From a virus, in the IMG/VR virus record IMGVR_UViG_3300007351_000031, positions 1 through 40,869 of that record: 40,869 nucleotides of DNA, one strand, 5' to 3'. Below the pieces are notes generated by a model, which did no database searches, had not been told where the DNA came from, and saw only the letters and a list, made by a program, of their open reading frames with translations. Position numbers and translations under genes: made by a program. Positions 1 through 40,869 of the stretch are shown piece after piece. Positions within the stretch are counted from its first letter, which is position 1. Each line of letters opens with the position of its first letter.

Positions 1-920
1 GCCGCGCCGGCGGTCAACAGCGAAGTCCAGGTTCCTTCGACGAACAAGTCGATTTCCGGCACTTCCCGGATAATCACGCCGTCATAGAGCAGGTCGCCGT
101 CCTGGAAGATCGGGTTCTTGTCCATGCCGTTGCCCTCGCGCGGGCGCCCGTCCTTGTTCACAGTCTGCAAGGAAGTCTTGAGATCGCGGAAGGGGAGAGA
201 ACCGGCGAAGGCGACGAAATATTCGCGACCGTCAGCGATCTTGAACGGACGAATGCGCGGGCTGGCCTTGCGCGCGACCAATTTGAGCAACTGCACCGCC
301 GAAGCGTTGAACAGGTCATTGGTCGTGTCGCAGTTGGCAAGCGCCGTGGCATGCGTCGCATTGTAGTTCGCCGTGGTAGCGCCATACAAAACGCGGTCGG
401 AATTGTCCGAGTTCCAGGTATTGCGCTGGCCCGCCGTCGCCGCCTCATAGAGGACGCCATTGACGCGCTGGCCGGCGGCGGAGCCGAGATTCGCCGGCGC
501 CGACTCGCTCGGCAACGCCATCATCGCCTGAATGATTTCGTCGCGCTGGAGTTCGAGACCCCAGTCCTTGAGAAGCGGGCGCGCTTCCTGAAATACAGCG
601 GCGCTGTCCTTCTGCTCTTCGGCGTCATTGGTCGCGACGGAATGGCGCGCCCAATCGACCCAAACGCGCATACCATAGTTGTCGATGCGCTCTTCGTTGC
701 CGGTCAGCGTTCCGGTTCCCGTCGCGCTCGCCTGGAGCGACGAAACGAGCGGGATGTTGATCTGTTCGCCGCCCTTCTTGGCGTCGGTCAGCGTGCGAAT
801 GATCGCATTCATGCCGTCGCCCATGTAGGGCGAGAACAGATTTTCCCTGACATATTCGCGAATGATCTCGCGACGATACTGGACGAGCTTGTTATTGCTC
901 TGAATTGACGTGATAGCCAT
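1..920 (-). CDS. Major capsid protein (partial, C-terminus off the window)
   Basis: The frame is open from ATG at 920 to the window edge and gives 306 residues without a stop. The protein starts MAITSIQSNNKLVQ and contains 'YVRENLFSPYMG', 'YGMRVWVDWARHSV' and 'REGNGMDKNPIFQDGDLLYDG', which I recognise as the DUF4043/N4 gp56-like group of major capsid proteins (HK97-fold shell subunit). AAGGGTGA about 8 bases upstream is the ribosome site. It follows the scaffold gene by 18 bp, the usual scaffold-coat order of podoviruses. Roughly 80-120 residues are missing if the family length of about 400 holds. Family assignment is from memory of motifs; position in the head operon makes the role near certain. 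Confidence 0.9.
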   Translation of the reverse strand, partial: MAITSIQSNNKLVQYRREIIREYVRENLFSPYMGDGMNAIIRTLTDAKKGGEQINIPLVSSLQASATGTGTLTGNEERIDNYGMRVWVDWARHSVATNDAEEQKDSAAVFQEARPLLKDWGLELQRDEIIQAMMALPSESAPANLGSAAGQRVNGVLYEAATAGQRNTWNSDNSDRVLYGATTANYNATHATALANCDTTNDLFNASAVQLLKLVARKASPRIRPFKIADGREYFVAFAGSLPFRDLKTSLQTVNKDGRPREGNGMDKNPIFQDGDLLYDGVIIREVPEIDLFVEGTWTSLLTAGA

Positions 921-938
921 TTGAAGTCACCCTTCGGC

Positions 939-1850
939 CTATCGGCCGGAAAGCGCGCTCCGCAAAAGCCCCCGGTCGCTATCGTCGAATTGGTCGGCGT
1001 CACCCTGTGCGGATGACCCCGACGCTCTCGTAAGCGACGGCGGCAAGCGCGTAAGATTGTTGGGCTTGGCGGCGGGCGCGGCCCCGCCGTTGCGATAGGT
1101 TTCAATGACCTTCGCGATGACTTCCGGGTCTTTCAGCGCGTCTTCGATGACCCGTTGCCGATAGGCTTTCGGGTCGCTTCCGACCTCGCGCAGGACCGCT
1201 TGGCGCTGATGCCATTCGACCGCCGCCCGGAACGGGTTGGCGCTCGTTTGGATGCGCTGATATTCGGCAGGATCAATGCCGCCGCGCTGTGCGAGCTCAT
1301 TGAAAGCCTGCTCAGCCGCCTTGACCGTTTCCTCGCCGTGGATGACGCTTGCGACCGCGCGCGCATCTTCAAGCCTTGCGGCCTGAATCTGCTGCAACAC
1401 CGGCGAGAGTTCCTGGTTTGCCTTATAGCGATACCAAGCGTCAGGGTCCGTGAAGATATCCGGCGGCTCTTGCGGTTGCTGCGGCGGCTGTTGCGGCGCT
1501 CGCTGCGCTTGGAGCATCTGCATAAGCATTTGCTCAAGACGATCGGCGCGTTCCTCGGCCGAGCGGCGCTTATCAGCTTCCTCTTTCACGCGGAAACGAG
1601 GAACGCCGGGATCGCGCTGCTGTTGTTCCTGCGTCTGAGGCGGCGCGGCTTCGACGGGGGCTTGTTCCGCCGACTCTTCCTGAGCCTTCGGCGCAAACCG
1701 CCCATGTTCGTCACGCGGCGGCGCTTCCGGTTTCGTTTCCTCTACCGGCGCTTCGCTCGCCTGCTCTTCGACAGGAGCTTCGTCACCCAATGCGGACTGC
1801 AACAGACGTGAGTCGTCGCCGCCCGCGAAGTCATCGCGTTCGATTTCCAT
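939..1850 (-). CDS. Scaffolding protein
   Basis: 303 residues, acidic, and rich in Glu, Gln, Pro and Ala. Low-complexity segments occupy residues 20-75 and a Gln/Pro stretch lies near 110-130. A predicted helical region covers 135-240 and the end is 'FDDSDRGLLRSALSGR'. The N-terminal 'DDSRLLQSALGDE' resembles the C-terminal 'DDSDRGLLRSALSG', so the protein carries a similar acidic LL-S-AL motif at both ends. No enzyme motif is visible. Composition, length and position between portal and coat genes match P22-type scaffolds, which direct procapsid assembly and then leave the shell. AGGACG precedes the ATG at 1850. Confidence 0.8.
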   Translation of the reverse strand: MEIERDDFAGGDDSRLLQSALGDEAPVEEQASEAPVEETKPEAPPRDEHGRFAPKAQEESAEQAPVEAAPPQTQEQQQRDPGVPRFRVKEEADKRRSAEERADRLEQMLMQMLQAQRAPQQPPQQPQEPPDIFTDPDAWYRYKANQELSPVLQQIQAARLEDARAVASVIHGEETVKAAEQAFNELAQRGGIDPAEYQRIQTSANPFRAAVEWHQRQAVLREVGSDPKAYRQRVIEDALKDPEVIAKVIETYRNGGAAPAAKPNNLTRLPPSLTRASGSSAQGDADQFDDSDRGLLRSALSGR

Positions 1851-1935
1851 TTTCGTCCTGTGTCGTCGGAGAACTACGGTTCACCCATTGACGGCGGGCG
1901 TGCCGGACGCTGTATCGTCGCGTCAGACGAACTCG

Positions 1936-3900
1936 TTAGGCGCGCTGGCCTAAATTGCGCTGCGCCATCTGCTGGCTCTTAAGCGCAAATTCTTGCTGTT
2001 GTCGCTGCGGCGCGAGTTGAATGTCTTGGTAGGTCTTCGCTGTCTGAGCTTCCTTGAGATAAGCTGTGGCGTGCAGATCATGCGTCCGCGCCGCAGTTTC
2101 CGACACCTGCGCGAACATTTCCATCTGCGACGGCCCGGCTTCGCCTTGCGGTTGACCCACCGCGCCCGCGTCGGCGAGCACCTTGACCGTCTGCGCCTTT
2201 TTAAGCTCTGCCGCCGCCTGCTTGTCGGCTACATCGGCTTGAGCGCCAGCAAATTGCAATTGCGCCGCCGCCTGCTGCATCTGCTGTTGCTCTGGAGCAG
2301 GCCGCATCATGTCGAGATATTTTTTCTTGATGCTCGACTGAATCGGGGCAAGCTCAATCAACAGTCCGGGGGGCATTCTCTCGCCAGCGCGGGCCAGCGC
2401 CGACAGCGCGTCGAATGCGTCGGCCTGCATGTTGATCGTGTCTGGCCCTTCGTCGAGAATAATATCAACATCAAGTGAGCCAAGAGCGTTGACCATCGCC
2501 GGGCGGCCGAATTCATCGACATCTATCCCATTGATCTGAATGAACTGCGCTACGCCATCGTCATCCGTGACACGAATCCAACGCTCCGCCGTCCAATAAT
2601 GTTGGATCGCATTCCAGACCGCCCGGTAAACCCGAAGTTTCCACGCCTTGTAGGAGATCATGAACGGCCCGATTTGAGCCATTCCCGCCTGTTGCAGCAG
2701 ATTGATCGCCCGACCAGAATCCGCTTTGGTATCCTCGCCGATCAATGCTGGATTCGGGCCGAATTTCTCAATATCCTGCTCCGCCTTAATCGAGAATTCC
2801 AGATGCGACCTCATGTCGCCTAGCGACTTGGCGTCCTCAAATTCAAGCTCAGCTCCCGGAGAATGGACAATCACGCCATCGTGTCGCGATGCTTCCCGGC
2901 GCAGTTTTTCAACATCATTGACCGCTCCCTCCGTCATGCGGATGCGGCGGCCGTTGAGCATCGCCAGTGACCGCGCCCGGCGCTGGTTTGTCTCATCCTG
3001 CAACGATTTGATGTTGCGGAAAAACCCGTAGCGGTCGCCGTCATGATCGACGTTCGCCGAGAACATGATGTATTTGCTCTGCGTCTTGCCTTTCTCGTCA
3101 ATCAGAAACGAGTCGCCCGACATCAGTTCCGTGTAGCCGGAATAGACGCACCATTTCCACTCGCCGCGCTCGATATACCAGTGATCGATCAATCGGATGC
3201 GCTTATTTGTCGTGTCCACCCATTTGCGCTCGCGGTCCTGATCATGCGCCGCCCCCGCGCCGGTAGAGCCATCGAAAACGCCGTCGAGATCGTCTGCCTT
3301 TTCCGGGAACATCTCCTTGGCGAGGTCCACACCGACCCATTTCGCCACACCCATGAAACGCGCGTCGGAAAAATCATCCCGGAATGAGCGCGGATCATAG
3401 AAAAACAGGTCGGAGTCCACAGGGTTTAATCCAACCTCGCTATCTCCCATGTCTCCCTGCGTAATCTCGATTTCCAGACCGCCGACGCCAGTCACGCCGC
3501 AATCGCGCGCGCTCGCTGGCGAGATCATCTCCCATTGCTCAGCGTCAAGCGCATAGCGCAGCGCCGCCGTCGCGATTTCAGATCCTTGCTCATGCTTTGG
3601 CGTGCGGGGATAGGCTTTCGGGTCTTGCTTAAGCCGTTCAAGAACGCCAACAATGCCATTGATCTTGAGCGAGAACAGGTTGTTGGTCACCGGGGCTTGC
3701 CGGCGATCTTTCAGAACCTTTAGTTCGGTTTCCGTCCATTGATCGCCGTGAAAATAATGCCGCGCCAGCCGCTGCTCTTTGATTTCCTCCGCCTTGGCGG
3801 TGAGATAGTCGTCATACTCGCGACGGCGCTTGGCGAGATCGACGCCGCCGTAAAACTGCGTGTCCCTTCCCTGCGTTTGCTGTTGCTGGACTGCGAGCAT
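1936..3900 (-). CDS. Portal protein (P22 gp1-like)
   Basis: 654 residues, a typical length for P22-type portal subunits. The dodecameric portal sits at one capsid vertex and is the DNA channel and docking site for terminase. The N-terminal part contains 'HYFHGDQWTETELKVLKDR' and 'PVTNNLFSLKINGIVG', recurrent in this family. The last ~130 residues are Gln/Ala/Lys-rich helix, matching the long C-terminal helical barrel of P22-like portals. The ATG at 3900 shares its A with the terL TGA stop (TGATG), so translation is coupled. The next gene (scaffold) starts 85 bp downstream; no clear hairpin lies in that gap. Confidence 0.92.
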   Translation of the reverse strand: MLAVQQQQTQGRDTQFYGGVDLAKRRREYDDYLTAKAEEIKEQRLARHYFHGDQWTETELKVLKDRRQAPVTNNLFSLKINGIVGVLERLKQDPKAYPRTPKHEQGSEIATAALRYALDAEQWEMISPASARDCGVTGVGGLEIEITQGDMGDSEVGLNPVDSDLFFYDPRSFRDDFSDARFMGVAKWVGVDLAKEMFPEKADDLDGVFDGSTGAGAAHDQDRERKWVDTTNKRIRLIDHWYIERGEWKWCVYSGYTELMSGDSFLIDEKGKTQSKYIMFSANVDHDGDRYGFFRNIKSLQDETNQRRARSLAMLNGRRIRMTEGAVNDVEKLRREASRHDGVIVHSPGAELEFEDAKSLGDMRSHLEFSIKAEQDIEKFGPNPALIGEDTKADSGRAINLLQQAGMAQIGPFMISYKAWKLRVYRAVWNAIQHYWTAERWIRVTDDDGVAQFIQINGIDVDEFGRPAMVNALGSLDVDIILDEGPDTINMQADAFDALSALARAGERMPPGLLIELAPIQSSIKKKYLDMMRPAPEQQQMQQAAAQLQFAGAQADVADKQAAAELKKAQTVKVLADAGAVGQPQGEAGPSQMEMFAQVSETAARTHDLHATAYLKEAQTAKTYQDIQLAPQRQQQEFALKSQQMAQRNLGQRA

Positions 3901-5384
3901 CAGATCGTCTTTATCGAGAGAGAGTCGAAGTCGTCATCGACCGAGCGATAGCCAGATGCGTCTTCCGGCTTCTTTGGCGGCTTCGCTCGATATCCCGCAG
4001 TCATCTTGTCCAAGAGCTGACCGACAAGGCCAAGCGCGTCAACTTGGTCATCGTGGACGCCAGCCGGAAACCGTAAAAGCTCGCTGATAAGATCATTCCG
4101 CCACGGCGCAGAGGATAACACTCGCAAACCTCGCATCGCCATACGGCCGCGGATCGACTGAGCCCGGACCGCCTTATCGCCGCGAGTAGGAAACTGTGTC
4201 CGTAGACAATAGGCGCGACGCTCGCGGGCTCGCTTATCGAGGAACGGCCCGACGCCGGAGCGGATTTGCCCAAGTTCTTCCGCCCATTCCATCGGCTTCC
4301 ACTTGAGAACAAGATCGCACCAGCTTTCTACCCATTCGTCAGACGCAACTTGCCGACGCCAGAGGTCTAGGAGATAGAGGTTTTCGTCAGAATCGAGCCC
4401 GATAACCGCGTGGACCGTGTAATCGCCGCCGTCGCTCGTCACCGCATAATCCGATCCGCCATAGACGCGCAGCGTGGCGAGCGGCGGCAGGGAGTCTACC
4501 GGGTGAATCCATTCCGCTTTGAAGTAATCGCCTTCCTCTGGAGTTGGCTCTTGCTGATATAGCGCGGACCAAAGGCGCGCATCGCGTTTCGCGTCGGCGC
4601 GCATCTCGTCGTTGAACCATTCGGGCCAAAGCGGCTCGCCAAGCGAGCGGCCCAGCGGATCGTCATTTGCCGTCGCCTCCATCGGCAATTTGATGATGCG
4701 CCAGCGGTCGGCTTCTTCGGCTAGAATGCGCCCCGCAAGATCGTCTTCATGCCAGCGGGTCTGGATCAATATCACGCCGGCGCCCGGCTTTAGCCGCGTT
4801 TGCAAATCGAACCGCCACCAATCCCATTGCTTGTCGCGGATCGTTTGGCTGTCCGCATCTTCGCGCGAGCGTATCGGATCATCGATGATCGCCAGATCGG
4901 CGCGCCGGCCAGTAACCGACCCGCCGACGCCCGCCGCAAAATACTCGCCGCCCGCGCTCGTTTCCCATCTGCCAGCGGCGCTACTATCGCCAGCGAGTCC
5001 GACGCCCAGCACCCCGGAATGTTGCCCGACATAGTTGCGGACGCGCCGCCCCCATTTTTCCGCCAATTCTTGGGTGTGCGACGCAGCAATAATCGAGGCC
5101 GAAGGCTTGTGCGCTAGGAACCAAGGCGGGAAAAGTATGCTCGCGTAGGTTGATTTTGCAGAACCAGGCGGCAGAAATAGCGCCAATCGTGCAACTTCCC
5201 CGCGAACTACCGCTTCAAGCTCATTAACGATCAACTTATGATGCGCTGCGGGCTCAAACCCGCAAAGCCGACACCAATTAGTGAGTGAGCGGGAAATCGC
5301 CCTCCTCGTCGCCTCCCTCCTCAGCGCCGCCCGCGAGTAGCGCGACAAGTTGGGCGTCGGAGAGACTGCGCAATTCGCCGTCAA
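3900..5384 (-). CDS. Terminase large subunit
   Basis: 494 residues. The N-terminal ATPase carries Walker A 'LPPGSAKST' (about 71-79) and Walker B 'DLAIIDDP' (about 163-170). The C-terminal RNase H-like nuclease has 'GGSDYAVTSDGGDYTV' and the late acidic motif 'HDDQVDALG'. It cuts concatemeric DNA and pumps it through the portal. The start is uncertain. The given start is TTG at 5384, overlapping terS by 107 bp, and no ATG or GTG occurs before conserved sequence begins. Strong purine runs (AGGAGG, GAGGAGG) inside the terS tail lie just before an ATT codon near 5298, so initiation may occur close to 'SRSLTNWCRLCGFEP'. Confidence 0.95.
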   Translation of the reverse strand: MTANCAVSPTPNLSRYSRAALRREATRRAISRSLTNWCRLCGFEPAAHHKLIVNELEAVVRGEVARLALFLPPGSAKSTYASILFPPWFLAHKPSASIIAASHTQELAEKWGRRVRNYVGQHSGVLGVGLAGDSSAAGRWETSAGGEYFAAGVGGSVTGRRADLAIIDDPIRSREDADSQTIRDKQWDWWRFDLQTRLKPGAGVILIQTRWHEDDLAGRILAEEADRWRIIKLPMEATANDDPLGRSLGEPLWPEWFNDEMRADAKRDARLWSALYQQEPTPEEGDYFKAEWIHPVDSLPPLATLRVYGGSDYAVTSDGGDYTVHAVIGLDSDENLYLLDLWRRQVASDEWVESWCDLVLKWKPMEWAEELGQIRSGVGPFLDKRARERRAYCLRTQFPTRGDKAVRAQSIRGRMAMRGLRVLSSAPWRNDLISELLRFPAGVHDDQVDALGLVGQLLDKMTAGYRAKPPKKPEDASGYRSVDDDFDSLSIKTI

Positions 5385-5748
5385 TGTCTATCTGCTTCCG
5401 ATCAATGAACATGCCCAGCTCCTTGCCGAGCAGTTCGAGTGCTTTATTCGATGGGCCATAATCTTCGGCAGCGGAGGCCGCCTGGGCGTTTTCGATTAAG
5501 CGGGACATTACCCATTGGCGGTCGATCGAAAGCGCCTCAGCAGCCTTCTCTGTGGCCTTACGGGCCATTTCATCGCGTTCGGCGAGAAGCTCGGCGACGC
5601 GGGTTCTGATGTGTTCTTCGCGGGCTAGACGAGCGGCGTTGTGGCGGTTTTTTTTGAACCCAACTTGCTCATATGCAGCGTCGGCTGTTTTCCCCTTCGC
5701 CAGTTCTTGGGCGAAACGCTCCCACCTGGGATTTTTGAGGACACCCAT
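5278..5748 (-). CDS. Terminase small subunit
   Basis: 156 residues beginning MGVLKNPRWERFAQELAKG, followed by 'TADAAYEQVGFKKNRHNAARL'. This is the N-terminal DNA-binding HTH typical of the Terminase_2 small-subunit family, which recognises the packaging site. A middle helical part (50-120) should drive oligomerisation, and an acidic Gly-Glu-Asp tail (about 140-150) ends the protein. The tail is encoded by AGGAGG-rich DNA that may double as a ribosome site for terL. GGGGAAG lies about 9 bases before the ATG at 5748. This is the first major gene of the late leftward operon. Confidence 0.9.
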   Translation of the reverse strand: MGVLKNPRWERFAQELAKGKTADAAYEQVGFKKNRHNAARLAREEHIRTRVAELLAERDEMARKATEKAAEALSIDRQWVMSRLIENAQAASAAEDYGPSNKALELLGKELGMFIDRKQIDIDGELRSLSDAQLVALLAGGAEEGGDEEGDFPLTH

Positions 5749-5754
5749 TAGGCA

Positions 5755-5808
5755 TTACTTCCCCGGCTTTGGTTTGGGGCGAGGTTTAGGTTTGCACGGC
5801 ATTTTCAT
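5755..5808 (-). CDS. Lys-Pro-rich micro-ORF upstream of terS
   Basis: A 17-codon frame from ATG 5808 (second ATG at 5802) reads MKMPCKPKPRPKPKPGK and stops at 5755, seven bases before terS. The repeated Lys-Pro pattern is unlikely to be chance at this position, but there is no clear Shine-Dalgarno. It could be a leader peptide or a small DNA-binding peptide. No function is assigned. Confidence 0.35.
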   Translation of the reverse strand: MKMPCKPKPRPKPKPGK

Positions 5809-5815
5809 TTTTCGC

Positions 5816-5844
5816 TTGACAGGATTACCCAGTTAGGGCATTAT
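5816..5844 (+). promoter_or_regulatory. Sigma70-like promoter with palindrome over the -10
   Basis: TTGACA (5816-5821), a 17-bp spacer and CATTAT (5839-5844) form a near-consensus promoter reading into the 5890 gene. GGCATTATGCC (5837-5847) is a perfect palindrome around the -10, and GGGC-GATAGC-GCCC (5857-5870) is a second inverted repeat just downstream. Both are plausible operators, for example for the HTH protein encoded at 6981. Confidence 0.75.
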
Positions 5845-5889
5845 GCCAGTGTCGTAGGGCGATAGCGCCCGCCAAGATGGAGAGAGACA

Positions 5890-6186
5890 ATGACCACAGC
5901 GGCAGAAATCAGAAAAATTGAGAATGACGCTATTCTTGCCGCCCAGCGCGCCACGGTGCTGGCCATGATTGGCGACAAGGAGGAGGCCGCAAAATTCAGG
6001 GCCGTAGCTGATGAGCTTTTCGAAAAAGCCAACGCCATGATGATCGAGCGCTATGGCCGCAAATTGTCCAGCAACGAGTTGATGCAGATCGAGCATGATG
6101 AAGAATGTGCCCGTCTCGGTCTACCTCTGGATACGAAGTATCTTGATTTATGGGCCGCCCAGGCCGCCGAGTCTACGGGAGCTTGA
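5890..6186 (+). CDS. Small hypothetical protein, first gene of a rightward operon
   Basis: 98 residues starting MTTAAEIRKIENDAILAAQ, with GGAGAG six bases before the ATG. The composition is helical and charged, with no signal peptide or membrane segment. I recognise no family. It is the first gene behind the promoter at 5816 and is divergent from the late head operon. The arrangement of small unknown genes ending in an HTH gene suggests an accessory or anti-defence role, which is inference only. Confidence 0.75.
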   Translation: MTTAAEIRKIENDAILAAQRATVLAMIGDKEEAAKFRAVADELFEKANAMMIERYGRKLSSNELMQIEHDEECARLGLPLDTKYLDLWAAQAAESTGA

Positions 6187-6245
6187 CACCCTGCCCCCAA
6201 GGCCAAACCACCGCCTGCTGGATATATTCGCGACACGAGGGCGAG

Positions 6246-6548
6246 ATGATCACCATCCTCCAACATGACGAGACTGAGTCAGGCCCCCGCCTGCGCGCGA
6301 CCCTCGTCGAAAAATACGGAATATGCTGCACAAAAATCCGAGAGATCGGCGGGCTGCTGACGCGCGATTACACGGAGGCGGCAGTCGCGCTGTGGTCCTA
6401 CGTCCGTCCGTCTACGGGCGCGACCGTATGGATTATCGAGGCAGAGCTGTTTTTCCCGCCCGACGCTTTGGTGTGGCGCTCCTATGTCCTCGACAATGAG
6501 CCGAGCGACGAGCAGATTCGCGAGATCATCGTGATGGATGCCGCTTAG
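6246..6548 (+). CDS. Small hypothetical protein
   Basis: 100 residues from ATG 6246 (MITILQHDETESGPRLRATL), preceded by GAGGGCGAG. The upstream in-frame Met is rejected because it lacks a ribosome site and runs back over the previous gene. The protein has mixed alpha/beta character and a hydrophobic middle with 'AALWSYVRP'-like aromatic content. It has no membrane segment and no known motif. Second gene of the operon from 5890. Confidence 0.7.
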   Translation: MITILQHDETESGPRLRATLVEKYGICCTKIREIGGLLTRDYTEAAVALWSYVRPSTGATVWIIEAELFFPPDALVWRSYVLDNEPSDEQIREIIVMDAA

Positions 6549-6578
6549 AATAGCACACCAAGTAGATGCCAACAAAAA

Positions 6579-6602
6579 CCGGCCCCTCATGGGGCCGGCC
6601 AC
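6579..6602 (+). terminator. GC-rich hairpin between operon genes
   Basis: GGCCCC-TCAT-GGGGCC with flanking CCGG pairs forms an 8- to 9-bp stem with a 4-base loop just after the 6246 gene. There is no U-tract, so it is an attenuator or mRNA-stability hairpin rather than a clear Rho-independent terminator. A TTGACA at 6614-6619 follows but lacks a good -10. Confidence 0.4.
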
Positions 6603-6693
6603 GACTGTCTATCTTGACACAACACCAGCAGTGTTTCGATCCACTCTCGCGCGATGCTCGCGAGAACCACACTCCAAGCCGATGGAGGCTGAC

Positions 6694-6978
6694 ATGTATT
6701 TTATAGGACGTCACGCCCGGAAAATCAACAGGGCAGCTAAAATCTCCATGATAGGTGAGTATCGAGAGAGTTTTTGCGCGATGCTAGACGCCATCCCTCA
6801 AGAAGTTTTATCGGCGCTACCCGCGCAGCAAATCGCCGCACTAATCGACGCAAATTATAAACTATCCAAAATCAGCAAGCGCATCGCTGAGGATGACGCC
6901 GTAGCAAACGGGTTTGTTTGGGATCATGCGCGCGGCTGCGCCCGCAATCTTGAGCCGATAGCCCTGACCAGTCATTAA
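6694..6978 (+). CDS. Small hypothetical protein
   Basis: 94 residues from ATG 6694 (MYFIGRHARKINRAAKISMI), chosen because GGAGG sits exactly five bases upstream. The earlier in-frame ATG at 6682 would place the ribosome site inside the gene. The sequence is basic at the N-terminus and helical in the middle ('IPQEVLSALPAQQIAALIDA'). No known domain is visible. Third gene of the 5890 operon, followed two bases later by the HTH gene. CTCGCG-N7-CGCGAG (6645-6663) upstream could be a hairpin or operator. Confidence 0.7.
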   Translation: MYFIGRHARKINRAAKISMIGEYRESFCAMLDAIPQEVLSALPAQQIAALIDANYKLSKISKRIAEDDAVANGFVWDHARGCARNLEPIALTSH

Positions 6979-6980
6979 CG

Positions 6981-7193
6981 ATGACCCCTGCCGATCTCAA
7001 AAAAGCCCGCAAATCTCTCGGCCTTAGCGCCGAGAGATTTGCCAAAGTTTTCGGCGTCGCTTCTGGCAGGACCGTCCGAGGATGGGAAGCTGGCGAACGC
7101 AATGGTGCGCCAGCTCCTATTCCCAGACCAATCGAGTTGCTGGTTACGATCGCCATGGAATTCGAGGGCGTGAGAAAGCGGCTGGGGATTTAG
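6981..7193 (+). CDS. HTH transcriptional regulator (Aca-like by context)
   Basis: 70 residues. 'MTPADLKKARKSLGLSAERFAKVFGVASGRTVRGWEAG' is an XRE/Cro-type helix-turn-helix of the 'RTVRGWE' kind, occupying almost the whole protein, so it is a stand-alone DNA-binding protein. It is the last gene of a short operon of unknown small genes, two bases after its neighbour. This is the position occupied by anti-CRISPR-associated (Aca) autorepressors. The palindrome over the operon's -10 (5837-5847) is a plausible target. An Aca role is inference; it could simply be a phage regulator. Confidence 0.8.
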   Translation: MTPADLKKARKSLGLSAERFAKVFGVASGRTVRGWEAGERNGAPAPIPRPIELLVTIAMEFEGVRKRLGI

Positions 7194-7208
7194 CCCAGCC
7201 GCATGACT

Positions 7209-7285
7209 TGGAGCCGCCAGCATGGGATTTGAACCTGCGACCGGCGCGATACAAGCGCGCTGCTCTGCCACTGAGCTATGGCGGC
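7209..7285 (-). tRNA. tRNA-Thr(TGT) with bulged T-stem
   Basis: The minus strand folds as a tRNA. The acceptor GCCGCCA/TGGCGGC is perfect, with discriminator T and encoded CCA. The D-arm is GCTC-AGTGGCA-GAGC. The anticodon arm is GCGCG-CTTGTAT-CGCGC, giving anticodon TGT. The T-loop TTCAAAT is canonical, but the 3' side of the T-stem has two extra bases (CA), so GCAGG pairs with CC..TGC around a bulge. It may read the ACA codon, rare in a GC-rich phage, or it may be decaying. Confidence 0.8.
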
Positions 7286-7287
7286 GA

Positions 7288-7466
7288 TTTTGATTCGAGC
7301 GGCTGTCTGGGCACGGCTCGCGCCCGAATGCGCATTCCGATAACACAGGCACGGCCAACGCCACAGACGCCGTTTTGTGTTAGCGGTTCGCCATGCTGGC
7401 GGATGCGTCTGCCACCTCGATAGGCCGTTTGCGTGTCTGCTTTCCACGCCGCCGCTCGAATCAAAA
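7288..7466. repeat. 16-bp perfect inverted repeat enclosing ~147 bp
   Basis: TTTTGATTCGAGCGGC (7288-7303) has its exact reverse complement at 7451-7466. Four further pairs continue outward after one mismatch (GGCG 7283-7286 with CGCC 7468-7471). The outer arms touch the tRNA acceptor stem on one side and the terminator stem on the other. Confidence 0.85.
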
Positions 7467-7490
7467 GCGCCGGGAGCGATATCCCGGCGC
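7467..7490 (-). terminator. Rho-independent terminator of the leftward replication operon
   Basis: GCGCCGGGA-GCGATA-TCCCGGCGC forms a 9-bp perfect stem. On the minus strand it is followed by TTTTGATT. It lies about 60 bp after the last gene (7554) of the leftward operon. Confidence 0.8.
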
Positions 7491-7553
7491 AAAAACCCAT
7501 GTTCGAACGCCACGCTGCCGCTGTTCTTTGTGTTTGTCAATAGCCTTTTCAAA

Positions 7554-8138
7554 TCAATCCACAAATGCCGAATTTATGCCTCTCCGGTCAATCAATTTCT
7601 GGTCTATATGGCCAAGCTCAAGCGCTAGCGCCACCAATCCTGCAACAGCATCCATCCAATCGCCGTTTTGCGGGAACTCCTTCCCGTCGCAGCATAACCA
7701 CGCGACATAGCCAAGCGCCGCAGGACCATATGCGCGCTGGTCGATACTGCGGCATCCCAAAACTGCCATTTCGCAACGGTCTATAGCCTGTTTCCATGCG
7801 TGGACGACCTCCCATGGGATATCTGCCCCGGAACCCCCGAGCCTATCCATGAGCGGGGCGCCACTCACCGCCTGCCATTTGCGGCGCAGCGCACCATATT
7901 CTGTGCCGGCGCGGTAGAGCTCATCGATCAACCGATTATCCTCGCAGAAGCGCCCTAGAGCATTTTCGCGCTTCTGTGAGCGGCTCCCGAGCCTATGAGG
8001 TTGCGCTAGCACCACGCGCATCTCCGCCTCTTCCAGAGCCTTCTGATGGGCCTCTATTTGCTTGGCGGCGCGGCTAACGGCGCGGTTTCCGTTTTTCCAG
8101 CGTCGAGGGGGAACGATAGATTTCGCTCGCGCGCTCAT
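7554..8138 (-). CDS. Phage protein of unknown function, last gene of replication operon
   Basis: 194 residues. A basic N-terminus (MSARAKSIVPPRRWKNGNRA) and a helical region to about residue 50 precede a region containing 'RENALGRFCEDNRLIDELYRAGTEYGALRRKW'. The pattern ALGRF...I...Y.AG..Y..L recurs in uncharacterised proteins at this spot in alphaproteobacterial phages. The C-terminal half (about 100-190) has aromatic/Cys content without a known motif. Its ATG overlaps the previous stop (ATGA). Position at the end of the leftward operon recalls late regulators of other phages, but nothing in the sequence proves it. Confidence 0.75.
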   Translation of the reverse strand: MSARAKSIVPPRRWKNGNRAVSRAAKQIEAHQKALEEAEMRVVLAQPHRLGSRSQKRENALGRFCEDNRLIDELYRAGTEYGALRRKWQAVSGAPLMDRLGGSGADIPWEVVHAWKQAIDRCEMAVLGCRSIDQRAYGPAALGYVAWLCCDGKEFPQNGDWMDAVAGLVALALELGHIDQKLIDRRGINSAFVD

Positions 8139-8518
8139 TCGTCGCCTCGCTCATCTCGACGCCCATAAAAATACGCGCCGATCAACATTGCCCATGTTGA
8201 GATGAAAGCAATCATGAAATGCCACCACTCCCCCCACTGAGAATGCTCCAAGGAGCCTATATGGAGAGAAGGAAGCGCGCCCATCAGCAAGACTGCCTTT
8301 AAACCTCTTTTCACGCCGCCAATCTCCATATTCGCTTGATCGGAACTCGCCGCAAGCTGACTATCTGGACTATTCGAGGGCCGCGCCGGAATTTGAAAGT
8401 TCGTCGCGAATATGTGATTTTTAGGCGCATCATTTTTTAGCAAGCGCAACAATAGCCATAGCAGCGTGATCGCGGGCCATGCCGTAAAGACCGGAACTAT
8501 CCCATTCTCTATACCCAT
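8135..8518 (-). CDS. Small membrane protein, two predicted TM segments
   Basis: 127 residues. A hydrophobic N-terminal helix lies around 9-27 ('VFTAWPAITLLWLLLRLL') and a second near 98-118 ('FMIAFISTWAMLIGAYFYG'), with a polar linker and the charged end RRDERGDE. GGAGG lies five bases before the ATG at 8518, so this start is supported although it overlaps the upstream gene by 89 bp in another frame. An internal start at 8329 would leave one TM. Function unknown. Confidence 0.6.
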   Translation of the reverse strand: MGIENGIVPVFTAWPAITLLWLLLRLLKNDAPKNHIFATNFQIPARPSNSPDSQLAASSDQANMEIGGVKRGLKAVLLMGALPSLHIGSLEHSQWGEWWHFMIAFISTWAMLIGAYFYGRRDERGDE

Positions 8519-8738
8519 CCTGCCTCCAATTGTTGTCCCTGCAGCTTATTTCTCCAGAGGCCGCCTTTGCCGCCTTTTCATATGCCTCTTTCTCGATGAT
8601 CGGACGAGCGATGGCGAGCGCGGCGCGGGCATAGACGCGCAATCTGTCGTCGTCTTCCTCTGGGCAATCCCACGCCTCACCTATGGCGTCCGCCATCTTC
8701 TCGACCAGCTCGGCTTCCTGCTCAGGCGTCATGGACAT
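8430..8738 (-). CDS. Small soluble hypothetical protein
   Basis: 102 residues starting MSMTPEQEAELVEKMADAIGE. The first 60 residues are acidic helix ('WDCPEEDDDRLRVYARAALAIARPII'), followed by an Ala-rich end. Short helical proteins of this form that carry 'ARAALAI' are common in phage early operons and have no known function. GGGAGGG lies about 8 bases before the ATG. The stop of the upstream gene is three bases away. Confidence 0.7.
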   Translation of the reverse strand: MSMTPEQEAELVEKMADAIGEAWDCPEEDDDRLRVYARAALAIARPIIEKEAYEKAAKAASGEISCRDNNWRQDGYREWDSSGLYGMARDHAAMAIVALAKK

Positions 8739-8740
8739 GG

Positions 8741-8968
8741 CTATTTACCCTCCCGAGCGGCGCGGATCGCGGCGGTGAATATCGCCAGCGGCGCGTTGCT
8801 GTCGCAAATCGCGTATTCCTGCGCTTCGTCGCTCATCGCCAATTTCATTCCCTCGGTCGGCGTTTCCAGTTCGGAAAGGACGGCGTCGGCCTTTCGAAGC
8901 GCTTTTGCGGACGTGACTCCACTCCCACTAATCGCCAGCGCGATCCTATCCCTCATGCTCATAGCCAT
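8741..8968 (-). CDS. Small hypothetical protein
   Basis: 75 residues from ATG 8968 (MAMSMRDRIALAISGSG). A GTG one codon earlier is also possible, but GGAGAGG is best spaced for 8968. Helical, with 'KALRKADAVLSEL' and 'PLAIFTAAIRAAREG'. No domain recognised. The 8972-9095 gap upstream holds no gene I can support. Confidence 0.65.
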   Translation of the reverse strand: MAMSMRDRIALAISGSGVTSAKALRKADAVLSELETPTEGMKLAMSDEAQEYAICDSNAPLAIFTAAIRAAREGK

Positions 8969-9095
8969 CACGCCTCTCCAGCGGTTTCATGAATGCCGAG
9001 GAAATGCTTTATCACGCATCCTCGTTCATTGCCTTCGCCCAATCAAACTGCTTGCCTGATCGCGTGGCGAATCTCAGCTTCGACGCTCATTGCTG

Positions 9096-9716
9096 TTATT
9101 CGGCCGCGTCGCGCCAGCCAGCATAGCCGTGCATTCGATCCCATTTTTCCCGCCATGACGGGGCTCTAACGCGATGCGAATTCATGACGACAGAAGGCTC
9201 GGCAAGCTCCGCTGGCGTCAGGAACCCATATGGCGCGAATGGAGTCTGGAATCCGAATGGAGCCCCCGGACGCATCGTATATGGCAATTGTCCCCTGCGA
9301 TTCACGATTGCGTTAGGATTGGCGAGATCATCATTCGAGAACCCATTTTTCGGATGCTCCAATGCGCCGTTTTCCATTTTCGAAACAAGATCGCGGAACA
9401 TCGCCTTCATAGCTTCGCGATGCTCGTCGGAAAATTGCTCGACGGGCGCCGTAAGCCTCGCAACCGCCTCACGCCGTTGAAAACGACGCGCAGCAACTTG
9501 ATTGCACATCTCGTAAAATTCCGGCGCGCTCGGCGGCCATGCGCCGCCCTTCCGCGTCGCCGTCAAAGCGGCCTCGCTAACGATTTCCGGTCCGTATCCT
9601 TCCACCGATTTGAGGTAGCTCGCCAGCGTCCCCTTGAACGCGTCCGTTTTAGTTTCGAATGACGGGAATGCCATGAACATTTCCGTCAAATACCTCGCTT
9701 TCAGCCTGTTTTCCAT
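9096..9716 (-). CDS. Putative replication accessory / helicase-loader-like protein
   Basis: 206 residues. 'AFKGTLASYLKSVEGYGPEIVSEAALTATRKGG' is an N-terminal helical region of the kind found in phage proteins encoded next to replication initiators. Residues 65-130 are charged helix, and the C-terminus (140-206) is Pro/aromatic-rich and probably flexible. The start may be 9716 (68-bp overlap with the previous gene) or an internal ATG at 9680. A helicase-loader role comes from position after the initiator-like gene, not from a motif; no Walker box is present. Confidence 0.6.
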   Translation of the reverse strand: MENRLKARYLTEMFMAFPSFETKTDAFKGTLASYLKSVEGYGPEIVSEAALTATRKGGAWPPSAPEFYEMCNQVAARRFQRREAVARLTAPVEQFSDEHREAMKAMFRDLVSKMENGALEHPKNGFSNDDLANPNAIVNRRGQLPYTMRPGAPFGFQTPFAPYGFLTPAELAEPSVVMNSHRVRAPSWREKWDRMHGYAGWRDAAE

Positions 9717-10359
9717 AGCCTTTGGTGTCCTCGCATAATTGCTCGTAGAACGCCATGAATTCGGTTTTCTTGGTTCCTGGGAATTGTTGCGTCGGACCGG
9801 CGCGAGAATTCGGAACGTCCCAATCCGCCCTGTATCCCTGCCAGCCGCGCTCGATCATCGTCGCAGCTGCGCGCTCTGCATCGCCGCTTGCAACCAAGCT
9901 TTTAGCCAGCAGCTCGGCCGCTCGCGGCGTGAGAGGTTTCCGTAGAGCCTTCCGGTGAGCGATCACGTCGGCTGCGGTTTTTTCGGAGACGACCTCGGAA
10001 AGGATTTCTAGCGGGGTAGGAGCTTTTGGTTTTTTCGCTTGGGGGTGTCCTTCCGAAGGAAGGGGGGTATCTAATTTAGATTTCTCGTTAGAGAAATCAT
10101 TCGAGCAAACGGGCGCGCCCGCGCGTGCTATATATGGCTCGGCATCCGTAACGGCGTCACGCGTTACATCCGTTACGGTAACGCTGTCACGCGTTACATC
10201 GTTACGTGAATTGTTAGCTCTGAAACGCCTCTGGCGCTCAGCGTTTGATGCGCGGGTCTTCTCGCGCTTAATGTCTTCCGCGCGTTCTACCATAGCAACG
10301 ATCTGCTCTGCGGTAGCGCCACTATCAAGCATCGCTCTGGCTGCGGCAGCTATGCTCAT
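9649..10359 (-). CDS. Replication initiator-like protein with internal iterons
   Basis: 236 residues. The N-terminal 'MSIAAAARAMLDSGATAEQIVAMVERAEDIKREKTR' is a helix-turn-helix-like segment seen at the start of many alphaproteobacterial phage replication proteins, followed by a basic 'NAERQRRFRANN' stretch. Residues ~55-75 (VTRDSVTVTDVTRDAVTD) are encoded by tandem 30-bp repeats (10148-10206). The C-terminal part contains 'KPLTPRAAELLAKSL'. An origin inside an initiator gene parallels lambda O. The start overlaps the dcm stop (ATGA). Confidence 0.65.
   Translation of the reverse strand: MSIAAAARAMLDSGATAEQIVAMVERAEDIKREKTRASNAERQRRFRANNSRNDVTRDSVTVTDVTRDAVTDAEPYIARAGAPVCSNDFSNEKSKLDTPLPSEGHPQAKKPKAPTPLEILSEVVSEKTAADVIAHRKALRKPLTPRAAELLAKSLVASGDAERAAATMIERGWQGYRADWDVPNSRAGPTQQFPGTKKTEFMAFYEQLCEDTKGYGKQAESEVFDGNVHGIPVIRN
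10069..10098. other. AT-rich hairpins beside the iterons
   Basis: ATCTAA-T-TTAGAT (10069-10081) overlaps a perfect 8-bp inverted repeat GATTTCTC-GTTA-GAGAAATC (10079-10098). This is the most AT-rich point of the gene and sits ~50 bp from the repeats. It is a candidate unwinding element of a replication origin. Confidence 0.45.
10148..10206. repeat. Candidate origin iterons (two ~30-bp tandem repeats)
   Basis: Two tandem copies (10148-10177 and 10178-10206) share GTCACGCGTTACATC exactly (10156-10170 and 10186-10200) and contain six GTAACG hexamers counting both orientations. They lie inside the initiator-like gene next to an AT-rich hairpin, as in lambda-type origins. Confidence 0.6.
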
Positions 10360-11138
10360 GCCGCCCTCCGCAAGAGCGCCTGGCGAGCGGATAGGGCGCG
10401 GCCTATGACTTCTACGACTTGCGGGACGACGGCGTTGCCGAGGGCTCCTATTTCAGGGCTGTCCAATCCTGAGGAAACCCCATCATCCACTCCGCAAGAC
10501 GTATCGGGAGCATTTTCCCAAATAGGATCTGCACTAGGCGACTTAAGCCAATGCTCCACGTTCCTCCATTCGCTAAACGGCGCGGAAGGCCATTGGCGTC
10601 TGTTACAAACGACATCCTCGGACTTAAGATTCCCGATTTGCGCGTTCCGTCCGATCTTGTCACGGTTGGAAATAATCCACACCCTGTCTCTATGGTGAGG
10701 GGCACCAACGGCGCTCGCCGGAATGCAATGCCATTCCGCGTCATACCCGACCTCGGCCAAGTCGCCGAGAACGGTTCCCAGCCCTCGACTAAGCAGCGCT
10801 GCCACGTTCTCCAAGATCGCGTATCGCGGTCGAACCAAGCGAATGGCTCGTATAACGTGCCGGTAGAGTCCCGAACGGGCTCCGGCAAGTCCGGCGCCTG
10901 CGCCAGCGAGTGAGATATCCTGGCATGGGAAGCCTCCCGTGATGACATCCGCCTCACCCTCGATAAATTCTCGCGTGGTAACGTCGCCGTGAATAGGAAC
11001 GCCAAGCCAATGCTTGGCGAGCACGCGCTGGCAGAACGGATCAATTTCGACAAAAGCGACAGGCGTTGCGAAGCCAGCGCGTTCAAGGCCGAGAGAGAAC
11101 CCGCCGATACCCGAGAATAGGCTAAGCTCGCGAAGCAT
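10356..11138 (-). CDS. dcm: C5 cytosine DNA methyltransferase
   Basis: 260 residues from ATG 11138, chosen because AGGAGGG sits four bases upstream; longer starts read through the neighbouring gene. Motif I is 'LFSGIGGFSLGLE' (7-19). The catalytic 'GGFPCQDIS' places the nucleophile Cys near 72. Motif VI is 'ILENV' (108-112), motif VIII 'HHRDRVW' (148-154) and motif X 'GNAVVPQ' near the end. The region between VIII and X (target recognition) is short, so the enzyme is compact. It probably methylates phage DNA to escape host restriction; no cognate endonuclease is adjacent. The start lies 17 bp inside the upstream gene. Confidence 0.95.
   Translation of the reverse strand: MLRELSLFSGIGGFSLGLERAGFATPVAFVEIDPFCQRVLAKHWLGVPIHGDVTTREFIEGEADVITGGFPCQDISLAGAGAGLAGARSGLYRHVIRAIRLVRPRYAILENVAALLSRGLGTVLGDLAEVGYDAEWHCIPASAVGAPHHRDRVWIISNRDKIGRNAQIGNLKSEDVVCNRRQWPSAPFSEWRNVEHWLKSPSADPIWENAPDTSCGVDDGVSSGLDSPEIGALGNAVVPQVVEVIGRALSARQALLRRAA
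10448..11086 (-). CDS. Nested alternative-frame ORF inside dcm (possible overprinted gene)
   Basis: A 212-codon frame from ATG 11086 lies wholly within dcm, same strand, shifted one base. Its translation contains 'RDTRSWRTWQRCL', 'EPFSATWPRSGMTRNG' and, near the end, 'LAEWMMGFPQDWTALK'. I recall this pattern (SWRTSQ..., TWPRSG..., EWLMGFP...) from proteins annotated in many phages next to or overlapping dcm genes. It has no obvious ribosome site. It may be a real overprinted gene, or a widely propagated out-of-frame annotation of methyltransferase DNA. Confidence 0.3.
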   Translation of the reverse strand: MNALASQRLSLLSKLIRSASACSPSIGLAFLFTATLPRENLSRVRRMSSREASHARISHSLAQAPDLPEPVRDSTGTLYEPFAWFDRDTRSWRTWQRCLVEGWEPFSATWPRSGMTRNGIAFRRAPLVPLTIETGCGLFPTVTRSDGTRKSGILSPRMSFVTDANGLPRRLANGGTWSIGLSRLVQILFGKMLPIRLAEWMMGFPQDWTALK

Positions 11139-11319
11139 CATCCCTCCTGGTTTCTTTAGTGTGGGGGAGAGGGGAGCGCGGCTCGCCGTCTCCGACCCAT
11201 TCCATGAGGCAAGAATACTGGCCATGCGTCGGCCCGAGGTCGGCGGAGTAAGCCCAGCCACACGCCTCGTAAGCGGAGCGACGCCAGTGGGCGACGTATC
11301 TGAAAATTCGATCTGTCAT
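11122..11319 (-). CDS. Small hypothetical protein between two methyltransferases
   Basis: 65 residues (MTDRIFRYVAHWRRSAYEACGW...). It contains 'TDRIFRYVAHWRRSAYEACGW', an aromatic and basic helix, and ends in a charged tail. The ATG overlaps the stop of the N4/N6 methyltransferase (ATGA), and its end overlaps dcm by 17 bp. It is therefore embedded in the operon by translational coupling. No known motif; function unknown. Confidence 0.6.
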   Translation of the reverse strand: MTDRIFRYVAHWRRSAYEACGWAYSADLGPTHGQYSCLMEWVGDGEPRSPLPHTKETRRDDASRA

Positions 11320-12002
11320 ATTTCGAAAGCCTCCTGCTTTGCAGGCTTAGCCGGCTCAACGAAAAAGTCAGGCTGCTTGAGCGCTTCGCTTATGCGGCGG
11401 CAGGCTATGTCGAAATATTTTGGCTCAATTTCAATGCCAGTGAATTTACGGCCGAGTTTGACAGCGGCGACGCCTGTCGTGCCGCTGCCCATGAACGGGT
11501 CTAGAATTGACCCATCAACGAAACCAAGGCACCATTTCATTACCTCGATCGGCTTCTGTGTTGGGTGTTCTTTGCCGTCAAGAACTGCAGACGATCTCGC
11601 ATATGTCATTATTCGCGCAGCCTTTTGCTGGCTGCACCACGCAAATTCTCCGTCCGCTAGAGAAAATTCTCGTTGTCCTTTATCCCAAACGAGCCACCTC
11701 ATCGTAGGTGGTAAATAATCAGTAAAATAGTTTCCACCCCATATTATTTGCTCTTTGCTACATGATCTAATTACATCAAATATATATCGTTCAGGACGGT
11801 CGGCATCCCATGTTACCTGTTCGCGCCACGGCCCCCATCCGTGTGAGGCTCTGAACGAGCCACGCTTTCCGTAATCAATCCCATAAGGCGGATCAGTAAC
11901 AACCGCGTCAAATCGACCAAGCCTAGGCAAAATATCGCGACAGTCGCCGAGATACAGCGTCACGCCTTCCGCGAGTTCCTCTTTGCGAACGAAGATCACC
12001 AT
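11316..12002 (-). CDS. N4/N6 DNA methyltransferase
   Basis: 228 residues from ATG 12002, supported by AAGGA seven bases upstream. The longer frame to 12098 overlaps the previous gene and has a non-homologous start. Motif IV 'VTDPPYGIDYG' (DPPY 37-40) comes before motif I 'ILDPFMGSGTTG' (about 166-177), the beta-class order. 'HPTQKP' (about 146-151) precedes motif I, as in N4-cytosine/N6-adenine enzymes such as the CcrM-like and Dam-replacing groups. Whether it methylates A or C cannot be told. No restriction partner is adjacent, so it probably protects phage DNA or marks timing of expression. Confidence 0.92.
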   Translation of the reverse strand: MVIFVRKEELAEGVTLYLGDCRDILPRLGRFDAVVTDPPYGIDYGKRGSFRASHGWGPWREQVTWDADRPERYIFDVIRSCSKEQIIWGGNYFTDYLPPTMRWLVWDKGQREFSLADGEFAWCSQQKAARIMTYARSSAVLDGKEHPTQKPIEVMKWCLGFVDGSILDPFMGSGTTGVAAVKLGRKFTGIEIEPKYFDIACRRISEALKQPDFFVEPAKPAKQEAFEI

Positions 12003-12058
12003 TTCGCGTCCTTCTCGTAGCTCGCGTCGCGCTTTGCCGCCGCCATCCGCGCAATCAT
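11996..12058 (-). CDS. 20-codon micro-ORF coupled to both neighbours
   Basis: ATG 12058 overlaps the stop of the DnaA-like gene (ATGA), GTGGGG lies upstream, and the stop overlaps the methyltransferase start (ATGGTGA). It reads MIARMAAAKRDASYEKDAKW. Its most likely job is to carry ribosomes between the two genes; a functional peptide is possible. Confidence 0.35.
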   Translation of the reverse strand: MIARMAAAKRDASYEKDAKW

Positions 12059-12630
12059 GATCCCCACCAGCTATGATTGACGCGGCTCTCCGCATCATCT
12101 GGGTCTAGTGTCATTTTGCCGAAATGCGCTTCCAGCATGGCGACGCGCGCGCGCAAATCAGCGTCGCGCGCCAGCAATTTCGGCATTCTGCGACGCACAG
12201 AATGCAAGACCGTCGTATGATCGCGGCCGAAAAATCTCCCGATGCTGGGGAAAGAATGCCTCGTCAGCGTCGCCGCGAGATACATGGCGACATGACGCGG
12301 AGTGGCTATTTCCTTGTGCCTCCGCTGCGCGGTCATTTCCAAAACCGAGACGCCGAACTCTCGGCATACCTTTTCCTGAATGCTCTTGATTGATGGCTCT
12401 CGCCAAGATGGAATGTAAGAACAGAACAATTCATCTGGAGTCGCGTTCGGGGCCGGAATCCTGTCCCATCCTGTTTTTTTGGATGGACGCGCTTTGATGG
12501 TGTCTTCGCCTTTTAGCTTGCCGGCAGCGATGCGAGCTTTGCGAAGCTCACATATCCGTTCGTATGAAAGCGGACGCGCAGGTATGCGCTTGCGCTCGAT
12601 CCCAGGAAGCGGCATTTCTTGGAAACTCAT
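12055..12630 (-). CDS. DnaA domain IV-like DNA-binding protein
   Basis: 191 residues. The C-terminal ~110 residues match the DnaA box-binding domain IV: 'IQEKVCREFGVSVLEMTAQRR', 'ATPRHVAMYLAATLT' and the signature-like 'FGRDHTTVLHSVRRR' (about 134-148). There is no AAA+ ATPase or Walker motif, so it cannot be a full initiator. The first 80 residues are basic and probably disordered. A phage protein with only the DnaA DNA-binding part could bind DnaA boxes to recruit host machinery, or block host initiation. It is encoded among replication genes and overlaps the nuclease gene upstream (ATGA). Confidence 0.85.
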   Translation of the reverse strand: MSFQEMPLPGIERKRIPARPLSYERICELRKARIAAGKLKGEDTIKARPSKKTGWDRIPAPNATPDELFCSYIPSWREPSIKSIQEKVCREFGVSVLEMTAQRRHKEIATPRHVAMYLAATLTRHSFPSIGRFFGRDHTTVLHSVRRRMPKLLARDADLRARVAMLEAHFGKMTLDPDDAESRVNHSWWGS

Positions 12631-12980
12631 CGAACTGACTCCCTATTAGGAATTCCCCATGCGTTAATCGCCGTGCGCGCGTCGTCTATCGACCTAACGA
12701 CGGCGAAGGGGATTAACCCCATCGTCAGCAACCAATCGCGCCATTCCTCTTGCGCGTGGCTCAGACGACCCTTCTGGGTTTTGACTTCCATCCACCAACA
12801 ACGGGAGCCGCCAAAGATGATCAGATCGAATACGCCTGGCGTGAGGCCGGGAACCGCGTTTGCCGCTCTGCCTGTCGCCGTTCTGCGCGATGCGTTCGGA
12901 AACGCCACGACGCGGTGCGTCGGGAGCAAAACGCTCCGCAGATAATTGACGATCGCACGTTGGATATCGGCTTCTTTCAT
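12627..12980 (-). CDS. VRR-NUC domain nuclease
   Basis: 117 residues, all one domain. 'EADIQRAIVNYLR' forms the N-terminal helix with the conserved Glu/Gln. 'PGVFDLIIFG' (48-57) holds the catalytic Asp and 'WMEVKTQKGRLS' (63-74) the E-x-K motif, with Gln77 downstream. This is the stand-alone phage form of the PD-(D/E)XK VRR-NUC family, linked to structure-specific cutting of replication or recombination intermediates. Start and stop overlap both neighbours by four bases, so it is part of the replication operon. Confidence 0.9.
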   Translation of the reverse strand: MKEADIQRAIVNYLRSVLLPTHRVVAFPNASRRTATGRAANAVPGLTPGVFDLIIFGGSRCWWMEVKTQKGRLSHAQEEWRDWLLTMGLIPFAVVRSIDDARTAINAWGIPNRESVR

Positions 12981-13339
12981 TCCAGTCTCAACGCCTCACG
13001 AGCCGCTTCCAGCGCAGCCTCAGCGCGTAGAATGTCAATATCGTCCCTGCGCGCAGCCTTAAGGCGAGCAATCGCAAGCTCGTGCTCACACGCCGCAATC
13101 TTTCTTTCGAGGCGTCTGATGGCGTAAGCGTTAAGCTTTTCTGTGATGCGTTCGATATTCTTGAGCGATCCATCGCACAGACGCCTGATGGTTCCTGGAT
13201 GCACACCAGCCTCTCCAGCAACGATGCGGCGCGCGTCTGGCTTCTTGACGCCATGCTCGATCATCGTTTCGCGGACAATCCGCTCGCAAAGACTAGCCGT
13301 GCTCATTTCGTGTCCAAATTTTCCACTATTCGCGCTCAT
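12977..13339 (-). CDS. HTH protein with C-terminal coiled coil
   Basis: 120 residues. 'KPDARRIVAGEAGVHPGTIRRLCDGSLKNI' (about 33-62) fits a helix-turn-helix in which 'HPGTIRRL' is the recognition helix. Residues 63-118 are a long charged helix or coiled coil ('RRLERKIAACEHELAIARLKAARRD'). GGAG lies eight bases before ATG 13339 and falls inside a hairpin (13341-13375), so its translation may be structure-controlled. An internal ATG at 13306 is an alternative. Probably a DNA-binding protein of the replication operon. Confidence 0.65.
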   Translation of the reverse strand: MSANSGKFGHEMSTASLCERIVRETMIEHGVKKPDARRIVAGEAGVHPGTIRRLCDGSLKNIERITEKLNAYAIRRLERKIAACEHELAIARLKAARRDDIDILRAEAALEAAREALRLE

Positions 13340-13340
13340 G

Positions 13341-13375
13341 CGTCATGCTCCTATGGGGCATGGCAGAGCATGACG
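13341..13375. promoter_or_regulatory. 10-bp perfect inverted repeat over the ribosome site of the 13339 gene
   Basis: CGTCATGCTC (13341-13350) pairs with GAGCATGACG (13366-13375) around a 15-base loop. On the minus strand the 3' arm contains the GGAG ribosome site and ends one base before the ATG at 13339. It could hide the site in mRNA or act as a DNA operator. Confidence 0.55.
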
Positions 13376-13585
13376 AACCCACTTACGAAACATGGACCCC
13401 GATCGGCCTGGCAGCACTTGGCGTCCTGAAAAACATCGAACGCGGAGCCTCAGTATCTCGTGCTCCGGGAGCGCGCGGGCGCGACAGAGCCATTTGTCCC
13501 GTCCGCGCGCGGACTTGGCCCTCGTTTCTCCGCGTTGGGTTCCGCAACGCGAAGCCTTGTTCGCGCTATATGCGCGTAATCCGTC
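13376..13585. other. Structured leader-like interval
   Basis: No supported gene on the minus strand. It contains a 14-bp perfect palindrome GTCCGCGCGCGGAC (13501-13514) and a 7-bp stem CGCGTTG/CAACGCG with a 7-base loop (13531-13551). It separates two leftward genes and may carry regulatory RNA structure. A rightward frame from ATG 13360 is open but looks non-coding after its first 30 codons. Confidence 0.4.
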
Positions 13586-13825
13586 TTAGGCGATGCGCCA
13601 AACGCGCAAGCCTGCGATGCCATCCTTTTCAGCGGCGGACACCTTGAATTTTTTCCCGGCGCCATTCTCTTTGGCATATACGCTCGCCCGAGCACGAAGC
13701 GTCCCAGGCTTTATGCCAGTGACGAAAAAAGATTGGCCAATCTCAAGCTGAGAGAATGGATATTGCGGGGCTTGGCGGCCACGCAAAGAAGGAACGGGAA
13801 TGCCAGTTTCGATTTCGATCGCCAT
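13586..13825 (-). CDS. Small conserved phage protein
   Basis: 79 residues (MAIEIETGIPVPSLRGRQ...). The pattern 'YPFSQLEIGQSFFVTG' followed by 'GKKFKVSAAEKDGIAGLRVWRIA' recurs in short phage proteins (P-F-x-x-M/L-x-x-G-x-S-F-F-V ... RVWR). They look like a small beta-rich domain, and their function is unknown to me. AGGTGG lies six bases before the ATG. It is the first gene after the terminator that ends the cro operon, so its expression probably needs read-through or an unseen promoter. Confidence 0.75.
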   Translation of the reverse strand: MAIEIETGIPVPSLRGRQAPQYPFSQLEIGQSFFVTGIKPGTLRARASVYAKENGAGKKFKVSAAEKDGIAGLRVWRIA

Positions 13826-13962
13826 GAATCACCACCTAGCTTTGCGCCATCGAATGAAATGACGCGAATAGACGCCCGGCTATATCGGTCGCCGCCGGGC
13901 GGGCGATGGCAAGCTTCGACAACAGCGCCCTGCGATAAGCGCCAGAATGTCTCGCCCGATAG

Positions 13963-14007
13963 GAAAAGAAAAAGCCCGAGCGAGCGAAGGAGAAAACTCG
14001 CTCGGGC
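13963..14007 (-). terminator. Strong Rho-independent terminator after the cro operon
   Basis: GCCCGAGCGAG (13974-13984) and CTCGCTCGGGC (13997-14007) form a perfect 11-bp stem with a 12-base loop. On the minus strand it is followed by TTTTTCTTTTC. It sits 55 bp after the last cro-operon gene and before the replication genes, the place of lambda tR1, so antitermination may operate (inference). Confidence 0.9.
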
Positions 14008-14062
14008 AAGTTGGCGCGCAGCCTCATGCAGGCGGGGAGGTCGCCGCTGCGCGCAGGGAAGA

Positions 14063-14272
14063 TCATTGCGGGAACTCCGCTTGAAGTTTTGCGCAATATG
14101 CCTCGGCGCGAGTCCTACCGTGGTAAATCGCGCAATCGACGAATTCGCAAATTAGGCGAGGGGGGATTGTCGATGGGATTTCTTCAACGCCAGCGGCTCG
14201 CGCCCTCTTCATGGCGCTTTCGCGCTGTTGCTGGACGCGCCAATATTCCAAAGGTTCTGACCAGTAGCTCAC
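14063..14272 (-). CDS. Small hypothetical protein of the cro operon
   Basis: 69 residues from GTG 14272, chosen because it overlaps the previous stop (GTGA). It begins VSYWSEPLEYWRVQQQRESA and continues 'GVEEIPSTIPPRLICEFVDCAIYHGRTRAEAYCAKLQ'. The start is aromatic and the body amphipathic. Its place between the cro-like gene and a strong terminator is where lambda-like phages often carry regulators, but no antiterminator motif (such as an Arg-rich domain) is visible beyond 'MKRARAAG'. Function unknown. Confidence 0.6.
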   Translation of the reverse strand: MSYWSEPLEYWRVQQQRESAMKRARAAGVEEIPSTIPPRLICEFVDCAIYHGRTRAEAYCAKLQAEFPQ

Positions 14273-14361
14273 AGCAATCGCTCTGAGATCATGAAAGCGA
14301 AACCAGCGAGCATGAGCGCGCCGGAAGCGAAAACGGGAAGCCAGAAGGATTGAGGCGTCAT
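14269..14361 (-). CDS. 30-residue single-TM peptide
   Basis: ATG 14361 overlaps the stop of the cro-like gene (ATGA) and the stop overlaps the next start (GTGA). It reads MTPQSFWLPVFASGALMLAG then FAFMISERLL: one hydrophobic helix (about 6-25). Too short for the usual gene finders. Function unknown. Confidence 0.5.
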   Translation of the reverse strand: MTPQSFWLPVFASGALMLAGFAFMISERLL

Positions 14362-14585
14362 GATTGCGCGGGCTCCAATATCGTCTGGATGTTGCGCGCC
14401 TTGCCGCGTCCGCCGATCGGATAGAAATCATCGGCCGTCAGCGCGCCTGCTGTTTTTTGGATAATTGGGAGACGCCATTTGTGCGGCACGCCGCGCCGAC
14501 GCCATTTCTTGCTCGCCTGCGGGCTCACGCACAAAGCGCGTGCTGCCCCTTCGATCAATTCCCACCTGGTTTGTTCGTCCATCAT
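14358..14585 (-). CDS. Cro-like repressor
   Basis: 75 residues from ATG 14585 (MMDEQTRWELIEGAARALCV). Residues ~8-50 ('IEGAARALCVSPQASKKWRRRGVPHKW') fit the Cro/YdaS-type helix-turn-helix, where 'SPQASKKWRRRGVP' is the turn and recognition helix. It is divergent from the repressor gene and first in the leftward early operon. The promoter -10 (14593-14598) places the transcription start at or next to the ATG, and there is no ribosome site, so the message is probably leaderless. The longer frame to 14606 would start inside the promoter and is rejected. Confidence 0.8.
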   Translation of the reverse strand: MMDEQTRWELIEGAARALCVSPQASKKWRRRGVPHKWRLPIIQKTAGALTADDFYPIGGRGKARNIQTILEPAQS

Positions 14586-14592
14586 AATGATG

Positions 14593-14622
14593 ATTATGGG
14601 GGACACATCGTCCCTTTGTCAA
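14593..14622 (-). promoter_or_regulatory. Leftward early promoter (PR-like)
   Basis: Minus strand TTGACA (14622-14617), an 18-bp spacer and CATAAT (14598-14593). Operator GGGAC-ACATC-GTCCC (14600-14614) fills the spacer, so bound repressor would block RNA polymerase. Drives the cro-like gene, and through it the replication operon. Confidence 0.85.
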
Positions 14623-14637
14623 GGGACAACCCATCCC
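14600..14637. promoter_or_regulatory. Operator pair left of the repressor gene
   Basis: GGGAC-ACATC-GTCCC (14600-14614) is a perfect 5+5 palindrome. GGGAC-AACCC-ATCCC (14623-14637) has one mismatch and starts 23 bp later. The same motif and the same 23-bp spacing recur at 14973-15010. Confidence 0.85.
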
Positions 14638-14660
14638 GATACGCGGGCGATGAAATTCGC

Positions 14661-14672
14661 TAGCATATTCAA
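14661..14672 (+). promoter_or_regulatory. Likely repressor-maintenance promoter -10 and leaderless start
   Basis: TAGCAT (14661-14666) lies seven bases before the repressor ATG at 14673. There is no ribosome site and no good -35. This resembles lambda PRM, a weak promoter helped by repressor bound next to it and giving a leaderless message. Confidence 0.4.
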
Positions 14673-14963
14673 ATGCCTAAGAAATCTAACGAAGAGCTTG
14701 CATATGATGCGGCGATCATCGAACGCACGCGCGAGTGCAGAGAAAAGCGCACGCCTTGGAAGGGGCCGCGAATGGCAGAACTCCTCGGAGTCCCCTATGA
14801 GACCTACAAGAAATATGAGAGCCGCACGGCTATCCCTCCGCATTTATATGATCGATTTTGCGCCCTCGTTGGCGTGTCAATAGATTATTTTGTGACTGGA
14901 GAAGAGGCAAATCGGGTGGTTGCTCAACGCAAAATTATTGAAAACATTAGAAGAACAAAATAA
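14673..14963 (+). CDS. CI-like lysogeny repressor (XRE family)
   Basis: 96 residues. 'KGPRMAELLGVPYETYKKYESRTAIPPHLYDRFCALVG' (about 30-68) is an XRE helix-turn-helix with recognition helix 'PYETYKKYES'. It is preceded by a charged helix and followed by 'IDYFVTGE', the usual end of this domain. No S24 autoprotease domain is present, so induction is not by simple RecA-stimulated self-cleavage. The gene is flanked on both sides by pairs of identical-type operators and is divergent from the cro-like gene, which identifies it as the immunity repressor. Confidence 0.85.
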   Translation: MPKKSNEELAYDAAIIERTRECREKRTPWKGPRMAELLGVPYETYKKYESRTAIPPHLYDRFCALVGVSIDYFVTGEEANRVVAQRKIIENIRRTK

Positions 14964-14972
14964 CTCAAAAAA

Positions 14973-15010
14973 GGGACAGTTTGTCCTTGACTTTAGGGAC
15001 GTATGGTCCC
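14973..15010. promoter_or_regulatory. Operator pair right of the repressor gene
   Basis: GGGAC-AGTTT-GTCCT (14973-14987) and GGGAC-GTATG-GTCCC (14996-15010) start 23 bp apart, the same spacing as the left pair. The second lies wholly between the -35 and -10 of the rightward promoter. Confidence 0.85.
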
Positions 15011-15016
15011 CATACT
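14987..15016 (+). promoter_or_regulatory. Rightward early promoter (PL-like)
   Basis: TTGACT (14987-14992), an 18-bp spacer holding operator 14996-15010, then CATACT (15011-15016). It opens the long plus-strand operon starting at 15053 and mirrors the leftward promoter in design. Confidence 0.8.
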
Positions 15017-15052
15017 CGTCTCCATACCGCAAAGCGGATGGAGGTGAGGATA

Positions 15053-15414
15053 ATGAATATCGACCAATTGACGATTGGCCAGGCAAAAGAACTGGCTGCC
15101 ATGTTTGGCGCGCAGAAGGCTTCCTCTTCCCGCGTCGAAGGAGATGGCCGCGCGGTTATCGTCAGAGCGCATAATGCTGGAGTCCATTATGGCAAGCTCA
15201 TTGCCTATGATGGGCGCACGGTTTGGCTGAAGGATTCCCGCCGCATGTGGAAATGGCAAGCCATGGAAGGCGTGTCATTGAGCGGCTGTGCGTCGATCGG
15301 CATAGACGCCAGCAAATCCAGAATCGAACCGACCGTTTCCAGCATCGCCATTTTGGATGCGTGCGAGATCATTGATTGCACGCCTGCTGCCGCCGCCACC
15401 ATCGAGGCAGCGTG

Positions 15415-15415
<1 letters not shown>
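15053..15415 (+). CDS. DUF6948-like phage protein
   Basis: 120 residues from ATG 15053, preceded by GGAGGTGAGG; the upstream frame runs through the promoter and is rejected. 'AVIVRAHNAGVHYGKLIAYDGRTVWLKDSRRMWKW' matches the small phage family in which 'VRT.SAGVH.G.L....G..V.LKDARRIW.W' is conserved (DUF6948 in my recollection). It is a compact beta-rich domain of unknown role, usual in early operons. Ends TGATG, coupled to the repeat gene. Confidence 0.75.
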
Positions 15416-16107
<692 letters not shown>

Positions 16108-16129
16108 TCGCAAAGCGGATGGGGAAGAG

Positions 16130-16351
16130 ATGGCGCAATCCCACAAACTCACCAAAGGCCAGCGCGAGGCGCTGAAGAAGATCGCCAAGGGCGATGGCTA
16201 TTTCCATCGCAACACAGGCGCGCGGCTTGAGGATGCTCGGCTAGCTGTTCCTCAGTCTTTTTCTTCCAGCATTTGGCGCAACGCTGCGCGCTGGCGTCTG
16301 ACGGCCTTTGGCGCTGCCGCGCTCGCCCAAGAAAGCGAGGCGACGCCATGA
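16130..16351 (+). CDS. Small hypothetical protein
   Basis: 73 residues from ATG 16130 with GGGGAAG upstream: MAQSHKLTKGQREALKKIAK then 'GYFHRNTGARLEDARLAVPQSFSSSIWRNAARWRLTAFGAAAL'. The last part resembles the end of short winged-helix-like proteins where 'LT.FG..AL' closes a DNA-binding or protein-binding domain. The longer frame running through the hexamer array is an artefact. Ends ATGA with the next gene. Confidence 0.65.
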   Translation: MAQSHKLTKGQREALKKIAKGDGYFHRNTGARLEDARLAVPQSFSSSIWRNAARWRLTAFGAAALAQESEATP

Positions 16352-16722
16352 ACGTCCAAGTCTTCGACGCCGTAAAAAGCACTTTCAACGGCTTCTGCAA
16401 CCCGCCAACGGCGCAGATGGCGGCGTTCGTCCGGGAGACGGACGAGCTTCGCGACCATGCAGAAGACGCCGCCGAATGCGCGCTGACCAGCGCGCGACGT
16501 TTGGGATTTGAGGCCCAACGTCACGTAGGAGAACTAATTAAAGATGAGGTTCACGAATATTTGATCGCGACGGGGCTGTTCATGGAAGGCGCGAGCGTTC
16601 CTGCGGGGCTTTTCCAGTATGCCTGGCGTGAGATTAATTGGACAGAAATCGCGGCTGAATTTTATTGGGCGGCGTCAGATAGGCGCGACGCGCAATTAGA
16701 GGAGCAACAAACACATGCTTAG
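16348..16722 (+). CDS. Small hypothetical protein
   Basis: 124 residues from ATG 16348, coupled by ATGA to the previous gene. Mostly helical and acidic (MNVQVFDAVKSTFNGFCNPP..., 'DELRDHAEDAAECALTSARRLG', 'WREINWTEIAAEFYWAASDRR'). No membrane segment and no recognised motif. Part of the rightward early operon. Confidence 0.65.
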   Translation: MNVQVFDAVKSTFNGFCNPPTAQMAAFVRETDELRDHAEDAAECALTSARRLGFEAQRHVGELIKDEVHEYLIATGLFMEGASVPAGLFQYAWREINWTEIAAEFYWAASDRRDAQLEEQQTHA

Positions 16723-16828
16723 CATACTCGCACTTGCCGCACCTCTTATCGTGTTTGTTTGTTGCGTTTGCATCGTCGAGTCGGAGCCAAAGGCTCGGAT
16801 CGCGCACGTTCCTCAAAAGAAAGGGTGA
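16715..16828 (+). CDS. 37-residue membrane peptide (copy 1 of a duplicated cassette)
   Basis: ATG 16715 overlaps the previous gene. One TM segment (about 2-20, 'LSILALAAPLIVFVCCVCIV') is followed by 'ESEPKARIAHVPQKKG'. The end resembles the peptide at 17429 and the junction with the next gene is repeated exactly (21 bp), so the two arose by duplication. Confidence 0.55.
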   Translation: MLSILALAAPLIVFVCCVCIVESEPKARIAHVPQKKG

Positions 16829-16831
16829 GCA

Positions 16832-17059
16832 ATGAGCGCATATAATCATCTCCATATACATGGAGATATAACAATCAATGAGCGCCACCAAGATACATGC
16901 GCCGTTTTTGAATTTGGCGACGCTAGTGAATATGGCGGCCCGAAATCAATCATTTTCGTTGACGGCGACGCCGTTAAAATCAATCGCGTCAGGCGCGCAG
17001 TTGCGGCGTTTCGCGCCATCATGAATGAAGATCAATCCCAACCCGAGGCAGCGGAGTGA
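16832..17059 (+). CDS. Small hypothetical protein
   Basis: 75 residues (MSAYNHLHIHGDITINERHQ). Beta-rich first half with 'CAVFEFGD' and 'SIIFVDGDAVKINRVRRAVAAF', then an acidic tail. Ribosome site AAAGGGTGA. No known domain; it follows the first membrane-peptide cassette. Confidence 0.6.
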   Translation: MSAYNHLHIHGDITINERHQDTCAVFEFGDASEYGGPKSIIFVDGDAVKINRVRRAVAAFRAIMNEDQSQPEAAE

Positions 17060-17087
17060 GCGCCAATCAGCGAAAGGATCAATAGAC

Positions 17088-17432
17088 ATGTCAATCTATA
17101 GGCTATCGTTCGATATCGACAGCAGCGAGAAGCTGGGAACGATCATTGCGGCTCTCGCTAATGAGGGTGTCACTTTCCATGTAAGCGAGTATGGAGAAAG
17201 AACAAGCCAAAAGACCCAGCCGAAGTCATTCCGCGACCCGAACAACAGCCGCGCCGCGAAGATCGTATTCGACAACACGCCTATTGGCGGAAAACTCGAT
17301 TTAGCAAAATGTCGCGATCAATTGGAGGCCGCAGGATTTGCCGCGTCAACTCTGTCGCCTACGATGTCTAGATTGTGCCAAGGTGGTTGGTTCAAGCGTC
17401 ATGACGATAATTCGTTGGAGCGAATTCGATGA
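17088..17432 (+). CDS. Hypothetical protein with winged-helix-like C-terminus
   Basis: 114 residues from ATG 17088 (AAAGGA upstream), rather than the frame start at 17025 that overlaps the previous gene. Starts MSIYRLSFDIDSSEKLGTII. The C-terminal 'GGKLDLAKCRDQLEAAGFAASTLSPTMSRLCQGGWFKRHD' reads like a winged helix (helix, turn, 'STLSPTMSRLCQGGWF' as recognition helix and wing). It may bind DNA or be a small regulator; not proven. Confidence 0.6.
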   Translation: MSIYRLSFDIDSSEKLGTIIAALANEGVTFHVSEYGERTSQKTQPKSFRDPNNSRAAKIVFDNTPIGGKLDLAKCRDQLEAAGFAASTLSPTMSRLCQGGWFKRHDDNSLERIR

Positions 17433-17527
17433 TATTTGACCTTTTCCTTATCGAGAGCGCACTTGGAGCTTTAATCATCGAGTCGGAGCGTGTCGCGCAT
17501 GTCATCAAAGGAAAGGGTGAGCAATGA
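17429..17527 (+). CDS. 32-residue membrane-associated peptide (copy 2)
   Basis: ATG 17429 overlaps the previous stop (ATGA) and its own stop overlaps the next start. MIFDLFLIESALGALIIESE then RVAHVIKGKGEQ: one short hydrophobic helix and a basic tail. It is related to the 16715 peptide. Confidence 0.5.
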   Translation: MIFDLFLIESALGALIIESERVAHVIKGKGEQ

Positions 17528-17883
17528 GCGCGGAATTAATGTTGTGGATAGTCATTTTGTCTGTTCTGGCGCCGCCGGACGCCATGGACATTTTCTTCAT
17601 CGCGGTTGCGCCACTCATATTCATCGTCGCATTTTTAATAGAAAGCCAACAATTGGCGCGCGCGGAAGAAATAGCGCGGCGGCGCGGCATAGAAATAAAA
17701 CGCGCGCGCATGGCTGGATTTGAAGAAGGATTTCGCGATGGGAAAGAAGCGGAGCGCGAGAATTTATCAGATGCCTGGCACAATCTTGCGGAATCATATG
17801 CGGCCTTCAGAGACTCCAGACGCGAGCGCTTCACCGTCAACGAATATCTGATCGCCTATCGGCGAGGCGAGGGGGGACGATGA
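17524..17883 (+). CDS. Membrane protein with cytoplasmic helical tail
   Basis: 119 residues. Hydrophobic segments lie near 5-16 and 23-40 ('DIFFIAVAPLIFIVAFLI'), followed by a charged helix with 'ARAEEIARRRGIEIKRARMAGFEEGFRDGKEAE'. Its start region MSAELML follows the exact 21-bp junction that also precedes the 16832 gene. Function unknown. Overlaps the next gene by ATGA. Confidence 0.65.
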   Translation: MSAELMLWIVILSVLAPPDAMDIFFIAVAPLIFIVAFLIESQQLARAEEIARRRGIEIKRARMAGFEEGFRDGKEAERENLSDAWHNLAESYAAFRDSRRERFTVNEYLIAYRRGEGGR

Positions 17884-18845
17884 GCGACATTTGGGAATTT
17901 TGGCGGCGTTCGCTTCTCGGCGAGAAGCCTGAAACAACGCCTGGGACGCCTCACGCCGGTTTCTATCGCGACCGCAGTTCGCGCGCCGTGGCGATTTGGA
18001 AAGATGGCGAGCAATGGGTGTGCTCCGTGACGAGTGGCTATTGCCCTCGCCACAAAGATGAGATCGACGAACTTTTCGGCTTCGTCTGTCGTGCGCCAAT
18101 CACGCGCGAACTTTTCATGCACATCAAAAACGGCGGGGGCTGGCCTGAGGACGTGCAAATACCGGAGCGCGGCGCCGGCGACAACTCTCAATCTCTCCCG
18201 CCGCACGAGCTTCTGGCGGCGCAGATCAACGATATGATTGACGAGGCGCGTAAATGGCTGGCGTCGATTGGCGGGAAGATTGCAACGCAAGAGCATGCTG
18301 ACAAGGCAGCGAACTTCGCCGGCGCGTTCGGCGAACTTGAGAAGGAAGCCGATAAAGCGCGTAAGAACGAAAAAGAGCCGCACGACAAAGCCGCCAAGGC
18401 CGTGCAAGCGAAATGGTTGCCGGTGATTGAATTGGCAGCAGAGAAGAAATCGTGGCTCAAGAAGGAATTCGAGAAATTCGCGCTCGCCGAAAAACGTCGG
18501 CGCGAGGAAGAAGCGCGACGCCTCGCCGAGGAACAACGCAAGGCGGCCGAGGAAGCCGCACGCGCCGCCGCAGAGAATGGTGAGCCGCCTCCGCAGCCAG
18601 AGGCAATCGAAGAGCCAGCGCCCGTCAAGAACGTCGCCGCTGGCACGCGGGGAACGCGCGTCGCGCTCAAAACCCGTGTGGATTACGTCGTGATCGATCT
18701 GCCGGCGTTCGCCGCGCATCTGGCAGCGCTCGAAAACCCGCCGCCGGAATTTCTTGAAGCCTGCCGCAAGATCGCCAATCGCCTCGGCGCGGCAGGCGCG
18801 AACCCGCCCGGCGTCGAAAAGCGCGTCACAGAATTCGCAGCTTGA
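17880..18845 (+). CDS. Recombination-module protein with central coiled coil
   Basis: 321 residues. Residues 1-95 are a mixed domain with 'GYCPRHKDEIDELF'. Residues 105-225 are long charged helix ('KKSWLKKEFEKFALAEKRRREEEARRLAEEQRKAA'), and a Glu/Pro linker follows. The C-terminal ~70 residues have 'TRGTRVALKTRVDYVVIDLPAFAAHLA', a small domain typical of proteins encoded just before RecT in alphaproteobacterial phages. It probably assists the annealing recombinase, by context. The coding strand has a strong GC bias and leaves a long false frame on the other strand. Confidence 0.7.
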   Translation: MSDIWEFWRRSLLGEKPETTPGTPHAGFYRDRSSRAVAIWKDGEQWVCSVTSGYCPRHKDEIDELFGFVCRAPITRELFMHIKNGGGWPEDVQIPERGAGDNSQSLPPHELLAAQINDMIDEARKWLASIGGKIATQEHADKAANFAGAFGELEKEADKARKNEKEPHDKAAKAVQAKWLPVIELAAEKKSWLKKEFEKFALAEKRRREEEARRLAEEQRKAAEEAARAAAENGEPPPQPEAIEEPAPVKNVAAGTRGTRVALKTRVDYVVIDLPAFAAHLAALENPPPEFLEACRKIANRLGAAGANPPGVEKRVTEFAA

Positions 18846-18854
18846 GGACAGATC

Positions 18855-19715
18855 ATGAGCAACGTTGCGACAATCGAACCGCGCCCACAATTGACCGTAG
18901 GGGCCCGCCCAAGCGCAATAGTCCCTCAGACGATGGATGAGGCGTATCGGCTCGGCAAAGCCATCTGCATGGCCGGCATGGCTCCTAAAGGCATGGACAC
19001 GCCGGAAAAGTGCATGATCGCCATCATGCGCGGGATGGAGGTCGGGCTTACCCCTATGATGGCGCTGGACAAGATCGCCGTCGTTAACGGCCGGCCAACG
19101 ATATGGGGCGACGGTGCCATTGGCCTAGTGCGCGGCTCTGGGCTTTGTGAATGGGTGCGCGAGCGGGTTGAAGGCGATGGCGACGCGCGCACGGCTATCT
19201 GTGAGGCGAAACGGCGCGGAGAGCCTGAGCCGGTAATTCGCCGGTTCAGCGTGTCAGACGCAAAGCGCGCCGGGTTATGGGGCAAACAGGGACCATGGCA
19301 GCAGTTCCCTGATCGTATGCTCCAGATGCGCGCCAGAGCGTTCACGCTGCGCGACGGCTTCGCGGACGTGCTCGGCGGACTCTATCTACGCGAGGAATTG
19401 GACAACGGCGAAGACCGGCGAGAGGCGCAGACGCCGCCCATCCCGCCCGTTCCTAGCATCCAGTCGCCGCCGGCAATCGAACATGTCCCGCCGGAGCCGC
19501 CTATCCCTGATCCTCCATCGTCGCCGGCCAAACGCGAAGCGCCGATCATCGGCAAGCTGCGTGATGCATGCGACGCTGCCGTCGCAGCCAAAGATTCAGA
19601 CGCGCTCGAACGGGCATGGGACGAGATCGTCGCGGACCATATTCAAAGCCTCGACAAGGAGCTTTATGAACATCTGATGGCGATCTACTGCGAAGCAGAG
19701 AAGGCATTCGGATGA
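18855..19715 (+). CDS. recT: RecT-family single-strand annealing protein
   Basis: 286 residues. 'AICMAGMAPKGMDTPEKCMIAIMRGMEVGLTPMMALDKIAVVNGRPTIWGDGAIGL' (about 34-92) and 'KQGPWQQFPDRMLQMRARAFTLRDGFADVLGGLY' (about 138-172) are the conserved core of the RecT group found in rhizobial and related phages. It anneals complementary single strands for homologous recombination and repair of phage DNA. Residues ~185-230 are a Pro-rich linker leading to a C-terminal helical part. It sits between two recombination-associated genes, with the next start overlapping its stop. Confidence 0.9.
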   Translation: MSNVATIEPRPQLTVGARPSAIVPQTMDEAYRLGKAICMAGMAPKGMDTPEKCMIAIMRGMEVGLTPMMALDKIAVVNGRPTIWGDGAIGLVRGSGLCEWVRERVEGDGDARTAICEAKRRGEPEPVIRRFSVSDAKRAGLWGKQGPWQQFPDRMLQMRARAFTLRDGFADVLGGLYLREELDNGEDRREAQTPPIPPVPSIQSPPAIEHVPPEPPIPDPPSSPAKREAPIIGKLRDACDAAVAAKDSDALERAWDEIVADHIQSLDKELYEHLMAIYCEAEKAFG

Positions 19716-20233
19716 AAGTGGCATTGCCTATCGTCGCGCGCTACCAAGGTGAAGGCGTTTTCGAAGCGCTCGGGCGCTCCAAGCGCGACGCTGATCATGA
19801 ATATGTGATTGGCGAAATTTATCGCCTTGAGCGCATCGAGGAACGCTCCGAAGCGTCGCACCGATCGTATTTCGCGGCGATACGCGAGGCGTGGGCGAAT
19901 TTGCCGGAACATTTGGCAGAGAGATTTCCTACGCCGGAGCATCTTCGAAAATACGCGCTTATCCGTTGCGGATATGCGACGCAGCGCCAGCATGTTTGTG
20001 CGTCTAAGGCCGAGGCGCAACGCTTCGCAGCCTTCGTGCGGCCAATTGACGAATATTCAATCGTCACCACGCAAGGGAACATCGTAACGGTATGGACCGC
20101 CTCAAGTCAGTCCTATCGCGCGATGAAAAAGCAACGATTCTTGGAATCGCAGCGCGCCGTTCGTGATTACTGCGCGAGCTTGATCGGCGTGAACGCGGAT
20201 AATCTTCAAGAAAACGCGGGGAAGGCGGCGTGA
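19712..20233 (+). CDS. Conserved recombination-associated phage protein
   Basis: 173 residues. 'SHRSYFAAIREAWANLPEHLAERFPTPEHLRKYALIRCGYA' and 'VRPIDEYSIVTTQGNIVTVWTASSQSYRAMKKQRF' are well known to me from proteins next to RecT in alphaproteobacterial phages. They recall the YbcN/NinB-like group that binds single-stranded DNA, but this link is tentative. Start overlaps recT, end overlaps the zinc-domain gene. Confidence 0.7.
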   Translation: MKVALPIVARYQGEGVFEALGRSKRDADHEYVIGEIYRLERIEERSEASHRSYFAAIREAWANLPEHLAERFPTPEHLRKYALIRCGYATQRQHVCASKAEAQRFAAFVRPIDEYSIVTTQGNIVTVWTASSQSYRAMKKQRFLESQRAVRDYCASLIGVNADNLQENAGKAA

Positions 20234-20439
20234 GCGACGATCATCAATCGACAGTCATCTGCTCTTTCTGTGGCCTACCGTCTACAGACCCGTCGATACG
20301 TTTCACGGTTATCAATAATAAACTCGGCGTCGCAATATGCAATAAATGCGTTAATGTCTGCGCTGATGAAATTAACCGTTATATAGAAAAGCAATATGAT
20401 GATTTTGAAATGGCAATGTCTGAGGCGCACCCATCATGA
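20230..20439 (+). CDS. Stand-alone ClpX-type C4 zinc-binding domain
   Basis: 69 residues. 'CSFCGLPSTDP' (Cys11, Cys14) and 'GVAICNKCVNVCADEI' (Cys37, Cys40) reproduce the four-cysteine N-terminal domain of ClpX. In ClpX that domain dimerises and binds adaptors and some substrates, including lambda O. No AAA+ part is present. A lone copy could compete for ClpX adaptors or join ClpX hexamers, which is inference. The final ~20 residues are acidic helix. It overlaps both neighbours by four bases. Confidence 0.88.
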   Translation: MSDDHQSTVICSFCGLPSTDPSIRFTVINNKLGVAICNKCVNVCADEINRYIEKQYDDFEMAMSEAHPS

Positions 20440-20807
20440 ATAAGCGCCGCAGCATCTCACGTCGCGAACGTCTCGCAATATTCGAGCGCAATGGAGGCCG
20501 GTGCCATCTATGTGAAAGGCAAATCGTCGCTGGAGAGGCATGGGACGTAAGTCACGACAGGCCATTGGCCTTGCTCGGGAAAGATGACGGCGAGAATTTG
20601 AAAATCGCGCATCGCAAATGCCATCGGGAGCATACAGCGACGGACGACATCCCGCGCATCGCCAGGGCCAAGCGACAGAAAATGGCGTCGCTCGGGATCA
20701 AGCGCGCGGGTCAGAAAATCCCGCGACGGCCGAAAACCGAAGGGCCCGCGCGAGACAAGCTGCCACTGCCGCCAAGGCGCGCATTGTTCGAGGATGTGAC
20801 GAGATGA
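20436..20807 (+). CDS. HNH endonuclease
   Basis: 123 residues. A basic N-terminus is followed by 'GRCHLCERQI' (Cys23, Cys26), 'AWDVSHDRPLALLGKDDGENL' (His40-Asp41 and Asn54) and 'AHRKCHREH' (His59, Cys62, His66): a complete HNH core with a CxxC...CxxH zinc site. The tail from about 75 on is basic and Pro-rich. Small HNH proteins of this type act in packaging or as nicking or homing enzymes. Here it sits in the early operon far from terminase, so a recombination or homing role is likelier. Confidence 0.85.
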   Translation: MNKRRSISRRERLAIFERNGGRCHLCERQIVAGEAWDVSHDRPLALLGKDDGENLKIAHRKCHREHTATDDIPRIARAKRQKMASLGIKRAGQKIPRRPKTEGPARDKLPLPPRRALFEDVTR

Positions 20808-21343
20808 CGAAGATAGAATGGGCGCACGCCGGCCTCGGGCGCGGCGAAGCGTTGTCAGCGGAGCGTCTTCGCGAAGCACTTCATTATGATTTTGATACGG
20901 GCACCTGGACATGGATAAGCGCCCCGCATAGTCGCGTTCCTATCGGATCGCGCGCAGGGTCGCTCGATAGCAAAGGATACCTCCGCATCGGTATTGATGG
21001 GAGAGAATATCGATCTCACCGTCTTGCTTGGTTATACATGACAGGAGAATGGCCACCGCATGAAATCGATCACATAAATCTCGACAAACTCGACAATAGG
21101 TGGAGAAATCTTCGTCTCGCGACAGGTTCGCAAAACCAAGCGAACAAATCTCTTTATTCAAACAATAGAAGCGGCGCGAAAGGCGTAGGATGGCATAGAC
21201 GCTCGCGTAAATGGCGCGCGTTCATCCAGAAAAATGGATTCCAAATTCATCTTGGGTGTTTCTCCGCATTCGAGGACGCACGGCGCGCTTATGAGGCTGC
21301 CGCAGAGCAGTTACACGGTGAATTCGCGAGGACTAATCGATGA
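20804..21343 (+). CDS. HNH-AP2 homing endonuclease fused to a DUF5131-like N-terminus
   Basis: 179 residues. The first 15 (MTKIEWAHAGLGRGE) closely match the start of the next gene (MSTKIEWASAGLSKGE). Next come a short region with 'DFDTGTWTWIS' and 'SHRLAWLYMTGEWPPHEIDHINLDKLDNRWRNLRL' (HNH, catalytic 'EIDHIN' at 87-92). A C-terminal AP2-type DNA-binding domain follows ('SGAKGVGWHRRSRKWRAFI', 'GCFSAFEDARRAYEAAA'). This is a typical phage homing endonuclease. The borrowed N-terminus suggests insertion into, or recombination with, the 5' end of a DUF5131 gene. Confidence 0.9.
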   Translation: MTKIEWAHAGLGRGEALSAERLREALHYDFDTGTWTWISAPHSRVPIGSRAGSLDSKGYLRIGIDGREYRSHRLAWLYMTGEWPPHEIDHINLDKLDNRWRNLRLATGSQNQANKSLYSNNRSGAKGVGWHRRSRKWRAFIQKNGFQIHLGCFSAFEDARRAYEAAAEQLHGEFARTNR

Positions 21344-22341
21344 GCACAAAAATAGAGTGGGCATCTGCTGGGCTATCAAAAGGCGAGACTTGGAACCCAA
21401 TCCGCGCACGCAACGCGAGGACGGGCAAGACCGGTTGGTTTTGCGAGAAGGTCTCGCCGGCTTGCGAGAACTGTTACGCCGAACGCCTCAATATGAAGCC
21501 CGGCACGACCGGAGGGACTGGCCTGCCTTATAAACCGGGCCATCGGCAGAATGGCGATGTAGAAGTCTATCTCGACAAAAAGACATTGCTGGCGCCGCTC
21601 AAATGGCGCGCGCCACGCGGCGTCTTCGTTTGCTCGATGACCGATATTTTCGGCGATTGGGTCCCAGACGAATGGCTCGATCGCATCTTCGCTGTCATGG
21701 CGCTTTGCCCACAGCATCGGTTTTTGCTTTTAACGAAGCGGCCGGAGCGGATGCGGGATTATATTGGCGCGCGGGCTGGCGACTGGATGATTGTTTTGCC
21801 GGAAGCGTTCCCACCTGGTGCACTGCCGATCACAAAGCATCAGGTCATCGCGCGCATAGGCGTGACGACGCCAGAGCATCGCGCGCTCTATGATGTCGAG
21901 GCCGCACGCTGGCCGCTTCCGAACGTCTGGCTCGGCGTCACCGCAGAAGATCAGCCGCGCGCCGACGAGCGCATTCCCGAGCTGCTCGCGACACCGGCGG
22001 CGGTGAGGTTCGTGAGCGTCGAGCCACTGTTGGGGGCGATCGATTTTAATGCATTGGCGGAAGGTGCCGAAAACCTCAATGCGCTCACGGGGCTTCGCGA
22101 GAACCCCTTCAGCGACATTGTAACACGCCGAATTGGGACGAAGCTCGATTGGATCATCTGCGGCGGCGAGAGCGGACATAACGCGCGGCCGATGCATCCC
22201 GATTGGGCGCGATCCTTGCGCGATCAATGCAAGGCGGCGGGCGTCGCGTTTTTCATGAAGCAGATGAGCGGCAAGACCAAAGCCGAGCGTTCCGCGATCC
22301 CTGATGACATGCAAATCAAGGAATTCCCCGATGCGCGGTAA
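21340..22341 (+). CDS. DUF5131 (phage Gp37/Gp68 family) protein, radical-SAM-like
   Basis: 333 residues. 'TKIEWASAGLSKGETWNPI' and 'WFCEKVSPACENCYAERL' (Cys35, Cys42, Cys45), then 'FVCSMTDIFGDWVPDEW', 'FLLLTKRPERM', 'NVWLGVTAEDQPRADERIPELL', 'RFVSVEPLLGAID' and 'WIICGGESGHNARPMHPDWARSLRDQC' are the hallmarks of this family. The three cysteines resemble a radical-SAM iron-sulfur site, so it may modify nucleic acid or a small molecule; the reaction is unknown to me. It is flanked by HNH genes on both sides. Confidence 0.9.
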   Translation: MSTKIEWASAGLSKGETWNPIRARNARTGKTGWFCEKVSPACENCYAERLNMKPGTTGGTGLPYKPGHRQNGDVEVYLDKKTLLAPLKWRAPRGVFVCSMTDIFGDWVPDEWLDRIFAVMALCPQHRFLLLTKRPERMRDYIGARAGDWMIVLPEAFPPGALPITKHQVIARIGVTTPEHRALYDVEAARWPLPNVWLGVTAEDQPRADERIPELLATPAAVRFVSVEPLLGAIDFNALAEGAENLNALTGLRENPFSDIVTRRIGTKLDWIICGGESGHNARPMHPDWARSLRDQCKAAGVAFFMKQMSGKTKAERSAIPDDMQIKEFPDAR

Positions 22342-22876
22342 ACACGCGAACCACGCCAAGGGGCCGGCCCATCCGCGTTGGTCAGAAGAGAAAATGGTCG
22401 CCAACAACGGGTATGTGAAACTGCGCGTCGGGGACGATCACCCTCTCGCCGATCCAAATGGCTATGCCTATGAGCATCTTGTCATTTGGGCCGCGGCCGG
22501 CCGGCCACTCCCTAGCCAAGACGAGCTTATTCACCATAAGAACGAGAACAAGACCGACAACCGCCTTTCCAATCTCGAATTGAAAAAGCGCATCGCTCAT
22601 AGCGTTGAACATCACAAGAGCCTGACTGACGAACAAGTCTTGGCCGTCAGGCGATTATATGCGGACGGAGCTATGGACATGTCTGGGCTCGCCGCAAGCT
22701 TCGGTGTCGGCGTCGCTCGGATTTCAAAGATCATCCGAGGCGAAACGCGCCGATCTGTCGGCGGCCCAATATGCACGGAGAATCGGGCGCGCGATCCGAA
22801 CACGGGCAAGATGGTCGGCAAGTCCCGCGCCGGTCGCCTACTTGACGGCAAGGAATACTCGGAGTTTCCGCGATGA
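22331..22876 (+). CDS. HNH homing-type endonuclease with HTH and DUF5131-like tail
   Basis: 181 residues from ATG 22331, overlapping the DUF5131 end by 11 bp. 'RVGDDHPLADPNGYAYEHLVIWAAAGRP' and 'LIHHKNENKTDNRLSNLEL' (His68-His69, Asn77) form an HNH domain. 'DEQVLAVRRLYADGAMDMSGLAASFGVGVARISKIIRGE' (about 105-145) is an intron-encoded-endonuclease-type HTH. The last ~25 residues ('VGKSRAGRLLDGKEYSEFPR') resemble the usual C-terminus of DUF5131 proteins, suggesting it captured the 3' end of such a gene. Confidence 0.88.
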   Translation: MRGKHANHAKGPAHPRWSEEKMVANNGYVKLRVGDDHPLADPNGYAYEHLVIWAAAGRPLPSQDELIHHKNENKTDNRLSNLELKKRIAHSVEHHKSLTDEQVLAVRRLYADGAMDMSGLAASFGVGVARISKIIRGETRRSVGGPICTENRARDPNTGKMVGKSRAGRLLDGKEYSEFPR

Positions 22877-23652
22877 GGCAGCGCACCATCATTTGGTGGT
22901 CTACGGGCGCCGCGAGCGCGGTAGCGGCGCGGATCATCTTGCGAGAGCAGCCGGAGGCGGTCATTGCCCGATGCGAGACATCAAACGAAGACCCTGATAA
23001 TTACAGGTTCGAGGCAGACGTGATGCGCCTCCTGAACCGCTCCGTCACGGTCCTAAAATCGGAAAAATATGAAAGCGTTTGGGATGTATGGCAGAAGCGC
23101 CGCTTCATCGCCGGCATTGATGGCGCGCCATGCACGGTCGAAATGAAGATCGCACCGCGTCTCACATTCCAGCGCCCGACCGACATTCACGTTTTTGGCT
23201 ACACAGCGGACAAACTTGACATCGCACGCTTCGAGCGATTGCAGGCCAATTACCCTGAATTGACCGTCCGCGCCCCGCTTATCGAGCGGGGTGTTACGAA
23301 GGTAGATACATTGGCCATGATGCAGTGTTGGGGGATCGAGCTGCCTCGATCATATGCCATGGGATTTCCCAACGCGAACTGTCTCCAAACCGGATGCGGC
23401 AAGGCGACAAGTCCTGACTATTGGGCTCTATACCGCCATCACTTCCCCGACAGGTTCGCGCGCACCGCAGCCTACGCGAGAGAACTCGGTGTGCGCCTTG
23501 CGCGCATCAACAACAAGCGCATCTTCATCGATGATATCCCAATCAATTGGCCGATGACTAAGCCACTCGTCCCGGCCTGCGATTTCCTCTGCCACCTAGT
23601 GGCAGGCGATCTCGACGGCGTTGAGCACAGCGAATTCCCGGAGGCGAGATGA
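22873..23652 (+). CDS. PAPS reductase-like PP-loop ATPase
   Basis: 259 residues. The N-terminal 'TIIWWSTGAASAVAARIIL' is the PP-loop (S-T-G-A-A-S, residues 10-15) of phage PAPS-reductase/DndC-like proteins. Later 'VWQKRRFIAGIDGAPCTVEMKI', 'DIHVFGYTADKLDIARFERLQ' and 'FPNANCLQTGCGKATSPDYW' carry the Cys pairs typical of the phage version. Family members activate substrates with ATP in sulfur metabolism or DNA modification. The phage role is unknown; DNA or tRNA thiolation is possible. No dnd partners are nearby. Confidence 0.88.
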   Translation: MRQRTIIWWSTGAASAVAARIILREQPEAVIARCETSNEDPDNYRFEADVMRLLNRSVTVLKSEKYESVWDVWQKRRFIAGIDGAPCTVEMKIAPRLTFQRPTDIHVFGYTADKLDIARFERLQANYPELTVRAPLIERGVTKVDTLAMMQCWGIELPRSYAMGFPNANCLQTGCGKATSPDYWALYRHHFPDRFARTAAYARELGVRLARINNKRIFIDDIPINWPMTKPLVPACDFLCHLVAGDLDGVEHSEFPEAR

Positions 23653-23819
23653 AAATACGATTCTGGTGTGAAAACAGCATGTCAGGCGGATATCGCGAGG
23701 ACTTTGAAGAGTTCGACGACGATGCGACTGACGAAGAAATCGAAGAAGCTGCACGCGAGTGGTTCTTCAACCTCAATAGCTATGGCTGGCACAAAGTCGA
23801 AGAGGACAAGAAAGCATGA
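23649..23819 (+). CDS. Small acidic phage protein (DUF7167-like)
   Basis: 56 residues: MKIRFWCENSMSGGYREDFE, then an acidic run and 'REWFFNLNSYGWHKVEED'. ATG 23649 overlaps the previous stop (ATGA) and the stop overlaps the next start. It is a compact domain I recall as a recurrent small phage family (KIRFWC...YGWHKV). Function unknown. Confidence 0.75.
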   Translation: MKIRFWCENSMSGGYREDFEEFDDDATDEEIEEAAREWFFNLNSYGWHKVEEDKKA

Positions 23820-24046
23820 AACTCACGCTTGAACCTACCGACAGGATGCAAACCTTCGACGGAGCGCCAACCCGCGTCTGGAAAGGCGTCACGGACAGCG
23901 GCGTCGAAGTGCTCGCCTTCATCCGCTGCGTCCAGCCTCAGACGCATGATGAAGCCAATCTCGCGGCCTTCGACCGTGATCTGAGAGCACTACCGCAGCC
24001 GCGCAAGGAACTCGTCTCTTTCGATTACAGAATGGTCGTGGATTGA
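23816..24046 (+). CDS. Small hypothetical protein
   Basis: 76 residues (MKLTLEPTDRMQTFDGAPTR). Beta-rich, with 'RVWKGVTDSGVEVLAFIRCVQPQ', typical of small early phage proteins with an RxWxGxTxxG core. Coupled to both neighbours. Function unknown. Confidence 0.7.
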   Translation: MKLTLEPTDRMQTFDGAPTRVWKGVTDSGVEVLAFIRCVQPQTHDEANLAAFDRDLRALPQPRKELVSFDYRMVVD

Positions 24047-24059
24047 TGAGGTCGAGTAG

Positions 24060-24344
24060 ATGGACATGCCTGAAAACGAGCGACTTGCGCGGCGCATCGA
24101 AGCGCTTCGCCTTGCCAGAGAGATCGGCATTGGCGCTGACGTTAGGGAATCTCTCCCAGATGACATTCGCGCGAAGGGATGGAGCGTCGCGGTTCACAAT
24201 GACTATCGCCTTGATCGCGAGCCGCACACCTTCTGGCTTTTCACCAAAAACGGCCGCGCTGTGAAAGGCGAAGGTCGGACAGACGCTGAGGCGCTCAACC
24301 AAGTGCGCGCCGTCATCGCCAACAAATCATCGGAGGCGCGATGA
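24060..24344 (+). CDS. Small hypothetical protein
   Basis: 94 residues from ATG 24060 (GAGG upstream; ATG 24066 also possible). 'GWSVAVHNDYRLDREPHTFWLFTKNGRAVKGEGRTDAEALNQVRAVI' is a beta-hairpin followed by a helix, a common shape for small phage proteins. Ends ATGA with the next gene. Confidence 0.7.
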   Translation: MDMPENERLARRIEALRLAREIGIGADVRESLPDDIRAKGWSVAVHNDYRLDREPHTFWLFTKNGRAVKGEGRTDAEALNQVRAVIANKSSEAR

Positions 24345-24637
24345 CGCGCAAGCCCTTCAAGCAAGCTGAAGGCTCGGATGATCCGAGCGCGCGCAGGCTT
24401 CAGAAGCGACTGCGCCTTGCTATAGCGCAATTCGCCGAGGCTCAAATAGACGGCGATGATCTCATGGTGCTTTCTGTCATCATGACCGAATGCGCCGCCG
24501 AGACCTTCGAATTGTTGAATCGCTATAATTACGCGCCGACGGAGGAGCAATTCGTCGGACTATGGGCGGCGGTGGCGGGGATCGTCGCGCGAGGCGAACA
24601 TGTTGTTGGCATTGAGAACGAGGGCGGAAGCGCGTGA
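24341..24637 (+). CDS. Small hypothetical protein
   Basis: 98 residues, helical (MTRKPFKQAEGSDDPSARRL; 'LRLAIAQFAEAQIDGDDLMVLSVIMTECAAETFELLNRYNY'). No known motif. The last gene before the excisionase-integrase pair. Confidence 0.65.
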   Translation: MTRKPFKQAEGSDDPSARRLQKRLRLAIAQFAEAQIDGDDLMVLSVIMTECAAETFELLNRYNYAPTEEQFVGLWAAVAGIVARGEHVVGIENEGGSA

Positions 24638-24691
24638 TAGCCTCGCCACGCCCCATCCGCATGCGCCTATCGCGCGCCTGAAAGTGGTGAA

Positions 24692-25036
24692 ATGACATCC
24701 TCTGCTCTCCTATCCATGTCCGACGCCGCAGAGCGGCTTGGCAAGTCGAAACGATGGCTCCAAGATTTCTTGCGCGACAAGCCTTATGGAAGGATGCTCG
24801 GACGCTCTCGGGTTTTCACCGAGGGCGACCTTAAACAGATTATCGAGGCCCTGCCATGCCCCTCAAGCTCATCCCGCCAGGGAAAAGAAAAGGCCCGAAC
24901 TGGACGATCCGAGGCACACACCTCGGAGTCTATGTGGAAGAAAGCACAAGAACACCTAGCGAGGCGCTCGCGCGCAAGGCGCTCGCAGCCAAGCGACAAC
25001 AAATCGAACGTGATTTGTTTTCGCCAGAGCCAATAA
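24692..25036 (+). CDS. Excisionase-like HTH protein overlapping int
   Basis: 114 residues. 'LLSMSDAAERLGKSKRWLQDFLRDKPYGRMLGRSRVFTEGDLKQIIEAL' (about 6-55) is a MerR/Xis-like winged HTH. The C-terminal 60 residues are basic, Ser-rich and read in a different frame from the integrase N-terminus (181-bp overlap). Such xis-int overlaps are typical, though this one is long. It probably steers integrase toward excision. GGTGAA lies upstream of the ATG. Confidence 0.8.
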   Translation: MTSSALLSMSDAAERLGKSKRWLQDFLRDKPYGRMLGRSRVFTEGDLKQIIEALPCPSSSSRQGKEKARTGRSEAHTSESMWKKAQEHLARRSRARRSQPSDNKSNVICFRQSQ

Positions 25037-25944
25037 AGCGCGGCGCTACAGGGCCGACATTTCTTGAGGCGGCCGTCGCCTATCTCGACGCTGGCGGGGA
25101 AGGCCGTTTCCTCGGCCGCTATGACGAAAAGACCGGGCAATGGAGCGGCATTATCGCCCATTTTGGAGAAATACTAATTTCAGAAATCACCCCCGCCGCG
25201 ATCCATGATGCGGCTGTGAAACTGGCCCCGCGATCGTCGCCGCAGACGCGCAATCGGCAAATTTATACTCCGGTCTCGGCAGTGCTGAAAGCGGCCGGCG
25301 TCGAAATGACGATAAAACGCCCCAAAGGATGGCGCGGGATAAAGCGCGTCGATTGGCTCCAGCCGAAACAGGCGTTTGCGCTTTTCAAGGCTGCCGACGC
25401 CAAGGATGCGGAGTTTGGGATTTTCTTGCGGACGCTTCTATACACTGGAATGCGTCTCAGCGAATGCACAGGCATGACGCTCGATAGGCTAGAATTGGGC
25501 GAGTCTTTCGCCTACGTCCCGACGACGAAGAACGGGCAGCCGCGCGGCGTGCATCTTCCGCCTGTCGTCGTAGCGGCGCTTGCCAATCATCCGCGCGGGC
25601 TGGAGAGGCCTGGTGATCGCGTCTTTCGCTTCCGCAAATGCGGGAGGCTCTATACGTGGCTAGATGAGGTTTTCGAGGCCGCTGGCATCATCATTCCAGA
25701 GCGGACGGGATTTCACATCCTGCGCCATACATGGGCGACTTGGATGCGGCGCTATGGCGGCCTCGACGTTCGCGGGCTTGTCGGGACCGGCGCTTGGACT
25801 GATGAGAAGTCGGCGGCGCGATATGCGCATGTCGTGACGACGGAGGAAGCGCGCCGCGCCGATAGGTTGCCGACGGAGCGAGATAGGGGAAAATCCGGGA
25901 AATTTATGCAAAAACAAGCTAAGAAGTTGAAATGCAATGACTAA
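24856..25944 (+). CDS. int: Tyrosine-type integrase
   Basis: 362 residues. An N-terminal arm-binding region (1-65) and core-binding SAM-like domain (~66-150) precede the catalytic domain. Active-site residues fit 'YTGMRLSE' (Arg200), 'GFHILRHTWATW' (His287, Arg290), Trp314 in the usual His/Trp place and 'SAARYAHV' (Tyr323 nucleophile). It integrates the phage at a tRNA-Val gene: its stop lies three bases from the tRNA 3' half that forms attP. DNA repeats resembling arm sites occur inside its 3' end (25882-25902) and past the core (26087-26109). Confidence 0.95.
   Translation: MPLKLIPPGKRKGPNWTIRGTHLGVYVEESTRTPSEALARKALAAKRQQIERDLFSPEPIKRGATGPTFLEAAVAYLDAGGEGRFLGRYDEKTGQWSGIIAHFGEILISEITPAAIHDAAVKLAPRSSPQTRNRQIYTPVSAVLKAAGVEMTIKRPKGWRGIKRVDWLQPKQAFALFKAADAKDAEFGIFLRTLLYTGMRLSECTGMTLDRLELGESFAYVPTTKNGQPRGVHLPPVVVAALANHPRGLERPGDRVFRFRKCGRLYTWLDEVFEAAGIIIPERTGFHILRHTWATWMRRYGGLDVRGLVGTGAWTDEKSAARYAHVVTTEEARRADRLPTERDRGKSGKFMQKQAKKLKCND
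25882..25902 (+). promoter_or_regulatory. Putative left integrase arm site
   Basis: GATAGGGGAAAATCCGGGAAA lies inside the end of int, 46 bp before the tRNA-derived core. It matches the repeat at 26087-26109 at nearly every position. Confidence 0.5.
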
Positions 25945-25947
25945 AAA

Positions 25948-25997
25948 CTCCCTTCACACGGGAGGGGTCACAGGTTCAATCCCTGTGCCGCCCACCA
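25948..25997 (+). other. attP: attP core: 3' half of tRNA-Val(CAC)
   Basis: The plus strand reads as anticodon stem CTCCC, loop TTCACAC (anticodon CAC), stem GGGAG, variable loop, T-arm ACAGG-TTCAATC-CCTGT, acceptor GCCGCCC, discriminator A and CCA. The 5' half (acceptor GGGCGGC and D-arm) is absent; int coding lies there instead. This is the piece a phage carries to restore a tRNA gene after integration. Phage genes continue on both sides, so it is attP rather than attL or attR. Confidence 0.9.
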
Positions 25998-26086
25998 TTA
26001 AGCAACTGAAATTGCTTTTGTTTGCAAAAAGCGCAAAGAACATTCCGCGCAAGATCGCGCAGAACGGCGCAAGAACATGGCGTTTC

Positions 26087-26109
26087 GATCCGGGGAAAAT
26101 CCGGGGAAA
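26087..26109 (+). promoter_or_regulatory. Putative right integrase arm site (tandem 11-bp repeats)
   Basis: ATCCGGGGAAA occurs twice in tandem (26088-26098, 26099-26109), and with the preceding base matches the site at 25882. Repeats flanking an att core are the usual arm-type integrase sites. Confidence 0.5.
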
Positions 26110-26231
26110 GCGTCCAGTTTTTGTTCTCGAGCCAGCGCGGCGATGATCGAGCGGCATTGCGATCACCTCTCTCCTGATCATCTGCGGAACGAGGTGGCGA
26201 TATTGAGGAGACGAAGATGATGCGGTAGGTC

Positions 26232-26259
26232 GCGAGTTCGAATCTCGCAGGGTTCGCCA
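26232..26259 (+). other. tRNA-like 3' end (T-arm plus acceptor and CCA)
   Basis: GCGAG-TTCGAAT-CTCGC is a perfect canonical T-arm followed by AGGGTTC, G and CCA. Upstream sequence does not form a D-arm or anticodon arm, and only GAAC (26187-26190) could pair with GTTC. It is likely a tRNA gene remnant or an old attachment site, not a working tRNA. Confidence 0.4.
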
Positions 26260-26335
26260 GGGGAAGGAAAGAAATCCGTGGCAAAACCGGCGGCGGGGAT
26301 GGCGGATTTTACACAAATGCTGATAGAGAAAAACA

Positions 26336-26542
26336 ATGACCGACACATGCACACTGATCATAGCGACAGTAATTAACTCCGTGGCATGTTTTACAGTGCC
26401 TCACTGTGATCCGCCGAAGGATGGCAAGCAGTTTTGCATTCCCATGCAACAAGTTTCATGTGGGTCTAAGAATCCCACTTACGAATGCAAACGCAAAGAT
26501 GGAACGACTTATTATTATGAGAAAAATATAGAAAGCCAATGA
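26336..26542 (+). CDS. Small Cys-rich, possibly exported protein
   Basis: 68 residues (MTDTCTLIIATVINSVACFT...). A hydrophobic start (5-20) could be a weak signal or membrane segment, followed by a Cys-rich body ('PHCDPPKDGKQFCIP', 'VSCGSKNPTYECKRKDG') with six cysteines. GAGAA precedes the ATG. Unknown function; disulfides would fit export to the periplasm. Ends ATGA with the next gene. Confidence 0.6.
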   Translation: MTDTCTLIIATVINSVACFTVPHCDPPKDGKQFCIPMQQVSCGSKNPTYECKRKDGTTYYYEKNIESQ

Positions 26543-26865
26543 CCGACACTTCACGTCCTCCAATTTTCCCTTCAGAATGGCTGTCGCACGCAGAAGATGA
26601 TTTGTGTTTCAAGCTAGCAGCAGCGACCGAACGCGCCATTAAAGCAGAGCGTGAACGCGACTCTTTACGCGCCGCGCTCGATGCTCGTTGGGAAGCCGAC
26701 CGCAAGGCTGCGCGGGCGATCATGCGCGCCGAAGGTCGAGAGCATGGATTCCCGAGCGTCAAAGACGTAGTTGGCTTCTACATCAAACAGGCTGAAGAAC
26801 TGAACGCGAAGCTTGAGAAGGCGAAGCGGTGCTACCAACACGCGCCCGAAGAGATAGAGAGGTAA
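26539..26865 (+). CDS. Helical hypothetical protein
   Basis: 108 residues. After 'PPIFPSEWLSHAEDDLCFKLAAATERAIKAERERDSLRAALDARWEADR' the chain is mostly charged helix or coiled coil to the end ('IKQAEELNAKLEKAKRCYQHAPEEIER'). Coiled-coil proteins of this sort are common in phage genomes. Function unknown. Confidence 0.65.
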   Translation: MTDTSRPPIFPSEWLSHAEDDLCFKLAAATERAIKAERERDSLRAALDARWEADRKAARAIMRAEGREHGFPSVKDVVGFYIKQAEELNAKLEKAKRCYQHAPEEIER

Positions 26866-26869
26866 TGTA

Positions 26870-26950
26870 ATGCCGCTCCTATGCGTGAGCGCCTTTATCC
26901 TTATCGCCGTCGTCGTCGGAGGCATGGTCTATGACATGTGGCTGCGCTAA
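26870..26950 (+). CDS. 26-residue single-TM peptide
   Basis: ATG 26870 with GAGAGG upstream: MPLLCVSAFILIAVVVGGMV then YDMWLR. One TM helix. It is the last gene of the rightward operon and meets the leftward lysis operon tail-to-tail, overlapping by four bases. Confidence 0.5.
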   Translation: MPLLCVSAFILIAVVVGGMVYDMWLR

Positions 26951-27183
26951 GACGATCGCGCTTCCCTGACATGCTTCAGGACCGCCGCGACAAGATTCAC
27001 GGCGAGCAAGCACGCTCCGAGGATAGGTGCGACAAGCGCGGCGATTTCAGAGATCGCCTTTAGCCACGCAAGCCATATCGGCGATGTGATCGCGCTGGCG
27101 GCCAGCGCGGTTGAGATTTTGTCAGATGTTGTGTGAACAAGCGGCTCAAGCAAATTATTCAGATGGCAACGGGGGGTCGGCAT
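26947..27183 (-). CDS. Putative holin-like membrane protein, end of lysis operon
   Basis: 78 residues from ATG 27183, supported by GAAAGAGA; the frame also opens at 27210 without a good site. TM segments lie near 24-40 and 48-68 ('AISEIAALVAPILGACLLAVNLVAAVL'), with a basic end KHVREARSS. Two TMs, a charged tail and neighbours (spanins, endolysin) fit a class II holin, but another candidate exists at 27733. Convergent with the plus operon. Confidence 0.6.
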   Translation of the reverse strand: MPTPRCHLNNLLEPLVHTTSDKISTALAASAITSPIWLAWLKAISEIAALVAPILGACLLAVNLVAAVLKHVREARSS

Positions 27184-27274
27184 TCTCTTTCGCGTCCCTA
27201 AATCGCGCATTAACTTTTTGGCCTTTAGGCTCGCCGCAGCATCGGCTAGTCCCTAACTGGCCGGTGTAGGGCTG

Positions 27275-27295
27275 CGCGGTCTTGCTGGGACCGCG
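27275..27295 (-). terminator. Hairpin after the o-spanin gene
   Basis: CGCGGTC-TTGCTGG-GACCGCG is a 7-bp stem between the o-spanin gene and the last membrane gene. No U-tract, so a pause or stability element is likelier than full termination. Confidence 0.4.
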
Positions 27296-27304
27296 TGGCC
27301 CGCT

Positions 27305-27520
27305 TCATTTCCTGCCGGCGCGGATCGCGGCGCGCTGTTTTCCGTAATCGACGATCATCCGCGCGAGCGCGGAGTCTTTCGGCAATTTTCGAAGCTCTGC
27401 GGCGGCTTGACGCTGCGTCGCGACTGAATAGGTGACGAGAGGCGGCGCGCCGCCCCCCGTCGAGGCGCAGCTCGCGAGAGCGAGCGCGCTAACAACTGCG
27501 AGAGTCTTAAAACTGGCCAT
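27305..27520 (-). CDS. o-spanin (Rz1-like outer-membrane lipoprotein)
   Basis: 71 residues. 'MASFKTLAVVSALALASCAST' is a lipoprotein signal with lipobox 'LASC' (mature Cys18). The mature part has 'TYSVATQRQAAAELRKLPKDSALARMIVDYGKQR', seen in spanin lipoproteins of alphaproteobacterial phages. It overlaps the i-spanin gene by 14 bp in another frame, the overlapping arrangement typical of Rz/Rz1 pairs. It joins the i-spanin across the periplasm to fuse the two membranes at lysis. Confidence 0.85.
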   Translation of the reverse strand: MASFKTLAVVSALALASCASTGGGAPPLVTYSVATQRQAAAELRKLPKDSALARMIVDYGKQRAAIRAGRK

Positions 27521-27728
27521 TTTCCATGTCCCTCGCTGTGTCTTCGATTGTCCGATCTTGTAGCAGGATTTCGGTTTGCTTTTGCAGCGTCGCTCTATCA
27601 GCTTCCGCGCGCTTCGCTCTCTCCGCCGCGCCGCCGCCCGATGCGATCATGTCGAATAGGCGACGGCGCAGGAGATAGACGACCGCTCCGGCGACGACGA
27701 TAGCCGCTAGGACCGCCCAGGACGGCAT
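27507..27728 (-). CDS. i-spanin (Rz-like inner-membrane protein)
   Basis: 73 residues. One N-terminal TM helix ('WAVLAAIVVAGAVVYLL', about 4-20), a basic stop-transfer RRR, then periplasmic charged helix ('AAERAKRAEADRATLQKQTEILLQD'). This is the N-in, C-out layout of an i-spanin. It is paired with the overlapping lipoprotein gene. A short coiled coil would contact the o-spanin. Confidence 0.8.
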   Translation of the reverse strand: MPSWAVLAAIVVAGAVVYLLRRRLFDMIASGGGAAERAKRAEADRATLQKQTEILLQDRTIEDTARDMENGQF

Positions 27729-27732
27729 AGGA

Positions 27733-27942
27733 TCACCACTTCATTTTCGTGGCGACCAACTGCCAACCGGCGGCAAGCATGACGGCGAGGCCGCCCGCGA
27801 CTTCAGGATGCGCGTTCACCCATTCCATCGGAATCCAGCCCTTTGCCGCCGCGAAGCCCAGCGCGCTCGCGACAACGGTTCTGGCGAGGTCGCCGCTAGC
27901 GCCAGTGCCGACGACGGGGACGGTTTTCGCTACTTCAGCCAT
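27733..27942 (-). CDS. Putative holin (Pam3 gp28-like)
   Basis: 69 residues from ATG 27942, preceded by AAAGGAAG; the longer frame to 28035 overlaps the gp49-like gene and is rejected. 'GDLARTVVASALGFAAAKGWIPMEWVNAHPEVAGGLAVMLAAGWQLVATKMKW' gives two TM segments split by a short loop, resembling the Pam3-gp28 family of putative phage holins. It sits directly upstream of the spanin pair, which supports a holin role: timed pores that let endolysin out. Confidence 0.75.
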   Translation of the reverse strand: MAEVAKTVPVVGTGASGDLARTVVASALGFAAAKGWIPMEWVNAHPEVAGGLAVMLAAGWQLVATKMKW

Positions 27943-27982
27943 TTCACTTCCTTTCGATTGCCGGAATGCGCCGGCGCGCACT

Positions 27983-28315
27983 TCAGAACCCAGAGTTAAA
28001 CGGCGCGCGCCCGCAAATAGCATTCCGAAGCGCATAACCTTCTAGGGCCCAAATTTTGTTGCGCGCGTTGTCCTTTGCGATCTTGCGACCAATGTCAGCA
28101 TCGAAATTTTCTGGACTCGCTGCCGCGCTTTGGCCAGTGACGTGGAAACCATTGCGCAGCGTGAGAGCGCAAATCGTTAATGTCGTTCCTGGAAATACAT
28201 AATATGCTTCCGACATGATCTGCTCATCTATATGCTGCGGCGAAAGACGCGGAGCGTTAAGACCTTTGTTCTGAATTTCCTGCTCAATCGAGCCTTCGGT
28301 AATTTGTCCAACCAT
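27983..28315 (-). CDS. Gp49/gp66 family phage protein
   Basis: 110 residues. 'SEAYYVFPGTTLTICALTLRNGFHVTGQSAAASPENFDADIGRKIAKDNARNKIWALEGYALRN' is nearly the full consensus of the N4 gp49/Sf6 gene 66 family, which is a common phage protein of unknown role. Its start has GAGGAAG upstream. It lies between small late genes and the holin gene. Confidence 0.92.
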   Translation of the reverse strand: MVGQITEGSIEQEIQNKGLNAPRLSPQHIDEQIMSEAYYVFPGTTLTICALTLRNGFHVTGQSAAASPENFDADIGRKIAKDNARNKIWALEGYALRNAICGRAPFNSGF

Positions 28316-28336
28316 TTGCTTTCTTCCTCTTCGGGT

Positions 28337-28364
28337 ATTGTCGAGAACCGCTCGACTCGGATTC
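28337..28364 (-). terminator. Imperfect hairpin between small late genes
   Basis: GAGAACCG and CGGATTCTC pair as an 8-bp stem with one bulged base, without a U-tract, in the gap before the gp49-like gene. Possibly regulatory. Confidence 0.25.
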
Positions 28365-28365
28365 T

Positions 28366-28443
28366 CTAAGCCGTTGCGACGGTCGGCTCTCCCTGCGGGC
28401 GCAACTTACGGATAAGCTCTTCAAGCCATTCAGGGAGTTTCAT
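28366..28443 (-). CDS. 25-residue micro-ORF
   Basis: ATG 28443 overlaps the end of the preceding gene by 14 bp. It reads MKLPEWLEELIRKLRPQGEP then TVATA: an amphipathic helix. No clear ribosome site, but coupling is plausible. Confidence 0.35.
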   Translation of the reverse strand: MKLPEWLEELIRKLRPQGEPTVATA

Positions 28444-28678
28444 CGCCGTCCCTCCAACCCGATGCGCGCGCTTTCACGAGCGCGGCTTGAGCCTTGAAAT
28501 CACATGAGCGGCCGATCATTTGGCCATCCTCTTCGGCATGTGAAAGGATGGCGAGGAAGCCCTTCGCATCTGGGTCGAGTTCGCGCAGCGCCTCGCCGAG
28601 ATCGCGCGCCATCTTGGAGAAGTCCCTGCTCGCCGATGCGAGCGCGCTCCATGCGCGGCTTCTTGGGGTTATAGGCAT
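28430..28678 (-). CDS. Small hypothetical protein
   Basis: 82 residues (MPITPRSRAWSALASASRDF). Helical ('KMARDLGEALRELDPDAKGFLAILSHAEEDG'), with no TM. A GGGGG run lies upstream. Positioned inside the lysis cassette; function unknown. Confidence 0.65.
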   Translation of the reverse strand: MPITPRSRAWSALASASRDFSKMARDLGEALRELDPDAKGFLAILSHAEEDGQMIGRSCDFKAQAALVKARASGWRDGDETP

Positions 28679-28690
28679 GATACGCCCCCG

Positions 28691-28804
28691 CTATTTGAAA
28701 GGATTCCAGCCTCGGCTATACGCGATGCTGACGGCGATTGAGAGCCCGACGACGAAGAGCCCAATACCGCCGATGACCATGAGGATTGTTTTCAAGACTT
28801 CCAT
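28691..28804 (-). CDS. 37-residue single-TM protein of the lysis cassette
   Basis: ATG 28804 begins one base after the previous stop. MEVLKTILMVIGGIGLFVVG LSIAVSIAYSRGWNPFK: one long TM helix (4-30). Possible holin/antiholin or membrane accessory. Confidence 0.5.
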   Translation of the reverse strand: MEVLKTILMVIGGIGLFVVGLSIAVSIAYSRGWNPFK

Positions 28805-28805
28805 T

Positions 28806-28901
28806 TCACTGCTCCGAAATGATCGCGAATGCCTCAAGCACGAGGCACGCGAATAGAGTGACTAGAAGGAACCACGCGGTTATGATGGTCACTGCTTTCA
28901 T
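28806..28901 (-). CDS. 31-residue single-TM protein of the lysis cassette
   Basis: ATG 28901 overlaps the previous stop (ATGA). MKAVTIITAWFLLVTLFACL VLEAFAIISEQ: one TM helix and a short acidic end. Confidence 0.5.
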   Translation of the reverse strand: MKAVTIITAWFLLVTLFACLVLEAFAIISEQ

Positions 28902-29008
28902 CGTCGTTCCCGCGCCTTTTCAATCACGACGCTCGCGAGCCCAAGAGCAAAGCCGAGCGTCGCCCCGACGGAGACAGCCGTCGTTTCGTAAAGCCATTGT
29001 CGGATCAT
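28898..29008 (-). CDS. 36-residue single-TM protein coupled to endolysin
   Basis: ATG 29008 overlaps the endolysin stop (ATGA). MIRQWLYETTAVSVGATLGF ALGLASVVIEKARERR: one TM (10-29) and a strongly basic tail, the kind of ending found in holins. Confidence 0.55.
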   Translation of the reverse strand: MIRQWLYETTAVSVGATLGFALGLASVVIEKARERR

Positions 29009-29454
29009 GAGTATTTCTTGATGGCTGGGAGTTCATAATGCGGCCCGTCCATAAACCGAACGCCGGCCGTCCATTTCGTCGCCGGGCCGCTGAGCGTGCG
29101 CAAATCTTTCCAGGCGCCGCCCCATCGGATCGGGAGATCAAGCTCAATAGCGACCTTCTGCGCCGCGCTCGCGATCTGATAATAGAGCGGCCAATCCCAA
29201 CGCACCTCGCCGCCAGAAAAGGCGTGAAGGTCAACCGCGTGCGAAAATCCATCCTTGCCGACAAGGTGTCTGGAATTGAGTGTTTTCGACGCCCCGATTT
29301 TCACGAGCTGCTTTTGACGAGCAAGCGTTCTGGCCGTTTCGCCGACCTTGAAATCAATCGGCGTCACTTGAATGAGACGCTTCACGAATGCTTGCAAGTC
29401 AGGATGCGCTTTCGCCAACAGCGCAAGGCTGCCGGCGCTCAGACTAAAAGCCAT
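29005..29454 (-). CDS. Endolysin, M15 (VanY-like) peptidase
   Basis: 149 residues from ATG 29454, set by AAAGGAAA upstream; the frame to 29514 has a non-homologous extension. 'SRHLVGKDGFSHAVDLHAF' supplies zinc ligands His63 and Asp75 and 'DGPHYELP' the third, His139. This is the L-Ala-D-Glu/D-Ala-D-Ala carboxypeptidase fold common in phage endolysins, cutting the peptide part of peptidoglycan. There is no signal peptide, so it depends on a holin for release. Flanked by several small membrane proteins. Confidence 0.92.
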   Translation of the reverse strand: MAFSLSAGSLALLAKAHPDLQAFVKRLIQVTPIDFKVGETARTLARQKQLVKIGASKTLNSRHLVGKDGFSHAVDLHAFSGGEVRWDWPLYYQIASAAQKVAIELDLPIRWGGAWKDLRTLSGPATKWTAGVRFMDGPHYELPAIKKYS

Positions 29455-29482
29455 GAGCTTTTCCTTTCGGTGATGTTGAGAT

Positions 29483-29563
29483 TTACGAACGCCGATCGCG
29501 CAGAAGAGCGACAAAGAGCGCCGCCGCCAACGCGACGACGGCGAGACGCGCGAGGATGTTCAT
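29483..29563 (-). CDS. 26-residue single-TM peptide
   Basis: ATG 29563 overlaps the preceding stop (ATGA). MNILARLAVVALAAALFVAL LRDRRS: one TM and a basic end. Located 28 bp before the endolysin gene. Confidence 0.5.
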   Translation of the reverse strand: MNILARLAVVALAAALFVALLRDRRS

Positions 29564-29652
29564 CGGTTCGCCTCGACCCATCCGCTTATCGCCGCCGTCG
29601 CAAGGCCGAGAATGACGACCAGCCAAAGCTGGATTTCGCCGATGTCGTGCAT
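29560..29652 (-). CDS. 30-residue single-TM peptide
   Basis: ATG 29652 with AGAGGG upstream: MHDIGEIQLWLVVILGLATA AISGWVEANR, one TM helix (8-24). Its stop overlaps the next start. First of the chain of small membrane genes around the endolysin. Confidence 0.5.
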   Translation of the reverse strand: MHDIGEIQLWLVVILGLATAAISGWVEANR

Positions 29653-29675
29653 TTGGCCCTCTAATGGGTATGGCC

Positions 29676-29704
29676 TTGCAAACGGCGCGAACCGCTGGCA
29701 AGAT
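29676..29704 (+). promoter_or_regulatory. Candidate promoter for the opposing gene at 29739
   Basis: TTGCAA (29676-29681), 17-bp spacer, CAAGAT (29699-29704), 35 bp before the ATG. Moderate match to sigma70. Confidence 0.35.
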
Positions 29705-29738
29705 TTGGCGTCACCTTTGTAATTGTAGAGGTTTAGCT

Positions 29739-29939
29739 ATGCGCGATAAGCTGCTTGATGTGATGGTCGTCGCCTATCTTGGAAAGAAATTCGGCGACGA
29801 ATTTTCGAAGATCGAAAGATATGAACCTGGATATGCGCGTTATTTGAGAAGCGATGCGATGATGACGATGGACGCTGTCCTTGCAGAGATCGAGAGACTA
29901 GCGGATATCAGCGAGCGCGCAGGGATGGTTGAGCATTAA
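29739..29939 (+). CDS. Small hypothetical protein opposing the late operon (moron-like)
   Basis: 66 residues from ATG 29739 with AGAGG upstream (MRDKLLDVMVVAYLGKKFGD). Helical, 'RYLRSDAMMTMDAVLAEIERLADISERAG'. It is the only plus-strand gene inside the minus-strand late region, has its own possible promoter, and ends within a perfect palindrome shared with the tailspike 3' end. This is the pattern of a moron expressed in the lysogen. Function unknown. Confidence 0.65.
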   Translation: MRDKLLDVMVVAYLGKKFGDEFSKIERYEPGYARYLRSDAMMTMDAVLAEIERLADISERAGMVEH

Positions 29940-29952
29940 TAATGCTCAACCA
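29926..29952. terminator. Perfect 27-bp palindrome shared by two convergent gene ends
   Basis: A 13-bp arm (29926-29938) is the exact complement of 29940-29952 around a single A. It contains the TAA stops of both the 29739 gene and the tailspike gene. It can form a hairpin on either strand and probably acts as a two-way terminator, despite lacking long U-runs. Confidence 0.6.
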
Positions 29953-32900
29953 CTCTGATTTCTCCGCGTCCGCCCGCGCCGCCAGCGCCAGCCGTTCCAC
30001 CGTTCTGTGCGCATGCGCCGCCACCCCCGCCGCCGCCTGCCACGCCGCCCGCGCCGCCGGCGCCAGCGGCCGTCACATGCGATCCGCCGCCGCCGCCGCC
30101 GGCCCCAAACGGGCCATTCATCGCCGCCGAAAGATTTACGCCTCCGACACTACCAGCAACTCCTGTCGCACCCCCTGCGCCGCCTGTTCCTAAGCCCAAA
30201 CCGCCATATCTCGCGTCTCCGCCAGCGCCGCCCGCATTCACGCCATTTGCAGCCGTGAAACCTCCACCGGAGCCCCCGCCGCCAGAACCAAGCGCCGCGC
30301 CAGCGGTAAAGGCAACGCCTGTGGCGCTGCTCCCTGATCCTCCAGAACCACCGCCGATTTTTTCATTTATCGCCCCCGCCGCTCCAGAGCCTCCGTTCGC
30401 GCCACCTAAAGAGAACGTGCCTCCGGATGCCCCGGAACCATTGTTCGCTGCGGACACAAGTCCTGAACCGGAGCCAGCCCCGCCGCCGGAAGCCGTTCCT
30501 ATTTGGCCCCCAGCGCCTCCGCCGCCGCCCCATGCTTTGAGCAATGAGCCAAAGCTCGATGCGCCGCCCGCGCCTCCATCACCACCATTGGTATCATTTG
30601 CAGCCGCCGCTGTTCCTGCCGTCCCGCCTGCGCCAATGGTGATGGTTTCCGTTGCGCCAACGGCTGATGCCGGGAATCGCGCATAGACATAAGCCCCGCC
30701 GCCGCCGCCCGCGCCGCCGCTCGCGGCCGTTGAAGCAGCTACGCGACAGCCGCCGCCACCGCCGCCGCCCGCGCTAATTGCATGCACGTCGATGAATTTG
30801 ACATTGGCCGGCTTGGTATAAGTTCCGCTCGCTGTGAAAGTCTGTGAAGTTGTGGCTCTCGCGAAAACGGTAGAATCAGTTGGAGTTAGCTGTTTGGTCG
30901 CGCCATTTATTCTAGCATAAACGCCTGTCGTTTCCGTCCATATATCGCCATTATCAGGACTCGTCGGGGCGGTGCCATGCGGAGCATTCAATGATGCGCG
31001 AGATGTTGTCGAAGCGGCAAGTTTCGCCCTACCGGCTAGGAGCGAAAAATCTCCATTGGTCTCAAAACGTGCCGCATCGAACATTGATGAGCCGGCTTGG
31101 CCGATTTGGAATATGATCGGCAGGAGCGATGCGCCATTAAACTGTCGGCTCCCAAAGACAGCTCCCGCTGAAGTAATGCCGACGCGCGCACATGACGAAA
31201 CGACACTAGCGTTGGCATTGAAATCGCCATCGCAGATGTCTGCCCATGCAAAACCATTATTCGCTTGTTCTACAGGCGTGCCTTTCGGAAGCACATCGAA
31301 TGCAATGACGGTATTATCTTGTGTTGGGGATACATTGGGGACTGGGAATGACGCGACATTGAGCCGCGTGCCAAATCTGAATTTTTGCGCGACAGCAGAG
31401 CCAATATTAGGCGCAAGCTCGAAATCTTTCTGCCCGGAAAACGTCTGCGCGCTTTCGAGATCGGCATAGGTGCGCCATGAGCCGTTGATGTAAGCGAGCA
31501 GTCCTGCGGCAGATTCCGTCGCCACATCGCCGTTTGTCGGCGAGGTCGGGCGCGTGCCGTGCGGGATACGGAGAGATGGAAGGCCGGTTGTTGATGCAGG
31601 CGTGTTGACTACTGAATTAAAATTAGCGTTTGTTTTCGTGAGAATTAGCGAATTAACCCCGTCAAAACTGGCAATCAATTGCCCTGGGGCCGTTCCGGGA
31701 GATACTGATGTCGGCGACGCATATAGATCGACTATCTGCAAATAATTAGTTCCGTCATATGTTTCCCAAGCAACGTGCCCTGATCTGTCACTAGCTAGAG
31801 TTGTCCCGCCTGCGCGATTCTTTCTAAAAACAATAGCCCCGCCGTCATTGTCGTTGGCGCCGTTTATATAATATTTCCTAGGCCGGAATGCTGTTGACGA
31901 AATAATCTGATCATTATCAGTCCCGCTTATTGTTGTGTTTGATCCTGCATCCAAAATTGCCCCAATTGTTCCTGCAACAAATTTATTATCTGCAATCTGC
32001 GCATTAGTTGTCCCTGACCAAATTCGAAGCGCGTATTGATGCTGCGACCCCGCAACAATGTTATTTGTTACAACTGGCCTATCTACAGATACGCCATTTG
32101 CGTTGCCCAAATAAATGGCTGAATTGCTACCGGCGGCCGCATTAGAGTTTTCGCAGATATTCCCATCTAATATAACATCGCTTAATGGAGCCGATATATA
32201 ATCAGATGCCTCGCTATAGCATACACCATTAACATTTCTTACAATATTTGAAGAAAGCGTAATGTTTTTTCCATCACCGATAGTAAATCCATTCAGAGAG
32301 CCGCCATCGCAAATATTACCGACAGCCTCAATGTTTTCAACGACTCCAGTAGTCGCAACCGGCGGCACTGTATGAGAGTCGTGGAGCCCCATAATCATAT
32401 AACATGTTGATATTGCATTCTTAACTATATTACCTTTCATAACAACGTTATATGATGTTTTACCTATTGACGGGTAAGTAGGAGCGCCTCTGGCTGACGA
32501 AATACCATTAACGGTGAACCCGCGATTACCAACTCCGCCGGCATCACATACATTGTCCGTCCAAACAATGTCGTGTCCGCCGTCCCAAATATCAACGCAG
32601 CCTTCAGAACCTTGCCCAATATAACTGCTGCGAGATAAATGATCGTAAGAAGTGCTGATATATCCGACAAAATTTCCGTCATAAACGGTTCCTTGGCCGA
32701 ACATATGAACATCGTCAATAATTGTATGATCAGTTTTGTAAAGCCAAAAACCATAATATAGATTTGTTCTACCCGCTGGCGCGTCTAATTTGAAACCTCT
32801 AACTCTAATATTTGAATTGCCATTGATCATATCAGCGTTGGCAAAGAAGCCAGAAGCGGTCGAAACTCCATTGAGTTGGAAAATTGTCCCGTAAATATTC

Positions 32901-33469
32901 ACAAGCTGCGGGACGACAGCGGCGCTCGTCGAAAGCCGAAGCGTCACGCAATTTGCGCTGCCTTCCAATTCAATATTGGAAGGGAGATTAAGCGGCGTGT
33001 TTAGAAGATATGTCCCGCATGGAAATTTCACCTTGCGATTGCCCGTCGAAATGGCATTTTGAATGCCGGCCGAGCTGTCCGTCGCGCCGGTCGGATCAAC
33101 GCCGGTGAAATCGGTGACGAACACTTCCTGTTTCAGACGCGCGTCAACGGTAGACGCAGCCGCGCCTGTCCCGGCTTGCGTGAAGGAGACGTTGAGCGCG
33201 TCGGGTTGCGTGCAGACTGGAAGGCCAGACGCCCCAGAACTCACCCATGTCGATGGCGCGCATGTGAAGGTTGGGAAGCCGCCGGGAACGACCGTGCCGC
33301 CGCTCGAAATCGTTGCGAAATTATACCACGTTCCGTTGAGATTGATCCCGATGTTATGGGGATCGACGGAGACATCAATCCCCCAAAACATCGACGAATA
33401 AGCAGCTTCAGCCGCATTCGAAAGCGCGCAGAAAAGCGACGCCGCGACGAATCGCGTCAGTTTCCGCAT
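29936..33469 (-). CDS. Tailspike / receptor-binding protein with beta-helix and Gly-rich end
   Basis: 1177 residues. The N-terminal ~23 ('MRKLTRFVAASLFCALSNAA') look like a Sec signal peptide, odd for a virion protein. 'DFTGVDPTGATDSSAGIQNAISTGNRKVKFPCGTYLL' (about 118-160) is the typical entry into a right-handed beta-helix (pectate-lyase fold). Repeated 'N-I-V' strands continue to about 520 and probably bind or cut a surface polysaccharide. Repeats with 'RIPHGTRPTSPTNGD' and 'LNAPHGTAPTSPDNGD' follow (about 640 and 865). The last ~250 residues are Gly-rich ('SAGGGGGGGC') and end in 'GRGEIRVVEHY', like adhesin Gly-rich tips. Confidence 0.88.
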   Translation of the reverse strand: MRKLTRFVAASLFCALSNAAEAAYSSMFWGIDVSVDPHNIGINLNGTWYNFATISSGGTVVPGGFPTFTCAPSTWVSSGASGLPVCTQPDALNVSFTQAGTGAAASTVDARLKQEVFVTDFTGVDPTGATDSSAGIQNAISTGNRKVKFPCGTYLLNTPLNLPSNIELEGSANCVTLRLSTSAAVVPQLVNIYGTIFQLNGVSTASGFFANADMINGNSNIRVRGFKLDAPAGRTNLYYGFWLYKTDHTIIDDVHMFGQGTVYDGNFVGYISTSYDHLSRSSYIGQGSEGCVDIWDGGHDIVWTDNVCDAGGVGNRGFTVNGISSARGAPTYPSIGKTSYNVVMKGNIVKNAISTCYMIMGLHDSHTVPPVATTGVVENIEAVGNICDGGSLNGFTIGDGKNITLSSNIVRNVNGVCYSEASDYISAPLSDVILDGNICENSNAAAGSNSAIYLGNANGVSVDRPVVTNNIVAGSQHQYALRIWSGTTNAQIADNKFVAGTIGAILDAGSNTTISGTDNDQIISSTAFRPRKYYINGANDNDGGAIVFRKNRAGGTTLASDRSGHVAWETYDGTNYLQIVDLYASPTSVSPGTAPGQLIASFDGVNSLILTKTNANFNSVVNTPASTTGLPSLRIPHGTRPTSPTNGDVATESAAGLLAYINGSWRTYADLESAQTFSGQKDFELAPNIGSAVAQKFRFGTRLNVASFPVPNVSPTQDNTVIAFDVLPKGTPVEQANNGFAWADICDGDFNANASVVSSCARVGITSAGAVFGSRQFNGASLLPIIFQIGQAGSSMFDAARFETNGDFSLLAGRAKLAASTTSRASLNAPHGTAPTSPDNGDIWTETTGVYARINGATKQLTPTDSTVFARATTSQTFTASGTYTKPANVKFIDVHAISAGGGGGGGCRVAASTAASGGAGGGGGAYVYARFPASAVGATETITIGAGGTAGTAAAANDTNGGDGGAGGASSFGSLLKAWGGGGGAGGQIGTASGGGAGSGSGLVSAANNGSGASGGTFSLGGANGGSGAAGAINEKIGGGSGGSGSSATGVAFTAGAALGSGGGGSGGGFTAANGVNAGGAGGDARYGGLGLGTGGAGGATGVAGSVGGVNLSAAMNGPFGAGGGGGGSHVTAAGAGGAGGVAGGGGGGGACAQNGGTAGAGGAGGRGEIRVVEHY

Positions 33470-33516
33470 TGCAGATTTCCCTTGATGTTTAGGAGAGGCC
33501 AGCCAGCGAGAAGCGA

Positions 33517-33873
33517 TTAAGGAATGCTTGGCGCGAGATTATAGGCCGCGAGCGTCGCGGGGGCTCCGATCACAGCCGCGATGGCAGTCGAAAAGGAGTC
33601 CCCATAAGACGTGCGCGCGCCTCCTGAAACCCATTTCTCGTATGGATATGTCCCAGGATCGACGGCAAAGCTCGCGTGATTGTTGACCGTGAAGAAATTC
33701 CCGAGCGAGCGAAGCGCGCAGCGAAGCTGATAGACCGTAACATCGCCGCCTTGAACCGCCGACACATCGAGCGAAAAACGATAGCTCGCGCCAGTGATTG
33801 TCAATTGCAGCGGCGCGTCAACTGTGACACGCGCCGGAAATTTGACGACATTCGAGATAACGGCCAATGTCAT
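33517..33873 (-). CDS. Tail-module protein of unknown function
   Basis: 118 residues (MTLAVISNVVKFPARVTVDA). Beta-rich; 'GASYRFSLDVSAVQGGDVTVYQLRCALRSLGNF' suggests a small immunoglobulin-like or beta-sandwich domain. It lies between two tail-fibre genes and overlaps the upstream gene by four bases, so it is probably a virion or assembly component. Confidence 0.65.
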   Translation of the reverse strand: MTLAVISNVVKFPARVTVDAPLQLTITGASYRFSLDVSAVQGGDVTVYQLRCALRSLGNFFTVNNHASFAVDPGTYPYEKWVSGGARTSYGDSFSTAIAAVIGAPATLAAYNLAPSIP

Positions 33874-34271
33874 TCCCCTCGATAGACAGGAAGCGTCGCG
33901 ACAAGCTGTTGCGTGTCGCCCGCAGCGGTCGAGACGTTTACGAAGAGGCGATAACGCAGCGCGGAATTTAGATTGTCGGGGGCGAGATTGCGCATTTGAG
34001 CGCGCGGAATGGCGATCTCATAATAGCCGTTTACGAGCGCCGTAATGAGACCGGAGCCATCGTCCGATGATGCTGAAATAAGCGGCGCGTCACTCGTGAC
34101 AAACCCATAATCATAGACGACGCGAAGACTCTCGGGCAGGATTTTGAACGACACCACGACATCCGCCGGGATAGGATCGCCCCAAACGCCATTGCCGTTT
34201 TCATCGACAACTTGGTCTGAAAAACTGAAATCAGCATAGGACGAAACCAGCCTAAAGGTTTTTCTGAGCAT
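33870..34271 (-). CDS. Tail-module protein of unknown function
   Basis: 133 residues (MLRKTFRLVSSYADFSFSDQ). Two or three beta-sheet segments with 'VVVSFKILPESLRVVYDYGFV' and 'ALRYRLFVNVSTAAGDTQQLVATLPVY'. No known motif. Position between fibre genes suggests a structural role. Confidence 0.65.
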   Translation of the reverse strand: MLRKTFRLVSSYADFSFSDQVVDENGNGVWGDPIPADVVVSFKILPESLRVVYDYGFVTSDAPLISASSDDGSGLITALVNGYYEIAIPRAQMRNLAPDNLNSALRYRLFVNVSTAAGDTQQLVATLPVYRGE

Positions 34272-34280
34272 GGGCGGCGC

Positions 34281-35387
34281 CTACAAGTGGATGTAAAATG
34301 TCACAAGGCGCGACGGCTGAATAAGCGGCGCGGGAAGGCCGGAACCGTTATTATTGATCGTGATGCCCGTCACCTTCGATTGTGTGTTTTGCGTGCCGAG
34401 CACGTTCGTCCCAGATGCCGCGCCGCCGCCGCCTGTTCCGCCAACGTCATAAGCGTGGAAGTGGCCTGGGTCAGTCACGCCATGGTTATGCGCCGCGAGT
34501 TCTGCCGTGGTCTGTTGAAACGATTGCGAGCCTCCAGCGACGCCAGCGCCTTGCGCATCCGAGAAATAAGAAGCTCTCAGCGCCTTGCCGCCGCCTGTCG
34601 ATCCAGCATAAGGCGTGCTGAGCGTGACCGTCGTGCCGCTGATCGCGGTAATCGTCCCCGCCGCCACGCCGGAAATGAGCACGAACATGCCGCGCCCGAG
34701 GCCGGCCGCGCTCGTCACGGTGATATTAGCCGAGCCATTGGTCGCCGAGCATGTGGTAGAGACTTGAACGACATTCGCCGCAGCGCCACCCATATCGTCC
34801 ACGCCGACCGGCAGACGCCCCTGCATCGAGGGAACGACAATCGGCTTATTCGCTGCCCAATCCGCCGCAGCGGAAGCACCGCGCCCGCCAGAGACGGGGG
34901 CAATAGAATCTGTCAGATTGTTCCAGAGATAGGTGAACAGGTCTTGCGTGTCGTTATTGGCCCGTTCCGTGGCCCCGGAAGACGCCGAGCCAATAGTGAG
35001 GCCATTCATTCGGACGAAGCCGTCGAGAGGGCCGCCAGAGAGCCTCCACGTCGTATGCCCGGTCTGATAGAGTTGGGTTGTCGGAAGCGATCCATTCGGG
35101 TCAACTGGGGCCGGGTTCGCGATTCCGTCCGCTTCGAAAATGAGCGCGCCAGATGAATTGAGAATGCGAACCCGATAATCGACGTAGGGGATATAAATCG
35201 GCGCCAACACGCCATTAGCGCTGGCGATGATAGGATAGGTATGCGGCGTGGTGAGAGACGAATCCTGATAAACGGTGAGCGGCGTGGACGTGCCGGCGTT
35301 GTAAAAATACGCCTTGGCCGCGCTCGCTAGGTCCCCGTCCGTGTCGTATAGAGGGAAGGGGGCCGAATTATAGAGCTTAGCGCTCAT
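34281..35387 (-). CDS. Tail fibre with collar domain
   Basis: 368 residues. 'PFPLYDTDGDLASAAKAYFYNAGTSTPLTVYQDSSLTTPHTYPIIASANG' (10-60) is the short N-terminal domain common in podovirus fibre and 'glycine-rich fibre' proteins. 'FVRMNGLTIGSASSGATERANNDTQDLFTYLWNNL' and 'VPSMQGRLPVGVDDMGGAAANVVQ' form the tail-collar domain. 'ELAAHNHGVTDPGHFHAYDVGG' with clustered His may bind metal in the trimer. It is the probable distal receptor-contacting fibre or a fibre tip. Confidence 0.85.
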   Translation of the reverse strand: MSAKLYNSAPFPLYDTDGDLASAAKAYFYNAGTSTPLTVYQDSSLTTPHTYPIIASANGVLAPIYIPYVDYRVRILNSSGALIFEADGIANPAPVDPNGSLPTTQLYQTGHTTWRLSGGPLDGFVRMNGLTIGSASSGATERANNDTQDLFTYLWNNLTDSIAPVSGGRGASAAADWAANKPIVVPSMQGRLPVGVDDMGGAAANVVQVSTTCSATNGSANITVTSAAGLGRGMFVLISGVAAGTITAISGTTVTLSTPYAGSTGGGKALRASYFSDAQGAGVAGGSQSFQQTTAELAAHNHGVTDPGHFHAYDVGGTGGGGAASGTNVLGTQNTQSKVTGITINNNGSGLPAPLIQPSRLVTFYIHL

Positions 35388-35446
35388 AGGCTATCCTCCC
35401 CAGGCGAGGAACGATCTTGCAAGTCTCTGTCCTTACGATTGTTTGG

Positions 35447-37129
35447 CTATTGACGCCGCACGGCTGGAATTTCGCCAGCGTCTTGATTGTCTGCGCGTGC
35501 TGGCGCTTGTCCCGCCGCGCCGCGCGCCGCAGCGGCGATTTCTCCACCTAAATCGCCAGCGATCTTCCCGACATTGACGCCGATTGACGTGAAGAAATTC
35601 CGCAACCGTTCCGCCTTGACTGAATCAATCACGTCTTGCGGCGTGATGTTTAGCCCGCGCGCGCGAATAAGCTGTGAGAGCTTTTCGACGTTCCTTGGCG
35701 TGGCATTGTCCGCTAATCTTTTCGCGCCCGCGCCGAGAACGCTAATCGGTAGCGTCGAGCCGCCGCTCGCATAAGCAGCCCCGCTATTCAGAAGCAGACG
35801 AAGCCCATCTCCGGCAGGGGAAAGTTTCCCGAGCAGGCGAAGCGTATTTTGTCCCTTCGTGGCCGTCACGATACGCGCCAGAGCTGCTTTTTCAGCATCC
35901 GTAAATCCGGCGGATTTCTTCCGGTTGGTCAAAATTTTCTTAAATTCTGTTCTTATGGCGTTGTCGATATTGCCGCCGGACCCGGTCGATGCAGCGCGCA
36001 ATTGCGCGGCCTGTAGCGCCTCATCAACCATGTCAGCCTTGCGATACGAAGACCATAACGAGCGCGCCTCATTGAGTGCGGCGATGCCTTCTTTGCTGCG
36101 TCCAGCGGCGATCTCCGATGGCTTGAGGTTTGTGAGATATTCGTCAAACCGCTCTGCCGCAATGCTCGCCATACGGCGTTCTTCCGGGTCGGCGCTGGCG
36201 CGCGCCGCGCGCAGCATCTTGCGCGTCGTATCGAGGCCGGAAAGCGTCACGCCGATATTTGGCGGTTGCCCCGGGACGCCGCGACCAATTGAGAGATTTT
36301 CCAGTTCATTTAGGAAATTGGTGAGCTTAGGCTGGTTTTTCGGATGATAGGCTTCCTGGGCCAGCGCGCCCTTAATATCTTGGGCGATGTTGCGGATGCC
36401 TGCGCGATTGACGACAACGCCAGCATCATCGGCGGCTTTATAAGCGGCCTGAGATGCGCCGCGCAGTTCTTCCGTGGATGGGATCGCCGGGGCCTTGGAG
36501 AGGCCAACGGCACGAGCGCCGACGTTGACCCCCTTGGCGAGCGCGGATGCGATAGGAGCCGCCGCCGCCCCAAGCGCGCCGCCGCCAAGCGCCGCGTCGC
36601 GAGCCCGCTCCAAATCCTTCGTATCCGCGAATTCAGATGCGCCGGAGAGCCCGGCCCCGATGGCGGCCCCTTGCGCCGCGCGACCCGCTAGAGATGCGGC
36701 AGGAGCGACGGGAATAGCCGCCGCTTGCGTGAGCGCACCCGCGCCTGTTCCTACCGCAGATGCGATCGGATGCAATCTCGCCGCCGCTTCATCAATGTCG
36801 CGTTGGCGGGCGTATTCCTGTTCGAACGGCTTCCCCGTTTGCAGCGCATGCACGCCAGCGACGAGATTGCGCGGGATATTGAGCAATGCGGTATTGGCGG
36901 CCGACGAAACACCAGCATAAAGCGGGCTGTCCGCCCCCGGCGTTTGGCTCAAAAGTTCGCGCGCCGCCCTGTCCTTCAATTGGCTTTCGAGCGCTTGGCC
37001 TTCTGGCGTCTCAAGCGCTCCGGATAAGCTCCAATTCGTATTGCCCTGCGCCGCCGGTGGGGAGCCATATTTCGTCCATGGGCCAGCAGCGGCGGGCTCT
37101 TTGGTTTGGTAACGCTCCCAAGGGGGCAT
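35447..37129 (-). CDS. Ejection/injection protein (gp16/gp20-type)
   Basis: 560 residues from ATG 37129 (MPPWERYQTKEPAAAGPWTK), chosen because it forms TAATG with the previous stop; GTG 37147 is less likely. Residues ~60-200 contain long Ala/Gly-rich hydrophobic stretches ('AVGTGAGALTQAAAIPVAPAASLAGRAAQGAAIGAGLSG') that can cross membranes. The remainder is charged helix with 'TRKMLRAARASADPEERRMAS'. Such large Ala-rich proteins are internal virion proteins that leave the capsid to form the DNA-ejection conduit. Confidence 0.75.
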   Translation of the reverse strand: MPPWERYQTKEPAAAGPWTKYGSPPAAQGNTNWSLSGALETPEGQALESQLKDRAARELLSQTPGADSPLYAGVSSAANTALLNIPRNLVAGVHALQTGKPFEQEYARQRDIDEAAARLHPIASAVGTGAGALTQAAAIPVAPAASLAGRAAQGAAIGAGLSGASEFADTKDLERARDAALGGGALGAAAAPIASALAKGVNVGARAVGLSKAPAIPSTEELRGASQAAYKAADDAGVVVNRAGIRNIAQDIKGALAQEAYHPKNQPKLTNFLNELENLSIGRGVPGQPPNIGVTLSGLDTTRKMLRAARASADPEERRMASIAAERFDEYLTNLKPSEIAAGRSKEGIAALNEARSLWSSYRKADMVDEALQAAQLRAASTGSGGNIDNAIRTEFKKILTNRKKSAGFTDAEKAALARIVTATKGQNTLRLLGKLSPAGDGLRLLLNSGAAYASGGSTLPISVLGAGAKRLADNATPRNVEKLSQLIRARGLNITPQDVIDSVKAERLRNFFTSIGVNVGKIAGDLGGEIAAAARGAAGQAPARADNQDAGEIPAVRRQ

Positions 37130-38592
37130 TATTGGACCTTCTCCCACGACGCGGGGTTAGCCGGGTCGCCGCCTTTGAATCGATAACCGTCCTCGATTGT
37201 TCCAACAGACGGGCCGCGCTCAGATGGCGCTGATGGCTCACGCGACGCATTTTCACCGACAGCTTTATTCGCTAATTCCCGCCATATTTTTAACGTTTTC
37301 AAGCCTGTTTCTGGCTTAGCGGCGTCGAGACGCGGAAGCGTGAGGCCTAAAATCTTGCGCTCGGACTCTGTAATCTGTCCTTGTCCCTTCATAGTTATTT
37401 GCGCTTTAGCGAGTTCGAGTTCCTTTGCCGCCGCCTCATAATCTTGCCTGGCGGCTTCAGCGTCTGACCCCAAAACGCCGCCTACTAAACGAGATGGCGT
37501 CGAAGCAGATATCGGACCGATAGCCTTGAGCCGTGAAAGCGTATTGTAGGCTTGTTCCGCTCTGTCGATATGCGGGAGCATCATTTCCGCCGCTCTTGCC
37601 GCTTGGGCGCGCGTCTGCTCCATTTCCGCAACATTCTTCGCTCTTTCTTCGGCGAGTTTTCGTTCATATGGATTAGCTTGGCCGGCGAATTTACGTTCTT
37701 CCAAGTCTATTTGTTGTCGTCTGAAAGCTCGATTTTCTGCGCGATCCGCCTCTTGGCGCGCCTCGGAACGGCGGCGCTCCGCTTCCTGCAATTGCACAGA
37801 GAGAATTTGCCGCGCATTCGGGCTGATATTTGGATTTGAAAGCGCGCGCGTGATGTTTTGGATGCGCGTTTCGAGAGGATCGCCGGCAGACGCGCTCGCC
37901 GGGATAGCGCCTGAAGCGTCGGCCACACGCACGGGCTGGCCGCCAATCCCCTCTCGCTGTCCTATGCCGATCTTCGCCGCGCCGTGCCAAGGCCCCCATC
38001 CGCTTTTTGCGGCCTGTTCGAGAGCAAAATCCACTTGCTGGCGCCAAGTGTTGGGATCGCGCGCGTCCAAACCAGTTCGGCGCGTGAATTCGTCCCCGAG
38101 CCCCGCCACGCGGTTGCCGCCCGGTGCGACGCCGCCATAATGCAGTTGGAAAGGTCCAAAGGACGATCCATTATCCCCGGCATAACCACTACGGCCCTCG
38201 CTCGCGTAAACACGCAGCGCGACGTTCGGGTCAATGCCGCGCTTTGCGGCAGCCTCTGCGATATAGCGACTTACTTCATCATTGGCGGCGATATTTGCCG
38301 GCGCTTGAGCAGGGGCAGCGCCGAGAGGCGATATGCCGCCGCCGATAAGACCAAAGGCGTTCGCATCCGCCTCGCGTTGCAAGCGCCTGGCTTCAGCGTC
38401 TTCCCCCAGGCGCAAGAGGCTTACGCCCGTTCCGAGATCGCCGCCGGCCAGCGCCGCGCGCGCCGCGCCCTTATAGTCGCCAGTTTCGAGCGAACGGCCC
38501 AAATCGGCAAGCGTGCGTTGCTGGCGGTAAGCGCCAAGCGCATCGCTCGCGCCGCCGAGGATTTGGCTTACGTCATTCCATCCGAATGCCAT
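37129..38592 (-). CDS. Internal virion protein with lytic-transglycosylase-like domain
   Basis: 487 residues from ATG 38592 (AAGGA upstream). Residues ~105-215 form a SLT/phage-tail-lysozyme-like domain: 'IDPNVALRVYASEGRSGYAG' (probable catalytic Glu132) and 'SSFGPFQLHYGG' (about 143-154). Residues ~230-400 are long charged helices ('RRRSEARQEADRAENRAFRRQQIDLEERKFA'). This combination is typical of ejected virion proteins that open peptidoglycan for the incoming DNA. It lies between the two other ejection genes. Confidence 0.85.
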   Translation of the reverse strand: MAFGWNDVSQILGGASDALGAYRQQRTLADLGRSLETGDYKGAARAALAGGDLGTGVSLLRLGEDAEARRLQREADANAFGLIGGGISPLGAAPAQAPANIAANDEVSRYIAEAAAKRGIDPNVALRVYASEGRSGYAGDNGSSFGPFQLHYGGVAPGGNRVAGLGDEFTRRTGLDARDPNTWRQQVDFALEQAAKSGWGPWHGAAKIGIGQREGIGGQPVRVADASGAIPASASAGDPLETRIQNITRALSNPNISPNARQILSVQLQEAERRRSEARQEADRAENRAFRRQQIDLEERKFAGQANPYERKLAEERAKNVAEMEQTRAQAARAAEMMLPHIDRAEQAYNTLSRLKAIGPISASTPSRLVGGVLGSDAEAARQDYEAAAKELELAKAQITMKGQGQITESERKILGLTLPRLDAAKPETGLKTLKIWRELANKAVGENASREPSAPSERGPSVGTIEDGYRFKGGDPANPASWEKVQ

Positions 38593-38616
38593 CACAGCAT
38601 CCTTAGTTCCAATATT

Positions 38617-39261
38617 TCATGCGGATGCCCCAAGTGGTTTAAACCCGCCCAATCCGCCAAGCCCGCCAAGCAACTGGCCGCCCAATTTCAGGCCCCCAGC
38701 GATCGCCCCCCCAATGCCGCCGCCCTGTTGCGGCCTCGGCTGATAAAGTTCCGCGAGATTGTTCCCCACATTGTTCCAAATGTTCGCTGCTCCAAGTCCT
38801 CGCTGTATATCGATGCCCGCGAGCGTTTCTTGCCGCCCTGTTTGGCCTTGCGCGGCGTTGAACCCCGCATCGGCGATCCCGCCAAGGCCGCTCAAATACT
38901 GGCCGAGACGTTGCGAGGCGTAATCCTGTCCGAACTTGTTCAAGTCCATAAGCGTATTGCCGCTGCCAAGTCTCCCGAGAGAGGCGGCATTGCGCTTCAC
39001 GCTTTCCTCGCCTTGGTTCAACCCATATTGGTAAGTCGGGCTTTCGGTGAAGCGTTGATAGGCGGCGTCGAATCCTGGCGCGCCCTCGCCGCCATAGAAA
39101 TTCGCGAGCAATCCTGGCGCGAAACCATATGCCTTGGTGAACGGATCATAATAGTTCTCTCCGAAGCGCCCAACGGCTTGCTCATGCGCTTTCCCAAGTT
39201 CGCCAATGCCTTGGCCAGCGCCAATGAGTTGCCATAGCGCGCCAAGATTATTGTCAGCCAT
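38617..39261 (-). CDS. DNA-transfer protein (P22 gp7-like position)
   Basis: 214 residues. 'FGENYYDPFTKAYGFAPGLLANFYGGEGAPGFDAAYQRFTESPTYQYGLNQGEESVKRNAASLGRLGSGNTLMDLNKFGQDYASQRLGQYLSGL' is a repeated pattern in podovirus virion proteins called DNA-transfer or tail-associated proteins ('F..SP.Y.f..q.g..a..r.aas.G...SG'). The end is Gly-rich. It is probably ejected early with the two downstream proteins. Confidence 0.8.
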   Translation of the reverse strand: MADNNLGALWQLIGAGQGIGELGKAHEQAVGRFGENYYDPFTKAYGFAPGLLANFYGGEGAPGFDAAYQRFTESPTYQYGLNQGEESVKRNAASLGRLGSGNTLMDLNKFGQDYASQRLGQYLSGLGGIADAGFNAAQGQTGRQETLAGIDIQRGLGAANIWNNVGNNLAELYQPRPQQGGGIGGAIAGGLKLGGQLLGGLGGLGGFKPLGASA

Positions 39262-39270
39262 GTCAGGTTC

Positions 39271-39417
39271 CTATGGGATCGCGGCGCGCATATCGGCGAG
39301 AGTTCGCATCAACTCGACGAAAAAGCGGCGCCAGGATTCGTTCATGAGCCCGGTTCTTGGGTCGATAATGGGCACGGTAGGAGGCGGAAGCTCGGGTAAT
39401 TTCCTTTGGACAGGCAT
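39271..39417 (-). CDS. Small virion-associated protein
   Basis: 48 residues from ATG 39417: MPVQRKLPELPPPTVPIIDP then 'RTGLMNESWRRFFVELMRTLADMR'. Such Pro-rich start plus 'P-x-T-G-x-x-x-x-x-W-x-R-F-F' is recurrent in small phage structural ORFs just after head-closure genes. It lies two bases after the gp10-like stop. Confidence 0.65.
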   Translation of the reverse strand: MPVQRKLPELPPPTVPIIDPRTGLMNESWRRFFVELMRTLADMRAAIP

Positions 39418-39419
39418 GA

Positions 39420-40844
39420 TTAGTTCTCAATGAACATGACGCCGCCGAACAATCCAACGAAGCACGGATCACTCACGCGCAATCGCCATTTACGTCCGTT
39501 CGCTCCGACATGGCCGCAACGTTTCACCGTGACGCGATGATCGTATTCGCCGGTGCGTCCCAAACTGCGCTCAAGCGGCAGACTCCAATTCGTCCCGCCG
39601 TCATCGCTCCACTGGATCAAGACTTTCGGCTCAGTTTCAATCGTCGAATCTTCGCCCGAAACGCCCGTTCCGTTCACGAAATGGAAATCAGCACGTTTAC
39701 ACCCCTTGCGTTGCGGAAATAAATCAGATGTTTGGCTCTCCACCTCGAAAATCATTGAGTCGGCGCTATCTCGATAAGCTGTCCCATCCAAGCGGAATGC
39801 GTCGCCCGTTGTTTCGTCCCCGAGCAGCCAATCGCCAAAGGCATGAACCGATTGCTCAGCCTTGAATCGCATCAGGCCGTAGCTTTCGCGCTCCTGCCAT
39901 GTCGAGGTGAGCAAATCGTAAGCGTGCGTGAAGCCTGGGCCTTTCAAGAACCAATAAGGGTGCGCGTTGTGCATCGCGACGAAAGCGCGAAGCTCGCTCT
40001 TGTCGGCCAATGCCTGTAGATCGCGCTCAATTGTCGGCGTCGAGACGCGGACCGGCTCATATCCCCTCAACTGGTAGACGATGTTGTCTGACCCAGCCCA
40101 AAGAAGCTCCTTAACGAATCCTTCTTCCCATCCTGCTACTGCATTGGTCGAAGCGAGCCCGCATTTAATCACCGTAGCGCGATTCGCGGGGAAACCTGTC
40201 GCGTTCGGTTGATCAAGCGACCAAATCTCGAAAGATTGTGTGCCGAACAAGATCAACTGCCCGTTATGGCCGACAGGGCGAATAAGAGGATCGCTATAAG
40301 CCTCTGCCGTCACCACATCGAGAGCGTTGATCGCTGTCGTATTGACGCCAGATGATCGGCATTTCCCATCGCCATAAGTGAAAAAGAAATAGCTCCCGAC
40401 ATAACAACAGGCGTTCGGGCTTCCAACGTCCGCGTCTGGATATGGACCGGGAGCGCCGGTCGCCGACAAGACAAAAGCCCCATTCGACGGGGATACGCCC
40501 ACGACATCAGGCGTCGCCGCCATGTTACGCGCGAGCGTCACGAGATCGGTTCCGCTTAAAACGCCCCTGTCTTCACTGACGAAGGACGTTCCGCTTTGCG
40601 TGACGCTCTCCACGCGGCCATCTAGGACACGCAACAATGTGCCGTCATTCGCCATTATCATGCCGCGCGTATGGACCGCACCAGACACAGATTGTATGAC
40701 GCGGCTCAGACCGGGAGCACGTTTATAGATGAGGCGGCCATCCTCCAATTGCTCAACAATCGCGTTTTTGAGGCGCGCGCCGCCGCTCTGCGGAACCTTC
40801 CCTTTAGACGAGATCGTTCCGAACGATATGGGGGCCTGTCGCAT
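39420..40844 (-). CDS. Packaged DNA stabilisation protein (P22 gp10-like)
   Basis: 474 residues. 'SQSFEIWSLDQPNATGFPANRATVIKCGLASTNAVAGWEEGFVKELLWAGSDNIVYQLRGYEPVRVSTPTIERDLQ' and 'MHNAHPYWFLKGPGFTHAYDLLTSTWQERESYGLMRFKAEQSVHAFGDWLLGDETTG' are typical of P22 gp10 relatives, beta-propeller-like plugs added below gp4 to close the portal after packaging. Starts at ATG 40844, overlapping the previous stop (TGATG). Confirms a P22-like tail machine. Confidence 0.88.
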   Translation of the reverse strand: MRQAPISFGTISSKGKVPQSGGARLKNAIVEQLEDGRLIYKRAPGLSRVIQSVSGAVHTRGMIMANDGTLLRVLDGRVESVTQSGTSFVSEDRGVLSGTDLVTLARNMAATPDVVGVSPSNGAFVLSATGAPGPYPDADVGSPNACCYVGSYFFFTYGDGKCRSSGVNTTAINALDVVTAEAYSDPLIRPVGHNGQLILFGTQSFEIWSLDQPNATGFPANRATVIKCGLASTNAVAGWEEGFVKELLWAGSDNIVYQLRGYEPVRVSTPTIERDLQALADKSELRAFVAMHNAHPYWFLKGPGFTHAYDLLTSTWQERESYGLMRFKAEQSVHAFGDWLLGDETTGDAFRLDGTAYRDSADSMIFEVESQTSDLFPQRKGCKRADFHFVNGTGVSGEDSTIETEPKVLIQWSDDGGTNWSLPLERSLGRTGEYDHRVTVKRCGHVGANGRKWRLRVSDPCFVGLFGGVMFIEN

Positions 40845-40869
40845 CAGAAATAGTCTGCGCGGAGAACTT
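40844..40869 (-). CDS. C-terminus of an upstream gene (gp4-like by position)
   Basis: The last eight codons (VLRADYF and TGA) of a gene running off the right edge overlap the gp10-like start as TGATG. By P22 order this should be the tail-accessory (gp4-like) gene, whose start and the coat C-terminus lie in the unseen ~1 kb. Confidence 0.45.

Follow-up and report, generated by a model that had tools for sequence, protein, structure and literature searches.

What is the role of an operon of small genes, closed by a lone HTH gene, that lies between the early genes and the terminase genes of a phage? We addressed this question in a 40,869-base IMG/VR virus record, analysed over its whole length and called here the window. 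It carries genes for terminase, RecT, PAPS reductase and a tyrosine integrase, and therefore probably represents a temperate tailed phage. A preliminary description had read the operon as a candidate acr-aca locus, in which the HTH protein represses its own promoter. Loci compared with it are designated below by L numbers.

The operon and its surroundings

The operon is flanked on one side by the leftward terminase genes, from which it diverges (large subunit, 3900-5384; small subunit, 5278-5748, phrog_11494, E 1.5e-16; both on the minus strand), and on the other by a leftward early block that includes a replication O-like gene and two DNA methyltransferases. On the plus strand, gene 1 (98 aa, 5890-6186), gene 2 (100 aa, 6246-6548) and gene 3 (94 aa, 6694-6978) are followed, after a gap of 2 nt, by the 70-aa HTH gene (6981-7193). 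The promoter, its palindrome and the ORFs were all recovered at the positions first given for them, and the divergence from late genes was confirmed. Genes 1 to 3, introduced as three small genes of unknown family, indeed yielded nothing above noise in Pfam, PHROGs, NCBIfam and PADLOC, so that the operon has the order of an acr-aca locus: small genes of no known family, then an HTH gene. Gene 1 has no relative in IMG/VR and no match in the PDB, and gene 3 has no relative in IMG/VR or in 385 alphaproteobacterial genomes. The structure model of gene 2 (pLDDT 84) bears a likeness to the DcrB/SciW/Mog1 folds that is too weak to assign a function (best Z 8.6, 6% identity).

Three kinds of element came in addition to those described before: leader hairpins, a solitary CRISPR repeat, and two terminator-like hairpins of the minus strand within the plus-strand operon. 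One of the latter is a 14-bp perfect inverted repeat within the HTH gene (7009-7042). We had considered it as a second operator and dropped the idea: a T-run follows it on the minus strand and, by eye, the palindrome is absent from the L004 HTH gene, so that a terminator of leftward transcription fits better. Together with the second hairpin (6577-6600), it would halt leftward early transcription ahead of the late genes.

Other features were recorded at the edges of the operon. A phage tRNA-Thr(TGT) gene (7213-7286, minus strand) adjoins it, and its end is overlapped by a 29-nt inverted repeat (7282-7310 and 7444-7472, 86% complementary, 133 nt apart). In L045, about ten phage tRNA genes (5431-6596, minus strand) lie downstream of the HTH operon. 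Directly upstream of the terminase small subunit gene, the window has a 15-codon ORF, MPCKPKPRPKPKPGK (5752-5801, minus strand), possibly a small late gene or a leader peptide; a 61-aa ORF of L011 starts similarly (MACKPKPRPKPKLGK).

A promoter palindrome shared with other HTH operons

The operon is preceded by a sigma-70-type promoter, TTGACA-17-CATTAT (5816-5844, plus strand), which agrees with the consensus at 10 of 12 positions. Between 5000 and 8500 no other match occurs; shuffled sequences yield 1.9, hence the match by itself is not significant. The palindrome reported over its -10 hexamer, GGCATTATGCC (5837-5847), proved exact. It occurs once in the whole window and, as in acr-aca loci, places an inverted repeat inside the core promoter. 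Taken alone it is weak, such palindromes overlapping 3.4% of random hexamers. It becomes significant because the same 11-mer heads two other operons that end in an HTH gene, those of L004 and L044; the chance expectation for an 11-mer within 100 bp upstream of operons, over 8 compared loci, is about 4e-4 by our own arithmetic. L004, whose HTH protein is 54% identical to that of the window, has the site on the other strand, as GGCATAATGCC, directly before the first gene of the operon. L044 shares 15 nt, TTAGGGCATTATGCC, exactly with the window, and a TTGACA promoter there is surrounded by TTAGGGCATTATG(C/T)CC in two or three copies. On the basis of this sharing, we define a putative DNA operator, TTAGGGCATTATGCCA (5833-5848), with GGCATTATGCC as its core.

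Related palindromes are present in most of the other HTH-homologue operons, and in more distant relatives they lie directly downstream of TTGAC (for example ATAGGGCCATTGGCCCTAT or ATAGGAAATAATTTCCTAT). Over 16 promoter regions, the inverted repeats stood out from randomly drawn stretches of these loci (combined p 1.4e-6). The exact operator is absent from L043, which has the closest HTH relative (67% identity) and keeps the CATAATG core alone. A different palindrome, GTAGTCCGATAGACTAC, is found in the operon leader of a Chelativorans prophage (L005, 4636-4652), where it can be folded as an RNA hairpin before the first gene.

By sequence, the HTH protein ranks closest to Aca3

The 70-aa protein has an HTH_3 domain match. 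Compared as a single sequence with the sequences of all solved structures, it found Aca3 first (9vt3, E 5e-6) and Aca10 next. Family profiles searched against the whole PDB gave Aca3 at 1e-8 and 7e-11; second came 7xi5 (E 1.7e-7), which Foldseek lists as Aca10, and in the largest profile the Aca2 entries (4e-5) ranked after HigA2. A profile search against Aca families had been advised in the preliminary description, and its outcome, with Aca3 (7e-11) and Aca10 (1.7e-7) in the lead, agrees with the Aca-like assignment made there. Aca3 belongs to Neisseria type II-C acr loci and has the same size of 70 aa and the same HTH_3 domain (PMC9410906), but its similarity to the window protein is modest and lies mainly over the HTH. 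The C-terminal dimerisation domain of the Aca2 family (about 115-125 aa in total) is absent from the 70-aa window protein, and the HTH proteins of L005 and L011 had no convincing Aca match. In Mannheimia, a phage relative of Aca3 follows a 131-aa gene, and its leader has, by eye, no comparable hairpin. This pair, a 131-aa orphan and an Aca3-like HTH (gp16-gp17 of the Mu-like Mannheimia phage 3927AP2; L094, 2006-2689), is a candidate acr-aca3 pair in its own right.

The AlphaFold model of the HTH protein (mean pLDDT 97) was as close to antitoxins as to Aca proteins in VIA-align (Z of 10.2 for HigA2, 10.1 for MqsA, 9.9 for Aca2, 8.7 for Aca10 and 7.7 for Aca1). The fold thus does not separate Aca from antitoxin, and it is the sequence ranking that favours Aca. 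A toxin-antitoxin module, with gene 3 as the toxin and the HTH protein as the antitoxin, would suit both this fold and the 2-nt spacing of genes 3 and 4. However, gene 3 has no match to a toxin family in Pfam, PHROGs, NCBIfam or PADLOC, and the gene that precedes the HTH gene differs in every relative; we regard such a module as very improbable.

A leader RNA element in front of the operon genes

Between the operator and the start codon of gene 1, the leader sequence GGGCGATAGCGCCCGCC forms a predicted RNA element (5852-5892, plus strand). It consists of a hairpin, GGGCG-AUAG-CGCCC (5857-5870), and a small stem, CCA-AGA-UGG (5872-5880), which lies over the Shine-Dalgarno sequence and is followed by the ATG. 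The consensus, a hairpin GGGC-RAYRRN-GCCC and then a stem covering the Shine-Dalgarno, was found before operon genes in 15 HTH-related loci; in L043 a closely similar hairpin stands ahead of all six small genes. Over 72 loci, exact matches to the pattern GGGCNAYAGNGCCCGCC were confined to the window, L004 and L043.

A covariance model was built on 13 copies. Applied to loci chosen solely for the similarity of their HTH, it revealed further copies in L013, L048, L052, L062, L064, L068, L070 and L071, each of which precedes the HTH gene and shares its strand. In phage Pan3 the model gave a weak match (E 0.028), with the same strand and placement. Over ten whole virus records, every hit with E below 1e-8 fell at HTH operons. 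Over the 385 genomes, the best hit of the model was the HTH operon L013/L096, the remainder looking like chance, and a strict pattern was found in background numbers. Since the strict pattern stays at background and the model singles out a known HTH operon, the element appears to belong to phage operons and not to be a general one. Rfam had no family for it at the thresholds used, nor for the leader of phage ZF40 considered below.

Stem 1 is nearly invariant and offers almost no covariation evidence, so covariation does not prove it. In stem 2, the partner of the Shine-Dalgarno region is CCA, CCU, CUA, CUC or CCG, and the two sides change together. Its covariation was found in 17 of 25 elements (p 0.00025), and in 11 of 15 when one copy was taken per locus (p 0.005), in a test that ignores relatedness.

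A close known parallel is acrIF8-aca2 of Pectobacterium phage ZF40 (NC_019522), where a small orphan gene is likewise followed by an HTH gene, and the promoter has an inverted repeat (GTTCGCGATTGCGAAC). Its leader is built alike, with a hairpin of loop AUGG ahead of a stem that covers the Shine-Dalgarno. It differs from the window in its stem and operator sequences, the leader model does not match it, and its Aca2 has a C-terminal half that the 70-aa window protein lacks. Aca2 is reported to bind both nucleic acids, DNA as well as RNA (Birkholz et al. 2024, as cited in PMC12017499). The likeness of the two leaders points to DNA plus RNA control in the window: the layout of such dual control, leader hairpins at the Shine-Dalgarno together with a DNA operator, is present, and by analogy with Aca2 the HTH protein may bind both.

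The genes of the operon are exchanged between relatives

At the same genomic position, L011 (terminase small subunit 60% identical to that of the window), the Chelativorans prophage and Pan3 have different small genes, with a small HTH gene last. In Pseudanabaena phage Pan3 (ON968454), again between the terminase small subunit and leftward early genes, Pan3_63 precedes the HTH gene Pan3_62; the small gene differs from those of the window, and the HTH protein is 28% identical. Such differences at one position are, to judge from the sequences, typical of an accessory site whose content is swapped. No divergent small-gene operon is present at this place in Microcystis phage Mwe-JY13 or phage CBW1004C-Prop1, the terminases of which are related. 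Among 41 cargo proteins of the relatives, we found no convincing homology between operons, and few matched any family.

The position at the early-late boundary, common to the window, L011, L005 and Pan3, would also fit an HTH protein that is a developmental switch (Cro-like, or a late-gene regulator) of the divergent terminase promoter, the small genes being incidental. We hold this to be improbable: the type of HTH is swapped among these same phages, the HTH proteins of L004 and L013 would regulate operons that lie elsewhere, and the leader element would address translation of the cargo genes.

The operon of L004 (2140-5222) has a different content, a DUF3440/PAPS-reductase gene and a ParB-like gene under the same operator, with the HTH homologue at the end. 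We take these two genes to be an IbrA/IbrB-like pair. Their presence means that the link of the HTH family to Acr genes is not exclusive. It also suits an Aca-like autoregulated accessory operon directed against defences other than CRISPR, or serving another host-takeover role, as does cargo that differs in every relative and is mostly of no known family. We consider this alternative unlikely, given that gene 2 has its relative in a CRISPR-targeted prophage and that both loci contain a solitary type I-C-like repeat.

Gene 2 has a relative in a prophage targeted by its host

The sole relative found for gene 2 is a 61% identical protein of a Chelativorans xinjiangense prophage (L005). It occupies the same operon position, in a small-gene operon that lies on the terminase side and ends in a 71-aa HTH gene. 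The same contig encodes a type I-C system, with cas3, cas5c, cas8c, cas7c, cas1c, cas2 and an array of 104 repeats. Over 80 kb around the prophage, nine of the spacers of this array had matches, with 0 to 5 mismatches, and all nine fell inside the 52-kb prophage. TTC, the PAM of type I-C systems, stood directly 5′ of the protospacer in six of them, the perfect match included, and was shifted by one base in two more. A guilt-by-association search of the small proteins, which the preliminary description had recommended, thus leads for gene 2 to a prophage targeted by a type I-C host.

Self-targeting is a classic sign of an encoded inhibitor and does not tell which gene is responsible. The inhibitor could be encoded elsewhere in the 52 kb of the prophage, or the CRISPR system could be silent. 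None of the Chelativorans spacers matches the window.

A solitary type I-C-like repeat follows gene 2

A type I-C-like repeat end, GTGGATCGAAAC, lies behind a stem in the gap that immediately follows gene 2, in the window and in the Chelativorans prophage alike. In the window this repeat, TCTCGCG-AGCATCG-CGCGAGA-GTGGATCGAAAC, lies on the minus strand (6633-6665) and has a 7-bp stem; it is a candidate Racr-like RNA. It retains only the 12-nt 3′ motif, its hairpin sequence being different. The repeat of the Chelativorans prophage, GTCGCCTCTCACGAGGGGCGTGGATCGAAAC, is close to the host repeat, GTCGCCCCTCTCGCAGGGGCGTGGATCGAAAC, the array repeat ending in GGGGCGTGGATCGAAAC, and agrees with the type I-C system of its host, as expected of a Racr. 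As also expected, the window repeat is solitary and intergenic: one copy, no array by motif search, and no cas genes in the window. We infer a minus-strand promoter, TTGATT-17-TATAAA (6700-6728; 9 of 12 consensus positions), upstream of the repeat by reading the sequence, since it was below the threshold of the scanner and was not reported by it. The terminator-like hairpin at 6577-6600 (minus strand), 32 nt beyond the repeat, would close the putative small RNA.

A Bifidobacterium prophage offers a known arrangement of this kind, in which RacrIC1, encoded as a solitary type I-C-like repeat, adjoins the small Acr-type gene of AcrIC5 (PMC10651486). The window differs in that its repeat is antisense to the operon, with promoter-like and terminator sequences of its own, and in the HTH gene that ends the operon.

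The repeat was first spotted by eye, late in the analysis, and GTGGATYGAAAC is also present in two unrelated loci (L102 and L127), as expected for the approximately 0.5 Mb searched. It is therefore the placement after gene 2 in both phages that carries weight, and not the motif alone; by our own arithmetic, the chance of such a placement is about 3.5e-5 each for the window and L005. If the repeat had arisen by chance and the leader hairpin served translation in general, only an ordinary HTH operon would remain. The motif in unrelated loci and the scant covariation of stem 1 would agree with this; yet in each phage the repeat, with a stem before it, occupies precisely the gap that follows gene 2, and it is at HTH operons that the leader hits with E below 1e-8 are concentrated, which leaves this explanation hardly any probability.

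A model for the locus

We consider it likely that the stretch between the leftward early genes and terminase is an acr-aca-racr locus, with which a temperate phage counters CRISPR. Sequence establishes how the locus is arranged, that its operator is shared, the leader element and the solitary repeats, and also the self-targeting in the host of the gene 2 relative. Early in infection, the strong promoter would drive genes 1 to 3, gene 2 being the best Acr candidate. As the HTH protein accumulates, it would shut the operon at the DNA level by binding TTAGGGCATTATGCC over the -10, and would also act on the mRNA by binding the hairpin beside the small stem that covers the gene 1 Shine-Dalgarno. 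A small antisense RNA, about 120 nt long and encoded in the gap that separates genes 2 and 3, would carry the solitary type I-C-like repeat and, as a Racr, serve as a decoy for Cas proteins. We infer from sequence that the operon is repressed, that RNA is bound, that the Racr is expressed and that CRISPR is inhibited, as well as the target subtype in the window's host.

The acr-aca reading first proposed is thus upheld in part. In its favour are the Aca-like HTH protein, a palindrome common to relatives, the swapped cargo and the links to CRISPR; its regulatory part is better supported than its inhibitory part. More tentatively, we propose as a distinct possibility that the locus represents a new family of Aca-like HTH proteins of about 70 aa, which would control anti-defence operons of phages by binding a promoter palindrome as well as a leader hairpin that may stand before every gene, as in L043 with its six copies; in the window, the operon would join a new type I-C inhibitor, gene 2, to an antisense RNA anti-CRISPR.

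Dual control through DNA and RNA, known from Aca2, would then extend to a smaller HTH family. The leader element would be a searchable marker of probable anti-defence genes, independent of the sequences of these genes. Candidates for type I-C inhibition are gene 2, its Chelativorans relative and the two solitary-repeat RNAs, and a native host is at hand, in which nine spacers target a prophage that carries such a locus.
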